Assembly (NCBI GenBank): GCA_016471375.1
Contig: WGLZ01000090.1
Span: 1-64,000 of the forward strand
Reading direction: 5' to 3'
DNA from: Cyanobacteria bacterium RI_101
GTDB lineage: Bacteria > Cyanobacteriota > Cyanobacteriia > Cyanobacteriales > Microcystaceae
Length of the DNA stretch: 64,000 nucleotides
Both the position numbers and the translations under genes were made by a program. Below the pieces are notes generated by a model. That model ran no database searches. It was not told the DNA's origin and saw nothing but the letters and a program-made list of their open reading frames with translations. Shown here piece after piece: positions 1 to 64,000 of the stretch (position 1 is its first letter; each line of letters begins with the position of its first letter).

Positions 1-2
1 AC

Positions 3-113
3 CGAGTTAACCTAGACGGGGAATGGCAGATTAGTAATCTCAACGAGGAACGTCGTCTCATTATTCACCTTTTAGGCCCCCCTGTTGAGTATTATTACTA
101 CCCATGTAGTTAA
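3..113 (+). pseudogene. C-terminal-looking fragment in frame with downstream HEPN gene
   Basis: An open frame enters from the left edge and ends at a TAA at 111-113. The same frame then stays open without a further stop to 683. The fragment reads plausibly as protein (ending EYYYYPCS) and runs straight into the next gene. Either a gene outside the window ends here, or it is the middle of one Csm6/Csx1-like protein broken by a nonsense codon. I favour the second reading because the following ORF lacks a convincing start. The family cannot be named from 36 residues. Confidence 0.4.
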
Positions 114-155
114 TTATTTATCAACCTGCGGAATGAGGGCTATATTTTAGATTTA

Positions 156-683
156 TTGCAAGAAGTCTATTACAAGTGCTTAATCAAGGCTCAAACAAAA
201 CAATATGCCGACTTACTGGTACTCATTATTGCTTTTCAGGAAAATATTCTTAAATTCTTGGTCAAGCAAAAAGTTTTGGGTATTAGCCTTATTCAGCTAA
301 AGTGGAAGGATACGGAAAATCAAGTGCGCTCCCAAATTCAGCAAGGAAAACTTGGTCAGTATATTCAGAACTATAAAACTGATAGCGGTCAACGATTGAG
401 AATTGAAGGAGATTTAAGCCGAGTGGCGTTAATTGCCATTCTAAAATTTTTTGAAGATTCAAAAGATCTAATTCTCTTGCTTAACCGGATTGAAAATGTG
501 TGTAATCTCAGAAATAATTTAGTCCATGAACTTAAGGGGGTTTCTTATCTTGAAAATGAAGCAGAGATTTTAGAAACTATCGAGGAAATCTTGAAAATGG
601 TTAAGCCCGACTTTAATCCGGTCAATCCGTTTAATCTGCTCAATGAGGAAATTGTGAACCGCTTAAGCGCCGCCCAATATTAA
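156..683 (+). CDS. HEPN-domain CRISPR accessory RNase, Csm6/Cas02710-like (C-terminal part)
   Basis: The 175-residue product has the HEPN RNase signature R-x4-H at about residues 119-124 (LRNNLVHE), followed by KGVS. This resembles the C-terminal nuclease half of Csm6/TIGR02710-type proteins, which cut RNA when cyclic oligoadenylate from Cas10 binds an N-terminal CARF domain. No CARF domain lies in this ORF; it would be left of the window. The listed start is TTG without a clear ribosome site, and the frame is open back to a TAA at 111-113, so this is probably the 3' half of an interrupted gene. It lies about 70 bp upstream of the Cmr4-like gene on the same strand. The HEPN assignment rests on one motif and context. 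Confidence 0.5.
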   Translation: MQEVYYKCLIKAQTKQYADLLVLIIAFQENILKFLVKQKVLGISLIQLKWKDTENQVRSQIQQGKLGQYIQNYKTDSGQRLRIEGDLSRVALIAILKFFEDSKDLILLLNRIENVCNLRNNLVHELKGVSYLENEAEILETIEEILKMVKPDFNPVNPFNLLNEEIVNRLSAAQY

Positions 684-749
684 TCGCTAAAACAATGCTC
701 CTCTTCGGAGCGCCTAATTGATTGACATTCTCTAAACTTGGTCAAGACT

Positions 750-1259
750 ATGCGTATTCAACACCTCTATCTGCTCTCTCCGTTACACACAGGCGGCGCG
801 ACCCAAGAAGGTAATCTTCTCGGAATTGCCCGCGAGTCCCATACTAATTTTCCCTATATTCCCTCCAGCGCCATTCGGGGCAAGTTACGGTCTCTGGAAA
901 TCAATCCGGTTAAGAAAAATGATGAGGTTAAAAAATTTCTCTCTAATCAAGAGATTGCCGGTATTGAACGGGTTTTAGTCTTATCAGATCAGCACTGCGC
1001 AACGGTCATTCAAATGGGTTTATGGCGTCAGGTTAAAATTAAACTTAATGATCATAAAACCGTACAAGATGGTAGCTTGCGCTACGAGGAAGCTATCCCA
1101 CCGGATAGTTTAATGTATTTTCCTTGGGGAACGACTTCGCAGACTCTCAACATCAAACAAGCTGAACAAGATTTTACGGCGCTGTTAAGCGACCATTCTA
1201 CATTACAAATTGGAGGACAAGAAAGCCTTGGTCGCGGTTTTGTCGAGTCATTCACATAA
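750..1259 (+). CDS. cmr4: Cmr4-like RAMP protein, type III-B CRISPR effector subunit
   Basis: The protein opens with a RAMP RRM-like strand and the Cmr4-type stretch LSPLHTGG...GIARESHTNFPYIPSSAIRGKLR. It ends with a glycine-rich loop (LQIGGQESLGRG) of the kind that contacts crRNA. Cmr4 forms the backbone of the type III-B complex, and its loop aspartates cut target RNA. At about 169 residues it is much shorter than the usual ~290, so the central insertion is reduced. I chose ATG at 750; the ORF track begins at a TTG four codons earlier. It sits in a same-strand run with the Cmr5-like and Cmr6-Cmr1 genes. A Csm3-like assignment is the alternative. Confidence 0.65.
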   Translation: MRIQHLYLLSPLHTGGATQEGNLLGIARESHTNFPYIPSSAIRGKLRSLEINPVKKNDEVKKFLSNQEIAGIERVLVLSDQHCATVIQMGLWRQVKIKLNDHKTVQDGSLRYEEAIPPDSLMYFPWGTTSQTLNIKQAEQDFTALLSDHSTLQIGGQESLGRGFVESFT

Positions 1260-1293
1260 TTTGTACATTACTTTGATTTATTAGGAGAATATC

Positions 1294-1716
1294 ATGGTTA
1301 GCTTTGATTCTCGTAGTCTCAGCAAATCCGCTTTTGAGTCTTTAACTCATTTACGAAAAGACTATCAAAAGTTAATTCCAGATTTTGAAAAAGCTAAAAA
1401 GGGTCTTAAAGACCAAAAAAATCAAGCTCAAGAACTTTATGTCTATATTTCAACTTGGGGGCTTCTGCGTTTAAAAGCTGAAGAAAAAGCGATTAGCAAG
1501 GATCAAGAACAGCGCCGACTCGTCGTTAAGTCATTTTTTAAACATTTACAGAAGCTGGCTGACCGTAATGATTTAGCGGGAGATGATGACTTGAAAAATA
1601 TTGTTGGACTTCCTGCCAATGATTATTTGGGTTTGACAGGTTTAGCCATTGAACTTGCCAATGAATTTGGCTTTTGGGCTAACGCCATTTATCACGATAT
1701 TCAAGGCGCCCAATAA
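1294..1716 (+). CDS. cmr5: Cmr5-like small subunit of type III-B effector
   Basis: A 140-residue, all-helical-looking protein with many Lys and Glu residues. It follows the Cmr4-like gene by 34 bp and has a good ribosome site (AGGAG, about 7 nt before ATG). The motif WGLLRLKAEEKA and the DYLGLTGLAIELANEF segment match what I expect of cyanobacterial Cmr5-type small subunits, which line the crRNA-target duplex inside the complex. Length and position between two RAMP genes support the call. Csm2 or Cas11 of another type III subtype is possible, because small subunits are poorly conserved. Confidence 0.55.
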   Translation: MVSFDSRSLSKSAFESLTHLRKDYQKLIPDFEKAKKGLKDQKNQAQELYVYISTWGLLRLKAEEKAISKDQEQRRLVVKSFFKHLQKLADRNDLAGDDDLKNIVGLPANDYLGLTGLAIELANEFGFWANAIYHDIQGAQ

Positions 1717-1759
1717 TTCAGTATTTAAAATTTTTCACAATCTCTAGTTTATTATTGCC

Positions 1760-3697
1760 ATGCCTAGCCCAACCGAAAGACCAAAACCGAATAAACCTCA
1801 ACCTCCAGCGCCGAGAACTATCGGTGATCAGACCGCTTCAAAGGATACACGTAAAAAGAAAGTTATTTTAACACCTGTCTCTGGACATGGGGGCGGCTCA
1901 AAAGACGGCGGCGGTCGCCCTCTGGGGGGAGGCGGGAATGATTCCCACAAACCGCCTTCCTGCTGGCTTGATCCTGATAACGAACCCTCTCCCGATAAAA
2001 CGGCTTCTTTTGTCGAGTATTTACGCTGGATGCGCCCCGCTGATTATCAGTACAAAGACCCGACTAAAGTGCAAATTCTTCAAAAGGCAATGGAGAGCGC
2101 CAAAAATTATGACACTCGTCTGAAGCGTTGCGTTGCCCGTACTAAAAAAATGGCTTCTCTCTCCTTTGAAGTGACTGCCCCCTGGCGGATTCGGGTCGGC
2201 GGACATCGGGGGCCGGAGAGTATTTTACTGCCGGCTTTTGACTCTCTAGGAATGCCTTATATTCCCTCGGCGAGTTTACGGGGGGTCGCTCGCGCTCAAG
2301 CGATCCGAGAAGTGATGGAAAACACGGGTAAAAGTTGGCAAAAGGCGGTAACAGATCCTTTAATTGTGAAGCATTTCGGATCTTTAGACGCCGATCAAAA
2401 GGATCAAGCCGGTAAGGTGGTTTTCTTTGACGCTTATCCCACGTCTGGCCAATGCCTAACGATGGATATGGCTAACAATATTTGGAGTTGGAAAGACGAT
2501 GTCCCGGACTATTCTCCCAATCCTAATCCATTTTTATCACTCAAAGAACCCACTTTTGTGATTGGCTTGGGTCTCATTACGGGTTGTCAAGATCAAAACC
2601 TGCTTAATCAGGTAAAACAGTGGTTAGTTGCTGGATTAGCTAACGGCGCCGGATCTCAGGTTAATACGGGTTATGGGCAATTATTGGAAAATCGGCAGAA
2701 ACCTTTAATTCAGCCCTTTCTGGAAGTTGAGTTTGCTTTGGAGGGGCAATTAATTCACAGCTATCAAAAAGCGGGTCGGTGGAACGAACAAAAGAATCGC
2801 TTTGATAATGGAATTAATCAAGCGGAAGTCCGACCGACAGCGTTTAAGTCAATGTTGCGCTATTGGTTTAGAGTTTTTGCCTTGGGGGTTCTATCTGCCA
2901 ATGATGCTCAAACTTGGGAAGGTAAAATTTTTGGAGCGATTAATCCTACTCCGTCTCTTGGCTTTTTAACGATCCGTATTTTAGAGGGTCGTATTCTCCA
3001 AAAAGAAGCCAAGGATAAAAAGGATAAGGTTGGAGAAATGACTGGAGTAATGACGCTAAGTTTTTCCTCAGAAGCGCCGCAAAATAGGGAAGATTTACAG
3101 ACACTTTTGAAAAATTTAACTTGGTTGATGTTTAATCTAGGCGGTATTGGGCAGGGAGCGCGACGCCCCTGTTATTCTCGTCAAAGCCGCCCATACGCGC
3201 CTTGGTGGCGAGGTTCGAGTCTATATGTTGAATCCGATCCAGATCCTTGGGGCGATTCAGAAGACCTGACGGCTCAAGAGTTTGCCCGTTTATTTAAGCG
3301 ACGGTTGCGGGAGTTTTACGGCGCTCTGGGAATTATCAGCGGTCGGTCTATTCTTCATCATCAGTTAAGAAATGTCGGCGCCGTTAATGAAAGTAATTGG
3401 CATGATGTGGCTGATCAAAATTGCCGTATTATCATCACTTCTGGTCAGGAGCGTTTTAGTAAGCCGTATGCTTTGGCTCAACTTCATAGTGATCAATTTA
3501 AACTTGAACGACGCGGTGAACGGAACTATAACGGTAATCTCTGCGGACAAGTTCACGGAAAGGTTAAACCTTCTCCTGTTTGGATTTCCCATCAAGAAGA
3601 TTTTCAGATCGTGACTATTTTCGGCGCCGTGGCTTCGCCCCGAAAAGATTATTTAGATTCGCTCCAAAATAAAATCCAAGTTTTTCCTCTGCCCTAA
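1760..3697 (+). CDS. Cmr6-Cmr1 fusion RAMP protein
   Basis: A 645-residue protein in three parts. Residues 1-60 are a Pro- and Gly-rich, probably disordered extension. Residues ~130-310 are a Cmr6-like RAMP domain (LPAFDSLGMPYIPSASLRGVAR, ending in the Gly loop GAGSQVNTGYGQL). Residues ~315-645 are a Cmr1-like RAMP domain (RPTAFKSMLRYWFRVFA, then GGIGQGARRP). Cmr6 and Cmr1 cap the 3' end of the crRNA in type III-B complexes, so the fusion would keep both head subunits at 1:1. It is the last gene of the operon and is followed by a strong terminator. Base composition is more AT-rich than in the housekeeping genes to the right. Confidence 0.65.
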   Translation: MPSPTERPKPNKPQPPAPRTIGDQTASKDTRKKKVILTPVSGHGGGSKDGGGRPLGGGGNDSHKPPSCWLDPDNEPSPDKTASFVEYLRWMRPADYQYKDPTKVQILQKAMESAKNYDTRLKRCVARTKKMASLSFEVTAPWRIRVGGHRGPESILLPAFDSLGMPYIPSASLRGVARAQAIREVMENTGKSWQKAVTDPLIVKHFGSLDADQKDQAGKVVFFDAYPTSGQCLTMDMANNIWSWKDDVPDYSPNPNPFLSLKEPTFVIGLGLITGCQDQNLLNQVKQWLVAGLANGAGSQVNTGYGQLLENRQKPLIQPFLEVEFALEGQLIHSYQKAGRWNEQKNRFDNGINQAEVRPTAFKSMLRYWFRVFALGVLSANDAQTWEGKIFGAINPTPSLGFLTIRILEGRILQKEAKDKKDKVGEMTGVMTLSFSSEAPQNREDLQTLLKNLTWLMFNLGGIGQGARRPCYSRQSRPYAPWWRGSSLYVESDPDPWGDSEDLTAQEFARLFKRRLREFYGALGIISGRSILHHQLRNVGAVNESNWHDVADQNCRIIITSGQERFSKPYALAQLHSDQFKLERRGERNYNGNLCGQVHGKVKPSPVWISHQEDFQIVTIFGAVASPRKDYLDSLQNKIQVFPLP

Positions 3698-3750
3698 ACT
3701 TCGGCGCGGCTAGAAAGAAAGCTTAGGGTTCAAATTAGATACTTAATAAA

Positions 3751-3790
3751 AATGCCCGTCTCGGCGCTGGAGGGACGGGCATTATTTTTT
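3751..3790 (+). terminator. Rho-independent terminator after the cmr operon (bidirectional)
   Basis: A perfect 10-bp stem, AATGCCCGTC paired with GACGGGCATT, with a 13-nt loop is followed by ATTTTTTG. Read on the minus strand the same stem is followed by TTTTATT. It can therefore end both the cmr operon and the crRNA precursor arriving from the array. Confidence 0.8.
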
Positions 3791-5176
3791 GATCAATTAA
3801 TGCTTCTAGTGAGTAGAAACCTTTGTCAAAATAGTCACCAAAAGAAGTAAAAGTGTTTTGTTTTTAGTCAATTAGCGCCTCTAGCGAGTAGAGACGATGG
3901 ATGTATGGCTTTTCAGAGACACACTAGAGGGGATTGGTTTCCAATCAATTAGCGCCTCTAGCGAGTAGAGACTAACCGTTATCCGTCGGGCTTTACAGTT
4001 ATGGTCGAACCGTTTCCAATCAATTAGCGCCTCTAGCGAGTAGAGACCCGACTAACATCTGGTTTAACGCTGGCAAGGGTGACTCCTTGTTTCCAATCAA
4101 TTAGCGCCTCTAGCGAGTAGAGACAAGCGGTGGAGAAAGCAAGGCGGTCTGGAGAATACAAGTTTCCAATCAATTAGCGCCTCTAGCGAGTAGAGACAAA
4201 CTCCAACAACATTCTCGCGTCATGGAACTCGGTTAGTTTCCAATCAATTAGCGCCTCTAGCGAGTAGAGACTATGATGCACTCAAGACTGATTACAGCCT
4301 ATCCGAAGTTTCCAATCAATTAGCGCTTCTAGCGAGTAGAGACCTTGGCAATCAATGAGTTAATTGACGATCAAAAAACCTTAGAGTTTCCAATCAATTA
4401 GCGCCTCTAGCGAGTAGAGACCGGGACGAACGAGATAAGGGCGATGTTATTTCCCGCCTTTCGTTTCCAATCAATTAGCGCCTCTAGCGAGTAGAGACCA
4501 TTGAAGCGGTGGAGTGGGATGACAAGGCAGGGTACTTGTTTCCAATCAATTAGCGCCTCTAGCGAGTAGAGACGACTCACTTCTACAGCGTTGTGGTAAT
4601 GCGCGCCCAGCTGTTTCCAATCAATTAGCGCCTCTAGCGAGTAGAGACATGTACTTTGACCGTTTTGATATCTGCGAGGCGTGGTTTGTTTCCAATCAAT
4701 TAGCGCCTCTAGCGAGTAGAGACTGTAGCCAGCAACCCGAACAGCCTTGTCGTTAAAGTCTGCGCGTTTCCAATCAATTAGCGCCTCTAGCGAGTAGAGA
4801 CAATCCTTGAGTATGCTATCGAGCATAATTATGAAGTCCCGTTTCCAATCAATTAGCGCCTCTAGCGAGTAGAGACGCCTTGGGCTTCGGCGCCCTGATG
4901 AACTCCGGGATCATCGTTTCCAATCAATTAGCGCCTCTAGCGAGTAGAGACCAAGTCCGTCAAAAATGCCCCGCTAGCCTACGGCAGTTTCCAATCAATT
5001 AGCGCCTCTAGCGAGTAGAGACTGACAAGGGCCAATACGCCGCTCTGGTCGTCAGGATCGAGGTTTCCAATCAATTAGCGCCTCTAGCGAGTAGAGACCC
5101 AACCCCAGCCGTGTTGAGCGGCCCGAACAAATTGGCTACCGTTTCCAATCAATTAGCGCCTCTAGCGAGTAGAGAC
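3785..5176 (-). CRISPR. CRISPR array, 19 repeats of 36 bp, 18 spacers
   Basis: The 36-bp repeat reads GTTTCCAATCAATTAGCGCC+TCTAGCGAGTAGAGAC on the plus strand. Spacers are 35-42 nt. The repeat at 3785-3820 is heavily degenerate, the one at 3860-3895 is altered in its first bases, and the one at 4308-4343 has one change; the rest look identical. On the minus strand the repeat ends in ATTGGAAAC, the usual crRNA handle form, and has a CTCTA/TAGAG stem. With decay at the 3785 end this puts the leader right of 5176 and makes the array minus-strand. No cas1, cas2 or cas6 is in the window. Confidence 0.97.
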
Positions 5177-5320
5177 AGCCCCATTTTAAACCCTTGCCCC
5201 ATAAGGAGTCCAGCGCCGGTTTGCGAGGGCTGTTAAAATCGACCCCACCCACGACCGCCAACGCCCCAATAAAAACGCTGAAACCCTTACCCCGTAAGGG
5301 TGCGAGGGCTGTAACGAGAG
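5177..5320 (-). promoter_or_regulatory. Probable CRISPR leader with duplicated motif
   Basis: This non-coding stretch abuts the last intact repeat. It contains two copies of a motif of the form AAACCCTTnCCCCnTAAGG...TGCGAGGGCTGTWA (5188-5238 and 5281-5315, plus-strand reading); the first copy carries about 14 extra bases. A duplicated motif beside the youngest repeat fits a leader and integration signal. The rest of the gap to 5698 holds a short CCCTTCGACAAAGCTCAGGG-type repeat near 5424 and the promoter and ribosome site (GAGGG) of ppsA. No gene is seen there. Confidence 0.5.
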
Positions 5321-5698
5321 AATAGGGGTTACAGCCATTTCCCGGAGTCCTCGCAGGTCAACATAGTTAAAAGACACGGTAGTTAAAACCCTCACACCGA
5401 CTCATCCCCCCAACCTCCCCTCGACCCTTCGACAAAGCTCAGGGATCCCTACGCTCGGGAACCACAAGCCGGACATCCCGAGTTAGGGTCGCGGGGGGCA
5501 AAAGTACACAGATAAACCGCCAAATCGGAGGCGCGCTCCTAGTAATTACCCCGAGTTCTTCAGCGTTTCTTCCCCTTTGACCATTAACATTTCTTCATAA
5601 GATTAAGAAATTTAGAGACTTGTAAAATAATGAAAACAAGACAAATTTCGGCGCCGGCCCCTCGCTAAACTGAAGTTATCAATTCGAGGGATAACAAT

Positions 5699-8155
5699 AT
5701 GGTTAGCGCCGTTTTAGAAAAACCGACCGCCGCCGCCAAAGAAAACGCGTTGATTCTTTGGTTTGAAGAAGTGGGAACCCACGACGTGGGACTGGTGGGG
5801 GGTAAGAACTCGTCTTTAGGAGAAATGATCCAACAACTGCAACCCCGGGGGGTGAATGTGCCCTCGGGCTTTGCCACCACCGCCTACGCCTACCGCTACT
5901 TCATTCGGGAAGCCGGTTTGGAAGCGAAACTGCGGGATCTGTTCGCCGATCTAGACGTGAACGATATGGCTAACCTCCAGGAACGGGGTCAGGCGGCCCG
6001 AGAATTAATCCTCGACACCCCCTTTCCCCAGGATTTACAGATCGCCATCGCCGAAGCCTACAGCGCCATGTGCGACCGCTACGGCTACAAGATGCACTGC
6101 TCCGGGGTGGATGTGGCGGTGCGTTCCAGCGCCACGGCGGAGGATCTGCCGGAAGCCAGCTTTGCCGGGCAACAGGAAACCTATTTAAACGTCCATAGCC
6201 TCAAGGGGGTCTTGGAATCCTGCCATAAATGTTTCGCCTCCCTCTTCACCGACCGGGCCATTTCCTACCGCCACCACAACGGCTTTGACCACTTTGCCGT
6301 GGCGCTCTCCGTGGGGGTGCAAAAAATGGTGCGCTCCGACCTGGCCACCTCCGGGGTGATGTTCTCCATCGATACGGAAACGGGTTTCAAAAACGCGGCG
6401 CTGATTACCGCGGCCTACGGTTTGGGGGAAAACGTGGTGCAAGGCGCCGTTAACCCCGATGAATATTTTGTTTTTAAACCCACCCTTAAGGAAGGCTTTA
6501 AACCGATTTTAGAGAAACGTCTGGGCAGTAAAGCCATCAAAATGGTCTACGACGTCGGCGGCACCAAACTGACAAAAAATGTGGAAGTGGGAGAGCCGGA
6601 GCGGGAAAAATATTGCATTAACGACGCCGAAATCCTGCAACTGGCTCGCTGGGCTTGCATTATTGAGGATCACTATTCTCAAGTTCGGGGAGTCTATACT
6701 CCCATGGATATCGAGTGGGCCAAGGACGGTAAAACGGGAGAGTTGTTCATCGTTCAAGCCCGCCCGGAAACGGTGCAGTCCCAGAAATCCGCCAATATTA
6801 TCAAAACCTACGAACTGCAAAAACACAGCGCCGTTTTAGCCACGGGGCGGAGCGTCGGCGCCGCCATTGGTCAGGGCACGGCCCAGGTGATTCGCAACGT
6901 TTCGGAGATTAATCTCTTCCGCCCTGGGGAAGTGCTCATTACCAACCGCACCGACCCGGATTGGGAGCCGATTATGAAACAGGCGTCGGCCATTGTCACC
7001 AATCAGGGGGGCCGGACCTGCCATGCCGCAATTATCGCCCGAGAAATGGGGATTCCGGCCATTGTCGGTTGCGGGGACGCCACGGAAACCATTACCACAG
7101 GTCAAGACGTCACCATCTGTTGCTCCGAGGGGGACGAAGGCCATGTCTTTACCGGCCTCCTGCCCTTTGAAGTCCGAGAAACGGCGCTGGATAATATCCC
7201 CCGCACCAAGACCCAAATTCTGATGAACGTGGGCAACCCGGAACAGGCCTTTGGTTTCGCCAGTTATCCCGCGGACGGCGTCGGTTTGGCCCGTCTGGAA
7301 TTTATCATCGCTAACCACATCAAAGCCCATCCCCTGGCGCTGATGAAATTCGACGAACTGGAGGACGTAGAAGCCAAGCTGGAAATCGCCGAATTGACCA
7401 AGCTTTATAAAGACAACCGCTCCCAATTCTTTGTCGATAAACTGGCCCACGGCGTGGGGATGATCGCGGCGGCGTTCTATCCCAAACCGGTGGTGGTGCG
7501 GATGTCAGATTTTAAATCCAACGAGTACGCCAATCTCCTGGGCGGTCGTCAGTTTGAACCCAAGGAAGAAAACCCGATGATCGGCTGGCGCGGCGCCTCC
7601 CGCTACTACGATCCCAATTACCGGGAAGCCTACGCCCTGGAATGTCAGGCGCTGAAAATTGTCCGGGACGAAATGGGCTTAACCAACGTTATTCCCATGA
7701 TTCCCTTCTGCCGCACCCCGGAGGAAGGCCGCAAGGTCGTCGCGGAAATGGAAAAACACGGCCTCAAACGGGGCGTTAACGGTCTGGAAATCTATGTGAT
7801 GTGCGAACTGCCCAGCAACGTGATCCTCGCCGATGAATTCGCCCAGGTCTTTGACGGCTTTTCCATTGGCTCCAACGATTTAACCCAGTTAACCTTGGGT
7901 TTAGACCGGGATTCTTCTTTGGTGGCTCATCTCTTTGACGAGCGTAACGAAGGGGTGAAACGGATGGTGAAACTCGCCATCGAAACTGCCAAGAAACACG
8001 GTCGCAAGATCGGCATCTGCGGTCAAGCGCCGTCGGATTATCCCGAGTTTGCGGAGTTCCTGGTGGAATTGGGCATCGACTCCATCAGTTTGAATCCCGA
8101 CTCGGTTTTGAAAACGGTTCTGCGGATTGCGGAGGTGGAAAAGGCTAAAGGTTAG
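5699..8155 (+). CDS. ppsA: Phosphoenolpyruvate synthase
   Basis: The protein converts pyruvate and ATP to phosphoenolpyruvate, AMP and phosphate in the cytosol, feeding gluconeogenesis. The 818-residue length and domain order match PpsA. An N-terminal ATP-grasp domain starts at [12 protein letters not shown]. The swivelling phosphohistidine domain carries the catalytic His in [21 protein letters not shown] near residue 440. The C-terminal PEP-binding barrel has [23 protein letters not shown] and the catalytic-Cys segment [13 protein letters not shown] at 5699 follows GAGGG at good spacing. It is monocistronic in this window. Confidence 0.95.
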
Positions 8156-8568
8156 GCGCTGGTTAACGCCTCCTCTGGGGCAGGGTGGGTAAACCGGAAA
8201 GGAGACCCACCCCTAACCCCTCCAAGGAGGGGAACCGGAGGTAGAAAGAGCGGCGGGCCGGAGTGGGTTCAAGCGCCGATAATTATCACAAACCTTCATC
8301 GCCCCAAACCATGACTTCTCCTCAAGATCCCCTTCACCGTTCCGGTATTTGGGTTTTTAGCGAGACGTCTCGGCGCCGGCGCCGCCATTGGCCGGCCGTT
8401 ACGCTCTCCGTCCCGATGAAAGTGGCAATTCAAGCCGGCGCTAATGGGTTAGAAGCGAAGTAACTGGATCCGCGATTATGAGGAGGCGTCGCCCCTTTTA
8501 ACTCTAAGATTTGAGAACATCTTCTCTGGAGAGGATGACTCAATTTACCGCGGAGTAATTTAACGAGT
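8156..8568. other. Intergenic region with inverted and GC-rich repeat
   Basis: Just after ppsA is an inverted pair GGGTGGGT (8183-8190) and ACCCACCC (8205-8212), followed by AACCCCTCCAAGGAGGGGAACC. This belongs to the same repeat family as the element near 33544-33633. There is no T-run, so it is not a standard terminator. A possible 50-codon ORF at 8311-8463 lacks a ribosome site and is not called. Confidence 0.5.
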
Positions 8569-11292
8569 ATGACCATCGAATCTCAGCGTCTTGAAGAAGC
8601 TCGTCAGGGTCAAGCGCCCTGGAAAAAATGGGGGCCTTATCTGAGCGAGCGCCAATGGGGCACCGTGCGGGAAGACTACTCCAGCGACGGCAACGCCTGG
8701 GCCTATTTCTCCCACGACCAAGCCCGCTCCCGGGCCTACCGCTGGGGAGAGGACGGTTTGGGGGGCATTACGGATAGCAATAATCTCCTCTGTTTTGCCC
8801 TGGCGCTTTGGAATGGACAAGATCCGATTCTGAAGGAACGCTTATTTGGCTTAACCAACAGCGAAGGCAACCACGGCGAAGACGTTAAAGAGTACTATTT
8901 CTATGTGGATAGCACGCCGACCCACGCCTACATGAAATACCTCTACAAATACCCCCAGGCGGCTTTTCCCTACGGCGATTTGATCGAGACCAACCGGCGC
9001 CGGAGCAAGGACGAGTTGGAGTATGAACTGTTAGATACTGGGGTTTTTGACGAAGACCGCTATTTTGACGTCTTTGTGGAATACGCCAAGGCTAGTCCAG
9101 AAGACCTGACCATTAAAATCACCGCGGTTAACCGGGGCCCGGAAACGGCGCCGCTTCACCTGTTACCCACCCTCTGGTTCCGTAATACCTGGTCATGGGA
9201 AGGGGGCGGCGCTAAGCCGGCGCTGGAAGCGGTGAACGGCGCCGTTAAGGCTTACCACGCCGATCCTCTCTTTACCGACCTGCTGGGGCAATACTACTTC
9301 TACTGCGACCGGCCGGTGGATTTGCTCTTTACGGAAAATGAATCCAATAACGCCCGCCTCTTTGGGGGCGAAAACGCCAGCCCCTACGTCAAAGACGGGA
9401 TTAATAACTACGTTGTCAACGGGCAAACCGAGGCGGTGAACGGAGAGCGGGGCACCAAGGTTTCTCCCCACTACGTTCTCAATCTAGCGCCGGGGGAATC
9501 TCAAACCGTTTACCTCCGCTTAACCCCGACGGCGCCGGAGACTGTCGGCGATCCCTTTAACGGCGCTGAGGCCCTGTTCGCGCAACGGATTCAGGAAGCC
9601 GACGACTTTTACGATTCCATCGCCCCCCGGGCCGTGGAAAACGACCCCGACCGTTATAACGTCATGCGTCAGGCGCTGGCGGGGATGCTCTGGTCGAAAC
9701 AGTATTTTTACTACGACCTAGATCAGTGGCTGAAGGAACACGGAATTTTGCCCTGGATGCCCGCCCAGGAGCGGCGCCGCGTCCGCAACCACGAATGGTT
9801 TCACATGTATAACAACGATGTGATTTCCATGCCCGACAAGTGGGAATATCCCTGGTTTGCCGCCTGGGATTTAGCCTTCCACATGTTGCCCCTGAGTTTG
9901 ATCGACCCGGATTTTACCAAGGAGCAACTGGATCTGATGTTGCGGGAAGACTACCTCCATCCCAACGGGCAAATTCCCGCCTACGAATGGAACTTTGGGG
10001 ACGTCAATCCCCCCGTCCACGCCTGGGCGACCTGGGAAGTTTACACTCTCGACCGGGAACGAAATGACGGCAAGGGCGATGTTAATTTCTTAAAATACGC
10101 GTTTTCTAAACTCCCGATCAACTTTACCTGGTGGATGAACCGCAAAGACCAAGGCGGCAATAACCTCTTTGAAGGGGGTTTCCTGGGGCTGGACAATATC
10201 GGCGTCTTTGACCGCAGTTCCCCCCTCCCCACCGGCGGTTACCTAGAGCAGGCCGACGGCACCGCCTGGATGGTCTTCTTTAGCCAACGGATGTTGCAGA
10301 TCGCCGTTGAGTTGGAGCTTCACGATCCCCTCTACGAGGATTTGGCGATTAAATTCTACGAGCATACCCTCTGGATTTCCGGGGCGATGGATCGCATTGG
10401 CGATAATCAGGACGAACTCTGGGACGAAGAGGACGGCTTCTTCTACGACCTTCTGCGCCTGCCCAACGGCGATTGCACTCGCCTGAAAGTGCGCTCCATG
10501 GTGGGACTGCTCCCCCTCATGGCGGTGTCGGTTTTTCCAGGGGATGTGGTGGAAAAACTGCCTCGCCTGATCCAGCGGATCCGGGACTTTAACAAGCGCC
10601 ACCCGGAGTTGATCGCCAATATTCATCTGCCGGAGCAACGGGGCGTGAAAGGCCGGCTGATGCTCTCCATTGTCAACGAGACCAAATTACGCCGGATTCT
10701 GGCCTACATGCTGGACGAAAACGAGTTCCTTAGCCCCTACGGCATTCGGGCGCTCTCCCGTTACCATCTGGACAATCCCTACGTTTTCAGCCACAACGGT
10801 CAGGATTTCACCGTCCAGTACCTCCCCGGCGACTCCGATACGGGGATGTTTGGGGGCAACTCCAACTGGCGGGGCCCCATCTGGATGCCGGTGAATTTCC
10901 TGCTGGTGCGCTCCTTGATTCTCCTCTACGGCTACTACGGCGACGAGTTTCAAGTGGAATGTCCCACCGGCTCGGGGCAAATGATGAACCTCTTTGAGGT
11001 GGCCAAGGAAATCGCCGACCGTCTCGGAGCCATCTTTCTCAAGGATGAAGACGGCCGCCGTCCCGTCTATGGCGGCGCCGAAAAATTCCAAAGCGATCCC
11101 CACTGGCAAGACCTGATCCTCTTCTACGAGTACTTCCACGGCGACAACGGCGCCGGCATCGGGGCCAGTCACCAAACGGGCTGGACGGGGTGCGTCGCCC
11201 ACCTGATCCAAACCTTTGGCTACCTGAGCGAAGAGTTTGTGCTCAATACCGTCGCCGCCGGGGACACCGCCCGCTATCGGCGCTCGGCCTAG
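8569..11292 (+). CDS. GH63/MGH1-like glycoside hydrolase
   Basis: A 907-residue soluble protein of the glucosidase family GH63 (mannosylglycerate-hydrolase-like MGH1 type), widespread in cyanobacteria. The N-terminal part (WKKWGPYLSERQWGTVREDYS) is the beta-rich domain. The (alpha/alpha)6 catalytic part follows, with WFAAWDLAFHMLPLSLIDPDF, PAYEWNFGDVNPPVHAWA and GNSNWRGPIWMPVN; acidic residues in these segments are the likely catalytic ones. It probably hydrolyses alpha-glucosides such as glucosylglycerate-type compounds or short glucans, but the substrate cannot be read from sequence. It converges on the lipoprotein gene with a 13-44 bp gap. No signal peptide is seen. Confidence 0.8.
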   Translation: MTIESQRLEEARQGQAPWKKWGPYLSERQWGTVREDYSSDGNAWAYFSHDQARSRAYRWGEDGLGGITDSNNLLCFALALWNGQDPILKERLFGLTNSEGNHGEDVKEYYFYVDSTPTHAYMKYLYKYPQAAFPYGDLIETNRRRSKDELEYELLDTGVFDEDRYFDVFVEYAKASPEDLTIKITAVNRGPETAPLHLLPTLWFRNTWSWEGGGAKPALEAVNGAVKAYHADPLFTDLLGQYYFYCDRPVDLLFTENESNNARLFGGENASPYVKDGINNYVVNGQTEAVNGERGTKVSPHYVLNLAPGESQTVYLRLTPTAPETVGDPFNGAEALFAQRIQEADDFYDSIAPRAVENDPDRYNVMRQALAGMLWSKQYFYYDLDQWLKEHGILPWMPAQERRRVRNHEWFHMYNNDVISMPDKWEYPWFAAWDLAFHMLPLSLIDPDFTKEQLDLMLREDYLHPNGQIPAYEWNFGDVNPPVHAWATWEVYTLDRERNDGKGDVNFLKYAFSKLPINFTWWMNRKDQGGNNLFEGGFLGLDNIGVFDRSSPLPTGGYLEQADGTAWMVFFSQRMLQIAVELELHDPLYEDLAIKFYEHTLWISGAMDRIGDNQDELWDEEDGFFYDLLRLPNGDCTRLKVRSMVGLLPLMAVSVFPGDVVEKLPRLIQRIRDFNKRHPELIANIHLPEQRGVKGRLMLSIVNETKLRRILAYMLDENEFLSPYGIRALSRYHLDNPYVFSHNGQDFTVQYLPGDSDTGMFGGNSNWRGPIWMPVNFLLVRSLILLYGYYGDEFQVECPTGSGQMMNLFEVAKEIADRLGAIFLKDEDGRRPVYGGAEKFQSDPHWQDLILFYEYFHGDNGAGIGASHQTGWTGCVAHLIQTFGYLSEEFVLNTVAAGDTARYRRSA

Positions 11293-11335
11293 GGCATAGG
11301 GCGGCGAGGACGTCGATGGCCCGTCGCCTTCCGCC

Positions 11336-12706
11336 TCAGGGGTAGCGAACCAGGCCGAGGCAATATTTAGCCGCTAAGTCGCCGTCCTTGTTTTGGCTCT
11401 CCCGCTCCACGGCGCCGCGAAGACCGCTGACAAAGAGCAGCAGGTTTTGGGTTCTGGCGCCGTCAGGTTGGGCGACGTCGGTATCCCAGTCCTGCCAAAC
11501 GGCCCGGTCTAACTCCCGCCGGGGCAGAGTCACAAACAGCGCCTCCCCTTTTTTGGGGGGGAGTTTTTGCCCGTCTAACCGCAAATTCAGTATTAACTGG
11601 TCTTGTTTAATTGCCGCTTTTTCCACGGCGCCCCAGGGTTGGGAGACGGCGAATAACTCCGGTTTAAGTTCCGCTTCGGTCAGATCTCCCCCCGCTAGGG
11701 TGGGGGAAGAGCGGGAAGGAACCTTGAGGGTTAGGGATTGTTCCCCCTCGCACTGGGCGCCGTCTTGCTCTAGGAGCAACCATTGATTTTCCTCCGCGGG
11801 GCGCTGGCGATTGAGAGCGCCGCTTTGACTGACGCAGTTATTGATTTTCTCCGCCACGGCGCTCCGGTCGAGGGTGACGGTGTCCTGGGCGTTAATGGCA
11901 AAGGACGCAGCTCGGAAGGAACGATTGACGTCCAGGGGCAAGCGCCGAAATTCCTTCACCAGCGCGTCCACCGCGCCCTGGGGGCCGCTCATGAGCACAA
12001 AAAAGGGCCGCCCCTTAGTTTCCACTTCCGCCCGGTTAACCTGATAACGGGTGGCGGGAAACGCGCCGCTCATGGCGGGAAAAAGATTGCCGTCAAATTC
12101 GCTCCGCACCCCCAGCAGAACGACTTTATAATCCGGGTTAGCCCGTAACTGGGCGCTGATCTTGCCGGATAAATCCCCCACCGCCGCGGCGTCCGGTTCG
12201 AGGTCGGTAATTAAAACTGTTAAGGTTTGCGGCGCCGGGGCCGGGGATTCTGAGTCCGGTTCCGGGGAAGGGCTAGCCTCCTGGGGAAGACTATAAATTT
12301 GCCCCAACGTGCTGGTGACGCAGGGAAATTGGGGAGAGGGTTGATTGCGGTCGCAGTAAAAGGCGGGAGTCCGGGCCTGAAGAAATTGGGCGGCAGTGAC
12401 GCTTTGGGCTTGGGTCTGGCTTTCATTGCCGCCGACCCGCCAGTAACGTGTTTGGCTTCCCTGGGTTTGCAAGAGGGTATGGAGGGCGTTAATGGCTTGG
12501 GCGTAGCGACTGGCGGGGTTGGCCGCATAGCCCAGCATGGATTCGCTGGCGTCGACGCCGACGTTAACGCGAAGATTGGCCAGGGGCGCGCCGGCGGTTT
12601 CTGTTTTCGGCGCCTCCACGCAGGTCAGTTGGGCGGAACGAGCGCCGCAGGCCCCCAGAAAAAGGGTCGTTAACCCCCCAATCAGGAGGCGGGGAAATGG
12701 TCGCAT
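11336..12706 (-). CDS. Predicted lipoprotein with von Willebrand A-like domain
   Basis: The N-terminus (MRPFPRLLIGGLTTLFLGAC) is a lipoprotein signal with lipobox LGAC, so the mature protein should be lipid-anchored. A vWA-like fold follows, starting at NVGVDASESMLGY, whose DxSxS pattern is the metal-ion adhesion site. TVLITDLEPDAAAVG is a later strand of the same fold. The C-terminal ~200 residues match nothing I recognise. I placed the start at ATG 12706, the first residue of the signal peptide; the track starts six codons upstream at TTG. The role is unknown; a cell-surface assembly or adhesion factor is possible. Confidence 0.6.
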   Translation of the reverse strand: MRPFPRLLIGGLTTLFLGACGARSAQLTCVEAPKTETAGAPLANLRVNVGVDASESMLGYAANPASRYAQAINALHTLLQTQGSQTRYWRVGGNESQTQAQSVTAAQFLQARTPAFYCDRNQPSPQFPCVTSTLGQIYSLPQEASPSPEPDSESPAPAPQTLTVLITDLEPDAAAVGDLSGKISAQLRANPDYKVVLLGVRSEFDGNLFPAMSGAFPATRYQVNRAEVETKGRPFFVLMSGPQGAVDALVKEFRRLPLDVNRSFRAASFAINAQDTVTLDRSAVAEKINNCVSQSGALNRQRPAEENQWLLLEQDGAQCEGEQSLTLKVPSRSSPTLAGGDLTEAELKPELFAVSQPWGAVEKAAIKQDQLILNLRLDGQKLPPKKGEALFVTLPRRELDRAVWQDWDTDVAQPDGARTQNLLLFVSGLRGAVERESQNKDGDLAAKYCLGLVRYP

Positions 12707-12737
12707 AACGGCAAATCTGAACAAACTAACCTAAAAC

Positions 12738-13970
12738 CTATCCCCGGCGAGAACAGAGACGGAAATAGAGGGAGACAAAAAACTCTTTAACCGGGAAAGT
12801 CAGAAAGGTCAGAGGATTAATCGTCACAATGATATTACGGCTGTCCGCCTTAGCGCCGCGAACCACTTGGCGGGCTACCCAATCGGCGGAGAGAATGCCA
12901 ATGGGGTTGAGGTTGCTTTTAAAGGGGCCGAGGATTAACTTACGAATGACGCAGGGCGCGTCCAGCCGCCGCAGGGTGATAATATCCCCCAAACTGCGCT
13001 TACTCAATTCATAGAGGGGGCTAAAGGCCGGCCCCACTTCCGCCTCCGAGGTATTGACCCAGACTTCTTTGGTGGCGATGTCCTGATTGGTTTTCACCGT
13101 GGTTAAAAAGAGTTCCAACAGACGCCAGGCGGAAAAGGTATTGATTTCGTAGGCGTCTTGGATCGCTTCGGGGGTTCGGCGCTGGTGGACGTTGACGCCG
13201 TGGTTAATCACCAGAATATCCGCCTTAGAAAATAATTCCCCGAGCGCCGCTTCTTCCCCAACTCGCCAGGCGACGGTTTTCACCGGCAGATCTTGCCCCT
13301 TCAGTTGGAGGGTAACGGTCTCGGAGCTGGAACTCAGGGCGATGACCTTCGCCCCCTGGTTTTGGAGTTGAGCCAGCAGAGCGCGGCCAAAAGTTCCGTT
13401 CGCGCCGGTGACGGCGACGGTTTTGCCTTTTAAGGACAGGGCGGTGCCTAGCAATTTATCCACCAGGGTCAAGGTTCCCGAATAGTAGGCTTTTTGATTA
13501 TCGAAATGGTGACGCCAATGGTAAGTCCGATTGACTCGCCAGGGCGCCGGCGGCGCCGTAAAGGGGCCGGGACGGTGGGTTAAATCCGTCCATTCGTCGG
13601 CGTTGGGTAGCCCTAAACCCCGAGCCACGGCGCCGCCGAGGAAAATGAGGGTGTAAACGCTACCCGCTAAGGGAGCGTAAATCCAGACAGTCGGCGCCGG
13701 AGTTAAGGCTAAGCCCAGAACCGGCAAAAGGCTAAAAACCAGCATCACCGAGGCTTCCGGCACATCGTTGTACCAATGAGCTTGACGGTAGATTTCCCCG
13801 CTCACAGGAACCAGATCGGCCCGAAAAACCCGATGGTGCCAATTGTGCAAACGCCCTAACCAAGGCCAGTAATGGGCGAGGGCGTGGTAGCAATCCCGCA
13901 CGATCTCCGCCCAGAGGAGGGAGCCAAGGGCAAAGGCAAGGGGGGGAAACAAAGTTACAAAGTTCGTCAT
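12738..13970 (-). CDS. Bifunctional sterol-desaturase-like / short-chain dehydrogenase fusion
   Basis: The N-terminal ~170 residues are a membrane fatty-acid-hydroxylase/sterol-desaturase domain with hydrophobic segments and His clusters (CYHALAHYWPWLGRLHNWHHR, HWRHHFDNQ) for a di-iron centre. The C-terminal part is an NAD(P)-binding Rossmann SDR domain starting at GKTVAVTGANGTFGRALL, with a YxxxK-type pair in PLYELSKRSLGD. This domain pair is known as a single cyanobacterial protein of unclear substrate, presumably a lipid or carotenoid-like molecule. ATG at 13970 is preferred over the TTG two codons upstream. The 31-bp gap to the lipoprotein gene downstream allows co-transcription. Confidence 0.7.
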   Translation of the reverse strand: MTNFVTLFPPLAFALGSLLWAEIVRDCYHALAHYWPWLGRLHNWHHRVFRADLVPVSGEIYRQAHWYNDVPEASVMLVFSLLPVLGLALTPAPTVWIYAPLAGSVYTLIFLGGAVARGLGLPNADEWTDLTHRPGPFTAPPAPWRVNRTYHWRHHFDNQKAYYSGTLTLVDKLLGTALSLKGKTVAVTGANGTFGRALLAQLQNQGAKVIALSSSSETVTLQLKGQDLPVKTVAWRVGEEAALGELFSKADILVINHGVNVHQRRTPEAIQDAYEINTFSAWRLLELFLTTVKTNQDIATKEVWVNTSEAEVGPAFSPLYELSKRSLGDIITLRRLDAPCVIRKLILGPFKSNLNPIGILSADWVARQVVRGAKADSRNIIVTINPLTFLTFPVKEFFVSLYFRLCSRRG

Positions 13971-14113
13971 GGGCAAGATAGCGAGACCGGCGCCGACTGG
14001 TTTGAAAGTTTAGCCTACTTTTCGGCGCTGTGGCTAAACCCCGGTTGACTCGACCTGTCGCGGCTGGTTTGAGCTAGGCTAGGGGAATCGACGCTTTAAC
14101 GGCAAGAACAAAA

Positions 14114-14743
14114 ATGCTGACCCGTCAACGGCCTGACCAAGTTGTTTTGCATAATCTGGATTGGCAAGCCTTCGAGACCCTGCTGGCGACCCTGGGGGAA
14201 CGGCGCTCGGCCCGGGTGGCTTATTTAGACGGAGAACTGGAAATTATGAGTCCTATACCTGAGCATGAACACTACAAAACGGCCATTAGTATCTTGATTG
14301 AAGACGCGGCGGAATATCTGGAATACGACTACGAGTGCTACGGCTCCGCCACCTGGAAACGGGAAATGATGGCCGCGGGGGTAGAGCCGGATAATTGCTT
14401 TTACTTTCAGCGGGAAGCTCTAGTGCGGGGCAAGTTGCAGTTTAATCTAGAGATAGATCCCCCGCCGGACTTGGCGCTGGAAATTGATTTAACCAGTAAA
14501 TCCTTGCCCCGTCTGCCCCTCTACGCGCGTTTAGGCGTTCCCGAGATTTGGTGTTACAGCGCCGGTAGATTGACAATTTATCAACTCGAAAACGGCGCTT
14601 ATCAAGAAACCGAGCACAGCGCTATTTTTCCCCAGTTGCCCCTCCGGGAGATTCCCCAGTTAATCGAGAAATACCGCCCCCTCGGGCGCCGGGCCTTCCG
14701 TCGGGCTGTTCGAGATTGGGTTAAAGGTTCGCTCTTGGAGTAG
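14114..14743 (+). CDS. Uma2-family (DUF820) putative endonuclease
   Basis: A 209-residue protein of the Uma2/DUF820 family, which expands greatly in cyanobacterial genomes and adopts a PD-(D/E)xK nuclease-like fold. Visible hallmarks are LDGELEIMSPIPEHEHYK, PDLALEIDLTSKS (acidic residue followed by ExD) and LGVPEIWCYSAGRLTIYQL. The biological role of the family is not established; transposon-derived or restriction-like functions have been proposed. It stands alone, divergent from the desaturase fusion and upstream of two tRNA genes. Confidence 0.8.
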   Translation: MLTRQRPDQVVLHNLDWQAFETLLATLGERRSARVAYLDGELEIMSPIPEHEHYKTAISILIEDAAEYLEYDYECYGSATWKREMMAAGVEPDNCFYFQREALVRGKLQFNLEIDPPPDLALEIDLTSKSLPRLPLYARLGVPEIWCYSAGRLTIYQLENGAYQETEHSAIFPQLPLREIPQLIEKYRPLGRRAFRRAVRDWVKGSLLE

Positions 14744-14793
14744 ATTTTTTGTTTTTAAGCGGGGCGAGTTCCGGGACAGCGTCGAAAAAAAGT

Positions 14794-14821
14794 TTGACGC
14801 CGGCGCCCTTTGTGCTAAGAT
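14794..14821 (+). promoter_or_regulatory. Sigma70-type promoter for the tRNA genes
   Basis: TTGACG (14794-14799) and TAAGAT (14816-14821) are 16 bp apart, and tRNA-Tyr begins 19 nt downstream of the -10 box. Confidence 0.5.
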
Positions 14822-14840
14822 TATAAATCGTGAAAGAAAT

Positions 14841-14922
14841 GGGTCGATGCCCGAGTGGTTAATGGGGGCGGACTGTAAATCCGCTGGCTATGCCTACGCT
14901 GGTTCAAATCCAGCTCGGCCCA
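14841..14922 (+). tRNA. tRNA-Tyr (anticodon GTA)
   Basis: An 82-nt class II tRNA with long variable arm. The acceptor GGGTCGA pairs with TCGGCCC (one G-T wobble), the anticodon loop is ACTGTAAAT, and the T-arm has GGTTCAAATC. The discriminator is A; CCA is not encoded. Confidence 0.96.
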
Positions 14923-14934
14923 TCTTCGTTTCCC

Positions 14935-15006
14935 GCCCTTGTAGCTCAGTGGTAGAGCACACCCTTGGTAAGGGTGAGGTCACGAGTTCAATCCTCGTCA
15001 AGGGCT
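14935..15006 (+). tRNA. tRNA-Thr (anticodon GGT)
   Basis: A 72-nt tRNA with acceptor GCCCTTG/CAAGGGC, D-arm GCTCAGTGGTAGAGC, anticodon loop CTTGGTAAG and T-arm GAGTTCAATCCTC. It starts 12 nt after tRNA-Tyr and is probably cotranscribed with it. Confidence 0.96.
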
Positions 15007-15029
15007 CTGATTAATTCCTCACTGCCCCC

Positions 15030-15956
15030 ATGCAACCCAAATTAATTCTCCACGGCGGCGCCAGTTCCCTCGACGATAAAGGCGGCTTAGACTCGGTGCG
15101 CTCTTCTCTACGGGAAATCGTCGAGGAGGTTTACGCCCTGCTTTCGCAAGGAGAATCCGCCCTCGGGGCCGTGGTGCGGGGGTGCGAGCGTTTGGAAAAC
15201 GAACCCCGTTTTAACGCCGGCACGGGATCGGTTCTGCAATCCGATGGTCAGGTGAGGATGAGCGCCGCCCTCATGGACGGCGCGCGACAAAACTTTAGCG
15301 GCGTGATCAACGTCTCCCGGGTCAAAAATCCTATTCATCTGGCCCAATATCTCCAACAGGAAACCGACCGGATTCTTTCGGACTACGGCGCCGCGGAATT
15401 GGCCCGGGAACTGAGCGTTCCCCCCTACGATCCCCTGACGGATTTTCGCCTCCGGGAATGGCAAGAAGAACGCAAGGATAATTTTTCTAAAAAAATGGCC
15501 CGTTTAATCGCCGAACCCGAGCCGCGGCGGGGCACCATCGGCGTCGTCGCCCTGGATCAAGAGGGACGCGTCGCGGCGGGCACCTCCACCGGCGGTAAAG
15601 GATTGGAGCGCATCGGTCGGGTGAGCGACTCCGCCATGCCCGCGGGGAACTACGCCACCGATCAGGCGGGAGTCAGTTGCACCGGCGTCGGCGAAGATAT
15701 TATCAACGAATGTTTGGCGGCTAAAATCGTCATCCGGGTGGGGGATGGGTTGAGTCTTGAGGAGGCCATGACTAAATCGATTCAGGAGGCGTTAGCCCAT
15801 CAAACCGACCTGGCGGCCATTGCCCTCGACCGTCGGGGGGGGCTGGCTTGGGGCAAAACCTGTCCGGTTCTGCTGGCGGCCTACCACACGGGGGAACGGA
15901 TTGGGGACACCCTGGAGTTAGGCGCGGAGGAGAGCGCCGGGTTTATTGCTGTTTAA
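15030..15956 (+). CDS. iaaA: Isoaspartyl peptidase / plant-type L-asparaginase
   Basis: An Ntn-hydrolase precursor of 308 residues that should cleave itself to expose a catalytic Thr and then hydrolyse isoaspartyl dipeptides and asparagine, recycling damaged protein and nitrogen. Hallmarks are LHGGA at the N-terminus, FNAGTGSVLQ, the self-processing segment RGTIGVVALD (nucleophile Thr), TSTGGK and VSCTGVGEDII. It starts 23 bp after tRNA-Thr. Its length is standard for the family. Confidence 0.9.
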   Translation: MQPKLILHGGASSLDDKGGLDSVRSSLREIVEEVYALLSQGESALGAVVRGCERLENEPRFNAGTGSVLQSDGQVRMSAALMDGARQNFSGVINVSRVKNPIHLAQYLQQETDRILSDYGAAELARELSVPPYDPLTDFRLREWQEERKDNFSKKMARLIAEPEPRRGTIGVVALDQEGRVAAGTSTGGKGLERIGRVSDSAMPAGNYATDQAGVSCTGVGEDIINECLAAKIVIRVGDGLSLEEAMTKSIQEALAHQTDLAAIALDRRGGLAWGKTCPVLLAAYHTGERIGDTLELGAEESAGFIAV

Positions 15957-16010
15957 CCTTCTTTGGGCGCTAACCCACCCCGTTAGGCGACGTCTGCCGC
16001 TGGAATTCCC

Positions 16011-16760
16011 TTATAACTTTAAGACCCGATACTCGACGCCGGTTTCAAAGATTCTTCTGCCGCCTCCCTCGGCAATGGTCTGTCTTAAAGCGTGGGGATC
16101 GGTGACCGCGACGCCCGCTAAATAATCGACTCCCATTAAGGCTAAATCCGGGAGCCACGGCGCCGTCGGCCCCATTAAAACCAGTTGAGCGTCCTGGGAA
16201 AGTTCCACCAGACGGGGGAAGGTTTTATTAACAATAGAAGTGGCGCTTAAAAAGACCCAATCCGCCTTGGGAAGCAAAAATTCGCAGGCGGGGTCGGGAT
16301 AATCCCTCTCCGTCGGTTGGCGCTCGATCACCTGGAGGTCAAATTCCTGTTCATAAACCGATAAACCGGGATAGCGCCCAATAATCACAATTTTTTTACC
16401 CTTAATCTGGGGTAGAAAATACTCAAAGACCGCTAGGTTCTGATCTCCTTGGGCATTAAGGGGCGTCGCTTGTTCAATCAGGGACGATTGGCTGTTAATG
16501 GCGGCGTTAATCGCGGCCATGCCCACCGCGGCTTCGTAGGGTTGCCAACTGTTGATCCAAGGAGTTAAGTCGGTCATTTTTTGATGAACCAAAGTCCCCG
16601 ACCAACTCAAGGTTCGAGTGGCCAGCGCCGGACTCATGGCTAGACCGATACTCGTTCCTCGACAGAGCGTCCAGGTCAGACCGATTAAGACTTCCTGAAC
16701 CCGTTGGTCGCATTGACTCCGGTCTAAGAGTAAATCGTAAATACAACGGGGATTGAGCAT
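16011..16760 (-). CDS. DUF364 / DUF4213 putative heavy-metal chelation protein
   Basis: A 249-residue protein of the DUF364 family (a Rossmann-like domain preceded by a small enolase-like DUF4213 domain), annotated elsewhere as a putative heavy-metal chelation domain. Visible family features are SWQPYEAAVGMAAINA, the GKKIVIIGRYPG nucleotide-binding-like turn and LLPKADWVFLSATSIVNKT. It starts 6 bp after the modA stop on the same strand, so the two are almost certainly one transcript. This suggests a role in molybdenum or related metal handling for nitrogenase. The role is inferred from context only. Confidence 0.7.
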   Translation of the reverse strand: MLNPRCIYDLLLDRSQCDQRVQEVLIGLTWTLCRGTSIGLAMSPALATRTLSWSGTLVHQKMTDLTPWINSWQPYEAAVGMAAINAAINSQSSLIEQATPLNAQGDQNLAVFEYFLPQIKGKKIVIIGRYPGLSVYEQEFDLQVIERQPTERDYPDPACEFLLPKADWVFLSATSIVNKTFPRLVELSQDAQLVLMGPTAPWLPDLALMGVDYLAGVAVTDPHALRQTIAEGGGRRIFETGVEYRVLKL

Positions 16761-16766
16761 AGGGAT

Positions 16767-17564
16767 TTAAAAAATAAAACCGTATTTTTTGAACACAGCT
16801 TTACTGGGATTACCGACTAGAAATTTAGCAAAGGACTGAGCGGCGTTCATATTTTTACTAGTTTTCAAAATCGCCATGGGATAAACGATCGGGGCGTGGG
16901 ATTCCTTCGGCGCCGTGGCGGCGATTCTCACTTTCTGGGACGTTTTTGCGTCGGTGACATAAACCAGACCGGCGTTAACATTACCGGTTTCCACATAGGT
17001 TAAAACCTGACGGACGTCTTTTGCGTAAACAATTTTGGGTTTTAGAACTTCTAAAAGGTTATAAAACTTGAGGACTTCGGCGCCGTATTGTCCCGCCGGA
17101 ACGGATTTTGGCTCTCCCAGGGCGATTTTGGTAACGGCCGGTTGGGTTAAATCGGCAAATTTCTGAATTCCCGTTTCATTTTTAGGGGTAATTAAGACCA
17201 GTTGATTTCGGACTAACACTTGTCGAGTTCCCGGCGCTAGTAAATTCTGCTTATCTAGCGCGTCCATTTGCTTATTCGCCGCGGAAATAAAGAGATCCAC
17301 CGGCGCGCCTTGTTCGATTTGTTGTTGGAGAGAGCCGGAAGCGCCGAAGTTATAAGTGATTTTAGTTTGGGTCTGTTTTTCGTAAAGAGTTTTGATTTCC
17401 CCTAGAGCGTCCTTGAGGCTAATCGCCGCGGAAACCGTGACCGCCGGGGATTGGGCTAGCGCCGGTTGAATTGGCTCCAGTTTGTGGGACAAGGTATAAA
17501 TAGCAGAAAGGAACCCCAAAACGCCTAGAGAAATGCGGACGAAGTGTCTCCGGTTATTAGCCAT
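16767..17564 (-). CDS. modA: Molybdate ABC transporter substrate-binding protein
   Basis: A periplasmic binding protein of 265 residues. The N-terminus NNRRHFVRISLGVLGFLSA looks like a twin-arginine (Tat) signal, followed by the mature start VTVSAAISLKDALGEI. SLKDA, NFGASGSLQQQIEQGAPVDLFISA, and VPAGQYGAEVL are classic ModA oxyanion-binding segments. It should capture molybdate for FeMo-cofactor synthesis. The permease and ATPase partners (modB/modC) are not in this window. Upstream is a near-perfect NtcA promoter, so nitrogen-starvation induction is likely. The DUF364 gene follows directly. Confidence 0.92.
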   Translation of the reverse strand: MANNRRHFVRISLGVLGFLSAIYTLSHKLEPIQPALAQSPAVTVSAAISLKDALGEIKTLYEKQTQTKITYNFGASGSLQQQIEQGAPVDLFISAANKQMDALDKQNLLAPGTRQVLVRNQLVLITPKNETGIQKFADLTQPAVTKIALGEPKSVPAGQYGAEVLKFYNLLEVLKPKIVYAKDVRQVLTYVETGNVNAGLVYVTDAKTSQKVRIAATAPKESHAPIVYPMAILKTSKNMNAAQSFAKFLVGNPSKAVFKKYGFIF

Positions 17565-17610
17565 AATCTAAATTTTTGTAGCATTTGCCACAAAATAACT
17601 GTATAACTAT

Positions 17611-17652
17611 AGTGTATTTTGTAAGTGACTCTCAAACAGTATCTCTAAATAC
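17611..17652 (-). promoter_or_regulatory. NtcA-type promoter for modA
   Basis: On the minus strand GTATTTAGAGATAC (GTA-N8-TAC, 17652-17639) is followed after 22 nt by TACACT (TA-N3-T, 17616-17611). This is the canonical geometry of an NtcA-activated promoter. The predicted start near 17604 lies 40 nt upstream of the modA ATG. The palindromic site is also 31 bp upstream of mop. Confidence 0.7.
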
Positions 17653-17683
17653 GTTTTCACAACTTTTCTGGAGCTTTATTCCC

Positions 17684-17893
17684 ATGCAAGTTAGCGCGCG
17701 AAATTCTCTCAAAGGCGTTATCCAGTCGATTCATGTCGGCGCTGTTAACGCCGAAATTACCCTAGAAATTGGGCCGGGTTTAACGGTCGTTTCCGTGATC
17801 ACCAAAGCCTCCGCCGAGGCCCTAGATTTGACGGTCGGTCAGGAGGCTTACGCCGTTATTAAGGCTAGCGATGTTTTAGTCGCCGTTGACTAA
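17684..17893 (+). CDS. mop: Molbindin (Mop), single TOBE molybdate-binding domain
   Basis: A 69-residue single-domain protein: SARNSLKGVIQSIHVGAVNAEI at the start, TVVSVITKASAEALDLTVGQ in the middle, and EAYAVIKASDVLVAVD at the end. Together these are the Mop/TOBE fold that oligomerises and stores molybdate or tungstate in the cytosol. I chose ATG 17684, behind a GGAG ribosome site, rather than the longer track ORF from 17585. It is divergent from modA and probably buffers molybdenum for nitrogenase cofactor assembly. Confidence 0.88.
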   Translation: MQVSARNSLKGVIQSIHVGAVNAEITLEIGPGLTVVSVITKASAEALDLTVGQEAYAVIKASDVLVAVD

Positions 17894-17958
17894 TCTAAAT
17901 CCGATTTCCCCCTTTCTAAGGTTTCGGTATATATACATCTAGCCATTAGTCTCTTTTT

Positions 17959-18043
17959 GCCCCCCCAGCCCCCCAACTTTGGGGGGAGTTCGGAATTTTT
18001 CTCAGTTCAAAGTCCCCCAGAATTGGGGGATTTAGGGGGCTGG
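17959..18043. repeat. Palindromic C/G-tract repeat
   Basis: CCAGCCCCCCAACTTTGGGG on the left is answered by CCCCCAGAATTGGGGGATTT AGGGGGCTGG on the right, giving nested inverted repeats. It is related to other CCCCCTAA/GGGGG elements in the window, such as 30640-30675. Confidence 0.6.
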
Positions 18044-18054
18044 AGCCGCTAGCG

Positions 18055-18330
18055 TCAAAAGGAAGACAGAGAATTAATTTGCACAACCTTGAGATTGGTT
18101 TGACCCGTTTTCGTTTTCAGTTGGGAATGAACCAAAACTTGGATCATTTGGTTATAGCCTAACTCAAGGGGAAGGGTCTTTTGCGCTTGGGGCGAAACCG
18201 AGAGAAAAACGGCGCCTTTGGGGGTGGCGAGTTGCAAGTATTTGGCTCTATTGCCGGGTTCAAAAAATCCTAAAAATTCTCCCTGAAGCGTAAAGGATTG
18301 GGGGGCCGGTTTTTTTTGTAGGGTAGTCAT
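18055..18330 (-). CDS. Conserved hypothetical protein at the end of the nif arm
   Basis: A 91-residue protein, rich in beta-prone stretches (GEFLGFFEPGNRAKYLQLATPKGAVFLSVS), that could form an OB-like barrel; I do not recognise the family. It begins 12 bp after the nifT stop with AGGAG in that gap, so it is translationally close to nifT and is very likely the last gene of the nifVZT transcript. A nitrogenase-related function is inferred from position alone. Confidence 0.6.
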   Translation of the reverse strand: MTTLQKKPAPQSFTLQGEFLGFFEPGNRAKYLQLATPKGAVFLSVSPQAQKTLPLELGYNQMIQVLVHSQLKTKTGQTNLKVVQINSLSSF

Positions 18331-18342
18331 AACTCATTTCTC

Positions 18343-18546
18343 CTAATTTAGTCTTTTGGCTTCAATAGTTTGGGGAAGTTTGATGGGTTCTTCTAAAAGC
18401 GGAATGGAGAGTTCCCAACCATTAGCGAGGGTGAATACTTTCCCCGCCTCGGTAATTTCTTCTTTAACCACTTCCTCTTCTAGATCCTTTTTCGCCACAT
18501 AGACGACGAGGTGATCCTGACAGTTTTTACGGAGCATGACTTTCAT
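18343..18546 (-). CDS. nifT: NifT/FixU family protein
   Basis: A 67-residue protein whose opening MKVMLRKN and body (VVYVAKKDLEEEVV, TLANGWELSIPLLEEP, LPQTIEAKRLN) match NifT/FixU. The family is small and nif-linked, and its role is not established; mutants elsewhere have mild phenotypes. The gene lies between nifZ and the 91-residue hypothetical gene. The 294-bp gap to nifZ is filled by repeats. Confidence 0.88.
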   Translation of the reverse strand: MKVMLRKNCQDHLVVYVAKKDLEEEVVKEEITEAGKVFTLANGWELSIPLLEEPIKLPQTIEAKRLN

Positions 18547-18840
18547 AAATTTAATTCCTAAGCGTGTCGAAGTGGGGACTTTGAATCCGGTTCCCCCCTT
18601 TCAAAGGGGTGCTATAGCAATTTGCAGACGGGTGAGAACAACGTTCGTTTGCCCTCATCCCCCGGCCCCTTCTCCCAATTCTGGGAGAAGGGGAGCCAAA
18701 ACCCTATTTATATCTAGGTTTTAAGTCCCTCTCCCCGGCTCCTGAGCTTGTCGAAGGAGGGAGAGGGATTTAGGGCGAGGGTCAGACCGGGCAAGAATGT
18801 TCCTCGGTTGAGAGAATACTGCTATAGGAGATTCTGACAT
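18547..18840. repeat. Repeat-filled spacer between nifZ and nifT
   Basis: It contains a 56-bp block (18650-18705, TGCCCTCATCCCCCGGCCCC...) identical to 25435-25490. It also holds a CTCCCTCTCCCC/GGAGGGAGAGGG-type inverted region and, near 18782-18830, a sequence that is the reverse complement of the repeat near 35594-35632 (GAGAGAATAnTGCTATA). No gene is seen. Confidence 0.7.
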
Positions 18841-19140
18841 TTATGTATAGACGGTAGCCTCTTTCAAGTTAGGCGCCGTTTCAACCTCCGCCGATTCCAT
18901 TTCTCTAGCCCGGCAACCTACCACATAGCCTTTCTCTAAAAAATGAATGGCGTAGATATAGTAAGTTTGCAGAAAGGTGCCAATGCCGACCACGTAGCCA
19001 ACATCGCCTTTCTTGGCCAAATGTTCCCCCAGTTCCTTACCCGGAAAGGTGCCGTCGTTGCGAATCAGTTTTTTAATTCTGATTTTTTCCCCCATCTCAA
19101 ACTGAGGCGGGCTATCAATTTCAATCTCGCTAGTTTGCAT
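18841..19140 (-). CDS. nifZ: NifZ, nitrogenase MoFe-protein maturation factor
   Basis: A 99-residue protein with the NifZ signature: GEKIRIKKLIRNDGTFPG, KKGDVGYVVGIGTFLQ, YIYAIHFLEKGYVVGCRARE. NifZ helps form the second P-cluster of the MoFe protein. Its ATG lies inside the end of nifV (11-bp overlap), indicating translational coupling. Confidence 0.92.
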   Translation of the reverse strand: MQTSEIEIDSPPQFEMGEKIRIKKLIRNDGTFPGKELGEHLAKKGDVGYVVGIGTFLQTYYIYAIHFLEKGYVVGCRAREMESAEVETAPNLKEATVYT

Positions 19141-20260
19141 AGGTCAACTCCCGTTGATAGGCTAAATTGAGAACTTCTTCAGAGGTGAGGTTGCGTTTAA
19201 CCTCCATGGAACAGCGCCGGACGCTTTCGAGGAGCGATTGCAGAGCCTCTGGAGAAAGGATAATCCCCTGGGAAACGAGAAGGGTTTCAATAAACCGCCG
19301 CCCGGAATGTTTCCCCGCCACCAATCGGCGCTCTCCCCCCACCATTTCCGGGGCAAAGGGTTCGTAAGTCTGGGGATTTTTGAGCACGCCCGCGGAGTGG
19401 ATGCCCGACTCATGGGCAAAGGCGTTCTCCCCCACAATGGCTTTCCAGGGCGGTAAATGATTGCCCGACGCGCGAGACACGAGTTGGGAAAGTTCCTTCA
19501 ATCGAGAGGTATCAATCCCTAACTTAATGCCGTAAATTTGCTTCAGCGCCATGACAATTTCTTCCAGCGCCGCGTTGCCCGCCCGTTCTCCTAAACCATT
19601 AACGGTGGTGTTGACGGAAGTGGCTCCGGCTTTGATACCCGCTAGGGAATTAGCCGTAGCTAAACCAAAATCGTTATGGGTGTGCATTTCCACCGGAATG
19701 GTTAGATTTTGCACAAGTCTTTGCACCTGTTGATAGGTTCCAAAGGGATCTAAAATGCCCACGGTGTCGCAAAAACGGAAGCGGGAAACGCCCCAAGTTT
19801 GCGCTTGTTGAAGCAATTCTAGAAGAAAATTAGGGTCGGCCCGGGAGGAATCTTCGCCCCCCAGCGCCACAAATAATCCCTGATCCTTGGCAAAATTCAC
19901 CGTGTCCCGCAACTGCCGGAGCATTTTGGCAATGTCTCCCTGGAATTTGACCTCAATTTGAATCGGAGAGACGGGAATCGAAATATGGGCTCGTTGCAGA
20001 CCGCAGGATAAAGAGTGCGCCACGTCGCCTCGCACCGCTCGATTCCAACCAATCAGATCCGCCTTTAAACCTAAGCGATTAATGGCGCTGATGGCTTCTT
20101 GTTCCGGCGCTCCCATGGCGGGAATACCGACTTCCAACTCCTGCACGCCCATAGAATCGAGGAGCGCCGCGATAGCTATTTTTTCCTCTAGGGTAAAGGC
20201 GACGCCAGCGGCCTGTTCCCCATCCCGGAGAGTCGTGTCGTTAATGCGGATGGTTTGCAT
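19130..20260 (-). CDS. nifV: Homocitrate synthase
   Basis: A 376-residue enzyme that condenses acetyl-CoA with 2-oxoglutarate to homocitrate, the organic ligand of FeMo-cofactor. The DRE-TIM motif is [17 protein letters not shown] at the start, the metal-binding HxH is [16 protein letters not shown], and [19 protein letters not shown] is the conserved active-site loop. Together with GKHSG it distinguishes the homocitrate/isopropylmalate synthase family; nif context and length favour NifV over LeuA. It overlaps nifZ at its 3' end. The 187-bp gap to nifK contains an 83-bp terminal-inverted-repeat element. Confidence 0.93.
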
Positions 20261-20328
20261 GGTCTTTACTCGGCTAAGAAGGGGTTGGGAATTAGGGATT
20301 AGGAGTTAGGGATTGGGAAGTAGAGAGA

Positions 20329-20411
20329 ATAGCGATATTCGATGAATTGAGGAGCGCTTTGAGAGCTGAGCGTAGCCGAAGCCCGGACTTCAAGACTTAG
20401 AATATCGCTAT
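20329..20411. repeat. 83-bp MITE-like element with terminal inverted repeats
   Basis: The ends ATAGCGATATTC (20329-20340) and GAATATCGCTAT (20400-20411) are perfect 12-bp inverted repeats. The interior carries the dispersed CTGAGCGTAGCCGAAG repeat. It sits between nifK and nifV and could act as a hairpin or processing site within the transcript. Confidence 0.65.
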
Positions 20412-20447
20412 GTTAATTGAATAATCTACTCCCTATTTTCCTTGGAC

Positions 20448-21983
20448 TTAACGAATCAAATCGTAGGAAATATCCGTTTTCGACGGAATATTACTGTTGC
20501 GATCCAACTCGTCCAGAATCGTGTTGACAATCCAGTTCAAGAGGTTAATCGTCCCTTGATAGCCATAGGTGGCGTAGCGATGGAGGTGATGGCGGTCAAA
20601 GATAGGATAACCAATGCGGACAAAGGGCACTTTCGTATCCCGCCAGAGATATTTCCCGTAGGAATTGCCAATCAACAAATCCACCGGCTCGGTGAAGAGC
20701 AAAGAACGCAGATGCCAGAGGTCTTTGCCGCCCCAAATAGTGGCGTTAGCGCCGAAGGGACTGCTATCCAGTAGCGCGCGCAGTTCGGTTTCAAAAGCGG
20801 GGTTGCTGTTAGAAACTAAAATGTGAATAGGTTCGGCGCCGACTTCGAGGAGGAATTGGGTCAAACCAATCACCAAGTCGGGATCTCCGTAGAGGGCGAT
20901 CCGTTTGCCGTGGAGCCAAGCCTGGGAATCCGTTAAGGCGTCCACCGCCCGGCCCCGCTCGTCTTCCAATTCCTGGGGAATAGGTTGCCCCGTCAGCGCC
21001 GATAATTTAATCAAAAACTCATCGGTGCCGCGAATGCCGACGGGACGACAAACTGCGGTCGGTTGTTTCCAGTCTTTTTCGATATACTCCCGCGTTTTAA
21101 CGGTGGAATAGGCTTGGAAGGCGATGGTGGCTTCGGCGTTGACGGAATCCGCCGCCACTTCTAAGGGCGTGCCGCCGGGATACATCGTGTAGGTGCCATT
21201 GTTGGGAGAATCCAGATAATCGGAGTTATCCGCTAAAAGGGTGTAATTCACCCCCATGACCTCCGCTAGGCGCTTGACTTCCCGTAGGTTGCCAATATAG
21301 GTTTCAAAACCGGGAATAAAGTTAATTTTCCCGTTTTTAGTTTCCGTTTTTTTGCCTTCTGTTAGGTTGGTCAAAATCCCCTTGAGCATATTGTCATAAC
21401 CCGTAATATGGGAGCCAATAAAACTGGGCGTATGGGCAAAAGGCAGGGGAAAATCTTCGGGGACAGAGCCTTTTTCCTTGGCGGTTTTTGTGAAAGCTTG
21501 CAGGTCGTCGCCAATGACTTCCGCCATGCAGGTGGTGCAGACCGCAATCATTTTGGGATTGTACAAATTATAGGAGGTGGCTAAGCCCTCTACCATATTG
21601 TTCAAGCCGCCAAAGACCGCCGCGTCTTCCGTCATCGAGGAAGAAACCGCCGAGAACGGTTCTTTGAAATGGCGAGTGAAATGACTGCGGAAATAGGCGA
21701 CGCAACCTTGGGAACCGTGGACAAAGGGGAGGGTTTTCTCAAAACCCACCGCGGCTAAAATAGCGCCGAGGGGTTGACAGGCTTTGGCGGGATTAATGGT
21801 CAGCGCCTCCCGAGCGAAGTTTTTCTCCCGGTATTCCCAGGTTTTCGTCCATTCTCCGGTCTCGGCGACAAGAGTTTCGGGATGGCAACCTTCAAATTCT
21901 TTTTTGTTGGCAAAGAGTTCCTGATATTCGGGATCATGGAAAAGTTGCCCGTGGTCTTTGATAGCGTGTATATCTTGCGGCAT
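20448..21983 (-). CDS. nifK: Nitrogenase molybdenum-iron protein beta chain
   Basis: A 511-residue beta subunit of the MoFe protein, which with NifD holds the P-cluster. P-cluster Cys ligands are visible in [30 protein letters not shown] and [29 protein letters not shown] follows. Length is normal and no residue is missing. Unusually, it is separated from nifD by 622 bp containing an opposite-strand four-helix-bundle gene and purine-rich tracts. Transcription from nifH must therefore cross that insertion, or nifK needs its own promoter. Confidence 0.98.
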
Positions 21984-22009
21984 GATTCAAACTCCGGTTT
22001 GTTGGTAAG

Positions 22010-22076
22010 GGTGGGTGTGGGAAGAAGGGGAGGAAAGGGAGGAGGGGGAGGAAATGGGGGAAGATGGAGGGGATGA
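22010..22076. repeat. Purine-rich GGGAGGA tract, left flank of insertion
   Basis: The plus strand is almost purely G and A (GTGGGAAGAAGGGGAGGAAA...), and a similar tract (GTGGGAAGAGGGGGAGGAG...) reappears at 22493-22530 on the other side of the four-helix-bundle gene. The two flank the gene as degenerate direct repeats. Confidence 0.7.
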
Positions 22077-22095
22077 GTTTTTAGGGGTTGGGGTA

Positions 22096-22488
22096 ATGAC
22101 GGACGAGATGAACCGGTCTTTGAAAACCCATGAGGATTTGGCGGTTTATCAGTTGGCTTTCGCCAGCGCCATGAACATCTTTGAGTGTTCTAAAAAGTTT
22201 CCTATCGAGGAAAGATACTCATTGACTGACCAAATCCGGCGCTCTTCTCGGTCGGTTTGCGCTAATTTTGCCGAGGCTTGGAGAAAACGGCGCTATCGGG
22301 CGGCTTTTATCGCCAAGTTAAGCGATTGCGAAGCGGAAGCGGCGGAGACCCAAGTTTGGCTTAAATTCGCAGTTAAGTGTCAATACCTTAGTCCTGAAGA
22401 AGGGAGAGAACTTTACCAAACCTACAATCAAATTTTGAGCGGTTTAGTGAAGATGATTCATTCGCCTGAGAAGTGGGTGATTTCTTAG
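22096..22488 (+). CDS. Four-helix-bundle protein, 23S rRNA-intervening-sequence (IVP) family
   Basis: The 130-residue product begins NRSLKTHEDLAVYQLAFASA and continues with YSLTDQIRRSSRSVCANFAEAW, KLSDCEAEAAETQVWLKFA and YNQILSGLVKMI. This is the TIGR02436/IVP four-helix bundle, first found in sequences inserted in 23S rRNA genes and related to Avd accessory proteins of retroelements. Its function is unknown. I use ATG 22096 because the upstream part of the track ORF is only a Glu/Gly-rich reading of the purine tract. The gene lies on the strand opposite to nifD and nifK, wedged between them and flanked by purine tracts, which suggests a mobile cassette. Confidence 0.85.
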   Translation: MTDEMNRSLKTHEDLAVYQLAFASAMNIFECSKKFPIEERYSLTDQIRRSSRSVCANFAEAWRKRRYRAAFIAKLSDCEAEAAETQVWLKFAVKCQYLSPEEGRELYQTYNQILSGLVKMIHSPEKWVIS

Positions 22489-22605
22489 GAGAGTGGGAAG
22501 AGGGGGAGGAGTGGGAAGAGTGGGAGGAGGTAAAAGTACTATCCTCCATGTCTCCCCTTTCTTCCCTTTCCCCCATGTCCTCCCTTTCCTCCAGATCCCT
22601 CATCT
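22489..22605. repeat. Purine tract followed by inverted pyrimidine tract
   Basis: GAGTGGGAAGAGGGGGAGGA (from 22490) is followed by TCTCCCCTTTCTTCCCTTTC and TCCTCCCTTTCCTCCAG (to about 22595), so the block can fold on itself. The same pyrimidine-rich type recurs before hesB at 36473-36556. Confidence 0.65.
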
Positions 22606-24084
22606 CTACTTCCAGGGAGCGCCGATTAAGGCCCAAGTCGGACTGTTTAGCGCCAAGTCCATGTCCCGAGCGAAGATAGCGAAACCGTCATAGCCGTGGT
22701 AGGGGCCGGAATAGTCCCAAGAGTGCATTTGGCGGAAGGGCAGGGCCATTTTTTGGAAGACGTATTTTTCCTTAATGCCCGAAGCGATCAGATCCGGTTT
22801 CAAAGCTTTGACAAACTCCTCAAATTCGTAGGCGGAAACGTCGTCGTAAATGAGGGTGCCGTCTTCGACGTAATTGGTCGTCCGTTTGTAGTCGTCGTTG
22901 TGACCAAACTCATAGCCGGTGCCGACCAGTTTCATGCCTAGATCGTAGAAGGCGGGGACAACGTGGCGGGGACGGAGACCGCCCACCATTAGAGCGACGG
23001 TTTTCCCTTCCAAACGGGGACGGAATTTATCAATCACCGCTTGACATTGGGCTTCGTATTTGGCGATGACCGCTTCGGCGTTGGCTTGAATCGTTTCGTC
23101 AAATTTAGCGGCGATGGCCCGCAGAGATTCGGCGATTTTGGTGGGGCCAAAGAAGTTATATTCCAGCCAAGGAATGCCGTAGGTTTCTTCCATGTGGCGG
23201 GTAATATAGTTCATGGAGCGGTAGCAGTGAACCAAATTTAACTTGACGCCGGTGGTGAGCATCATTTCGTTAAAGGTGCCGTCTCCCGACCATTGGGCTA
23301 CCACTCGCAGGCCGATTTCTTCCAGTAAAATCCGACTCGACCAAGCGTCGCCGCCAATGTTGTAATCCCCGATAATGGCGACGTCGTAGGGCGTGGTTTC
23401 CACTCCTAAACCGCCCTCTTTTTTGGCTTTATCAGCTCGGGGGAAGACCCAATCCCGAATGGCGTCGTTGGCGATGTGGTGTCCAAGGGATTGAGAAACG
23501 CCCCGGAACCCTTCGCAACGAACGGGAATCACCGGTTTGCCGATTTCTTTACTGGCTTTTTTGGAAACCGCTTCGATGTCGTCCCCAATTAAGCCAATGG
23601 GACACTCTGACTGCACCGAAACGCCCTGATTGAGCGGAAAGAGGACTTCAATTTCTTCGATCAGTTTGGCGAGTTTTTTATCTCCGCCAAAGACAATGTC
23701 CCGTTCCTGAAAGTCCGAGGTAAATTGCATCGTGCCGAAGCTATCAACCCCGGTGGTGCCAATGTAATAATTTCGACGCCCAGACCAAGAGTAGTAGCCG
23801 CAACCCACAGGGCCATGACTGATGTGCACCATGTCTTTAATCGGCCCCCAGACCACGCCCTTCGAGCCAGCGTAGGCGCAACCCCGGGTGGTCATGGAAC
23901 CGGGCACGGATTTGATATTGGATTTGACGCCGCAGTCGGATTTCCCTTCTTCATAGACGTTGAGATGTTTGGCCCGTTTCTTCTGCGCTTTTTCAGGATA
24001 AGCTTCCAGAACCTCTTGAATCAGAGCCTTTTTCTCTTCGTTCGTCTCAACGGTGGGGGGATTGGGTAAGGTGGCAGTAGTCAT
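22606..24084 (-). CDS. nifD: Nitrogenase molybdenum-iron protein alpha chain
   Basis: A 492-residue catalytic alpha subunit. P-cluster Cys ligands are in [12 protein letters not shown] (about residue 69), [13 protein letters not shown] (about 95) and [13 protein letters not shown]. The FeMo-cofactor ligands are Cys in [10 protein letters not shown] and His in [16 protein letters not shown]. All are present and the gene is intact, with no nifD excision element of the heterocyst type. It follows nifH by 91 bp containing a strong hairpin. The downstream neighbour on the same strand, nifK, is displaced by the insertion at 22.0-22.6 kb. Confidence 0.98.
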
Positions 24085-24130
24085 GGTAAAATCCTGCGTA
24101 TTGCGATTTGAATTTGGAAAAGTTGATGAG

Positions 24131-24164
24131 ACCCCCGCCTAATTCCGGCATGGAGAGCGGGGGT
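24131..24164 (-). promoter_or_regulatory. nifH-nifD intercistronic hairpin
   Basis: A perfect 8-bp stem, ACCCCCGC (24131-24138) with GCGGGGGT (24157-24164), lies between nifH and nifD. In other diazotrophs a stem-loop here protects the 3' end of nifH mRNA and raises NifH over NifDK. No T-run follows in the nif direction, so it is not a simple terminator. Confidence 0.6.
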
Positions 24165-24175
24165 ATTTTCTTGAG

Positions 24176-25434
<1,259 letters not shown>

Positions 25435-25533
25435 TGCCCTCATCCCCCGGCCCCTTCTCCCAATTCTGGGAGAAGGGGAGCCAAAACCCTGTTTTGATTT
25501 ATTGATATCTGATAACTGATATCTGTCATCTGA
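25435..25533. repeat. Dispersed 56-bp repeat plus STRR heptamers after nifU
   Basis: 25435-25490 is identical to 18650-18705. It is followed by TGATATCTGATAACTGATATCTGTCATC up to the nifU stop; on the nifU strand this reads CAGATGACAGATATCAGTTATCAG starting directly after the TGA. Confidence 0.8.
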
Positions 25534-26433
25534 TCAAACCGCCTCCACCACTAGGGTGGGTAAAACCAAATCCCGCAGACGGGTTTCAATCGCGCCTTTG
25601 AGGGTTTCATTGCGGCTAGCGCAGGAGTCGCAAGCGCCTTTAAGAGTGACTAAAACCCGGTCGCCAACGATGTCGTAGAGTTCCACGTCTCCGCCGTCCG
25701 CCAATAAAAAGGGGCGAATCTCCTGCTCCAGAACGTTCTGAACCAAAGTCATCTTTTGCAGATTAGTCAAGGGTTTCAGCGCCGGGGTTGAAGTGGGAGC
25801 GCCGGCGTGGACAATCTCATTAACGGTCTGGATGCTCTTTTCTTGGTCTGTTAACACCGAAGCTAAAATATCGTCGATGTTGAACAAACAGGAGCCGCAA
25901 CCGCCGCCGGCTTTGACGTAATTAGTAACCTGCTCGGCGGTGGTTAAACCGTTTTCAATAATGATGCGACGGATACGACTATCGGTAATGCCGTAACAGC
26001 TACAGACCAAGGCGCCTTCGTCTTCGTCATGGCAATCTAAGGGAATGCCTCGATAGTTGTAAATCGCCGCTTCCAGCGCCTCTTGCCCCATGACGGAGCA
26101 GTGCATTTTCGCTTCCGGTAAACCGCCTAAATAGTCGGCGATTTCCTGATTGGTCACTTTCAGCGCTTGATCGAGGGTTAAACCTTTGACTAACTCGGTT
26201 AAAGCGGAGGAAGAGGCGATGGCGCTGGTGCAACCAAAGGTTTGGAAACGGGCGTCGAGAATATTGTCCGCCTCGATATTAATTTTCAGGTGTAGGCGGA
26301 GGGCGTCGCCGCAGGCGATACTTCCCACTTCCCCAAAGACCACGGCGACGCCGGGTTCGTCTGTTTTTTCAATCAATCCCTGATTTTTAGGATTGTAGAA
26401 AAGTTCCATTACTTTTTCAGTGTAGTCCCACAT
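25534..26433 (-). CDS. nifU: NifU Fe-S cluster scaffold
   Basis: A 299-residue modular scaffold for building Fe-S clusters of nitrogenase. The N-terminal IscU-like domain has Cys in GSIACGDAL, TFGCTSAIA and KMHCSVMGQ. The central [2Fe-2S] domain has VCSCYG and GGGCGSC. The C-terminal Nfu domain has GACDSCASR. ATG at 26433 (MWDYTEKVMELFYNPKNQG, the typical NifU start) is preferred to the TTG two codons upstream. It lies between nifS and nifH on the same strand. STRR heptamers abut its stop codon and also occur just upstream of its start. Confidence 0.97.
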   Translation of the reverse strand: MWDYTEKVMELFYNPKNQGLIEKTDEPGVAVVFGEVGSIACGDALRLHLKINIEADNILDARFQTFGCTSAIASSSALTELVKGLTLDQALKVTNQEIADYLGGLPEAKMHCSVMGQEALEAAIYNYRGIPLDCHDEDEGALVCSCYGITDSRIRRIIIENGLTTAEQVTNYVKAGGGCGSCLFNIDDILASVLTDQEKSIQTVNEIVHAGAPTSTPALKPLTNLQKMTLVQNVLEQEIRPFLLADGGDVELYDIVGDRVLVTLKGACDSCASRNETLKGAIETRLRDLVLPTLVVEAV

Positions 26434-26566
26434 TTTCAATAACCTCTTTTCAGTGAGCAGATAACAGTTATCAGTTATCAGGGAATGTTTTTGCGCTCAG
26501 GATAAGTCGCTCAGGGCGCGTAGCCAGATCGAGGGCTGAGCGTAGCCGAAGCCCGTATTTCAAAAA

Positions 26567-27775
26567 TTAGCGATTAATGAGAATGTCTTCCTGACGGCTT
26601 TGGAGCCAAGCGACGTCGTCGCTGGTGAAAGGAGACAAATCCCGCAGGCGCTGGACAATACCGGGGAGAACTTCCAAGGCGCGGTTAATTTCCCAGTCGG
26701 TGGTGTAGCGGGAAAGGCTAAAGCGGATGGAGCCGTGGAGAATGGTATAGGGCAACCCCATGGCTTTCAGAACATGGGACGGTTCCAGTGAACCGGAGGT
26801 GCAAGCGGAGCCGGAGGAGGCGCAAATGCCAAATTTATCGAGGGAGAGTAAAATTGCTTCCCCTTCAATGTATTTGAAGCCAATATTGGTAGTGTTGGGG
26901 AGCCGACTGGTCGCGTCGCCGTTGACTTCGCAATCGGGAATGGTCGCGAGAATCACGTCTTCTAAACGGTTTCGCAGTTGGGCTTCCCGTTTAATGGCCT
27001 GGGGCATTTCCCGGAGTTCTAACTCCGCGGCTTTGCCGAGACCGACAATTCCCGCCACGTTTTCCGTCCCGGCCCGGCGCCCCCGCTCCTGATGTCCCCC
27101 GAGGAGGAAAGGACGGAAGCGGAACCCTTTTCTGACAAAGAGCGCCCCGACGCCCTTCGGCGCGTGGAGTTTATGACCGGAGAGGGTAAGTAAATCAATA
27201 GAACTGTTTTTAAGGTTGAGGGGAACCTTACCCACCGCCTGCACCGCGTCCACATGAAAAGCGGCGCCGTAGGACTTGGCTAATTCGCCAATTTGCTCAA
27301 TGGGAAAAATAGTGCCGGTTTCGTTGTTGGCGTACATGGTGGTCACCAGCGCCGTGTCGCCGGTCAAGGCCGCCTCCAGTTCCATCAGATCCAGTTGCCC
27401 TTGACGGTTCACCGACAGGTAAGTGACGCCGTAACCTTGGCGCTCTAGTTGTTTGCAGACATTCAACACGCAGGGGTGCTCCACCTGAGTGGTAATGATC
27501 TGGTTGCGGCTGGGTTGGGCCGCCAGCGCCGCGCGGATAGCGGTATTGTTACTCTCCGTGCCGCAACTGGTGAAAATAATCTCTGTGGCTTCGGCGCCGA
27601 GGAGGGCCGCCACGGATTCGCGAGCTTCTTGGATCGCTTTGCCCACTTGTCCCCCAAAGGTGTGCATGGAGGAGGGATTGCCGTAAAAGTCGGTCAGGTA
27701 GGGCAACAGCGCCGTAACCACTTCCGGGTCGGGCTGGGTGGTGGCGTTATTGTCGAGGTAAATACAGTTGGGCAT
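26567..27775 (-). CDS. nifS: NifS cysteine desulfurase
   Basis: A 402-residue PLP enzyme that supplies sulfur for NifU. The PLP-binding Lys is in LTLSGHKLHAPKG, the cofactor-contacting His in FHVDAVQAVGK, and the persulfide-forming Cys in ASSGSACTSGSLEPSHVL. The start MPNCIYLDNNATTQPDPEV is typical. It starts 70 bp after nifB with no fdxN between them. Confidence 0.97.
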   Translation of the reverse strand: MPNCIYLDNNATTQPDPEVVTALLPYLTDFYGNPSSMHTFGGQVGKAIQEARESVAALLGAEATEIIFTSCGTESNNTAIRAALAAQPSRNQIITTQVEHPCVLNVCKQLERQGYGVTYLSVNRQGQLDLMELEAALTGDTALVTTMYANNETGTIFPIEQIGELAKSYGAAFHVDAVQAVGKVPLNLKNSSIDLLTLSGHKLHAPKGVGALFVRKGFRFRPFLLGGHQERGRRAGTENVAGIVGLGKAAELELREMPQAIKREAQLRNRLEDVILATIPDCEVNGDATSRLPNTTNIGFKYIEGEAILLSLDKFGICASSGSACTSGSLEPSHVLKAMGLPYTILHGSIRFSLSRYTTDWEINRALEVLPGIVQRLRDLSPFTSDDVAWLQSRQEDILINR

Positions 27776-27845
27776 GGATCTTCGCCAAAAGAGTGTTGGT
27801 TAACGTCCCCCAACGCCAACGGTTAGGGGAAAAGCGAGGAGAATC

Positions 27846-29291
27846 TTACGCAGACTTGGTTTCTAGATACTGGCTATAAAAGCGCCGAGCGAGGGAGTCG
27901 ATGGAGTCGTAATCCTCTAACACTTGCAAGCCCGCTTTTTTCAATTCCGCCTGGGGACAGGAACCGATCTTAGAGGTCAGCACCCCGGCGCAGTCGGAGA
28001 GGGTGGCGATAATCCCCGCGAGGGTGCCTTCTTCGCCATAACCGCTCTGGCAGTAGTGGTCAATCTTGCGGTGTCCCACAAAGCTGACGTCGTTGGCGTC
28101 CACTTCGTAAATCTGGAATTCCTTGGCGTGACCAAAGTGCTGATTGACAATGCCGCCGCCCTTGGTTGCGACCGCGACCAAGATCTTGGGACTAGCGGGA
28201 ACCTTAACCTGGGGCCGATGCTGGGCCTTTTGGGCCGCCAGTTGGGCTTTTTTCTCTTCGATGCCCGCCTGTACCACCTGCCGCACCGTGGGGTTGTACT
28301 CCGGCGCCATCTCCATGAACTTATCTTTGGTAAATTCCTGGGAGCGGTCTTCCCCAAGGAGACCGACGGCGTCGGCCCGGCACTGGCGGCAGTGGCGCAT
28401 CATCTTCATTTGATTGTCGGCGCACTCGTCCTGCAAGGCCTTTAATTCCTTGGGCGTGGGCCCCCGTTGACCGTTGAGACCAAAGTAGGTTCCATGTTCT
28501 GGAGCGGAAATCAGGGGCATAATATTGTGGAGAAAGGCGCCTTTTTCCCGAATCACCCGATTCACTTCCGGCAAATGGTGGTCGTTAATGCCCGGAATCA
28601 TCACCGAGTTGACTTTGCAGAGAATATCGGCTTCCCGCAGGAGGTCGAGGCTTTCCATCTGGCGCTGGTGAAGAATGCGGGAGGCTTCAAGGCCTTTAAT
28701 CCGCTTACGGCGCCAGTGAATCCAGGGATAGATTTTGACGCCAATCTCCGGGTCCACCATATTAATGGTCAGGGTGACGTGATCAATGTTGAGCGCCTTG
28801 ATCCGGTCGATGTAGTCCGGCAACATCAGCCCGTTGGTGGACAGGCAGAGTTTAATATCCGGCGCTTCCTGGGCGATTAGCTCAAAAGTGCGAAAGGTTT
28901 TTTCCGGGTTGGCTAGGGGGTCACCGGGGCCGGCGATGCCCAGAACCGTTAACTGGGGAATTTTGCCCCCAATCACTAGGGTTTTGTGGGCGGCTTCTTC
29001 GGGGGTGAGCAATTCACTGACAACCCCGGGACGGCTTTCGTTAGCGCAATCATACTTGCGGTTGCAGTAGTTGCACTGGATATTGCAGGCCGGCGCGACC
29101 GCGACGTGCATCCGGGCGTAATGGTGGTGAGCGTCTTCGCTGTAGCAGGGATGCTGGGCGATACGGGCCTGAAGTTTGGCGTCGAGGGAGAGAGCGGCGC
29201 CCTGGGGAGAACTGCAATTACAGTTGGCTCCTGAGGCGGGGGGCGCCTTCGCTCCGGCGGGAACCGTAGAGAGAGCTAGGGGGGGAGTCAT
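27846..29291 (-). CDS. nifB: NifB, FeMo-cofactor biosynthesis radical SAM protein
   Basis: A 481-residue enzyme that makes NifB-co, the Fe-S-carbide core of FeMo-cofactor. The radical-SAM CxxxCxxC motif is [17 protein letters not shown]. Further conserved Cys lie in [14 protein letters not shown]. The C-terminal ~110 residues are a NifX-like domain ([23 protein letters not shown]). It is the first gene of the minus nif arm and faces the plus arm across a ~1-kb divergent region. fdxN, which commonly follows nifB in cyanobacteria, is missing. Confidence 0.98.
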
Positions 29292-29655
29292 TGAATTTCG
29301 GTTTTAGGGGATGGGCGATAGGTGATTTATAACACTCGCCTTTTCGTCCCCCCAGCCCTAGCGCCGGAATAAATTCATAAGATTATTGGCGTCGGACTCA
29401 GAGGCTCAAACGCTTACCCAGCCTAGATTGAAAAAACTTTTCGGGGAGGGGGGGCAGTATTTTTACGCTTGGGGACTAGACTTAATTGAGGTGGGCGCTA
29501 GTCTTTCTCCACTCAGAGAAAATCCCCGTTTTCAAGGGTTTTGGGTGAAATTTAAGCTTTTTTTAAGGTTTTTTAGCTTTGCACTCAAAACAGAGCTAAA
29601 AAAAGCAGGAGTGGAGGTTTTTTGCCCACTCCTAACAATACCGAAATTCAAATCT

Positions 29656-29669
29656 GTATCTATATTTAC
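29656..29669 (-). promoter_or_regulatory. NtcA-like palindrome upstream of nifB
   Basis: GTATCTATATTTAC matches GTA-N8-TAC exactly. It lies about 365 bp before the nifB ATG. The nearest TA-N3-T on the nifB strand (TATTGT) is only 15 nt away, shorter than the usual 20-24, so it may be a distal or weaker site. Confidence 0.45.
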
Positions 29670-30007
29670 GGATTTTTCCAAAAAAGTCAAGCCTTATACC
29701 ATTTTAAATGCCAAGACTTCCTCACATCCGTCTCCGCGCCCCTAAACTGGGGGAGTAAGACCTTAAATTTGTATATTTAGAGACCAAATTAAGGAGAGGG
29801 AAAAATTTGAGTAGGTTGAGTGGCGATAGTCTTTTTTCAGTCAAAATTTCCCTGAAAGCCTGATCCAGCTAGCTTTTCAGCCCCGAGCGATAATACTTGT
29901 CCCCTCCTGAATAAATACTCAACCCCTGGCAAGAAAACGCTAGTCCCTCGACCCAAAATTTATTGACAATCCAGTCCCTGTAAGGGATAACGCTCTTGAG
30001 TTCCCCA

Positions 30008-30136
30008 CTAGTAATTCAATAAATTCAATCGAGTCCTCGCCGCTCCGGCGCTGAAATCGGGTTTGCTATAAGCGTTACACAGGGGGTTTACCTCCCCGCC
30101 ACCGAAATTCAAAACTGTTCCCGAGGCGTCAGCCAT
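30008..30136 (-). CDS. Possible 42-residue small protein in the nif control region
   Basis: ATG at 30136 is preceded by a strong ribosome site (GAAAGAAGGGGAAC), and the 42-codon frame uses codons like the neighbouring genes. The peptide has a Gly-rich centre (NFGGGEVNP), one Cys and a C-terminus LNLLNY. I recognise no family. The track ORF is longer at its N-terminus, but that part is Lys/Arg-rich low complexity. It lies upstream of nifB on the same strand. It could be a regulatory leader peptide, a small structural protein or a precursor peptide, or it may be untranslated. Confidence 0.35.
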   Translation of the reverse strand: MADASGTVLNFGGGEVNPLCNAYSKPDFSAGAARTRLNLLNY

Positions 30137-30297
30137 GTTTGTTCCCCTTCTTTCGTTCTTTTGTATTCTTTTCTTGTTTAAATTGAGCCATGATTTTCTC
30201 ATGGAGAAAATTTTTACCAGTATTGAACGAGATCCCAATTCCTATCGCAACACCTATCCCCTTTCCTCTCAAGTTAAATCCCTCGTTGACAATCGTT

Positions 30298-30576
30298 ATG
30301 AGTAGCTCCACGTCCTCCGCGCCTGTATACGCCTACAGGCGCTTTTCCCCTTGGCAATGGCTCAAGGATTACCTCAATCAAGTGGAGATTACGAATCCGC
30401 GAACCGCTCGCTTGATTTGTCGGCTGATTCCCGCCAGTTGTCCCTTTGCCCGCCAGATTCGGCTTTTTGGCAAAACGGTCTTAGTGATTCCGCCCCTGTG
30501 TCACTTCAACCCCGTTTATGAAGAACTCATGGGTCTGCGTTTTCGCGCCTTAACGGTCTTAGCAGATATCAGATGA
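30298..30576 (+). CDS. Mo-dependent nitrogenase C-terminal-like protein (Mo_nitro_C)
   Basis: A 92-residue protein of the cyanobacterial family PF06967, named for similarity to a nitrogenase C-terminus. Conserved parts are PWQWLKDYLNQVEITNPRTARLICRLIPASCPFAR and IPPLCHFNPVYEELMGLRFRAL. The function is unknown; it is nif-linked. I chose ATG 30298, next to the family start, rather than the longer track ORF. The C-terminus LADIR is supplied by an STRR repeat (GCAGATATCAGATGA). From memory, relatives continue with a Cys-containing tail, so this copy may be slightly truncated by repeat insertion. It heads the plus nif arm. Confidence 0.75.
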   Translation: MSSSTSSAPVYAYRRFSPWQWLKDYLNQVEITNPRTARLICRLIPASCPFARQIRLFGKTVLVIPPLCHFNPVYEELMGLRFRALTVLADIR

Positions 30577-30747
30577 CAGATATCAGATATCAAGTATCAG
30601 TGATCAGACTGTAGGATGCGTTAGCGATGGCACAACTCCGGTTCCCCCCAGAATTGGGGGGTTAGGGGGGCTTTCCAAACACCCCCTACGGCTACGCGTT
30701 TCAACCGAAATCAAATTGATAATTTGCCCCTTATTCTGTGACGAATT
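30577..30747. repeat. STRR heptamers and G-tract repeat upstream of nifE
   Basis: CAGATATCAGATATCAAGTATCAGTGATCAG follows the stop, then a CCCCCCAGAATTGGGGGGTT palindromic element near 30646-30672 of the same family as 17959-18043. A nifE promoter is not obvious. Confidence 0.6.
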
Positions 30748-32130
30748 ATGAAAATTACTCCCGGCAAAATCAACGAACTGTTAACGGAAACCGCCTGCGA
30801 GCATAACCACCAGAAACAGGGACAGAAAAAAAACAAAGCCTGTAGTCAAACGGCTCAGCCCGGCGCCGCCCAAGGGGGATGCGCCTTCGACGGCGCCATG
30901 ATCGCCCTAGCGCCGATTACCGACGCGGCTCATTTAGTCCACGGCCCCCTAGCCTGTTCGGGCAATTCCTGGGGATCTCGGGGAAGTTTATCTTCAGGCC
31001 CTGAGCTGTACAAGTTGGGGTTAACCACGGATTTAAGCGAAAACGATATTATCTTTGGCGGCGAAAAGCGCCTTTATCAGGCCATTGTCGAAGTTGAGGA
31101 GCGCTATCAACCCGCCGCCATTTTTGTTTACGCCACCTGCGTCACCGCCTTAATTGGGGACGATTTTGAAGCGGTCTGTAAAAAAGCCGCCGAAAAGCTG
31201 AAGACGCCGGTGATTCCCGTTAACGCTCCCGGCTTTACGGGCACTAAAAATTTGGGCAATCGCATCGCTGGGGAATTTCTCCTAGAATACGTCATCGGCA
31301 GCGCCGAGCCGGAGTATCAAACGCCCTACGACATCAATTTAATCGGGGAGTATAACGTCGCCGGAGAATTGTGGAACGTCTTGCCCTTGTTTGAAAAATT
31401 GGGGATTCGCGTCCTAGCGAAAATCACGGGAGACGCCCGCTATCAGGAAGTTTGCCACGCCCACCGGGCTAAGCTGAATGTGATGATTTGCTCCAAGGCG
31501 CTGTTAAACGTAGCCCGGAAAATGGAGGAACGTTACGGGATTCCCTACATTGAAGAATCCTTCTACGGCGTCGCCGATATTAACCATTGCCTGCGCAGTG
31601 TCGCCGAAAAATTAGGGGACGAGGATTTACAACAACGGGTGGAAGCCCTCATCGCCCAGGAAACAACGCAATTAAACCAACAATTGGCTCCCTATCGAGC
31701 CAAATTAGCGGGGAAAAAAGTCGTCCTCTACACCGGCGGCGTTAAAAGTTGGTCAATTATTTCCGCCGCTCAGGATCTAGGGATGAAAGTGGTGGCCACC
31801 AGCACTCGCAAGAGCACCGAAGAAGACAAGGCCAAAATTAAAACCTTACTGGGTAAAGACGGCGTGATGATGGCCAAAGGCAACGCCCAGGAACTCCTGA
31901 AAGTCATCGCCCAAACCGGCGCCGAAATGCTCATCGCCGGCGGTCGCAACCAATACACGGCGCTGAAAGCCAAAATTCCTTTTTTAGACATTAACCAGGA
32001 GCGCCATCACGCCTACGCCGGTTATCAAGGACTCGTGGAACTCGCCAAAGAATTAGAAGAGGCGCTGTACAGTCCCATCTGGGCCCAAGTCCGCAAACCG
32101 GCGCCTTGGCAGATATCAGATATCAGATGA
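30748..32130 (+). CDS. nifE: NifE, FeMo-cofactor assembly scaffold
   Basis: A 460-residue homologue of NifD that, with NifN, receives NifB-co and matures it. Cluster-binding Cys are in [35 protein letters not shown] and [12 protein letters not shown]. The last residues (QISDIR) and the stop are encoded by an STRR repeat (CAGATATCAGATATCAGATGA), so the native C-terminus after PAPW has been replaced. It is separated from nifN by 91 bp that contains more repeat. Confidence 0.98.
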
Positions 32131-32221
32131 CAGATATCAAATGACAAGGGTCTAAATTCTCAATCTCTCTCATCCGCAACCCGTAATTTAAAACCTGTAA
32201 TCTGAAATCTGTAATCTGAAA

Positions 32222-33514
32222 ATGGCTACCCTAACTCTACCGAAAAAATCCGTTGTTGTTAATCCGCTCAAACAGAGTCAACCCCTCGGCGCCGCTTTGG
32301 CTTTTTTGGGGGTCAAAGGGACGATTCCCTTGCTTCACGGCTCCCAGGGCTGTACCGCCTTTGCCAAGGTTTTATTGGTGCGCCATTTTCGCGAATCTAT
32401 TCCCCTGTCCACCACCGCCATGACGGAAGTGACCACCATTTTAGGCGGGGAAGAGAACATCGAGGTTGCGATTCAAACCCTCCTCGAAAAAGCGAAACCG
32501 GAAATTATCGCCCTCTGCACCACGGCGCTGACGGAAACCAGAGGGGACGATCTCGAAGGGATTCTGAAAACGATTCGCCAGCGCCACCCGGAATGGTACG
32601 ACTTGCCGATTGTGTGGGTTTCTACCCCGGATTATCGAGGGGCCCTTCAGGAGGGCTTCGCTTCCGCGGTAGAGGCGCTGGCGGCCCAGATTCCCCAACC
32701 CGGAGAACGGCGCTTGAATCAGGTGAACGTTCTCGCCAGCGCCGCCTTAACCCCCGGCGATGTCCGGGAAATTGAGGAGATGATGACCAGTTTTGGTCTG
32801 GCGCCGATTATCGTCCCCCATTTGGGCGCTTCTTTGGACGGTCACCTAGAGGAGGATTTTCAAAGCGTCACGCCCGCGGGAACGACCTTACCTCAACTGC
32901 GGCAAATGGGCAGTTCTATCTTTACCTTTGTTCTTGGGGAAAGCCTGGAGAAAGCCGCTCAAATTTTGTCCGATAAGTTTGGGATTGACTACGAGGTGTT
33001 TTCCCACCTCAGCACCCTAGAGGCTAACGACAATTTTCTTCAGGCGCTGAGTTTACTGAGCGGGCGGGAAGTGCCGGTTAAATACCGCCACCAGCGCCGT
33101 CAATTACTGGACGCCATGTTAGATACCCATTTCTACTTTGGCCACAAGAAAGTCTGTCTGGCGCTAGAGCCGGATCTGCTCACTGCGTTAACCCATTTTC
33201 TCCTCAGTATGGGCGCTGAAATTCAGGCCGCGGTGACGACCACAAAAGCGCCGAGTTTGGCGGATTTGCCCATTGCCTCGGTCACGGTGGGCGATCTCGA
33301 AGACTTTGAGCGGTTGGCCCCCGGCGCCGATCTGTTGATTACCAATTCCCACGGTAAGCGAATCGCTAAAAAATTAGGCGTTCCTCTCTTCCGTCAAGGT
33401 TTTCCCATTGTGGATCGCTTGGGCAATGGTTTCGGCGCTAAGGTCGGCTATCGAGGAACCATTCAATTGCTCTTTGAAATCGGGAATCTCTTTTTAGAAC
33501 GAGAGGAGGGCTAA
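32222..33514 (+). CDS. nifN: NifN, FeMo-cofactor assembly scaffold
   Basis: A 430-residue NifK homologue and partner of NifE. Hallmarks: NPLKQSQPLGAALAFLGVKG, HGSQGCTAFAKVLLVRHFRE, TTAMTEVTTILGGEENI and ITNSHGKRIAKKLGVP. It keeps the single Cys at HGSQGC, as usual for NifN, and is shorter than NifK. CTG-type heptamers (CTGTAATCTGAAATCTGTAA) end two bases before the ATG. Confidence 0.97.
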   Translation: MATLTLPKKSVVVNPLKQSQPLGAALAFLGVKGTIPLLHGSQGCTAFAKVLLVRHFRESIPLSTTAMTEVTTILGGEENIEVAIQTLLEKAKPEIIALCTTALTETRGDDLEGILKTIRQRHPEWYDLPIVWVSTPDYRGALQEGFASAVEALAAQIPQPGERRLNQVNVLASAALTPGDVREIEEMMTSFGLAPIIVPHLGASLDGHLEEDFQSVTPAGTTLPQLRQMGSSIFTFVLGESLEKAAQILSDKFGIDYEVFSHLSTLEANDNFLQALSLLSGREVPVKYRHQRRQLLDAMLDTHFYFGHKKVCLALEPDLLTALTHFLLSMGAEIQAAVTTTKAPSLADLPIASVTVGDLEDFERLAPGADLLITNSHGKRIAKKLGVPLFRQGFPIVDRLGNGFGAKVGYRGTIQLLFEIGNLFLEREEG

Positions 33515-33529
33515 CATTTTAAATCCTAT

Positions 33530-33640
33530 CAAACATCCTCTTAACTCCCCCTCTTGGGAGGGGGCTGGGGGGTGGGTTCTAACCTTGAGAGTCAGCGCTA
33601 ACCCACCCCTAACCCCTCCGAAGGAGGGGAACCAGAAACT
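33530..33640. repeat. Inverted C/G-rich repeat between nifN and nifX
   Basis: CTCCCCCTCTTGGGAGGGGG...GGTGGGTT on the left and AACCCACCCCTAACCCCTCC...GGAGGGG on the right form a ~90-bp imperfect palindrome. The right half is shared with the element after ppsA (8200-8230). Confidence 0.65.
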
Positions 33641-33740
33641 TTAGATTCTCAGTTACGAATCACCCAAGACTCAGGTGAATTAACCCCTTCTTTCTATCAA
33701 ATTTTCCTAACTTTCACTATTGACAATCAGGAGAAAAACC

Positions 33741-34148
33741 ATGAAAATTGCATTTACAACCGAAGACAAAGTTCATATCAATTCCCATTTCGGTTGGGCT
33801 AAAACCATTGAGGTTTACGAAGTCTCCCCCGAAGGCTATCGCTTCTATCAAACCTTAACCTTTGACGGCGACCTCAAGGAAGACGGCAACGAGGATAAAT
33901 TACTTCCCAAACTCGACGCCCTCAAAGACTGCACCATTGTCTATGTTTCAGCCATTGGCGGCTCAGCCGCCGCTCGGTTGATTAAAAATAAAATCACACC
34001 GGTTAAAGCCCATTCAGAAGAGGAAGAAATCCAATCTGTTTTAAACAAATTGGTGGAAACCCTCAAAGGCAATCCTCCCCCTTGGCTCCGCAAAGCTCTG
34101 CAACAAAAGAGTCCCGCCCTAGAGGAGTTGGAAGAGGCGCTGGTTTAG
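33741..34148 (+). CDS. nifX: NifX, FeMo-cofactor precursor carrier
   Basis: A 135-residue protein of the NifX/NafY family. It begins MKIAFTTEDKVHINSHFGWAKTIEVYEV, and SAIGGSAAARLIKNKITPVK matches the ligand-binding domain also found at the NifB C-terminus. NifX carries NifB-co or VK-cluster between NifB and NifEN. ATG 33741 with CAGGAG upstream is chosen; the track adds seven codons. The C-terminal 40 residues (PPPWLRKAL) are typical for the cyanobacterial form. Confidence 0.93.
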   Translation: MKIAFTTEDKVHINSHFGWAKTIEVYEVSPEGYRFYQTLTFDGDLKEDGNEDKLLPKLDALKDCTIVYVSAIGGSAAARLIKNKITPVKAHSEEEEIQSVLNKLVETLKGNPPPWLRKALQQKSPALEELEEALV

Positions 34149-34206
34149 TCCCCCAATACCTTGGCTCTTTAGAGCTTGTTTAAAAAGAGTCAACGCCCCG
34201 GTTTTA

Positions 34207-34251
34207 TCCCCCCTAACCCCCCTTGGAAAGGGGGGAACACTCCTCAAAGTA
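34207..34251. repeat. CCCCCCTAACCCCCCTTGGAAAGG-type repeat
   Basis: A partial copy of the family seen in full at 50360-50488 and 58054-58182, and partly at 52532-52595. Confidence 0.7.
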
Positions 34252-34287
34252 CTCTGTGTAAAGTATCCCTTTATTCTCGGTAAACCC

Positions 34288-34758
34288 ATGACTGTTTCTT
34301 CAACTCTCGAAGCCCCCGCCTCCATTGATCTCGCTCAAAACCCCTTTATCAAGGCGCTGGCTCAACAAATCCGCGTCAATGATAGCTACGGAACTTATCG
34401 AACCTGGAGCGACGAACTCTTGCTCAAACCCTTTGTGGTCACCAAAGAGCAAAAACGGAAAATTTCCGTGGAAGGAGAAGTCGATCCGATTACCAAAGGC
34501 CGTATTTTAGCGTTCTATCGAGCCGTGGCCTATCGTATCGAACAAGAAACCGGCAAATTAGCCCAGGTCGTCGTGGATCTGAGCCACGAAGGTTTTGGCT
34601 GGGCCTTGGTCTTTTGCGGGCGCCTGTTAGTGGTGTCAAAAACTCTGCGGGACGCTCAACGCTATGGCTTCATTTCCCTCGAAAAATTAGTGGAAGAGGG
34701 AGAGGCTTTGGTGGAAAAAGGCGTGGATTATATCCGGCGCTTTCCCGACGTCACCTAG
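34288..34758 (+). CDS. NifX-associated protein, DUF269
   Basis: A 156-residue protein of the DUF269 family, always linked to nifX. Conserved segments: NPFIKALAQQIRVNDSYGTYRTWSDELLLKPFVV, EGEVDPITKGRILAFYRAVA and DLSHEGFGWALVFCGRLLVV. The molecular role is unknown; it is presumed to assist FeMo-cofactor trafficking. It follows nifX in the plus arm. STRR heptamers (CAGATGACAGATATCAG) begin two bases after its stop. Confidence 0.9.
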   Translation: MTVSSTLEAPASIDLAQNPFIKALAQQIRVNDSYGTYRTWSDELLLKPFVVTKEQKRKISVEGEVDPITKGRILAFYRAVAYRIEQETGKLAQVVVDLSHEGFGWALVFCGRLLVVSKTLRDAQRYGFISLEKLVEEGEALVEKGVDYIRRFPDVT

Positions 34759-34985
34759 TAACAGATGACAGATATCAGTTATCAGTTATCAGTTATCAGT
34801 AAAGCATCAGGAGTATCTCACTTTTGAAACTGTATGCGAGCGCTGAGCGTAGCCGAAGCGCATCTCTCACCAATCTGCAAGCCGCTATAGTCCGCTCAAA
34901 ACCTTTAGTCCTCACTCTAATCAGAGAGACTTTAACTCCCCTTCTCCCGCTCTGGGAGAAGGGGCCGGGGGATGAGGGCAAACTC
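34759..34985. repeat. STRR plus two dispersed repeats
   Basis: CAGATGACAGATATCAGTTATCAGTTATCAG comes first. A CGAGCGCTGAGCGTAGCCGAAGCGC block near 34838 follows, continuing to AAGCCGCTAT and shared with 35649-35698. Last is a reverse partial copy (34936-34980) of the 56-bp repeat. Confidence 0.75.
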
Positions 34986-35050
34986 TGAGATACTCTCTGA
35001 CTCATTCCCTAGCTAAAGCTTAAATCTACCTTTACTTTATCGCTACTCCT

Positions 35051-35257
35051 ATGACCCAAACTATCGTCAATCCCGAAGCGCTCAAAACCCAAATCAAGCG
35101 CCTGAATAGTCGAGCGGGGCAGATGAAGATGGATCTCCATGATCTAGCGGAAGGCCTGCCAACGGACTATGAAAAACTGATTGAAATGGCTAACGAAACC
35201 TACGCCATTTTTTATCAGTTAGATCAACTCAAAAAGCAACTGAAAACCCTAGAGTGA
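35051..35257 (+). CDS. DUF683 (CCE_0567-type) small nif-associated protein
   Basis: A 68-residue helical hairpin protein: LKTQIKRLNSRAGQMKMDLHDLAEGLPTDYEKL, then ETYAIFYQLDQLKKQLKTLE. The family is represented by CCE_0567, a coiled helical protein of nif operons whose exact function is not settled. Its TGA lies 5 bp before the nifW ATG, so the two are probably translationally coupled. Confidence 0.9.
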   Translation: MTQTIVNPEALKTQIKRLNSRAGQMKMDLHDLAEGLPTDYEKLIEMANETYAIFYQLDQLKKQLKTLE

Positions 35258-35262
35258 TTTCC

Positions 35263-35580
35263 ATGGCCCTGACTGACTTTAATCAATTAACCACGGCGGA
35301 AGAGTATTTGGAATACTTTCAGATTGACTACGATCCCCAATTTGTCAACGTCAATCGCCTCCATATTCTCAAAAAATTCTCCGAACTGATCAGCGCCGTT
35401 GATAGCCATTTTCCCGAACTGGGGGAAGCGGAACGATTGGATAAATACGGAGAGGCGTTACAGGAAGCCTACGATGTTTTTCTAACCGCCTCGCCCTTAG
35501 AAACAAAACTCTTTAAAGTGTTTCAAACTAAGCCCGGGAATGTGGTCATGCTCAATGACATTCAAGACCAAGACAGTTAA
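35263..35580 (+). CDS. nifW: NifW, nitrogenase-stabilising protein
   Basis: A 105-residue protein (track ORF adds three codons). TAEEYLEYFQIDYDPQFVNVNRLHILKKFSELI and EALQEAYDVFLTASPLETKLFKVF match NifW, which binds and protects the MoFe protein from oxygen during maturation. ATG 35263 is chosen because it begins MALTDFNQL and lies just after the DUF683 stop. Confidence 0.92.
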   Translation: MALTDFNQLTTAEEYLEYFQIDYDPQFVNVNRLHILKKFSELISAVDSHFPELGEAERLDKYGEALQEAYDVFLTASPLETKLFKVFQTKPGNVVMLNDIQDQDS

Positions 35581-35589
35581 AGCTTGTCA

Positions 35590-35705
35590 GTTTTATAGCA
35601 ATATTCTCTCGACTGAGGAACAATCTGACAGCTCAAACCCCTGATTCGAGCGCTGAGCGTAGCCGAAGTGCGTCTCTCACCAATCTAAAAGCCGCTATCC
35701 CCCTT
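35590..35705. repeat. Dispersed repeat between nifW and hesA
   Basis: TTATAGCAATATTCTCTCGACTGAGG is the reverse complement of a sequence near 18800-18830. It is followed by CGAGCGCTGAGCGTAGCCGAAG and TCTCTCACCAATCT...AAGCCGCTAT, shared with 34838-34893. Confidence 0.7.
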
Positions 35706-35718
35706 GCCAAACCCGCTT

Positions 35719-36471
35719 ATGGAACGCCTTACTCCCAAAGAATTAGAGCGCTACCGTCGCCAAATCCAATTACCTGGCTTTGGGGACAGCGCCCAACAAA
35801 AACTGAAAGACGCCACCGCTTTAGTCACCGGCGTGGGCGGTCTCGGGGGCACTGCGGCGCTGTATCTGGCCGTCGCCGGTATCGGTAAATTAATCCTCGT
35901 TCGAGGAGGAGATCTGCGCTTAGATGACATGAATCGCCAGATTTTAATGACGGATGATTGGGTGGGTCAACCCAGGATTTTTAAGGCTAAAGAAACCCTC
36001 AGCGCCATTAATCCCGATGTGGAAATCGAAGCGGTTAACGACTATTTCACCCTAGAAAATAGCGACGAGCTAGTCGCGCGAGCGGATATCGCGCTCGATT
36101 GCCCCCACAACTTTACCGAGCGGAACCTACTGAATCAAGCCTGCGTTCGGGCCCAAATTCCCATGGTGGAAGCGGCCATGAACAATATGGAAGGTTACCT
36201 CACCACTATTCTTCCCGGTAAAACCGGTTGTTTAACCTGTTTATTCCCCGAAAAACCCGAGTGGAACCGACGAGACTTTGGCGTTATCGGCGCCGTATCT
36301 GGAACTCTCGCCTGTTTAGCGGCGCTGGAAGCCGTCAAGGTGTTAACCGACCTAGCTCCGCCCCTCTATTCCCAACTCTTAACCTTCGATTTAGCCGCCT
36401 TGGAATTTAGAAAATATCCCACTTACCATGATCCCCACTGTCCCACCTGCGGCGCTTTCAACTCCTCCTAA
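35719..36471 (+). CDS. hesA: HesA, ThiF/MoeB-type adenylating protein
   Basis: A 250-residue E1-like enzyme. The ATP-binding loop is TGVGGLGGTAALYLAVAGIG, the catalytic Arg segment is DDMNRQI, and two CxxC pairs (CLTC and CPTC) bind zinc. HesA is nif-linked in cyanobacteria and is thought to support Mo-cofactor or Fe-S delivery. ATG 35719 (MERLTPKELERYRRQIQLPGFG) is chosen over a TTG five codons upstream. hesB follows after a pyrimidine-rich spacer. Confidence 0.92.
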   Translation: MERLTPKELERYRRQIQLPGFGDSAQQKLKDATALVTGVGGLGGTAALYLAVAGIGKLILVRGGDLRLDDMNRQILMTDDWVGQPRIFKAKETLSAINPDVEIEAVNDYFTLENSDELVARADIALDCPHNFTERNLLNQACVRAQIPMVEAAMNNMEGYLTTILPGKTGCLTCLFPEKPEWNRRDFGVIGAVSGTLACLAALEAVKVLTDLAPPLYSQLLTFDLAALEFRKYPTYHDPHCPTCGAFNSS

Positions 36472-36472
36472 C

Positions 36473-36556
36473 TCCCCCCTTTCCTACCCCTCCCCCCTTC
36501 CTTCCCTTTCCTCCCCCTCCCCCCTTCCCTCCCATTCTTCACCCCACCCCCTAAAC
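36473..36556. repeat. Pyrimidine-rich tract before hesB
   Basis: An almost uninterrupted C/T stretch (CTCCCCCCTTTCCTACCCCT...) on the plus strand. It is the same composition type, in reverse, as the purine tracts flanking the insertion between nifD and nifK. Confidence 0.7.
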
Positions 36557-36558
36557 CC

Positions 36559-36924
36559 ATGACCATCATCCTGACCGAAAAAGCCGAATTTCGCCTCCGC
36601 GCCTTCCTCCAAGGTTCCGGTAATTCTTCCTCCGAAAAAGGGATTAGAGTCGGCGTTAATGACGGGGGCTGTAGCGGCTACCAATACACCCTTGATACGG
36701 CGTCGACGCCTCGCCCTGACGATCTGATCGAACAACAGGGCAAAGTTAAGATTTACGTCGATCCCCAAAGCGCCCCCCTTCTCAACGGCGTTGTGATCGA
36801 CTTTGTTGAAGGCTTGCTTGAAAGCGGATTCAAATTCAGTAACCCTAATGCGACAGGAACCTGCGGTTGTGGACAATCTTTCCAAGCGGGAGATTGCGCC
36901 CCTTCAGCGACCTCCTGTCACTAA
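36559..36924 (+). CDS. hesB: HesB, IscA-family A-type Fe-S carrier
   Basis: A 121-residue A-type carrier. The three cluster Cys are in NDGGCSGYQYTL and GTCGCGQSF; an extra Cys-containing tail (GDCAPSATSCH) is typical of the nif-linked HesB. It probably delivers Fe-S clusters to nitrogenase proteins. It lies between hesA and the CBS gene in the plus arm. Confidence 0.93.
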   Translation: MTIILTEKAEFRLRAFLQGSGNSSSEKGIRVGVNDGGCSGYQYTLDTASTPRPDDLIEQQGKVKIYVDPQSAPLLNGVVIDFVEGLLESGFKFSNPNATGTCGCGQSFQAGDCAPSATSCH

Positions 36925-36973
36925 ATCCGCAGACAGGCATTTTTGTTAAAACCCCAAAGGAGAACATCCTCAA

Positions 36974-37576
36974 ATGACTAAAGCAGTGGATATTATGACC
37001 CCAGAGGTCGCGACCATTAAAGCTTCAGCCACCGTCGCCCAGGCGGTCAAACTCATGAAGCTGAAAGGCTTGCATTCTCTCATCGTGGAACACCGCGACG
37101 AAAATGACGCCTACGGCATTGTCACCGATACGGACATCGCCCAAAAAGTCGTGGCCTACGGCAAAGATCCGCAAAATGTTTATGTCTCCGAAGTGATGAC
37201 CAAACCCTGCATTGTCGTTAATCCCGATCTTGCCATTGAATACGTGGCTCGTTTATTCGCCCAAACCGGCGTCGATCGCGCTCCCGTGATTCAAGGGGAA
37301 TTGCTGGGTATTGTTTCCGTCACCGATATTTTACAAAAAGGCGACTTCCTCGATCAGCCGCGGGTTCCTTTACTCCAGAAAGCGCTACAAACCGCCATTT
37401 CTAACGCCCGCGCCGTCTCGGCGGCCCAGGGCCCCAACGCCGAGGAAACCGCCCAAGCTTGGGAGCAGGTCAACGAATTGGAAGCCGAACTCGCTTTCTG
37501 TCAAGGCCGGCGCCCGGAAAAAACCGCGTTTGAGCAATACGGCGATCCCGCCGTTCCCGAGTTAGCCGCCGTTTAA
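36974..37576 (+). CDS. Tandem CBS-domain protein of the nif operon
   Basis: A 200-residue protein with two CBS motifs (MTPEVATIKASATVAQAVKLM... and MTKPCIVVNPDLAIEYVARLF), which normally bind adenine nucleotides, and a ~65-residue charged tail (ELEAELAFCQGRRPEKT). It has its own ribosome site (AAAGGAG) and sits between hesB and fdxH. It may sense energy status and modulate a nitrogenase or electron-transfer partner. The function is inferred. Confidence 0.8.
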   Translation: MTKAVDIMTPEVATIKASATVAQAVKLMKLKGLHSLIVEHRDENDAYGIVTDTDIAQKVVAYGKDPQNVYVSEVMTKPCIVVNPDLAIEYVARLFAQTGVDRAPVIQGELLGIVSVTDILQKGDFLDQPRVPLLQKALQTAISNARAVSAAQGPNAEETAQAWEQVNELEAELAFCQGRRPEKTAFEQYGDPAVPELAAV

Positions 37577-37648
37577 GCCCCCGGCTTAGCTAACTGTACA
37601 CCCGGGGAAAAGTTACGTCGTCTCAGGAGAAGTATTGGGACTGATTAA

Positions 37649-37999
<351 letters not shown>

Positions 38000-38050
38000 C
38001 CCCGATTTTTTATCGGTTTTAACTATTTATTTTCAGAGGAAATTCAAATC

Positions 38051-38350
38051 ATGGCTACCCTAACTGGTTTAACCTTCGGACAAAAAGCCTGGACTCCCCA
38101 ATTTGTGCAGGCAATAGATCAAGATATTTGCATTGGTTGCGGGCGCTGTTTCAAGGTCTGCGGTCAGGATGTTTTACTGCTTCAGGCGTTGGACGAAGAG
38201 GGCGAGTTTGTCGATCTAGAGGAGGACGAAGACGCCGAATTTGAGCGTAAAATTATGACCATCCTGAATCTTGATAACTGTATTGGCTGTCAGGCTTGCG
38301 CCAGGGTTTGTCCCAAAAACTGCTATACCCACGCGGCGCTGAATAATTAA
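38051..38350 (+). CDS. fdxB: FdxB, 2[4Fe-4S] ferredoxin
   Basis: A 99-residue bacterial-type ferredoxin with two cluster motifs, [14 protein letters not shown] and [15 protein letters not shown], and an acidic insertion between them ([13 protein letters not shown]). This is the FdxB type of nif operons. It is the last gene of the plus arm and its stop codon overlaps the stop of the convergent cytochrome b-like gene by 3 bp. Confidence 0.95.
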
Positions 38351-39057
38351 AAGTCCTTTATCAGAGGGATGACCCAAGCCAAAATCAAACTGATGAAAAT
38401 CCCCAGTTCCAGCGCCCCCAGCGCCGTCGAGAATTGAAACGGGTTTTTCCAAGTTCCCCGGCGCCGCTCAGACCAGAGTTGAGAACAATGGGCGAGCCAC
38501 AGCGCCGGGCTATCTTGCGCTCGAAAGCGGAAATTGAGCATGGATAACAACAAGGGCGCGCCGCCGACCTTAGCGTTAATTAACAAGTGCAGGGCCAGCG
38601 CCGCCGCCATCAGCGCCCAGGAGAGTAAATGGGCGTAGTACCAACCTTCAGTTAAGTTTCCATCCGGTAACCAATCTTCGTCCATCATCTTGCCGCTAAA
38701 AAGAGCGAAGGTTAAGGCCGCCAGCGCCGAAGTGTTGGTCAAACGATTTAACGTGTACCACCAAATCGGCCGGCCCACTTGGGTCAATTTCCCCAGGCTA
38801 TCCGGCTGAAGTAAACGGCGCCGGCCCCGATGAAAGGCGTAGAGGACAAAACCCGGAAAAATTAACAACGTCCAGAGACCGAACGTCCCGTGAATACCCT
38901 CAATCTCCCGATAGACCGGCAGAAAAAGGCGACCCCAGCGACCGTCGTAGGTATCGTAAGTCCACAGCGCCGTCACCATGGCCGCCAAGAGGAATAACCC
39001 GGTAAAACCGTGGAGAAGCCGCAACAAAAGAGGCTGGTAGGGCTGAGACGGTTTCAT
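38347..39057 (-). CDS. Cytochrome b/b6-domain membrane protein
   Basis: A 236-residue protein with about five hydrophobic segments and His residues suitable for heme ([46 protein letters not shown]). It resembles the cytochrome b561-like family. It ends convergent with, and overlapping, fdxB. A membrane redox role near the nitrogenase donors is tempting but unproved. It could instead belong with the patA-EAL pair upstream, separated by a 70-bp STRR block. Confidence 0.65.
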
Positions 39058-39069
39058 GGCCTTAATCGA

Positions 39070-39142
39070 TAGACGTTAACTGCTTACTGTTAACTGTTGA
39101 CTGCTCACTGATATCTGATATCTGTTAACTGATATCTGAACC
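39070..39142. repeat. STRR heptamer block after the patA-like gene
   Basis: On the gene strand it reads GGTTCAGATATCAGTTAACAGATATCAGATATCAG, beginning within four bases of the stop codon. Confidence 0.8.
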
Positions 39143-40318
39143 CTAGGCCGCGGCGAGGGAAAGCCGACCGTAGGGCGCCGAATGGCGAGTCGTTTGGGGC
39201 AAATGAAGACGTAGGGTTTGGAGCAACTCCTGAGGCAGGAAGGGTTGGGAGATAAAACCGGAAGCGCCGGAGAGTTTGGAGCGAATTTTAGCGGTCAGGT
39301 TATCCTTATCTCCCATCAATAAAATGGGCGTTTCTTTAAACTGCTTAGATTTACGACAGAGGGCGCAAAGCTGATAACCGTTCATTTCCGGTAGATCCGT
39401 GTTAATTAGAATCAGGTTCGGTTGCTGATTTAACAGCGCCGCTAGGGCCTTAAAGGGATCTTCCAGCGCCAAGGCGCGGAAACCGCCTTGATTAAGAGCG
39501 TAGCCCACCATCCGCTGATTGGCGCTGAGATGATCGACGTAGGCGACGACGGGACGGTGATCCACCTGAATATCTTGATAGGGGAGCATTTTAATTTCCC
39601 CGGTTTTAATCAGGGGACGGAGCAACAGCGCCAACTGGAGGGTGCTCATCTCCGTTTTACCGGCGATTTGATAAAGACAATCGAGGTCTTGCAAGCTGGT
39701 ATGAAAGCGCTTAAACCAATGTTGCCCGTAGAGTTGGGTTTTAGAGACGGCTTGATTCAACTTTGTCCAATTTTCCACCAGGGGGCGCTGGAAGGGGGAA
39801 TTAATATCGGAGCGAAGATTCCACCAGTAGCGAATTTTGTGTTTGATGGGGCTGACGATTTTAGCCAAATCTAGATTTAGGAAAATATGGTCTAGTCCGT
39901 CGTTGGGACTAAAAGCGTACTGACTTTTCGGTAGGGAAAGAATTTGCACCAGGGCTTCCTGGGTGGCTTGGTTCAAAATCGAGCGGGTCTGTTGGAAAGA
40001 AAAAACGTCGTTTTTCCAGAGTTCGCAAATATATTGATAGTCGTTGCTCAAGTGCTCGGGAATCGTCACCCGGCGACGGTTGAGGGCGCTGCCGATGAGG
40101 TAGTTGAGGCGTTCGACGGAGCCGTTGGCGCTGTTGGCGAAATGAATGCGACCATTACCCAGATAAACTTGCCAGTTGACAAATTCGTCAAAGGGATTTT
40201 GGATGGTGAGCCGTCCTGTGGCTTGCCGGTTAACCAAGGCGTTAAGAAGAGAGGCGGGAACGGCCTGGCCTCTGGAAGAGTTGAGGGCGAAATCCGGGGC
40301 GAGAGGAAGGTCGGTCAT
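39143..40318 (-). CDS. PatA-like regulator (PATAN domain + receiver domain)
   Basis: About 391 residues from ATG 40318. An N-terminal PATAN/DUF4388-type domain (GRLTIQNPFDEFVNWQVYLGNGRIHFANS), a middle helical region, then a C-terminal response-regulator receiver (VVAYVDHL, LILINTDLPEMNGYQLC). The phospho-acceptor Asp is present. The first acidic pair is reduced to one Asp, and the usual switch Lys before PF is Gln (GFISQPF). PatA controls heterocyst patterning and PixG phototaxis in other species. Here it sits directly after an EAL gene behind an NtcA-type promoter, beside nif. No HPt or kinase is nearby. Confidence 0.8.
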   Translation of the reverse strand: MTDLPLAPDFALNSSRGQAVPASLLNALVNRQATGRLTIQNPFDEFVNWQVYLGNGRIHFANSANGSVERLNYLIGSALNRRRVTIPEHLSNDYQYICELWKNDVFSFQQTRSILNQATQEALVQILSLPKSQYAFSPNDGLDHIFLNLDLAKIVSPIKHKIRYWWNLRSDINSPFQRPLVENWTKLNQAVSKTQLYGQHWFKRFHTSLQDLDCLYQIAGKTEMSTLQLALLLRPLIKTGEIKMLPYQDIQVDHRPVVAYVDHLSANQRMVGYALNQGGFRALALEDPFKALAALLNQQPNLILINTDLPEMNGYQLCALCRKSKQFKETPILLMGDKDNLTAKIRSKLSGASGFISQPFLPQELLQTLRLHLPQTTRHSAPYGRLSLAAA

Positions 40319-40374
40319 GGCTGTCGGGGGATAAGGGTCGTCTGTTGGGGAGAGCAATATTTAGTCTTTCAAAC

Positions 40375-41421
40375 TTACGGAGAAACCGCGGCGCCGGCCG
40401 AGACTAACAATCGGGAATGACTGAACTGTAAGGGATTTGCTTGGGGCTGGCGAAAGTGGCGAGTCATGTCTTGGGAAGAGAGGGGAGGACTTAATAAGTA
40501 GCCTTGACCCACGTCGCAATGGAGCTTTTTCAGCAGGGCTAATTGCTCGCCGTTCTCGATCCCTTCCGCCACTAGGCGCAACTGGAGACGGTGACCCAAT
40601 TCGATAATGCCGGCCAAAATAACTTGATTTTTGGAGCCGGGGGTGGCGCCGTCTAAAAAGGCTTTATCCAGCTTGAGGAGATTAACCGGCAAATCCTTGA
40701 GAAAAGCTAAGGACGAATAACCGACGCCGAAATCGTCGATGGCGATTTGAACCCCTAGGCGCCGCAGAGCCGTCAGGTGGGCGATCACCGTTTGCGGCTC
40801 GTCTAACATACAGCTTTCCGTGATTTCTAGGGTCAAGGCCTCGGGCGCCACGCCTGTTTCCACTAAAATGGCTTGCAGGCGCTCCCCCAGATCCGGCTCC
40901 TCCAATTGTCGAGGGGAAATATTGACCGATAGCTTAAAGGGCGCCACCCCGGCGTTCAACCAGCGCCGATACTGGCGACAACTCTCCCGAAGAACCCAGT
41001 CGCCGAGGGGGACAATCAATCCGGTTGCTTCGGCTAGGGGAATAAACTCCGCCGGGGAAATGACGCCCTGTTGGGGATGATTCCAGCGGACTAGGGCCTC
41101 GACCCCCCCTAAGCGCCCCGTTCGCAGATCAATCTGGGGTTGATAGGCTAAGGTCAAAGAGTCCGTCGCTAGCGCCGCGGCCAACTCCGTCGCCAAATCT
41201 AGGTCAAGCAGGGGCGACTCAAACGTTTCCGTTCGCGCCCAATCCTTCGCGGAAGTCGGGAAACGGTTTTGCCAGAGGCTCAAAACCTTTAAGCCAGAGG
41301 AAGCCCAGGGGGCGGGCAAAAAGACTTTCAATCGACCTTGAAGAATTTCCGTCAGACGGCGCCGGAGGAAAGCAAGGGCGTTGGGAGGCGCTTCGGGAGC
41401 GAGAAGGGAGGATGAAGTCAT
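40375..41421 (-). CDS. EAL-domain cyclic-di-GMP phosphodiesterase
   Basis: A 348-residue protein. The EAL domain covers about residues 85-335 and keeps the catalytic set: EALVRWNHP, the Asn of LSVNISPRQL, LEITES, IAIDDFGVGYSS, LLKLDKAF, VAEGIE and GQGYLLSPPL. It should hydrolyse c-di-GMP to pGpG. No GGDEF or sensor domain is visible; the first ~85 residues show no domain I recognise. It is the first gene after a canonical NtcA-type promoter and precedes the patA-like gene by 56 bp. Confidence 0.88.
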   Translation of the reverse strand: MTSSSLLAPEAPPNALAFLRRRLTEILQGRLKVFLPAPWASSGLKVLSLWQNRFPTSAKDWARTETFESPLLDLDLATELAAALATDSLTLAYQPQIDLRTGRLGGVEALVRWNHPQQGVISPAEFIPLAEATGLIVPLGDWVLRESCRQYRRWLNAGVAPFKLSVNISPRQLEEPDLGERLQAILVETGVAPEALTLEITESCMLDEPQTVIAHLTALRRLGVQIAIDDFGVGYSSLAFLKDLPVNLLKLDKAFLDGATPGSKNQVILAGIIELGHRLQLRLVAEGIENGEQLALLKKLHCDVGQGYLLSPPLSSQDMTRHFRQPQANPLQFSHSRLLVSAGAAVSP

Positions 41422-41589
41422 CGGTTGCTTTGAGATCGGCTGGCGGGAGCGTTGGGGGGAAAATTGGCGTCAATTTTCCCTTGCGGAACCAAGAGAGCTA
41501 GAGCATTAAACCTAGACTCCGGGGAGATCAAGACTGGGGGTGTTGACCCCTAGGCATAACCTGAGGACTTAAAAAAATTTGCTTTTACC

Positions 41590-41631
41590 AAGCTAAAATG
41601 ATTTTGTCAAGAAGTTTGTAAATATTTTTAC
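41590..41631 (-). promoter_or_regulatory. NtcA-type promoter for the EAL-patA operon
   Basis: On the minus strand GTAAAAATATTTAC (GTA-N8-TAC, 41631-41618), inside a larger palindrome TTTGTAAA/TTTACAAA, is followed after 22 nt by TAGCTT (TA-N3-T, 41595-41590). This is canonical NtcA geometry. The predicted start is near 41583, about 160 nt before the EAL ATG. The palindrome also lies 120 bp upstream of the iron permease gene. Confidence 0.7.
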
Positions 41632-41752
41632 AAATCTTAACTTTTCCCATCCTAGCCCAGTCCTAGTCAAATGACAACCGGTTCTCTGATAATCCGGGTA
41701 ATAAGCTCGATTAATGATTTTTGCAACCTTAACAAGGCGTTAAGATTTATCC

Positions 41753-43447
41753 ATGATTTCCCGCATTAAATCCCCAATTCCCTCCTTTGCCAGCAAACTC
41801 TCAACCCCGGCTCTGATTTGGGGCGCCGGATTGGTCATAACCGCCCTCCTGATCTGCCTGCCGGTTTTCTACGTCGGCGCCAGCCTCTTTTCCGACCAAA
41901 GAACGGTTTGGGAAACGCTTTTACCGCAGTTGGGGGACTATACCCGCAATTCTCTCCTGTTGATGACCGGCGTCGGTCTCGGCGTTCTGATTTTGGGCGT
42001 CGGCGCCGGTTGGCTCGCGGCGGTCTGCGACTTTCCGGGGCGCCGACTCTGGGATTGGGCGCTGTTGACGCCCCTGGCGGCGCCGGCCTATCTGGTGGGC
42101 TACGCCTACACCAGCTTTTTAGACTATTACGGCCCTGTCCAAAGTCTTTTGAGAGAAATTTTCCAGTGGCAATCCGTGGAGGATTACTGGTTTCCCGATA
42201 TCCGCAACCTCTGGGGGGCGTTGGGGATGTTTATCGTCACCCTCTACCCCTACGTCTACTTACTGGCCCGTTCCGCCTTTAAGGACCAGGGCGTCGTCGC
42301 GCTGGAGGCCAGTCGCTCCCTTGGCTGTTCTCCTTGGCAGAGTTTTTGGCGAGTGGCCCTGCCCCTAGCCCGTCCCGCCATCGCGGCGGGTTTGGCGCTG
42401 GCGCTGATGGAGACCCTGAACGATTTTGGCACCGTTCAATATTTTGGGGTCAACACCTTCACCACCGGCATTTACAACACCTGGTTTGGCATGGGGGAAC
42501 GCCAAGGCGCCGCTCAATTGGCCGCCGGTTTAATGGTTTTTATCCTCGCCCTCGTTTTTTTAGAACTCTACGCCCGGCGCCAAAGCCGCTATTACCAAAA
42601 CCCCCGCCCATCCCAATTTGTCAATCGTTATCCTCTGCGGGGCTGGCGCGGAATCCTGGCGGCGTTGGCTTGTTTTCTGCCCCTCCTGTTCGGGTTTTTG
42701 ATTCCCCTGCTCTACCTCCTCTACCTGACCCTGGCCTACGCCCAGGAAGTGGAGAACAATAATTTCTTGACTCTCGCCCAAAATAGCTTACTGCTAGCCA
42801 GCCTCTCGGCGCTGTTAGCCGTCGTCTTGGCGGTTTTTCTCGCCTACGGCAAGCGCCTTCTGGCCCAACCCCTATTAACGGCGCTGACCAGACTGGCCGC
42901 CAGCGGCTACGCCCTACCGGGTTCCGTCATCGCCGTGGGGATTCTGATTCCGGCGGGGCAATTTGACAACGCCCTCGACCAGTGGATGCGGGCCCAATTC
43001 CAAATTTCCACCGGTTTGCTCCTCAGCGGCACCCTGATCCTGCTGGTTTACGCCTACCTGGTTCGCTTTCTGGCCGTGGCCTTCGGCGCCGTCGATAGCA
43101 GTTTGCTGAAAATTAAACCCAGTCTGGACGACGCGGCCCGTAGTTTGGGACGGTCTCCCCTAGCGGTTCTGGGGCGAGTTCATCTACCCCTACTCACCGG
43201 CGGACTCTTGACCGCGGCCATGTTGGTCTTTGTGGACGTGATGAAGGAACTGCCCGCCACTCTAGTGATTCGTCCCTTTAACTTCGACACCCTCGCCGTG
43301 CGGGTTTATCAATACGCCTCCGACGAGCGCCTAACGGAGGCGGCGGCGCCGGCGCTGGCCATTATGGGGGTCGGTCTTTTGCCCGTGATCCTCCTGAGTC
43401 TGCGACTGAGCCGACATCGGGTCTCCCATCCTGAATCCTTGGGTTAA
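41753..43447 (+). CDS. futB: Ferric-iron ABC transporter permease (FutB/SfuB type)
   Basis: A 564-residue permease with about 12 hydrophobic segments and two EAA loops (VALEASRSLGCSPWQSFWRVALPLARPAIAAG and LDDAARSLGRSPLAVLGRVHLPLLTGG), i.e. two fused permease halves as in Fe(III) transporters. It should import iron, needed for nitrogenase and photosystem I. The binding protein and dedicated ATPase are not adjacent. The 331-bp upstream region includes the NtcA palindrome. GGTTAAGATTTATCC precedes ATG without a strong ribosome site. Confidence 0.88.
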   Translation: MISRIKSPIPSFASKLSTPALIWGAGLVITALLICLPVFYVGASLFSDQRTVWETLLPQLGDYTRNSLLLMTGVGLGVLILGVGAGWLAAVCDFPGRRLWDWALLTPLAAPAYLVGYAYTSFLDYYGPVQSLLREIFQWQSVEDYWFPDIRNLWGALGMFIVTLYPYVYLLARSAFKDQGVVALEASRSLGCSPWQSFWRVALPLARPAIAAGLALALMETLNDFGTVQYFGVNTFTTGIYNTWFGMGERQGAAQLAAGLMVFILALVFLELYARRQSRYYQNPRPSQFVNRYPLRGWRGILAALACFLPLLFGFLIPLLYLLYLTLAYAQEVENNNFLTLAQNSLLLASLSALLAVVLAVFLAYGKRLLAQPLLTALTRLAASGYALPGSVIAVGILIPAGQFDNALDQWMRAQFQISTGLLLSGTLILLVYAYLVRFLAVAFGAVDSSLLKIKPSLDDAARSLGRSPLAVLGRVHLPLLTGGLLTAAMLVFVDVMKELPATLVIRPFNFDTLAVRVYQYASDERLTEAAAPALAIMGVGLLPVILLSLRLSRHRVSHPESLG

Positions 43448-43595
43448 AGCGTCATCCAAGGGTCTGCTAAAATTGAGGCGGCGCCGGGGCCAAATTTTCT
43501 AAAGGTTTCGGTACAATGGGCGGTAATTGTCTCCGTTCTCTATTCACCCTACATTCCCCTCAATCATTATTCCTTCCTCGAAACCCAAATCACCT

Positions 43596-44126
43596 GTGAT
43601 CGATAAACGCCGACCCCAACGGGATCTCCCCAAAATTAACGAAAGAATCCGCTTTCCCGAAATTCGCGTCATTGACAACGACGGCGCTCAATTAGGGATT
43701 CTCACCCCGGACGAAGCCCGGAAAATCGCCGACGAGCAAGAGCTAGACCTCGTTCTGGTCAGCGAAACGGCGGAGCCGCCGGTCTGTCGGATCATGGACT
43801 ACGGAAAATACAAGTTTGAGCAGGAAAAGAAAGCCCGAGAGGCCAAGAAGAAACAACATACGGCGGACGTCAAAGAAGTGAAGATGCGCTACAAAATCGA
43901 CGAGCACGACTATCAAGTGCGAGTCAGCCAAGCCCAGCGTTTTCTCAAAGCCGGGGATAAAGTCAAAGCCACCATCACCTTCCGGGGACGGGAAATTCAG
44001 CACTCCCACCTGGCGGAAGAACTGCTCCAGCGCATGTCCAACGACCTTCAGGACGTCGCGGAAATCCAACAAGCGCCGAAACGGGAGGGCCGCAATATGA
44101 TGATGATGCTCTCTCCCAAAAAATAA
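43596..44126 (+). CDS. infC: Translation initiation factor IF-3
   Basis: A 176-residue ribosome-binding initiation factor: [42 protein letters not shown] and [17 protein letters not shown] are diagnostic, with the C-terminal domain ending [11 protein letters not shown] placed the start at GTG 43596 ([12 protein letters not shown]), which fits the family N-terminus; the track extends 23 codons to a TTG. Other species use rare starts for infC, consistent with autoregulation. Confidence 0.93.
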
Positions 44127-44172
44127 CCGCCTAGGGGGCGGCGCTGGAGTTTCAGGATTATCCCTCGCTATC

Positions 44173-44649
44173 CTAGCGCTGGTTAGGGAACAGCGCTCCG
44201 CCTTCCGGCAACCAATCAATATCTAATAACTGGTCTAAAGTATAGGGACAGGTCTGGGGAAAGGAAACTTGGCGGTCGGTTTTAATCTGAACCGCTTTCA
44301 ACGAGCGCCGGTAAATATCGTCTAGCGCCAAGGCCAAATAGTTGTACAGGGTTTGGGTCAATCGATCCGCAAGCTGAACACGAAAATTATAAACTTCCCC
44401 TTGCCAGTGGATTTTATTTCTAGCCACCTCTGCTTGCCAGTAGTCGAGCAGTAACAGATGGCGAATAATCTGGTCTAGAAGACTAACGACGGCATTTTTT
44501 TGCTCTCTACCCAAATCTTCTAATTCCTCTATCAACTGATCAAGGTCTAACTCGCCAAAATCCCGGCGCTGAAGGCTGTGAATCGTTTTTTCCAACCACA
44601 GCGCATAATCGTCTTGATAGAGAGTGTCTGGGGGGCCGGGGGAGAGCAT
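44173..44649 (-). CDS. DUF29 family protein
   Basis: A 158-residue helical protein of the DUF29 family, abundant and often multicopy in cyanobacteria and of unknown function. Hallmarks: LYQDDYALWLEKTIHSLQRRDFGELDLDQLIEELEDLGR near the start and LLDYWQAEVARN in the middle. It converges on infC with a 46-bp gap. Confidence 0.9.
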   Translation of the reverse strand: MLSPGPPDTLYQDDYALWLEKTIHSLQRRDFGELDLDQLIEELEDLGREQKNAVVSLLDQIIRHLLLLDYWQAEVARNKIHWQGEVYNFRVQLADRLTQTLYNYLALALDDIYRRSLKAVQIKTDRQVSFPQTCPYTLDQLLDIDWLPEGGALFPNQR

Positions 44650-44673
44650 AGCTAGGACGGATAATGATCAAGT

Positions 44674-44940
44674 CTAAACCTTGGACCAGGGGTGCTCGAC
44701 GGTGGGCGCCGCTTCGCCGGCTCTTTCGCCGTCGTAGTTGAGGGCTAAGGTTTGCTCCAGGCGCACCACTTCCTCCAGGCTTTCCCAGGCGTTGCCGAAG
44801 GGGCGGGCCGCTAGGGCGCAGGCCGACCACTCCGCCTGCACCGGCACATTCAATTGATGACACATTCCCCCTCTACGGCCCTCCGCTTGGTAGTAGCGGC
44901 AGTACCGGCAGGAGGATGTTAAAAAATTTGCCGTTTTCAT
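44674..44940 (-). CDS. Small Cys-rich conserved cyanobacterial protein
   Basis: An 88-residue protein with CRYCRYYQ near the N-terminus and two further Cys (GGMCHQL, SACALAARPF), a likely four-Cys zinc or Fe-S site. The C-terminal half is acidic. I do not recognise a named family. The Cys pattern resembles the C-terminus of the protein at 59579-59980. It precedes the DUF29 gene by 24 bp. Confidence 0.65.
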   Translation of the reverse strand: MKTANFLTSSCRYCRYYQAEGRRGGMCHQLNVPVQAEWSACALAARPFGNAWESLEEVVRLEQTLALNYDGERAGEAAPTVEHPWSKV

Positions 44941-45133
44941 CGGGGTCTCTCAAAAGCGAATCTAAAAAGGGGGCTGATTTAACAGTTGTCTCCATTCTGC
45001 ACCATGCCCAAAACGGCTAAAATCGGTTCTAGCCCTGATTCCATAAGGATTTTACTGATCCCCGCCCCTTTATTTTCTTTAGGTTGTCTTAATATTCTTT
45101 TTACAAATCGACATATCCCCTAGGGCGGGGACT

Positions 45134-46090
45134 TCACTGGGACTGACGTTCGTAGGCTTCCACGATGCGCTGTACCAAAGGATGACGAACAACATCGGCC
45201 TGTCCCAGGGCGCAAAAGGCGATCCCCTCCACGCCTTTAAGAATATTTTGGGCCGCCACTAAACCGGATGTCTGATGACTGGGCAAATCCGTTTGAGTGA
45301 CATCGCCGGTGACCACCATTTTGGAGCCGAACCCCAGACGGGTCAGCACCATTTTCAGTTGGGCGGGGGTGGTGTTTTGGGCTTCGTCAACGATGATGAA
45401 GGCGTTGCTGAGGGTGCGACCCCGCATATAGGCCAGAGGCGCCACTTCGATTTTGCCCCGCTCCATGAGGTCGGGGATTTTTTCGGCGTCGATAAATTCG
45501 TAGAGGGCGTCGTAGAGGGGGCGTAAAAAAGGATTGACCTTTTGTTGCAGGTCTCCCGGCAGAAATCCGAGTTTTTCCCCCGCCTCCACCGCCGGTCGGG
45601 TGAGGATAATGCGCTCGCAGTCGTTATTTAACAGCGCCTGAACGGCCAGAACCGCGGCGAGGAAGGTTTTACCGGTGCCCGCGGGCCCAATGCAAAAGGT
45701 AATGTCGTGGCTTTGGATGGCCTTGACATACTGGCGCTGGCGGAAGGTTTTGGCCCGGATGCTTTCCCCCCGACGGGTGCGGGCTAGGACATTTTTTTGC
45801 AGAGTTTGGTATTCCTCCGTCCGGCCCGTGTCCAGCGCCTGAAAGGCGGTTAGGAAATCCGGTCGGTGGAGCGCCTTGCCCTGACTCCACTGGGGTTCCA
45901 GGAGACCCAAAATTTGCCGGGCCCGCTCCAGCGCCTTGGCTTCCCCGGTCAAGAGCAAATCCTGCCCCCGGAGGATAACTCGGACGCCGGTATGGTTGGC
46001 TAAATATTTGAGGTTATCTTCGCCGCTCCCCGCTAGGGCCAGCGCCGCTTCGGGATGGGGCAGAGAGAGGGTAAACGTGGTCTCAGCCAT
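45134..46090 (-). CDS. phoH: PhoH-family ATPase
   Basis: An approximately 318-residue protein from ATG 46090 (MAETTFTLSLPHPEAALALAG). An N-terminal KH-like part precedes the PhoH ATPase with Walker A GPAGTGKTFLAAVLA, Walker B AFIIVDEAQNTTPAQLK and TGDVTQTDLP. PhoH proteins are ATPases linked to RNA metabolism and phosphate stress. Its ATG overlaps the wecB stop by 8 bp, showing translational coupling. The track's extra 20 N-terminal residues are just antisense to that overlap. Confidence 0.93.
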   Translation of the reverse strand: MAETTFTLSLPHPEAALALAGSGEDNLKYLANHTGVRVILRGQDLLLTGEAKALERARQILGLLEPQWSQGKALHRPDFLTAFQALDTGRTEEYQTLQKNVLARTRRGESIRAKTFRQRQYVKAIQSHDITFCIGPAGTGKTFLAAVLAVQALLNNDCERIILTRPAVEAGEKLGFLPGDLQQKVNPFLRPLYDALYEFIDAEKIPDLMERGKIEVAPLAYMRGRTLSNAFIIVDEAQNTTPAQLKMVLTRLGFGSKMVVTGDVTQTDLPSHQTSGLVAAQNILKGVEGIAFCALGQADVVRHPLVQRIVEAYERQSQ

Positions 46091-47207
46091 GAACCCGGCA
46101 AAAATCCTCGACGATCTGGACAATTTGGGCGCTGGCGGTTCCGTCCCCAAAGGGATTAATCGCGTTGGCCATGGCGTCGTAGGCTAGGGGATTCTGAAGT
46201 AGTTCTCGGGCCGCCGAGACCACGGTTTCCGGGTTGGTGCCCACCAATTTCGCCGTCCCCGCCATCGCCGCCTCCGGCCGCTCCGTGGTTTCCCGCAGAA
46301 CTAAAACCGGTTTCCCCAAACTCGGCGCTTCTTCCTGAAGACCGCCGGAGTCCGTGAGCAAGAGGTAACAACGTTGAACGGCGCCGACCAGTTGGGCGTA
46401 GTCTAGGGGTTCTGTTAAAAAAACCTGGGGATGATCCCCCAACCGGGTCTGGATCGGCTCCCGCACCGTCGGGTTGCGGTGAAGGGGCAGTAAGAGCGCC
46501 GTCTCAGGAAACTCCGCCAGAATTCGTTCAAAACTGGTAATAATATCCGCTAACGGCGCTCCCCAGTTTTCCCGACGGTGCACCGTGGCCAAGAGGACTT
46601 TTTTCGCTTCCCAATCCAAACCGGGAACAGGACAGGGGGGCTTTTGCCCCGCCACCGTTAGGAGGGCGTCAATGACGGTGTTGCCCGTGAGGAAACACTG
46701 CCCCGTCACCCCGGAGCGGGCCAAATTTTCCAGCGCCAAAGGGGTGGGCGCAAAATGCAGTTGGGCCAGTTGGGAAATCAAGCGCCGGTTGGCTTCCTCC
46801 GGGAAGGGGTTTAAAAGGTTATCCGTTCTCAGACCCGCCTCCACGTGACCCACCGGGATCTGTTGGTAAAAGGCCGCCAGCGCCGCCGCGAAGGCCGTGG
46901 TGGTGTCGCCCTGGACAATGACCAGTTTCGGCGCCAGTTTGGCGAAGAGTTCCTCTAACCCCCCTAAACTGCGGGCGGTGATCTCCGTTAGGGTCTGGCG
47001 GGAGCGCATAATTTCCAGATCCGCGTCCGCTGTTAAACCAAAGAGATCCATTACCTGGGCCACCATCTCCCGATGTTGACCCGTTAAGACCACCTGGGTT
47101 AAAAACGTCTCCGGTCGGCGCTGGAAGGCTTGGATCACCGGCGCCAGCTTAATGGCCTCCGGTCGAGTTCCCAAAACGATAGCGACGGGGAAAGGCGCGA
47201 CCGCCAT
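46083..47207 (-). CDS. wecB: UDP-N-acetylglucosamine 2-epimerase (non-hydrolysing)
   Basis: A 374-residue enzyme converting UDP-GlcNAc to UDP-ManNAc for surface polysaccharides. Hallmarks: VLGTRPEAIKLAPVI, VQGDTTTAFAAALAAF, GHVEAGLRTDN, PEEANRRLIS, ATVHRRENWG and LLTDSGGLQEEAPSLGKPVLVLRETTERPEA. It lies 2 bp after the YlqD gene and overlaps phoH, forming a three-gene operon. Confidence 0.94.
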   Translation of the reverse strand: MAVAPFPVAIVLGTRPEAIKLAPVIQAFQRRPETFLTQVVLTGQHREMVAQVMDLFGLTADADLEIMRSRQTLTEITARSLGGLEELFAKLAPKLVIVQGDTTTAFAAALAAFYQQIPVGHVEAGLRTDNLLNPFPEEANRRLISQLAQLHFAPTPLALENLARSGVTGQCFLTGNTVIDALLTVAGQKPPCPVPGLDWEAKKVLLATVHRRENWGAPLADIITSFERILAEFPETALLLPLHRNPTVREPIQTRLGDHPQVFLTEPLDYAQLVGAVQRCYLLLTDSGGLQEEAPSLGKPVLVLRETTERPEAAMAGTAKLVGTNPETVVSAARELLQNPLAYDAMANAINPFGDGTASAQIVQIVEDFCRVHG

Positions 47208-47209
47208 AC

Positions 47210-47659
47210 CTAGACATCCCCCCGGATATCCACCACCACGCCGTCCCGCATGACGATTTCCACATTCAGTTTTTGGATCAGGTTATCGCCTTTTTCCAGC
47301 CGGAAGAAGCTCTCCATCTGTCCCTGCACCACTTCCTGCTCCAGATCCAGCAGTTGCACCTGTTGCATTTGTTGGAGCGCCTGATTTTTTTGCTCCAAAA
47401 TCTCGCTTTTTTGCTGATTGACCTGTATTTGAATATTTTCGATTTGCTGACTGACGCTGGGAGGCAGGGGCACAAGGCTTTGTTTCTGGATCTCCATGAT
47501 GGCTCGTTGCCCCTGGAGGTCTAACTGCTGAACCTGAGCGTCCATTTGGTTAATCTGGGCCTGAAGTTGCTGTTGCATTTCCTCTTTCCAGCGGGCGGTG
47601 ACAATCACCTTGAGGGCCACGGGGCGCTTGAGCAGGAGGTTGGTTTGAGCGTCGTCCAT
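47210..47659 (-). CDS. YlqD-family protein
   Basis: About 149 residues from ATG 47659 (MDDAQTNLLLKRPVALKVIVTARWKEEMQQQLQ). Most of it is a Gln- and Glu-rich coiled coil, followed by a small beta domain (KGDNLIQKLNVEIVMRDGVVVDIRGD). This matches the YlqD family, of unknown function. The longer track start at 47806 adds a basic, non-conserved stretch overlapping the upstream terminator. First gene of the ylqD-wecB-phoH operon. Confidence 0.82.
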   Translation of the reverse strand: MDDAQTNLLLKRPVALKVIVTARWKEEMQQQLQAQINQMDAQVQQLDLQGQRAIMEIQKQSLVPLPPSVSQQIENIQIQVNQQKSEILEQKNQALQQMQQVQLLDLEQEVVQGQMESFFRLEKGDNLIQKLNVEIVMRDGVVVDIRGDV

Positions 47660-47786
47660 ATTAAGGTTAAACGTAATCGAGGTTAAGCGTTGAGGCGTTA
47701 TCCCAACAAGGCGGGTTAACCCAATTAGTTTATCGGACTTTGCTCCCCGGCGCCGTCTTTTTAAAGAGGGACTAGCGACGGTCGGC

Positions 47787-47820
47787 AAACAGGGAGCTGG
47801 CGCCAAAAAGCTCCCTGTTT
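47787..47820 (-). terminator. Terminator downstream of petE
   Basis: A perfect 12-bp stem AAACAGGGAGCT/AGCTCCCTGTTT with a 10-nt loop. T-rich sequence flanks both sides (TTTTCT on plus, TTTGCC on minus), so it may act in both directions. It lies 90 bp after the petE stop. Confidence 0.65.
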
Positions 47821-47911
47821 TCTCCCTGAGAGGGACAAACTGAAGGGAGCTGGGGTCTGAATTTTTCCCAGAATAGTCAAGGATTATTTCAATTCAGATC
47901 AAGGACGCTAA

Positions 47912-48271
47912 CTATTGAACGACGACTTTGCCCACCATACCGGCGCCGCGATGGGGTTCGCAGTAGTAGCTATATTCGCCGGGTTCGGTGAAGGTGGATT
48001 CAAAGGATTCGCCGGGGGAAAAGAGTAGGGCTTTGTGGGAAAGGGCGTCGCTACCTTCCACCACCACGTTATGGGGAGAGAGTTTGTTGTTGACCCACTG
48101 GACGGTGTCCCCCGCTTTGATGGTGACGGTGGCGGGATCGAATTGCAGGGCGCCGGCGTCGGAACCCATTTTAATTTTCACCGTTTCGGCGGCGGCGGGG
48201 TTAACGGAGAGGAAAAAGCTGGAAACGACGAGGCAGAGGCCCGCCAGCAGAAGTCCAAGTTGTTTAGCCAT
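47912..48271 (-). CDS. petE: Plastocyanin
   Basis: A 119-residue precursor with a Sec signal ([14 protein letters not shown]...NPAAA) and a mature blue-copper domain carrying electrons from cytochrome b6f to photosystem I in the thylakoid lumen. Copper ligands are His in KLSPHNVVV and the Cys/His/Met set in [19 protein letters not shown]. It is followed by a strong terminator and appears monocistronic. Confidence 0.97.
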
Positions 48272-48397
48272 AGTGTTAGACCTGAAAAGCGATTAGGGGG
48301 CGACTAAGAGGGATTTTCCCGCCCTGGAACCTGGCCCTAGGGATCTAGGGACAATGCTGATCTTACACTAAAGTTTGACGGATTGTCGTAGTTTCTT

Positions 48398-49438
48398 TTA
48401 GCCTTCCTGTTCGTCGCTGAGGGTCTCGCTGGCCAAATTCGCCTGAATAAACTGCTCCAGTTGCTGAAACGTCAAACCGTAGGCGGGCATGGGTTCTTCG
48501 TAGCCCTTTAAGTCCAGATGATAAAGCTGGAAATATTTTTCCAGATCCCGAGCCAAGGGCAGATAGCTGTAGGTTTTCTCCCCGAGCGCCAAATCAAAGC
48601 CCGCTTGTTTGGTCGCGGATTCCAGCCGAAAGGCGGCGTTCACGGTATCGCCGATGGCGGTATAGTCCGGGTGGTCGCCGCTCCCGGTGTTGCCCACCAT
48701 AGCGTAGCCAGTGTTTAACCCTACCCCAATCCGCAGGGGAAAGGGCAACGGGTAGTAGTCCGACATGATTTGGGTCATGCGGTTGAGACCGTTAATCGCT
48801 TCAAAAATACGGAGCATTTCTTCGGGAGTGGCGCTGTTCTCGCCGTGAAACCAAAGCGCCATCACGGCGTCGCCAATATATTTATCCACCCAACTGCCCG
48901 CTTCCCGCAGGATTTGCCCCGCTTCTCGGAACCAGTTGCCAATCAGCGCCGAGAGGTCTTCTTCCTTAACCTGCCGGGCTAAACCTGTGAAATTACGCAT
49001 ATCCGCCACCATCACCGTCATCAGGCGGCGCTCGTGAATAACGCTGGTTTGGGTGTCTCGCTCCCGTTTCCGGGGCGGCGCTTCCGTTCCCGCTTCCCTA
49101 GGGCGATAATAGCCCGCCTGGGTTTTGCCGAAGGTAATCTCATCCTCGTGGCGCAGAGTCACCGGCACGCTCACCCGGCGCCCGTTGACAAACGTCCCGT
49201 TCCGACTGCCCAAATCGATCAGTAAAAACTCCCCGGTGTCCGTCCCCTGTAAAATAGCGTGGTTGCGGGAAATACAGTGATCGGTGATCACGATGTCGTT
49301 TTCCTGATTGCGCCCCACCGTCCAGTAGGACTTGGCGTCCAACGAAAACTGGCGGGGTTCTCCGACGACGCTCAGGACAAGATAGGTCTGGGGTTGGGGA
49401 GTTTCCACAGCTGAGGGGTTAGGACAAAATTGCCGCAA
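48398..49438 (-). CDS. FHA-domain class III adenylate/guanylate cyclase
   Basis: A 346-residue protein. Residues ~20-105 are an FHA phosphopeptide-binding domain (WTVGRNQENDIVI, CISRNHAIL, DLGSRNGTFVNGR). Residues ~140-325 are a class III cyclase with both metal Asp residues (VMVADMRNF, KYIGDAVMALWF) and YTAIGDTVNAAFRLE. It probably makes cAMP in response to protein phosphorylation. Its N-terminus overlaps the end of the DUF3120 gene by 20 bp. Confidence 0.9.
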   Translation of the reverse strand: MRQFCPNPSAVETPQPQTYLVLSVVGEPRQFSLDAKSYWTVGRNQENDIVITDHCISRNHAILQGTDTGEFLLIDLGSRNGTFVNGRRVSVPVTLRHEDEITFGKTQAGYYRPREAGTEAPPRKRERDTQTSVIHERRLMTVMVADMRNFTGLARQVKEEDLSALIGNWFREAGQILREAGSWVDKYIGDAVMALWFHGENSATPEEMLRIFEAINGLNRMTQIMSDYYPLPFPLRIGVGLNTGYAMVGNTGSGDHPDYTAIGDTVNAAFRLESATKQAGFDLALGEKTYSYLPLARDLEKYFQLYHLDLKGYEEPMPAYGLTFQQLEQFIQANLASETLSDEQEG

Positions 49439-50141
49439 GCCAAAATAAACAATCCACTACAATTGTACTTAAAACAGCGCCGCCAAAGGCCTGCCAAGGA
49501 TGGGCGGGCCGGCGCAGGGCCCAGACGCCTAATCCCCATAGTAATAGCGCGAGGAGCATCGCCCAACCGATTCCCCAGGGGGTTTGCATCTGTCCTAGGG
49601 CCTGATGAAATACGGAGCCGGCCAAAGCCGGCTCGATGACCATTAACCGGCGCCAAGACTCCATGAGACCGGTTAAGTAAAAATAGCCGTCCGTCACGGC
49701 GGTTCCCAAAAGAGAGCCTAGGTAAAAATAATGTCCAATCAACCCCCGGCGCCGACTGATCCCCCACAGCGCCGCCGGCAGACCCACGGATTCTAGGGGC
49801 AAATGGTAAAACGGCTCCCAACGAAACCAGCCCCAATAGACCGATCCCGCCAACCAACACCAGCTAAAGCCCAGCAGTAGATCGCCCCAGATGGCTTGGG
49901 CGGGGCGTCGTCTCAAGGTTAAAGCCAAAGCGACCCAAAGAGGGGTCAGCGCCAAACTCAGCCAAGGCCAGGCCCGCACTAGCGGAGCCTGAACAAACAC
50001 CGGCGCCGACACTAAAAACACCGCCAGCGCCGCCAGCCCCCAGCGCTCCTTCTGCTGGCGAGTCAGGGTTAAGACGTTGAAGAGATTAGGGGGTGGAAGA
50101 TGGCGGGCCGGGGTCAGAAAAGCGGAAAGAAGGGGGATCAC
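49419..50141 (-). CDS. DUF3120 membrane protein
   Basis: A 240-residue cyanobacterium/plastid-lineage membrane protein with about seven hydrophobic segments. GDLLLGFSWCWLAGSVYWGWFRWEPFYHLPLE and IGHYFYLGSLLGTAVTDGYFYLTGL are typical of DUF3120. The function is unknown. It overlaps the cyclase gene and probably shares its transcript. Confidence 0.88.
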   Translation of the reverse strand: MIPLLSAFLTPARHLPPPNLFNVLTLTRQQKERWGLAALAVFLVSAPVFVQAPLVRAWPWLSLALTPLWVALALTLRRRPAQAIWGDLLLGFSWCWLAGSVYWGWFRWEPFYHLPLESVGLPAALWGISRRRGLIGHYFYLGSLLGTAVTDGYFYLTGLMESWRRLMVIEPALAGSVFHQALGQMQTPWGIGWAMLLALLLWGLGVWALRRPAHPWQAFGGAVLSTIVVDCLFWLAAILS

Positions 50142-50572
50142 AGGAGGAACGGGGCAAAAATTAATTTAAAAAAAGATCTTAAATACTTTAAGATTTGTTG
50201 CGTAACGTAAAGTTATTTGACAATTCTAAAGGATCTGAGGCGTTCCGGGAAAGTCGGGCTCTGGCTACCCTTTGCGCCCTGAGCGTAGCCGAAGGGCAGT
50301 CCTTGATTCCGGCGTTAACCCCCCGTCAGGCTACGCCTGCCACCCCGACCAGGGAACTACCTTATATACATAAGTGTCAGAATCCCCCCTAACCCCCCTT
50401 TCCAAGGGGGGAACGGGCCTTCAAAGTCCCGCTTGCAAAGGGGGATAGAGCATAAAACTGAGTCTTTAACCGAGATCTGTGCGCACCGTAGGATCAGGGG
50501 GGGGGAATTAAACCAGACTCAATTGCTGGCACAAAAGGTCTGGTAACTGATAACTGATATCTGATATCTGTA
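50142..50572. repeat. Repeat-rich intergenic region, including a 129-bp element
   Basis: 50360-50488 aligns without a length difference to 58054-58182 (CCTAACCCCCC tract, TCAAAGTCCC, GCAAAGGGGGAT, GAGTCTTTA-type segment, GAGATCTGTG end). Also present: CGCCCTGAGCGTAGCCGAAG near 50275 and STRR heptamers (50538-50575) after phoU. No gene is seen. Confidence 0.75.
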
Positions 50573-51250
50573 TTAACCTCGTTTGCCGGTGACAATGTAG
50601 GAGACCCGCTGGGCGATATTAGTGGCGTGGTCCGCCATTCTTTCCAGGTAACGCAGAACCAAGACCAGCAGGACAATAGGTTCCACCACCCCCTTAACGT
50701 CCCGTTGCTGGGCGAGATCATGGTAAATACGCTCGTAAGCTTCGTCCACCGTATCGTCGAGGCGCTTGACGGTTTCCCCCGCGTGGCGGTCTAACTCCAC
50801 CAGCGCCTCTAGGCTCGTGGCCAACATATGCTGAGCGTGGCGGGACATAGCGGCGATTTCCGGCATACAATCCCGAGGCGGGTAGGGCGTTAGTTTTAGA
50901 GCGACTTCTCCTAAATCCTTGGCGTAGTCGCCGATGCGCTCCAGATCTCGCACCAACTGCATAAAGGCGCTGAGCAACCGCAAATCTTGGGCCACCGGCG
51001 CCTGAAGGGTTAAAAAGGTCGAGCATTCCTGCTCAATCTGTCGATAAAACTGATCAATTTGTTTATCCAGAAGGAGGATTTTGGGGGCGCAATCCAGTTG
51101 ATTTTCAAAAAGCGCCTGATGGCTGAGACGAAAGGACTCTTCCACGAGGGTGCCCATCCGCAAGACATCCTGCTCCAGGCGCTTGAGGGAGCGCTCGAAG
51201 TAACTGCGCTCGGGATGTTGAATCTGCTGGGATAAACTCACGGCGGACAA
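50573..51250 (-). CDS. phoU: PhoU phosphate-signalling protein
   Basis: A 225-residue double three-helix-bundle regulator that restrains phosphate uptake and signalling. Helix motifs: FERSLKRLEQDVLRMGTLVEES, ERIGDYAKDLGE and RYLERMADHATNIAQRV, the paired metal-binding E/DxxxD-type repeats of PhoU. It diverges from thrC; a candidate Pho box lies between. STRR heptamers begin right after the stop. Confidence 0.93.
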   Translation of the reverse strand: MSAVSLSQQIQHPERSYFERSLKRLEQDVLRMGTLVEESFRLSHQALFENQLDCAPKILLLDKQIDQFYRQIEQECSTFLTLQAPVAQDLRLLSAFMQLVRDLERIGDYAKDLGEVALKLTPYPPRDCMPEIAAMSRHAQHMLATSLEALVELDRHAGETVKRLDDTVDEAYERIYHDLAQQRDVKGVVEPIVLLVLVLRYLERMADHATNIAQRVSYIVTGKRG

Positions 51251-51314
51251 GACGGCGCTGTGGACTCAATGTTATTATAGTCAACCGCTTTCCCCGCTTT
51301 TGACAACACCGATT

Positions 51315-51344
51315 CATTAACCCAGGTTTAACCGCTTCCTTACC
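51315..51344 (+). promoter_or_regulatory. Candidate cyanobacterial Pho box
   Basis: Three 8-mers with 3-bp spacers, CATTAACC-CAG-GTTTAACC-GCT-TCCTTACC, an 11-bp period as in SphR/PhoB-type boxes of cyanobacteria. It lies 65 bp upstream of phoU and 84 bp upstream of thrC. The orientation favours the plus strand, so which gene it serves is uncertain. Confidence 0.45.
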
Positions 51345-51427
51345 GAACGCCTGGGGACGGCGCCAACTATCGGTAAAATAAGGATCTGAACCCTTGTCGC
51401 CCCAAGGAATCTGTATTTTTTTAACCT

Positions 51428-52525
51428 ATGACCCCTTCTCCTCTCCTTTGTCCTCAGTCCGTCGCCTGCCCCTGGCGGGGGTTGATCGAAACCTATCGCC
51501 CCTACTTGCCGGTGACGGAGGAGACCCCGGTGGTGACGCTACTGGAGGGGAACACGCCCCTAATTCCGGCGCCGGCGCTGGCCAAGGAAATCGGTAGAAG
51601 CGTTCAAGTTTATTTAAAATATGACGGGCTGAATCCCACCGGCAGTTTCAAAGACCGGGGCATGACCCTGGCGCTGTCTAAAGCCAAAGAGGCCGGCGCC
51701 GAAGCGGTGATCTGCGCCAGCACGGGGAACACCTCCGCGGCGGCCGCGGCCTACGCTCGCCGGGCGGGACTGCGGGCCTTTGTGATTATTCCCGACGGCT
51801 ATGTGGCGCTGGGGAAATTGGGGCAGGCGCTCATCTACGGCGCCGAAGTCATCGCCATTGAGGGCAATTTTGACGACGCCTTAACGGCGGTGCGCCAACT
51901 CTCGGCGGAGTATCCCGTCACTTTGGTCAATTCCGTTAACCCCTACCGTTTAGAGGGGCAAAAAACCGCCGCCTTTGAGATTGTGGACGTGCTCCGGGAA
52001 GCGCCGGACTGGCTTTGTATTCCCGTGGGCAACGCCGGCAACATCAGCGCCTATTGGCGGGGCTTTTGTCAGTATAAGGAAGCGGGCAAGAGCCAAAAAC
52101 TCCCCCGGATGATGGGCTTTCAAGCCGCCGGCGCCGCGCCGTTTTTAGCGGGGCAACCGGTGCCCAACCCGGAAACTATCGCCACGGCCATCCGTATTGG
52201 CAACCCGGCTAACTGGGATAAGGCCTGGGCGGCGTCGAAGGATAGCAATGGGGAATTCCGCGCCGTCACCGACGCCGAAATTCTGGCGGCTTACCGTTTC
52301 TTAGCCTCCCAGGAGGGCGTGTTCTGCGAACCCGCCAGCGCCGCCTCTGTGGCGGGGTTATTAAAAGTGAAAGATCAGGTGCCTGAAGGATCTCAAGTGG
52401 TCTGCGTCCTCACGGGGAACGGTTTGAAAGATCCCGACTGCGCGGTAAACAATAGCGGCAACCAATTAAAAGCCGGAGTCAAGCCAGAGTTGGGCGCCAT
52501 CGCCCAGGTGATGGGTTTTGTCTAG
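51428..52525 (+). CDS. thrC: Threonine synthase
   Basis: A 365-residue PLP enzyme converting O-phosphohomoserine to threonine. PLP-binding Lys is in [18 protein letters not shown], with [15 protein letters not shown] and the phosphate-cup [14 protein letters not shown]. The C-terminal [14 protein letters not shown] is typical. trpC follows on the same strand after a repeat insertion. Confidence 0.95.
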
Positions 52526-52531
52526 GTTTGA

Positions 52532-52595
52532 TCCCCCCTAACCCCCCTTGGAAAGGGGGGAAAACTTCTCAAAGTTCCCCTTACAAAGGGGGATT
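52532..52595. repeat. Partial copy of the CCCCCCTAACCCCCCTTGG repeat
   Basis: It matches the left half of the 129-bp elements at 50360 and 58054 through AAAGTTCCCCTTACAAAGGGGGAT. It lies between thrC and the chosen trpC start. Confidence 0.75.
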
Positions 52596-52650
52596 GACAG
52601 ATCCGTCAGCGGAGTATGACAAAATAGGGTTTTCCCCAGATCCCTCTCCG

Positions 52651-53541
52651 ATGGAAATTCGTCGCCGTCCCCCCAATCCCCCCGTTAAGGTCGAGTCTCT
52701 GCGCTACCAGACGCCCCACCCGGAGGCCCGGCCCCGCCATATTCTCGAAGAAATTGTCTGGCATAAAGAAACGGAGGTGGAACAGCGCCGGGAGGTTCTG
52801 CCGTTATTGGAGTTGCAAAAAAAAGTCCGGGATCTGCCGCCTCCTCGGGATTTCCTCGCCGCGCTCAGGGAGAGTCCCCAACAACCGGCGCTGATCGCGG
52901 AGGTGAAAAAGGCGTCCCCCAGCAAGGGCGTGATTCGGGCCGATTTCGACCCCGTCGCCATCGCTCAGGCCTACGAACAGGGCGGCGCCGCTTGTATTTC
53001 GGTGCTCACGGACGAAAAGTTTTTTCAGGGGAGTTTCGAGAATTTGGCGCTGGTTCGTCAGGCGACCTCGGTTCCCCTCCTCTGTAAGGATTTTATTATT
53101 TACCCCTACCAACTCTATCTGGCCCGGGGTCAGGGCGCCGACGCGGCGCTGTTAATCGCGGCCATTTTAAGCGATCAGGATTTGCGCTATTTTCTGAAAA
53201 TTAGCCGCGCCCTCGGCCTGACGGCGCTGATTGAAGTCCATACCCTAGAAGAATTAGACCGGGTCTTAGCGCTGGAGGGGGTAGAACTGGTGGGCATTAA
53301 TAACCGGAATCTGGAAACCTTTGAGGTGAATTTAGAGACCACAACCTCCCTATTAGCCCAACGCGGCGCCGCTCTAGGAGAGCGCCGGATTACGGTGGTG
53401 AGCGAGTCGGGCATTCATACCCCCGCCGATGTGGCGACGGTCGCGGAAGCTGGAGCTAAGGCGATCCTGGTGGGGGAATCCCTAGTGAAACAGTCCGATC
53501 TCTCCGGCGCTGTGGCTCAACTCATTTCAGATATCAGATGA
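52651..53541 (+). CDS. trpC: Indole-3-glycerol-phosphate synthase
   Basis: A 296-residue tryptophan-pathway enzyme of TIM-barrel fold: [16 protein letters not shown] (catalytic Lys), [35 protein letters not shown] and [12 protein letters not shown] (catalytic residues). ATG 52651 begins [20 protein letters not shown], the cyanobacterial start; the longer track start reads through the repeat. Its last codons ATTTCAGATATCAGATGA (ISDIR, stop) are STRR sequence. Confidence 0.94.
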
Positions 53542-53740
53542 CAGTTATCAGTTATCAGGTAATCGTTATAGTCTCATTCAGGCGACTGAGATACGGGCTT
53601 CACTTCGGCAGGCTCAGTGCGAAGCGGCTACGCTCATCCCTCGCGCCCTGAGCATAGTGTCCCGTGAGCCGTATCGAAAGGCTGAAAAACAACTCTGGAT
53701 TACTTTTCGCGCCCTGAGCGTAGCCGAAGGGCAACCCTAC
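53526..53740. repeat. STRR block and two dispersed repeats after trpC
   Basis: TCAGATATCAGATGACAGTTATCAGTTATCAG includes the trpC stop. Then CTTCGGCAGGCTCAGTGCG and two CGCCCTGAGC(G/A)TAG-type blocks follow (near 53642 and 53710). No gene is seen to 53765. Confidence 0.75.
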
Positions 53741-53765
53741 ATATTGTTTTTACCCAAATGCCACT

Positions 53766-54644
53766 ATGACCGAGTTACAACGGCCCAACCGACAGGAGTT
53801 GATTCAACAACTCCAACACACGGCCCAGCAGTTGGAGCGCCTAGCGGCGACCCTCCAGGACGCTGAAAGCGAAGACCCCAGTCCGGCGCTGAGTCAGTGG
53901 GCCGCCCAGGCGGAGTTACTGTGTCAGGCTTACCCCGATCCCCTAGAAACCCTGGAGATGACGGCGGAGGATAGACAAGGGCTTGACCGGCTCTTGCCGC
54001 CCTACCCGGCTTTGCAAAATCTCTGGCAAGGGGCGCTTAAGCTTCTGCGCCGTCTGTTACCTTCCGGGGTTAACGCCAAACTCAGCGATTGGGGGTTAAC
54101 GGCGCTGGTTTCAGGGGTCATCATCCTGTCTTTACTGGCTGGGGTCATTTGGGTTTCCAATACTCCCAGCGCCGAGCTAATGGCCGAAGCGCCGGAAACG
54201 GCGACGGAAGCTCCCGCGATTCCCGTTGTTCCGGTTGTCCCGGAAGAAAGTTCTCCTGTTCCGTCCATTTTGGAAGCGCCGCGGGAACCGCAACGGGTGG
54301 AACTGGCGCCGCCCCCGGAGACTCCCCTAACGCCGGAGCAGAGTTTGCTGGCCTTTGTCCAACAGGAGGTGACGGATCTTACCCAGGCTTACCCCCCGGA
54401 TTTGATTGTGCGAGTCGAGCCGGATTTAGACCGGCGCCGATTAACCTTAATCCTCAAGGACGATTGGCTCAATTTGCCCACCGCTAAACAAACGGCGCTG
54501 GCCAACGCGCTTTGGCAAAGGGCCCAGCGCTTGACTTTTACCCAACTGACATTGGAAACCCCCCAGGGGAAACTTTTGGCCCGGAATCCGGTGGTGGGGG
54601 AGGAGATGATCCTTTGGGCCGCACCCCCAATGACCCTAGAATAG
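53766..54644 (+). CDS. Conserved membrane-anchored hypothetical protein
   Basis: A 292-residue protein: an N-terminal helical cytoplasmic part (~1-110), one transmembrane helix (LTALVSGVIILSLLAGVIWV, ~117-137), a Pro/Glu-rich linker (~140-200), and a C-terminal domain (~200-290, QSLLAFVQQEVTDLTQAYPPDLIVRVEPD, PTAKQTALANALWQRAQ). The C-terminal domain is probably exposed outside the cytoplasm. I recognise the architecture as one found in cyanobacteria but can name no function. Confidence 0.65.
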   Translation: MTELQRPNRQELIQQLQHTAQQLERLAATLQDAESEDPSPALSQWAAQAELLCQAYPDPLETLEMTAEDRQGLDRLLPPYPALQNLWQGALKLLRRLLPSGVNAKLSDWGLTALVSGVIILSLLAGVIWVSNTPSAELMAEAPETATEAPAIPVVPVVPEESSPVPSILEAPREPQRVELAPPPETPLTPEQSLLAFVQQEVTDLTQAYPPDLIVRVEPDLDRRRLTLILKDDWLNLPTAKQTALANALWQRAQRLTFTQLTLETPQGKLLARNPVVGEEMILWAAPPMTLE

Positions 54645-54849
54645 TTTCGAGTTCTAGAAGACGATAAACAAAAACGCCGAGCGCCTGTTTACCCTCTACG
54701 ATTGCGCCTGTAGGGGCGGCAACCTTTTGTTGGGGGGAGACCGTATTCAGTCCCAGACGAAGCCCCTAACCCAGACCTGTGGGCAGGACTGGAACGACGC
54801 CCTTTACGCCTTAGCTAAGATTGCCAGTCCCGATCTTCGGGTAAACCCC

Positions 54850-56352
54850 CTACAGCCGTTGGCTAAGGCGGAGCGCCAGCGCCTCTCGGGCCTGTTCCCG
54901 GTCGTCGAAATGAATTTTTTCTGTGCCCAGAATTTGGTAGTCCTCGTGGCCTTTGCCCGCGATGAGGACGCCGTCCCCCGGTTTGGCTTCCCGGATGGCC
55001 CGGTGGATGGCCTCGGAGCGGTCGCTAATGACCCAAGGATCGATGGCCGGGGGAACGCCGGCGATGACGTCTCCCAAAATTTGCCCCGGATCTTCCGTGC
55101 GGGGATTATCGGAGGTGATCACGGCCAGATCCGCCAACTGAGCGCCGATTTTACCCATCAGGGGGCGCTTGGTCCGGTCCCGGTCGCCGCCGCAGCCAAA
55201 GACGCAGATCAGGCGGCCGGGGATAAAGGGGCGGGCGGCCTTGAGGGCGTTTTCGAGGCTGTCGGGGGTGTGGGCGTAATCGACGATGACGCTAATGTCC
55301 TGGTCGGCGCTGACGCGCACCCGCTCCATCCGGCCCGGCACGCCGGGAAACTGGGGCAAAGCGCCGAGCATTTCTTCCGCCGAGAGACCGAAGTGAACCC
55401 CGGCGGCGAGGGCGGCTAAGAGATTGGCTAAATTAAACTGCCCCACCAGGGGAGAGGCAAAGGGAAATTTACCGGCGGGGGTGACCAGGGTTCCCTTAAC
55501 GCCCGTGGGTTCGTAGGTCAAATCTTCCGTGTAAAAATCCGCCTCCGGGTCGCCAACGCCGTAGCTCCAAGCTTTCTCGGCGCCTAACCGTTCCCACAAG
55601 CGCCGACCGTAGGGGTCTTCTCGGTTTAAGATGGCTCGCCCCTGGAGGTAATGGTCTTCAAAAAGGAGCGCCTTAGCGGCGAAATACTCTTCCATGGTGC
55701 CGTGAAAGTCTAGATGATCCTGAGTCAGGTTGGTAAAGACCGCGCAGGCAAATTCGCATTCCTTCACCCGTCCCTGGGCCAGGGCGTGGGAACTCACTTC
55801 CATGACGGCGTACTCGCTTCCCGCGGCCAGCGCCTGGGCCAGTTGTTTTTGTAAATCCGCCGCGAAGGGGGTGGTGTGGGTCGCCGTTTCCTGAAACCCC
55901 GGCCAACGGCTGTAGAGGGTTCCCAGCAAGGCCGTCGGGCGTTGGCTCTGTTGCAGGAAAAACTCGATTAAATGGGTGGTGGTGGTTTTGCCGTTGGTGC
56001 CGGTAACGCCCGCCAGTTTTAACCGCCGGGTGGGATACCCGTAGAAGGCCGCCGCCACTCGAGCGCAGGCCACCGCCATATCCGGCGCCGCCATCACGCA
56101 TTCTCCCGCCGTCGGCGGACATTTCGCCAAGGCTTCGGGACTCACCAGCGCCGCGATGGCTCCCCCCTGAAGGGCGCCGGGCCAAAACTCGCCCCCGTCC
56201 ACCCGCGTTCCCGGCATTCCCAAAAATAAACTCCCGGGGCCGCAGGCGTGGGAGTTGGCGGACAGCTCCGTCACCGGTAGATCCAGAGCGGGATGTTCGG
56301 TCAGGTTAATCAAACCGGAGAGGGGCGCCAAGAGGGAGCGGAGGGTCGTCAT
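54850..56352 (-). CDS. murE: UDP-MurNAc-tripeptide synthetase
   Basis: A 500-residue Mur ligase that adds the third peptide residue in peptidoglycan synthesis. Hallmarks: P-loop GVTGTNGKTTTTHLIE, VMEVSSHALAQGR, FTNLTQDHLDFHGTMEEYF, VDYAHTPDSLENAL and the substrate loop SDNPRTEDP, which is the meso-diaminopimelate-selective DNPR motif. ATG 56352 (MTTLRSLLAPLSG) is chosen over a start 11 codons upstream. Confidence 0.95.
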   Translation of the reverse strand: MTTLRSLLAPLSGLINLTEHPALDLPVTELSANSHACGPGSLFLGMPGTRVDGGEFWPGALQGGAIAALVSPEALAKCPPTAGECVMAAPDMAVACARVAAAFYGYPTRRLKLAGVTGTNGKTTTTHLIEFFLQQSQRPTALLGTLYSRWPGFQETATHTTPFAADLQKQLAQALAAGSEYAVMEVSSHALAQGRVKECEFACAVFTNLTQDHLDFHGTMEEYFAAKALLFEDHYLQGRAILNREDPYGRRLWERLGAEKAWSYGVGDPEADFYTEDLTYEPTGVKGTLVTPAGKFPFASPLVGQFNLANLLAALAAGVHFGLSAEEMLGALPQFPGVPGRMERVRVSADQDISVIVDYAHTPDSLENALKAARPFIPGRLICVFGCGGDRDRTKRPLMGKIGAQLADLAVITSDNPRTEDPGQILGDVIAGVPPAIDPWVISDRSEAIHRAIREAKPGDGVLIAGKGHEDYQILGTEKIHFDDREQAREALALRLSQRL

Positions 56353-56545
56353 AGGTTCAGGGATAACGATGGGGATCGCCGACAAAACTGCCCCCTAGTG
56401 TAAGCCCAAAGGTTCCCCGGACTGTAGCGGGCTTAACGGTCTCGCTTTTTTTCGGCGCCCTGTAGGGGGACAATCTGACCCCAAGGGGGGGATAACGGCA
56501 GGTCTTGGGTCAAAATGAGAGAAGATGAGGCTCTTTGGTGGCGCC

Positions 56546-57208
56546 ATGCTCTACAAAATTCGCTTTCGCCCTGATTTTTCTATCCTCGCCATTACCCTCA
56601 AGCCGGGGGAAAAGCTCGCCATCGCCCTGGCGGCGCTGGTCAGTTTGGACGAAGGACTGGCGGTGAAAAAAACTCGGATGTTGGGACTGTTCCCCGCCTT
56701 GCTCTATCGTCTCTGCGGCGGCTATTTTCCCCCCTTCGCTCAAATCCACAACCCGACGGAAGAGCCGTTAAGCTTAGTCCTCAGCAAAACCTTACCGGGG
56801 GATATTATCCGCCTGGATCTAACCAAAACCGGAATTTGCCTCGTCCCCGGCGCCCATATCGCCCACACCAGCGGCGCTAAACTGAATCTCCAATGGGTGG
56901 GCTTTTCCAGTTGGCTGGCGGGTCAGGGACTCTTCGCCCTCAAGCTTTCCGGCAAAGGTCGGGTCTTCCTCGGCAGTTACGGACAACTGATTCAGCGCCA
57001 GGTTCACCAACGCCTCGTGGTTGAGCAGGGACACCTGGTCGCCTACAGCGGCAAACTAAAACTAAAGGCTAACTTTCCCAAGGGTCTAGTCGGCAATAGC
57101 GAGAGCGGGGAAGGCGTCGCCAGCCAACTTCAGGGAGGCGGTATCGTCTATCTTCAGTCCCGTAGTTGCTCCGGCATGGCCCGCTATCTGCGGCTCCAAT
57201 TTCGTTGA
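56546..57208 (+). CDS. AIM24/TIGR00266 family protein, copy 1
   Basis: About 220 residues from ATG 56546 (MLYKIRFRPDFSILAITLKPGE). The double-stranded beta-helix AIM24 fold is indicated by LPGDIIRLDL, AHIAHTSG, GQGLFALKLSGKGRVFLGSYG, EQGHLVAYS and QGGGIVYLQSRS. The role of the family is not established in bacteria; the yeast relative is mitochondrial. It is the first of three divergent paralogues in a row. The next starts 59 bp downstream. Confidence 0.82.
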   Translation: MLYKIRFRPDFSILAITLKPGEKLAIALAALVSLDEGLAVKKTRMLGLFPALLYRLCGGYFPPFAQIHNPTEEPLSLVLSKTLPGDIIRLDLTKTGICLVPGAHIAHTSGAKLNLQWVGFSSWLAGQGLFALKLSGKGRVFLGSYGQLIQRQVHQRLVVEQGHLVAYSGKLKLKANFPKGLVGNSESGEGVASQLQGGGIVYLQSRSCSGMARYLRLQFR

Positions 57209-57267
57209 TTCTCGCCGATAACTCATAACGAATCGTCGGCCCCTCGCCGACAACTGGCCCTAAATCT

Positions 57268-57969
57268 ATGCGCATCGAACTCCTGTCAAACCAGCCCCAG
57301 ACCATCGCCCAGGCCCAGCTCGACGCCAAGGAAGAACTGGTCGCGCAGGCCGGCGCTCTACTGGCGCTTCGGGGAGACTTTAAGATCAACACCTTTATGC
57401 GAAGGGGTCGGGAAGGCGGCAAAGGCAAGATGTTTCAAGCGCCGTCTAAATCTCTCTTTCTACAAAGTTTCAAAGCCGGGGAGGAAGGGGGAACCCTGTA
57501 TCTGGCGCCGGCGTTGGTGGGCAATCTCGCTCAATACCAGATGAGTAAATATAAATTCATTGTTCGTCATAGCTCCTACCTCGCCTGCGACGGCAAAATC
57601 GAGCTGTTTGTCGGTTTTGAGAGTTTTAAAGCCAAGGCTGGCACTGAAAATAGCACCTGGCTCAGTCTGGTGGGGGACGGCGCCGTTTTGGTGAGCGGTT
57701 TAGGGGGCATTTATCCCGTGGAAGTGGCGGGGGAATACACCGTTAGTCTCGAACATATCGTCGCCTTTGAAAACACCTTAAAAACGAAAGTTTTGCCCAA
57801 AAATCAATTGGCCAACGGCGCCGGAGTCTTTTGTCAATTCAAAGGGGAAGGATTGCTCTACTGCCAGACCCACCGCCCCAAAGCCATGGCCCGGAGGCTG
57901 GAACACGGCGCTCTGCCGGAAAACTTCAAGCTCCACCGGCGGGATCAGAGTTTCAAACTGCGGACATAG
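57268..57969 (+). CDS. AIM24/TIGR00266 family protein, copy 2
   Basis: A 233-residue paralogue: QLDAKEELVAQAGALLALRGDF, GTLYLAPALVGNLAQYQM, SSYLACDGKIEL, GDGAVLVSGLGGIYPVEV and GEGLLYCQTHRP follow the AIM24 pattern. Identity with copies 1 and 3 looks low, so the triplication is old or the copies are specialised. It is separated from copy 3 by a 129-bp dispersed repeat and STRR. Confidence 0.82.
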   Translation: MRIELLSNQPQTIAQAQLDAKEELVAQAGALLALRGDFKINTFMRRGREGGKGKMFQAPSKSLFLQSFKAGEEGGTLYLAPALVGNLAQYQMSKYKFIVRHSSYLACDGKIELFVGFESFKAKAGTENSTWLSLVGDGAVLVSGLGGIYPVEVAGEYTVSLEHIVAFENTLKTKVLPKNQLANGAGVFCQFKGEGLLYCQTHRPKAMARRLEHGALPENFKLHRRDQSFKLRT

Positions 57970-58278
57970 CCTATACTTCAGTCAAATTTTGATATCGCAG
58001 GCTGAAATGGGGATGAACGCAATCCCATGGCGATCCCCCCCTTCCCAAGGCTACCGTGTATACACAAATGTTAGAATCCCCCCTAACCCCCCTTGGAAAG
58101 GGGGGAAACAGTCTTCAAAGTCCCCCTTGCAAAGGGGGATAAAGTCCAAAACTAAGTCTTTACCCGAGATCTGTGTACACCGAAGCTTCCCAAGGGGGGC
58201 GCTAACCGGAGCCTGTCCATGATTCGTCTAGAACTGAATTGATAACTGCTCCCTGATAACTGTAATCTGATAACTGTT
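57970..58278. repeat. 129-bp dispersed element and STRR between AIM24 copies 2 and 3
   Basis: 58054-58182 begins CCGTGTATACACA and ends TGTGTACACCG, near-perfect terminal inverted repeats, with a CCCCCTAACCCC...GGGGGAT interior shared with 50360-50488. CTGATAACTGTAATCTGATAACTG heptamers abut the next ATG. Confidence 0.8.
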
Positions 58279-59115
58279 ATGACCGATCCCTCGCCGCCGC
58301 CCCAGCCTGAGAACGATGAAGAACTTCTCCCGGACGATTTCGCCGACGGTCTCATTCTCAATCTCAAAGACAGTCGGGATAAGAAAATCGATCCCCAGGG
58401 CAAACGGGACTTTAACTTTGTCATCGACAACGGCGCTCGTTACAGCACTCTAGATCTAGAATTAACGGCGGGTAAAAGCGTCTTAGTGGACGCCTCCGCT
58501 CTCCTGGCGAAAGAGAGTAGCGTCACCCTGATGACCCGCCTTCAGGGGGGGCTGTTGCAAAATTTAAAAAACGAAGTCGGCTACGACGTCCTTTTTCTCA
58601 ACCAATTTTCCGCCGACGACAAGCCCGGTCATTTAATTCTAGCGCCGGCCCTACCGGGAGATATTCACCACCATTACCTAACCCCCGGTAAAGGTATTTT
58701 TCTCCAATCCGCCCACTTTCTGGCCTGTAAACCCACCGTCCAAATCGATCCTAGTTTCGCGGATATGACCCGTTTTCTCAACGCTTCCGGCAACGCGCTC
58801 CTGCGACTCACCGGGGAAGGGGATGTGTGGTTTAGCTCCTACGGCGGCCTTTTGGATCTGTCTCTGACCCAGGAAGAGGGCTGGTGGCTCAATCCCGATT
58901 ACATCTTGGCCTTCGAGGAAACCCGGCGTTACCAAATCCGTTACGAAGAGGGCTTCTGCGCCGATAGTCTCAAGGGCAATTATCTGGGGGGCAAGGGGCG
59001 CCTCTGTCAACTCTGGGGAGAAGGGCAAGTCTGGCTCCAGAGTCGTCAGGATAATAGTTTTTTGAACTATATGACCGCCTTTATGCCCAATTTAATTAAC
59101 TTGAAGGCGCTTTAG
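58279..59115 (+). CDS. AIM24/TIGR00266 family protein, copy 3
   Basis: A 278-residue paralogue with an acidic N-terminal extension (~1-45, PPPQPENDEELLPDDFADG) and then the AIM24 fold: LELTAGKSVLVDASALLAKES, HLILAPALPGDIHHHYL, FLQSAHFLACKP, GEGDVWFSSYGGLLDLSL and GEGQVWLQSR. Function unknown. Its ATG is immediately preceded by STRR sequence, and the track start is the only plausible one. Confidence 0.82.
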   Translation: MTDPSPPPQPENDEELLPDDFADGLILNLKDSRDKKIDPQGKRDFNFVIDNGARYSTLDLELTAGKSVLVDASALLAKESSVTLMTRLQGGLLQNLKNEVGYDVLFLNQFSADDKPGHLILAPALPGDIHHHYLTPGKGIFLQSAHFLACKPTVQIDPSFADMTRFLNASGNALLRLTGEGDVWFSSYGGLLDLSLTQEEGWWLNPDYILAFEETRRYQIRYEEGFCADSLKGNYLGGKGRLCQLWGEGQVWLQSRQDNSFLNYMTAFMPNLINLKAL

Positions 59116-59171
59116 GGACGGTTTGGAAAGCCCCCTCCGCGATTTCCTCTCCTAGGCCTTAGACTGGATGG

Positions 59172-59564
59172 ATGAGTTCCCCCTTTGTTGAATCGACCAT
59201 GCGAGATCTTGTGCAAAAAGCCCTTTACCTTGGGGTCGGCATTGCCTCCTACGCGGCGGAAAAAGCCGGCGCTAACTTGCAGGAATTACGAGTCCAGGCC
59301 CAAAAATTAGCGGACGAACTGGTGGAACGGGGGGAAATGAACCTCGAAGAAGCCCGGCGCTATGTGGACGACCTGGTGCGGGAAGCCCAAAATCTGCCCC
59401 ATCCCGGCGCCGAAGGAGAAAGTCCCAAGGAGCCCCGACGCATTGAAATTGTCTTCGAGGACGAACCCGCTCCCCCCAAACCGGAAGCGCCGAAGGTGGA
59501 TCAACTGCGGCAACAGGTGGAGGCGCTACAGGCGGAACTCCGTCGCATGAAGGGCGAAGGCTAG
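59172..59564 (+). CDS. Phasin-like helical protein
   Basis: A 130-residue protein. The first ~75 residues are amphipathic helix (MRDLVQKALYLGVGIASYAAEKAG, LADELVERGEMNLEEARRYVDDLV), resembling phasin-type granule or membrane-associated proteins. The rest is a Pro/Glu linker and a short coiled coil (VDQLRQQVEALQAELRRM). Cyanobacterial genomes carry such proteins annotated as phasin family; binding to polyhydroxyalkanoate is not shown here. The next gene begins 14 bp later. Confidence 0.6.
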   Translation: MSSPFVESTMRDLVQKALYLGVGIASYAAEKAGANLQELRVQAQKLADELVERGEMNLEEARRYVDDLVREAQNLPHPGAEGESPKEPRRIEIVFEDEPAPPKPEAPKVDQLRQQVEALQAELRRMKGEG

Positions 59565-59578
59565 GGGAGAGCGAGACC

Positions 59579-59980
59579 ATGGAAGATTGGACGGAGACCC
59601 TCCTCAAAAGCTTGACCGCGGCGCTGGAAGAAATGGAAAATCTCTGGGCGGATCTGGAGACCGCCGTAGCGGTCACCGCGGAGGAGTTGGAAACGGAACT
59701 GGCCGCGGAGTGGCGGGGCTTTTGGCGGGAGTGGATTAGTCCCTGGCTACAGGAGGAGAGCGAGGGCGACCTCTGGGGCCCGCCGGGGCCAACGCCGCCG
59801 CCGGACGCCCATTTCGGATTGGTTCCCTACCGGGCCGCCACTGCCCAACATCAACCGGTCTGCCAAGGGTGCCGGCATTACCACGGCTTTGTCTACGAAG
59901 GCAATTTGTTGGTCTGCGCCATGCACCCCAGCGGCGTCGAAGACTCCTCCTGCCCCGATTGGGAAAGCGCCGGGGAGTGA
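59579..59980 (+). CDS. Conserved cyanobacterial hypothetical protein with Cys-rich C-terminus
   Basis: A 133-residue protein: an acidic Trp-rich helical N-terminal part (EEMENLWADLETAVAV, WRGFWREWISPWLQEE), a Pro-rich linker, and a four-Cys C-terminal module CQGCRHYHGF...LLVCAMHPSG...SSCPDWE. The module probably binds zinc or a cluster. The same Cys spacing type occurs in the protein at 44674-44940. It is tightly spaced with the phasin-like gene. Function unknown. Confidence 0.68.
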   Translation: MEDWTETLLKSLTAALEEMENLWADLETAVAVTAEELETELAAEWRGFWREWISPWLQEESEGDLWGPPGPTPPPDAHFGLVPYRAATAQHQPVCQGCRHYHGFVYEGNLLVCAMHPSGVEDSSCPDWESAGE

Positions 59981-60039
59981 CCCTGGGCACTATACTAGGG
60001 GTCTGAAATCAGCGCCCCGAGGGTGAGCGAGTAATTAGC

Positions 60040-61245
60040 GTGGCCGAGGTTGTCCTAGAAAAGGTTTATAAGCAGTTTCCGTCCCGAAATTCGGGAGCGC
60101 CGAAGGGGGAAGAGCCTCAAATCAGCGTGCTCCGGGATATTAACCTGACCCTAGGGGACGGAGAATTTTTAGTCCTGGTGGGGCCCTCCGGTTGCGGCAA
60201 AAGCACTCTCCTACGGCTATTGGCGGGTTTAGAAACCCTCAGCGCCGGCAATATTTACATCGACGGCCGCTTGGTCAACGCCCTCCCCCCCAAGGCCCGG
60301 GACATCGCCATGGTCTTCCAGAGCTACGCCCTCTATCCCCACCTCACCGTTCTGGACAATATCGCTTTTGGTCTGCGGCGCCGGGGCCGTCCCCTCGCGC
60401 CGGGGGAGATTCTGCGGGGTTTAACCGGTTTTTTCCCTCCGGCGCTCCGCTACCGCTCCCCCCAGGAACGGCAACTGGAGCAACGGGTGCGGGAGGTGGC
60501 GGAGCGCCTGCAAATCGACTCCCTTTTAGAGCGTTATCCCAAACAACTCTCCGGCGGTCAAAAGCAACGGGTGGCGCTGGGTCGGGCCATCGCCCGCAAT
60601 CCCCAGGTTTTTTTGATGGACGAACCCCTCAGTAATTTGGACGCCCAACTCCGGGCCGAGACCCGGGCCCAAATTGTCCAACTCCAGCGCCAACTGGGGG
60701 TGACGACCCTCTACGTGACCCACGACCAAACGGAAGCCATGACCATGGGGGACCGCATCGCCGTGCTCAATCAGGGAACCCTTCAACAATTGGCTTCCCC
60801 TTTGGAACTCTATCAAAATCCCGCTAACCGTTTTGTGGCGGAGTTTATCGGCTCGCCCCCGATGAATTTTCTGACGATGAAAGTCCAGACGCCGGACAAG
60901 CTGACCCATCCCGGTTTAACCCTCGTCCCGCCTCCCGCTTTGCGCTCTCGGCTATCGCCCTACCAGGGTGGAGAGGTCTGGTTGGGGATCCGCCCGGAGC
61001 ATTTTCGTTTAGCGGCGCCGGAGGAAGCGGGCGGTTTTCGAACCCTGGTCAATCTTGTGGAGCAGTTAGGCAATGAGACTATCGTGTTGTTCTCCCCGGA
61101 GCCGGCGCCGAATCTGAGCCTCCAGGCTCGATTTCCCCCCCAGCCTAATCTGAAACCAGGGCAAAAGTTAAGTCTGACGCTGGACGCCGACCAGCTTCAT
61201 TTTTTTGATCCCCAAACCGGCGCTTCCTTGGGGTACCAGACCTAG
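60040..61245 (+). CDS. ABC transporter ATP-binding protein, MalK/UgpC type
   Basis: A 401-residue ATPase. Walker A GPSGCGKSTLLRLLAG, Q-loop MVFQSYALYPHLTV, signature LSGGQKQRVALGRA, Walker B VFLMDEPLSNLDAQL, then a C-terminal TOBE/OB domain (WLGIRPEHFRL). An insertion of about 35 residues (RRGRPLAPGEILRGLTGFF) between Q-loop and signature is typical of cyanobacterial members. It starts at GTG 60040. The TOBE domain suggests a carbohydrate-type importer; permease genes are not adjacent. Confidence 0.88.
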   Translation: MAEVVLEKVYKQFPSRNSGAPKGEEPQISVLRDINLTLGDGEFLVLVGPSGCGKSTLLRLLAGLETLSAGNIYIDGRLVNALPPKARDIAMVFQSYALYPHLTVLDNIAFGLRRRGRPLAPGEILRGLTGFFPPALRYRSPQERQLEQRVREVAERLQIDSLLERYPKQLSGGQKQRVALGRAIARNPQVFLMDEPLSNLDAQLRAETRAQIVQLQRQLGVTTLYVTHDQTEAMTMGDRIAVLNQGTLQQLASPLELYQNPANRFVAEFIGSPPMNFLTMKVQTPDKLTHPGLTLVPPPALRSRLSPYQGGEVWLGIRPEHFRLAAPEEAGGFRTLVNLVEQLGNETIVLFSPEPAPNLSLQARFPPQPNLKPGQKLSLTLDADQLHFFDPQTGASLGYQT

Positions 61246-61263
61246 GGATTTTGCGAGCGCCCC

Positions 61264-61602
61264 CTAAGACCCCAGCTTAAAGGCCTCCAGAAAGAGACTA
61301 TACATCACCCCTAATTTAAAACTATTCAACACTTCGCCCCAGAGTCCCAATTGTCCCCCCTCCCGACCCCGGCGCCGATAGATCCAGTAACTAATTCCCT
61401 CGCAAAATAAAAGAATTAAGGCGGCGCTGACCACGTCCCATTGCGCGTCCTGACCCGCCGTGGTCGAAAGCGCCGCGCCGATAAAAAAACCGAAGAGCAG
61501 ACTCAGAAACACCAAGGAAATCCGGCGCCAAGGATTGCCAAAAAAGCGGGTCAAGCGAGCGCCGCCGAGGGTTAGAACGGTATTGAGTCGGGTTCTCTGC
61601 AT
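61264..61602 (-). CDS. ycf20: Ycf20/DUF565 membrane protein
   Basis: A 112-residue protein with two hydrophobic segments (ISLVFLSLLFGFFIGAAL, VVSAALILLFCEGISYWIY) and the Ycf20 start TRLNTVLTLGGARLTRFFGNPWRR. Ycf20 is conserved in cyanobacteria and plastids; plant homologues affect energy-dependent quenching of light. It converges on the ABC ATPase with an 18-bp gap. Confidence 0.85.
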   Translation of the reverse strand: MQRTRLNTVLTLGGARLTRFFGNPWRRISLVFLSLLFGFFIGAALSTTAGQDAQWDVVSAALILLFCEGISYWIYRRRGREGGQLGLWGEVLNSFKLGVMYSLFLEAFKLGS

Positions 61603-61668
61603 CTCAAGGAAATAATTAATACCTAATACTTAACGCCTGATAACCAATAACTGAATATCTGATATCTG

Positions 61669-62217
61669 TCATCTGTCATCTGTCATCTTTAATAACTCCA
61701 CCCCGTCCCGGCCGTCCACCTCCTGTAGATAGACCTTAACCTGTTCCTCCGACGCCGTGGGCAATTTTTTGCCGACGAAATCCGGGTGAATCGGCAATTC
61801 TCGGTGCCCCCGATCCACCAGGGTCAAGAGACGAATCACCTGGGGGCGCCCGTATTCCGCCACGGCGTTCAGCGCCGCTCGGATGGTGCGACCTTTGTAA
61901 ATGACGTCATCCACCAGAACAACCCGTTTCCCCTTGAGGTCGAGGGGAATTTTAGTTTTAGCGGGAGTGCGGGTTTTGATGCGGTCTAAATCGTCCCGAT
62001 AGAAGGTGACGTCAATGGCGCCGACGGGAATTTTGACCCGTTCCAGCGCCTCGATTTGGTGGGCGATTTGATGGGCTAGGGGCACGCCGCGGGTGTAGAT
62101 CCCCAGGAGGACTAACTGGGATAAGTCGCCATTTTTCTCAATCACCTGGGAGGCCAAGCGAGTCAAGACCCGCCGGATTTCTTCGGCGGAAAGAATTTCA
62201 ATGACTTGGGTCGTCAT
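61669..62217 (-). CDS. pyrR: Bifunctional pyr operon regulator / uracil phosphoribosyltransferase
   Basis: A 182-residue PRTase: the PRPP loop is [22 protein letters not shown]-like ([13 protein letters not shown]), with [16 protein letters not shown] and the C-terminal [14 protein letters not shown]. It may act as an RNA-binding attenuator or only as uracil PRTase. The last residues TDDR and stop come from STRR heptamers (ACAGATGACAGATGA on the gene strand). Confidence 0.92.
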
Positions 62218-62358
62218 AGGGAGGGCCGGGAACAGATTTTTTTATTATGGAGGAGGGGCGGGTGAATCGGTAGTCCCACCGGGGAGAAAGGGGGCGGCGC
62301 CGGAAATCCTTTACAATGAAACCACCCCAAACCGTTACAAATCTTTAGACTTACCCCT

Positions 62359-62619
62359 ATGGCCGCCCGCGTTGAAATCTATACTTGGCGCTTTTGTCCC
62401 TTCTGTATCCGGGCTAAAGCCCTTTTGGACAAAAAAAGCGTCGCCTACACCGAGTACCCTATTGACGGCGACAACGAGGCTAGGGACGCTATGTCGGCCC
62501 GAGCGGAAGGGCGCCGGAGCGTGCCCCAAATTTTTATCGACGACCGGCCCATCGGCGGTTGCGACGATCTTTACGCCCTGGAACGCCAGGGACAACTAGA
62601 CGCCCTATTGGCCGCTTAA
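62359..62619 (+). CDS. grxC: Glutaredoxin 3
   Basis: An 86-residue dithiol glutaredoxin with active site CPFC (IYTWRFCPFCIRAKALLDKK), the TVPQI-equivalent GRRSVPQIFIDDRPIGGCDDLY and the usual length. It reduces disulfides with glutathione. gshB follows 18 bp later, so the two glutathione genes are one operon. Confidence 0.95.
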   Translation: MAARVEIYTWRFCPFCIRAKALLDKKSVAYTEYPIDGDNEARDAMSARAEGRRSVPQIFIDDRPIGGCDDLYALERQGQLDALLAA

Positions 62620-62637
62620 TTTTTCTAGGCTTTCCCC

Positions 62638-63600
62638 ATGAAACTCGCCTTTATCCTCGATCCCCTTCCCCGCCTCGATCCCGGCCACGACAGCACGGTG
62701 GCCATCATGGAGGCGGCTCAGCGCTTGGGTCACGAGGTCTTTGTCGCGGAACTGCAACATTTGAGCGTTATCGAGGGCAAGGCCTGGGCGAAACTCTTTC
62801 CCCTGACCCTCCAGCCCGTTGTTTTGGAAGAAGGACTCTGGCGGGCGGCGCCGGATTGGTACGAAGTCGGCGCCGGGGAGTGGCGGGATTTGGAAGACAT
62901 GACGGCGGTCTTCATGCGCAAAGACCCGCCGGTGACGGTGCGCTACCTCTACGCCACCTATATTCTCGAACTGATCGACCCTGAAAAAACCCTGGTGATC
63001 AATCAGCCCCAGGGCCTGCGGGAAGCCAACGAGAAAATGTACACCCTCCAGTTTTACGGCGTTATGCCCGAGACCTTGGTGAGCTTGGATAAGGAACTCA
63101 TTCGGGACTTTGTCGAGCGCCATCAAGCGGCGGTGTTGAAACCCTTGGGGGGGAAAGCGGGAGAAGGAATTTTATTTCTGGAGCCGGGGGACCGCAACTT
63201 TAACTCCTTGGTGGAGATCAGCACTCACCAGGGGCAGGAGCCGGTGATGGTGCAACGTTTTCTGCCGGAAGCGAAGGACGGGGATAAACGGATCATTCTC
63301 TTGGACGGGGAACCCATCGGCGCCGTGAATCGCATTCCCACCGGTCGCGAATTTCGGGGCAATATGGCCGTGGGGGGACGGGTGGCGCCGACGGAAATCA
63401 CCCCCAGAGAGCGGGAAATTTGCCAAGCCGTCGGCCCTAAACTGCGCCGGGACGGTCTTTATTTTGTCGGCATTGACGTCATCGGCGGCTATCTCACAGA
63501 GGTGAATGTCACCAGCCCCACCGGGATTCGAGAAATCGACCGCCTCGGCGGCGTTTCCTTGGGAGAACGGGTAATTAACTGGTTAGTCGCTAGGGGATAA
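62638..63600 (+). CDS. gshB: Glutathione synthetase
   Basis: A 320-residue ATP-grasp ligase that joins gamma-glutamylcysteine and glycine. Hallmarks: KLAFILDPLPRLDPGHDSTVAIM, VFMRKDPPVTVRYLYATYILE, LKPLGGKAGEGILFL and GIDVIGGYLTEVNVTSPTGIREI. Operon with grxC; length standard for bacterial GshB. Confidence 0.96.
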   Translation: MKLAFILDPLPRLDPGHDSTVAIMEAAQRLGHEVFVAELQHLSVIEGKAWAKLFPLTLQPVVLEEGLWRAAPDWYEVGAGEWRDLEDMTAVFMRKDPPVTVRYLYATYILELIDPEKTLVINQPQGLREANEKMYTLQFYGVMPETLVSLDKELIRDFVERHQAAVLKPLGGKAGEGILFLEPGDRNFNSLVEISTHQGQEPVMVQRFLPEAKDGDKRIILLDGEPIGAVNRIPTGREFRGNMAVGGRVAPTEITPREREICQAVGPKLRRDGLYFVGIDVIGGYLTEVNVTSPTGIREIDRLGGVSLGERVINWLVARG

Positions 63601-63693
63601 CTCGGTCGGGCTGGGGTCGGCGCTTTCCAAAACCGGAAAAGTCTGGGTAAATGGGGAGGGCTAACCCCCTATTGTCCGCTTCGCTCGCTCCCT

Positions 63694-64000
63694 ATGGATT
63701 CTTTGCCGCCCAACGCCCCGGAAATTTTAGCCGCCCTGGAGATTCCGGCGGATCTGAATTTTGAGTTGCCCGACCCCGAAGACGACCAGATTCAAGACCA
63801 TGAGTTTGAAAGCCAGTTGGATAATTGCTGGAAAATTTGCGAGCGCTTCGACCTGCAAACCGATATTTGGCGGGGGCGGATTCTGCGGGTGATCCGGGAT
63901 CGGGAAAAACAGGGGGGCGACGGTCGGGGCACGGGCTTTCTCAACTGGCTCAAGCAGAGGGAGATTACCAAAAGCCAAGCCTACGCGCTGATTCAGTTGG
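63694..64000 (+). CDS. Conserved cyanobacterial hypothetical protein (partial, runs off the right edge)
   Basis: The frame from ATG 63694 stays open to the window end, giving over 100 residues. It starts with acidic, Pro-rich sequence (PADLNFELPDPEDDQIQDHEFE), then a Trp/Arg-rich part (CWKICERFDLQTDIWRGRILRVIRDREK) and a possible DNA-binding-type segment (LNWLKQREITKSQAYALIQL). Family not named. The minus-strand track ORF here is its shadow. Expression may follow gshB after a 93-bp gap. Confidence 0.65.
   Translation, partial: MDSLPPNAPEILAALEIPADLNFELPDPEDDQIQDHEFESQLDNCWKICERFDLQTDIWRGRILRVIRDREKQGGDGRGTGFLNWLKQREITKSQAYALIQL

What the first reader, a model, noticed from the sequence alone, without database searches (positions are those of the whole stretch)
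21984..22605. Opposite-strand four-helix-bundle gene wedged between nifD and nifK
nifD and nifK encode a 1:1 complex and are normally adjacent. Here an intact IVP-family gene on the other strand, bordered by purine-rich direct repeats and an inverted pyrimidine tract, separates them by 622 bp. It looks like a cassette insertion tolerated in the structural operon, and it may change the NifD:NifK ratio.
Basis: partly seen in the sequence, partly recalled or inferred. Interest (0 to 1): 0.7.

Follow-up and report, generated by a model that had tools for sequence, protein, structure and literature searches.

The report
Mobile hairpin gene splitting nitrogenase genes
A small gene for a four-helix-bundle protein sits, on the opposite strand and between purine- and pyrimidine-rich repeats, between the two genes that make nitrogenase; it belongs to a large family of cyanobacterial hairpin-enclosed genes that turn up in different places in related genomes, so it is most likely an old, tolerated, mobile-element-like insertion and not a nitrogen-fixation gene.

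Summary
Confirmed: a PF05635 (23S rRNA-intervening-sequence protein, IVP) gene lies on the + strand at 22096-22488, between nifD and nifK, which are both on the - strand. It lies in a 622-bp spacer; in 23 relatives the spacer is 91-297 bp with no such gene. Only one other nif cluster (a Prochloron-like MAG, nifD about 90% identical) has it. Synonymous divergence of IVP and nifD between the two is equal (about 2.3-2.4, saturated), so the insert is old. dN/dS of related IVP pairs is mostly 0.04-0.22.

The flanks matter most. Across about 88 related cyanobacterial IVP genes the upstream side is purine-rich and the downstream side pyrimidine-rich, usually as locus-specific inverted repeats. IVP genes 92-98% identical sit in unrelated places in different Nostoc species, sharing only 430-525 bp. 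Empty and filled sites were found, one with an 8-bp duplication; one insert has flipped. The window gene is best read as one of a class of small hairpin-borne IVP elements, analogous to 23S rRNA intervening sequences but outside rRNA. What moves it is unknown, and any effect on NifD:NifK is untested. A second IVP in this genome lies inside a DUF1156 coding sequence whose frame stays open.

The parts
22096..22488 (+). IVP (PF05635 / TIGR02436) four-helix-bundle gene, 130 aa; alternative start ATG at 22108
22005..22077 (+). upstream purine-rich short-repeat arm (GGGAGGAAAGGGAGGAGGGGGAGGAA...), also supplies a GGAG-rich leader
22489..22531 (+). downstream direct copy of the purine-rich tract (36-bp best match to the upstream arm)
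22540..22605 (+). pyrimidine-rich tract, inverted relative to the upstream arm; reaches the nifD stop codon
20448..21983 (-). nifK; its GGAG ribosome-binding sequence and start lie outside the purine/pyrimidine tracts
22606..24084 (-). nifD

Best explanation
The 622-bp spacer holds an IVP hairpin element: a gene for an S23/IVP four-helix-bundle protein lying between complementary repeat arms that are built from the genome's own dispersed G-rich short tandem units. SHOWN: such elements are widespread in cyanobacteria; near-identical copies occupy unrelated sites in different species; sites are empty in close relatives; orientation at a site can differ; the protein is under purifying selection; at nifDK the element is a derived, old insertion shared by two related nif clusters. 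INFERRED: (1) the element entered the nifD-nifK spacer in an ancestor of these two clusters, either as a unit mobilised by an unidentified enzyme (the 8-bp duplication at one Nostoc site) or by exchange of the loop between dispersed hairpins with similar arms; (2) it was tolerated because it lies between two genes, outside the nifK ribosome-binding site; (3) in the nif transcript the arms fold into a long stem with the antisense IVP sequence in the loop, which RNase III could cut as it cuts 23S rRNA intervening sequences, leaving separate but functional nifD and nifK mRNAs; (4) the IVP protein acts for the element itself, plausibly by binding hairpin nucleic acid as its relative Avd acts in retrohoming, and not for nitrogenase.
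For: Derived state: IVP between nifD and nifK only in G000 and G056; 23 other junctions 91-297 bp without it, including G050 (nifD about 89%). Age: dS 2.27 for IVP vs 2.44 for nifD between G000 and G056. Selection: dN/dS 0.04-0.22 in 9 of 10 ortholog or near-ortholog pairs; the tenth is too similar to score. Arms: purine fraction 0.65 upstream and 0.37 downstream vs 0.52 and 0.51 for 240 neighbouring ORFs (p 5e-30, 2e-25); own upstream and downstream arms complementary (median score 50 vs 22 between loci vs 17 direct); IVP enclosed by inverted repeats in 51 of 86 loci vs 8 other such pairs in the same ~600 kb. Other cyanobacterial IVP subfamilies have arms of other units (43.5 vs 18). Mobility: Nostoc pairs 92-98% identical over 430-525 bp with no other match in 4 kb on either side; empty/filled site with 97% flanks and ATCGCAAC on both sides of the insert; one site that is empty, IVP-A, a different IVP (76%), or an IVP-less repeat hairpin in different Nostoc genomes; rpsF-rlmN site empty in one Crocosphaera and filled in opposite orientations in two others. 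The predicted junction RNA pairs the outer arms across the IVP.
Against: No enzyme of movement is identified; IVP is no known recombinase. An automated scan found no general target-site duplication. Genomes such as G042, G016 and G025 have many purine tracts and no IVP, so the repeats do not need it. At nifDK the architecture is R-IVP-R-Y, not a clean hairpin, and its own arm match is modest. The junction z-score of -6.2 rests on 20 shuffles that do not keep the tracts clustered, and the local hairpin alone is no better than shuffles (z -0.7). RNase III cutting, IVP translation and nucleic-acid binding were not tested.
Confidence: 0.72

Rival explanations
1. Passive cargo of recombination: dispersed purine/pyrimidine hairpins are unstable sites, and IVP genes are swapped into their loops by homologous exchange between arms made of the same tandem unit; there is no IVP-specific mobility.
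For: At the L155 and L148 sites relatives carry a repeat hairpin with a different loop (tandem repeats) instead of IVP; purine tracts abound in genomes without IVP; arm lengths and units vary freely around a conserved ORF.
Against: L122 went into a site with no hairpin in G080, with an 8-bp duplication; the DUF1156 site has no hairpin in relatives; inverted repeats at this spacing surround IVP far more often than other genes.
Confidence: 0.4
2. A nif-related accessory or regulatory gene recruited to the operon, acting on nitrogenase assembly or on the NifD:NifK ratio.
For: Retained in two nif clusters under constraint; location inside the structural operon.
Against: On the opposite strand; absent from 23 relatives' junctions; none of the other fetched relatives lies beside nifHDKEN genes; close relatives sit beside unrelated genes in many genomes.
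Confidence: 0.07
3. The element is selected here as an RNA processing or expression-tuning spacer: the arm hairpin, or antisense transcription from the IVP strand, alters nifK expression relative to nifD.
For: About half of the relatives' nifD-nifK spacers have a purine-rich first half and a pyrimidine-rich second half even without IVP; the predicted fold closes the outer arms.
Against: In the relatives the two halves are not matched inverted repeats (own 13 vs cross 13); no expression data.
Confidence: 0.12
4. Assembly artefact at a repeat.
For: Purine/pyrimidine arrays break assemblies (the G056 contigs end there).
Against: Independent MAG with the same gene next to nifD and the same protein subfamily (80% identical); intact, constrained ORF.
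Confidence: 0.02

Closest known systems
23S rRNA intervening sequences with an S23/IVP ORF (Leptospira, Coxiella; PMC4990558)
   Same: IVP-family ORF in the loop of terminal inverted repeats that fold into a stem; purine-rich leader; size about 430-600 bp
   Different: Here in protein-coding operons, intergenic spacers and even coding sequences, not in rRNA; arms are short tandem G-rich units that differ between genomes; ORF antisense to the nif transcript and strongly constrained, whereas Coxiella S23p is decaying
Avd of diversity-generating retroelements (4dwl)
   Same: Same four-helix-bundle fold (target TM-score 0.87)
   Different: Scores 27 bits against a cut-off of 80 for the Avd family; no retroelement parts were recognised at the locus
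G/C-rich intrastrand triplex motifs of cyanobacteria (PMC4666352)
   Same: Abundant dispersed purine/pyrimidine tracts linked to genome instability
   Different: No carried gene between the tracts is described in the passages read
MITE / REP-REPIN type miniature mobile DNA (REPIN: PMC3116915)
   Same: Short, dispersed, inverted-repeat bounded, no transposase of their own
   Different: Carries a conserved, selected gene; arms are tandem arrays; mobilising enzyme unknown

Membership tests
PF05635 / TIGR02436 IVP four-helix-bundle protein | Profile score above curated cut-off | tested here: met
   102 vs 33.8 bits; 95.4 vs 24 bits
PF05635 / TIGR02436 IVP four-helix-bundle protein | Four-helix bundle like Xcc0516 (2gsc) / BT_0352 (2rld) | tested here: met
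   AlphaFold2 pLDDT 91.6; target TM-score 0.93 and 0.89
PF05635 / TIGR02436 IVP four-helix-bundle protein | Homopentameric ring | not testable with these tools
   described for Xcc0516 (2gsc) in PMC4990558; multimers were not modelled
23S rRNA intervening sequence (IVS) | Inserted in a 23S rRNA helix | tested here: not met
   lies between nifD and nifK; no Rfam family at the locus
23S rRNA intervening sequence (IVS) | Terminal complementary arms around an IVP ORF | tested here: met
   family-wide strong; modest at this locus
23S rRNA intervening sequence (IVS) | RNase III excision of the transcript | not testable with these tools
   needs RNA
DGR Avd | Score above Avd family cut-off | tested here: not met
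   27.2 vs 80 bits
DGR Avd | Neighbouring reverse transcriptase and template/variable repeats | not tested
   only nif genes identified beside it; window not scanned for a reverse transcriptase
MITE-type element | Terminal inverted repeats and target-site duplication | tested here: inconclusive
   arms in most loci; 8-bp duplication with an empty site at L122 and an apparent one at L115, no general enrichment
REP/RAYT | Y1 transposase of the RAYT family as partner | not tested
   IVP is not such a protein; genome not scanned for RAYT

The most novel reading that the evidence does not exclude
Cyanobacterial IVP genes define a minimal class of mobile element (about 430-620 bp) whose single protein recognises and helps spread the hairpin that encloses it, outside rRNA, in intergenic spacers and even inside coding sequences where the host reading frame is kept open through the IVP gene.
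Probability: 0.25. Interest if true: 0.85.

Novelty: new variant of a known kind. Interest (0 to 1): 0.66.

Why it matters
IVP/S23 proteins have long been known from split 23S rRNAs, with no known role. Showing that in cyanobacteria they are carried by hairpin-bounded segments that occupy different sites in related species gives a concrete, testable role (element maintenance or movement) and a source of empty/filled sites for experiments. The nifDK case shows that even a 1:1 structural operon tolerates such an element for a long time, and bears on how cyanobacterial genomes acquire their purine/pyrimidine repeat hairpins.

Tried and rejected
Ancestral nif gene: rejected. Hairpin already present at nifDK before IVP: suggested by the purine-then-pyrimidine spacers of relatives, but their halves are not complementary, so not claimed. 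General target-site duplication: not found by automated scan. IVP as the cause of the repeats: correlation across 58 genomes (Spearman 0.41) driven by the own family (0.57), none across the other families (0.12), with clear exceptions. Within-genome paralogs as sign of recent copying: they are 72-80% identical, so spread looks mainly between species. Rfam: no match. Local downstream hairpin as an unusual RNA: z -0.7. Promoter and terminator scans: nothing above chance. Literature searches found no report of IVP genes in repeat hairpins of cyanobacteria, within an open-access library only.

Full report
Observation. The window holds nifB-nifS-nifU-nifH-nifD-nifK on the - strand (gene identities other than nifD and nifK from the sequence and gene order) and nifE/nifN on the + strand. 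Between nifD (22606-24084) and nifK (20448-21983) lie 622 bp with an intact + strand ORF at 22096-22488. The ORF belongs to PF05635, the 23S rRNA-intervening-sequence protein family (102 bits, cut-off 33.8). Its predicted structure is a confident four-helix bundle closest to 2gsc, 2rld and, more distantly, phage Avd 4dwl. The flanking repeats are as described: purine tract, IVP, purine tract, pyrimidine tract, read on the IVP strand.

Is it an insertion? Of the relatives that carry a comparable nifDK, 23 have 91-297 bp between the genes and no IVP. One other genome, G056, has an IVP of the same subfamily directly behind nifD. It is the Prochloron sp. SulCav MAG, whose nifD is 89-91% identical by two searches. 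Its nifK contig ends in a pyrimidine array and its IVP-nifD contig begins in a complementary purine array, so the order there is most likely also nifD-IVP-nifK. dS between G000 and G056 is 2.27 for IVP and 2.44 for nifD, both saturated. The insert is thus derived, but as old as the split of these two clusters as far as can be measured. Pairs of related IVP genes elsewhere have dN/dS of 0.04-0.22, so the protein is maintained.

What it belongs to. A profile from nine close relatives found at least 341 relatives, nearly all in cyanobacteria among the 80 loci fetched. The genes were chosen by protein, not by flank. Purine fraction in the 150 bp upstream is 0.65 (median) against 0.52 for 240 neighbouring ORFs, and downstream 0.37 against 0.51. 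Within a locus the two flanks are complementary beyond composition: median local score 50 against 22 for flanks of different loci and 17 for direct orientation; 35 of 77 loci rank in the top 5% where 3.9 are expected. Inverted repeats with a 250-1500 bp spacer enclose the IVP in 51 of 86 loci, and only eight other such pairs occur in the same 606 kb. The repeat units differ between genomes (GGGGAGGCA, GGGGGGTGT, GGGGACAA, GGGAGACT and others), while both arms of one locus share a unit. IVP genes of other subfamilies have arms of yet other units. These loci are related by descent, so the p-values overstate independence.

Mobility. Nostoc IVP genes that are 92-98% identical share only 430-525 bp and nothing else in 4 kb on each side; the shared part ends in the arms. 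At the L122 site a genome with 97% identical flanks is empty, and the filled site has ATCGCAAC on both sides of the insert against a single ATAGCAAC in the empty one. At the L148 site different Nostoc genomes have nothing, an IVP, another IVP only 76% identical, or a repeat hairpin without IVP; the L155 site is similar. Between rpsF and rlmN the space is 52 bp in one Crocosphaera and filled by arms plus IVP in two others, in opposite orientations. An automated search for target duplications over 75 loci found no excess, so a single transposition mechanism is not shown. Arm-mediated exchange remains open.

How it most likely works. Shown: an IVP gene within repeat arms, found at varying sites, with a protein under constraint. 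Inferred: the segment is a small element that moves or is exchanged between hairpins; in RNA its arms pair (predicted for the nif strand, with a control that does not preserve tract clustering) and may be cut by RNase III as in 23S intervening sequences (PMC4990558); the protein serves the element, possibly by binding its hairpin as Avd-like proteins act on retroelement nucleic acid. At nifDK the element is tolerated because it lies between genes and leaves the nifK ribosome-binding region (CCGGAGTTTGAATC-ATG) outside the repeat tracts. Nothing here tests whether it changes NifD:NifK.

Genome context. The own genome has 709 overlapping purine-40-mer hits against 5-34 in its four congeners, and three IVP genes against none. 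Across 58 genomes tract density and IVP number correlate moderately (0.41), with exceptions, so the tracts are not simply made by IVP. The other two IVP genes of the genome are telling: one lies between cas6 and cas4-cas1; the other lies inside a DUF1156 coding sequence.

Nested IVP. In the DUF1156 gene the host frame stays open through IVP and arms: the whole frame is 1203 codons, against 988 and 1037 in relatives that lack the insert. A second case, at a different site, lies in a DUF1156-type gene of Crocosphaera G027. Among 110 IVP ORFs these are the only two with any alternative frame open, both in frame +2, where the median number of stops is 13. For the first, resampling codons with usage from window genes gives an open +2 frame in 1.1% of trials. 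This points to selection for reading through, and deserves its own study.

Limits. Genomes are one per species, so strain-level polymorphism was not seen. The literature library holds open-access papers only.

Noticed in passing
L012 (G000:C72:17500-21000, - strand): A second IVP gene with its repeat arms lies inside a DUF1156 coding sequence; the host frame remains open through the insert (1203 codons vs 988 and 1037 in relatives), and two further in-frame repeat palindromes lie in the same gene.
   Followed up: partly
L051 / L197 (G027:C96): A DUF1156-type gene of Crocosphaera carries another IVP insert at a different site, again with the host frame open in the same relative frame (+2); only these two of 110 IVP ORFs have an open alternative frame.
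   Followed up: partly
L013 (G000:C17:22300-25600), IVP at 1440-1814: Third IVP of the genome, of another subfamily, between cas6 and cas4-cas1, in inverted CAGATATCAGATGACAG-type repeats.
   Followed up: partly
L160, L161/L093, L163 (Crocosphaera rpsF-rlmN spacer): Spacer empty (52 bp) or filled by arms plus IVP in either orientation, the arms abutting both stop codons.
   Followed up: yes
L092 vs L109 (orthologous Nostocaceae loci): Both arms appear to have changed their repeat unit together (GACAAGG to GAGAGTGGG); own-arm scores 94 and 96 against 60 and 59 when swapped. Most other orthologous pairs do not show this.
   Followed up: partly
L015 (G000:C16:10000-12200), about 1019-1161: Purine-pyrimidine hairpin without IVP after a coding sequence in the same genome.
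   Followed up: no
L127 (Calothrix sp. PCC 7716), 2035-2514 and 4592-5272: Cysteine-desulfurase-like matches on both sides of an IVP gene; could be one interrupted gene or two separate ones.
   Followed up: no
L159 (Anaerolineae MAG Bin_81R): A cyanobacterial-type IVP on a contig assigned to Chloroflexota; transfer or mis-binning.
   Followed up: no
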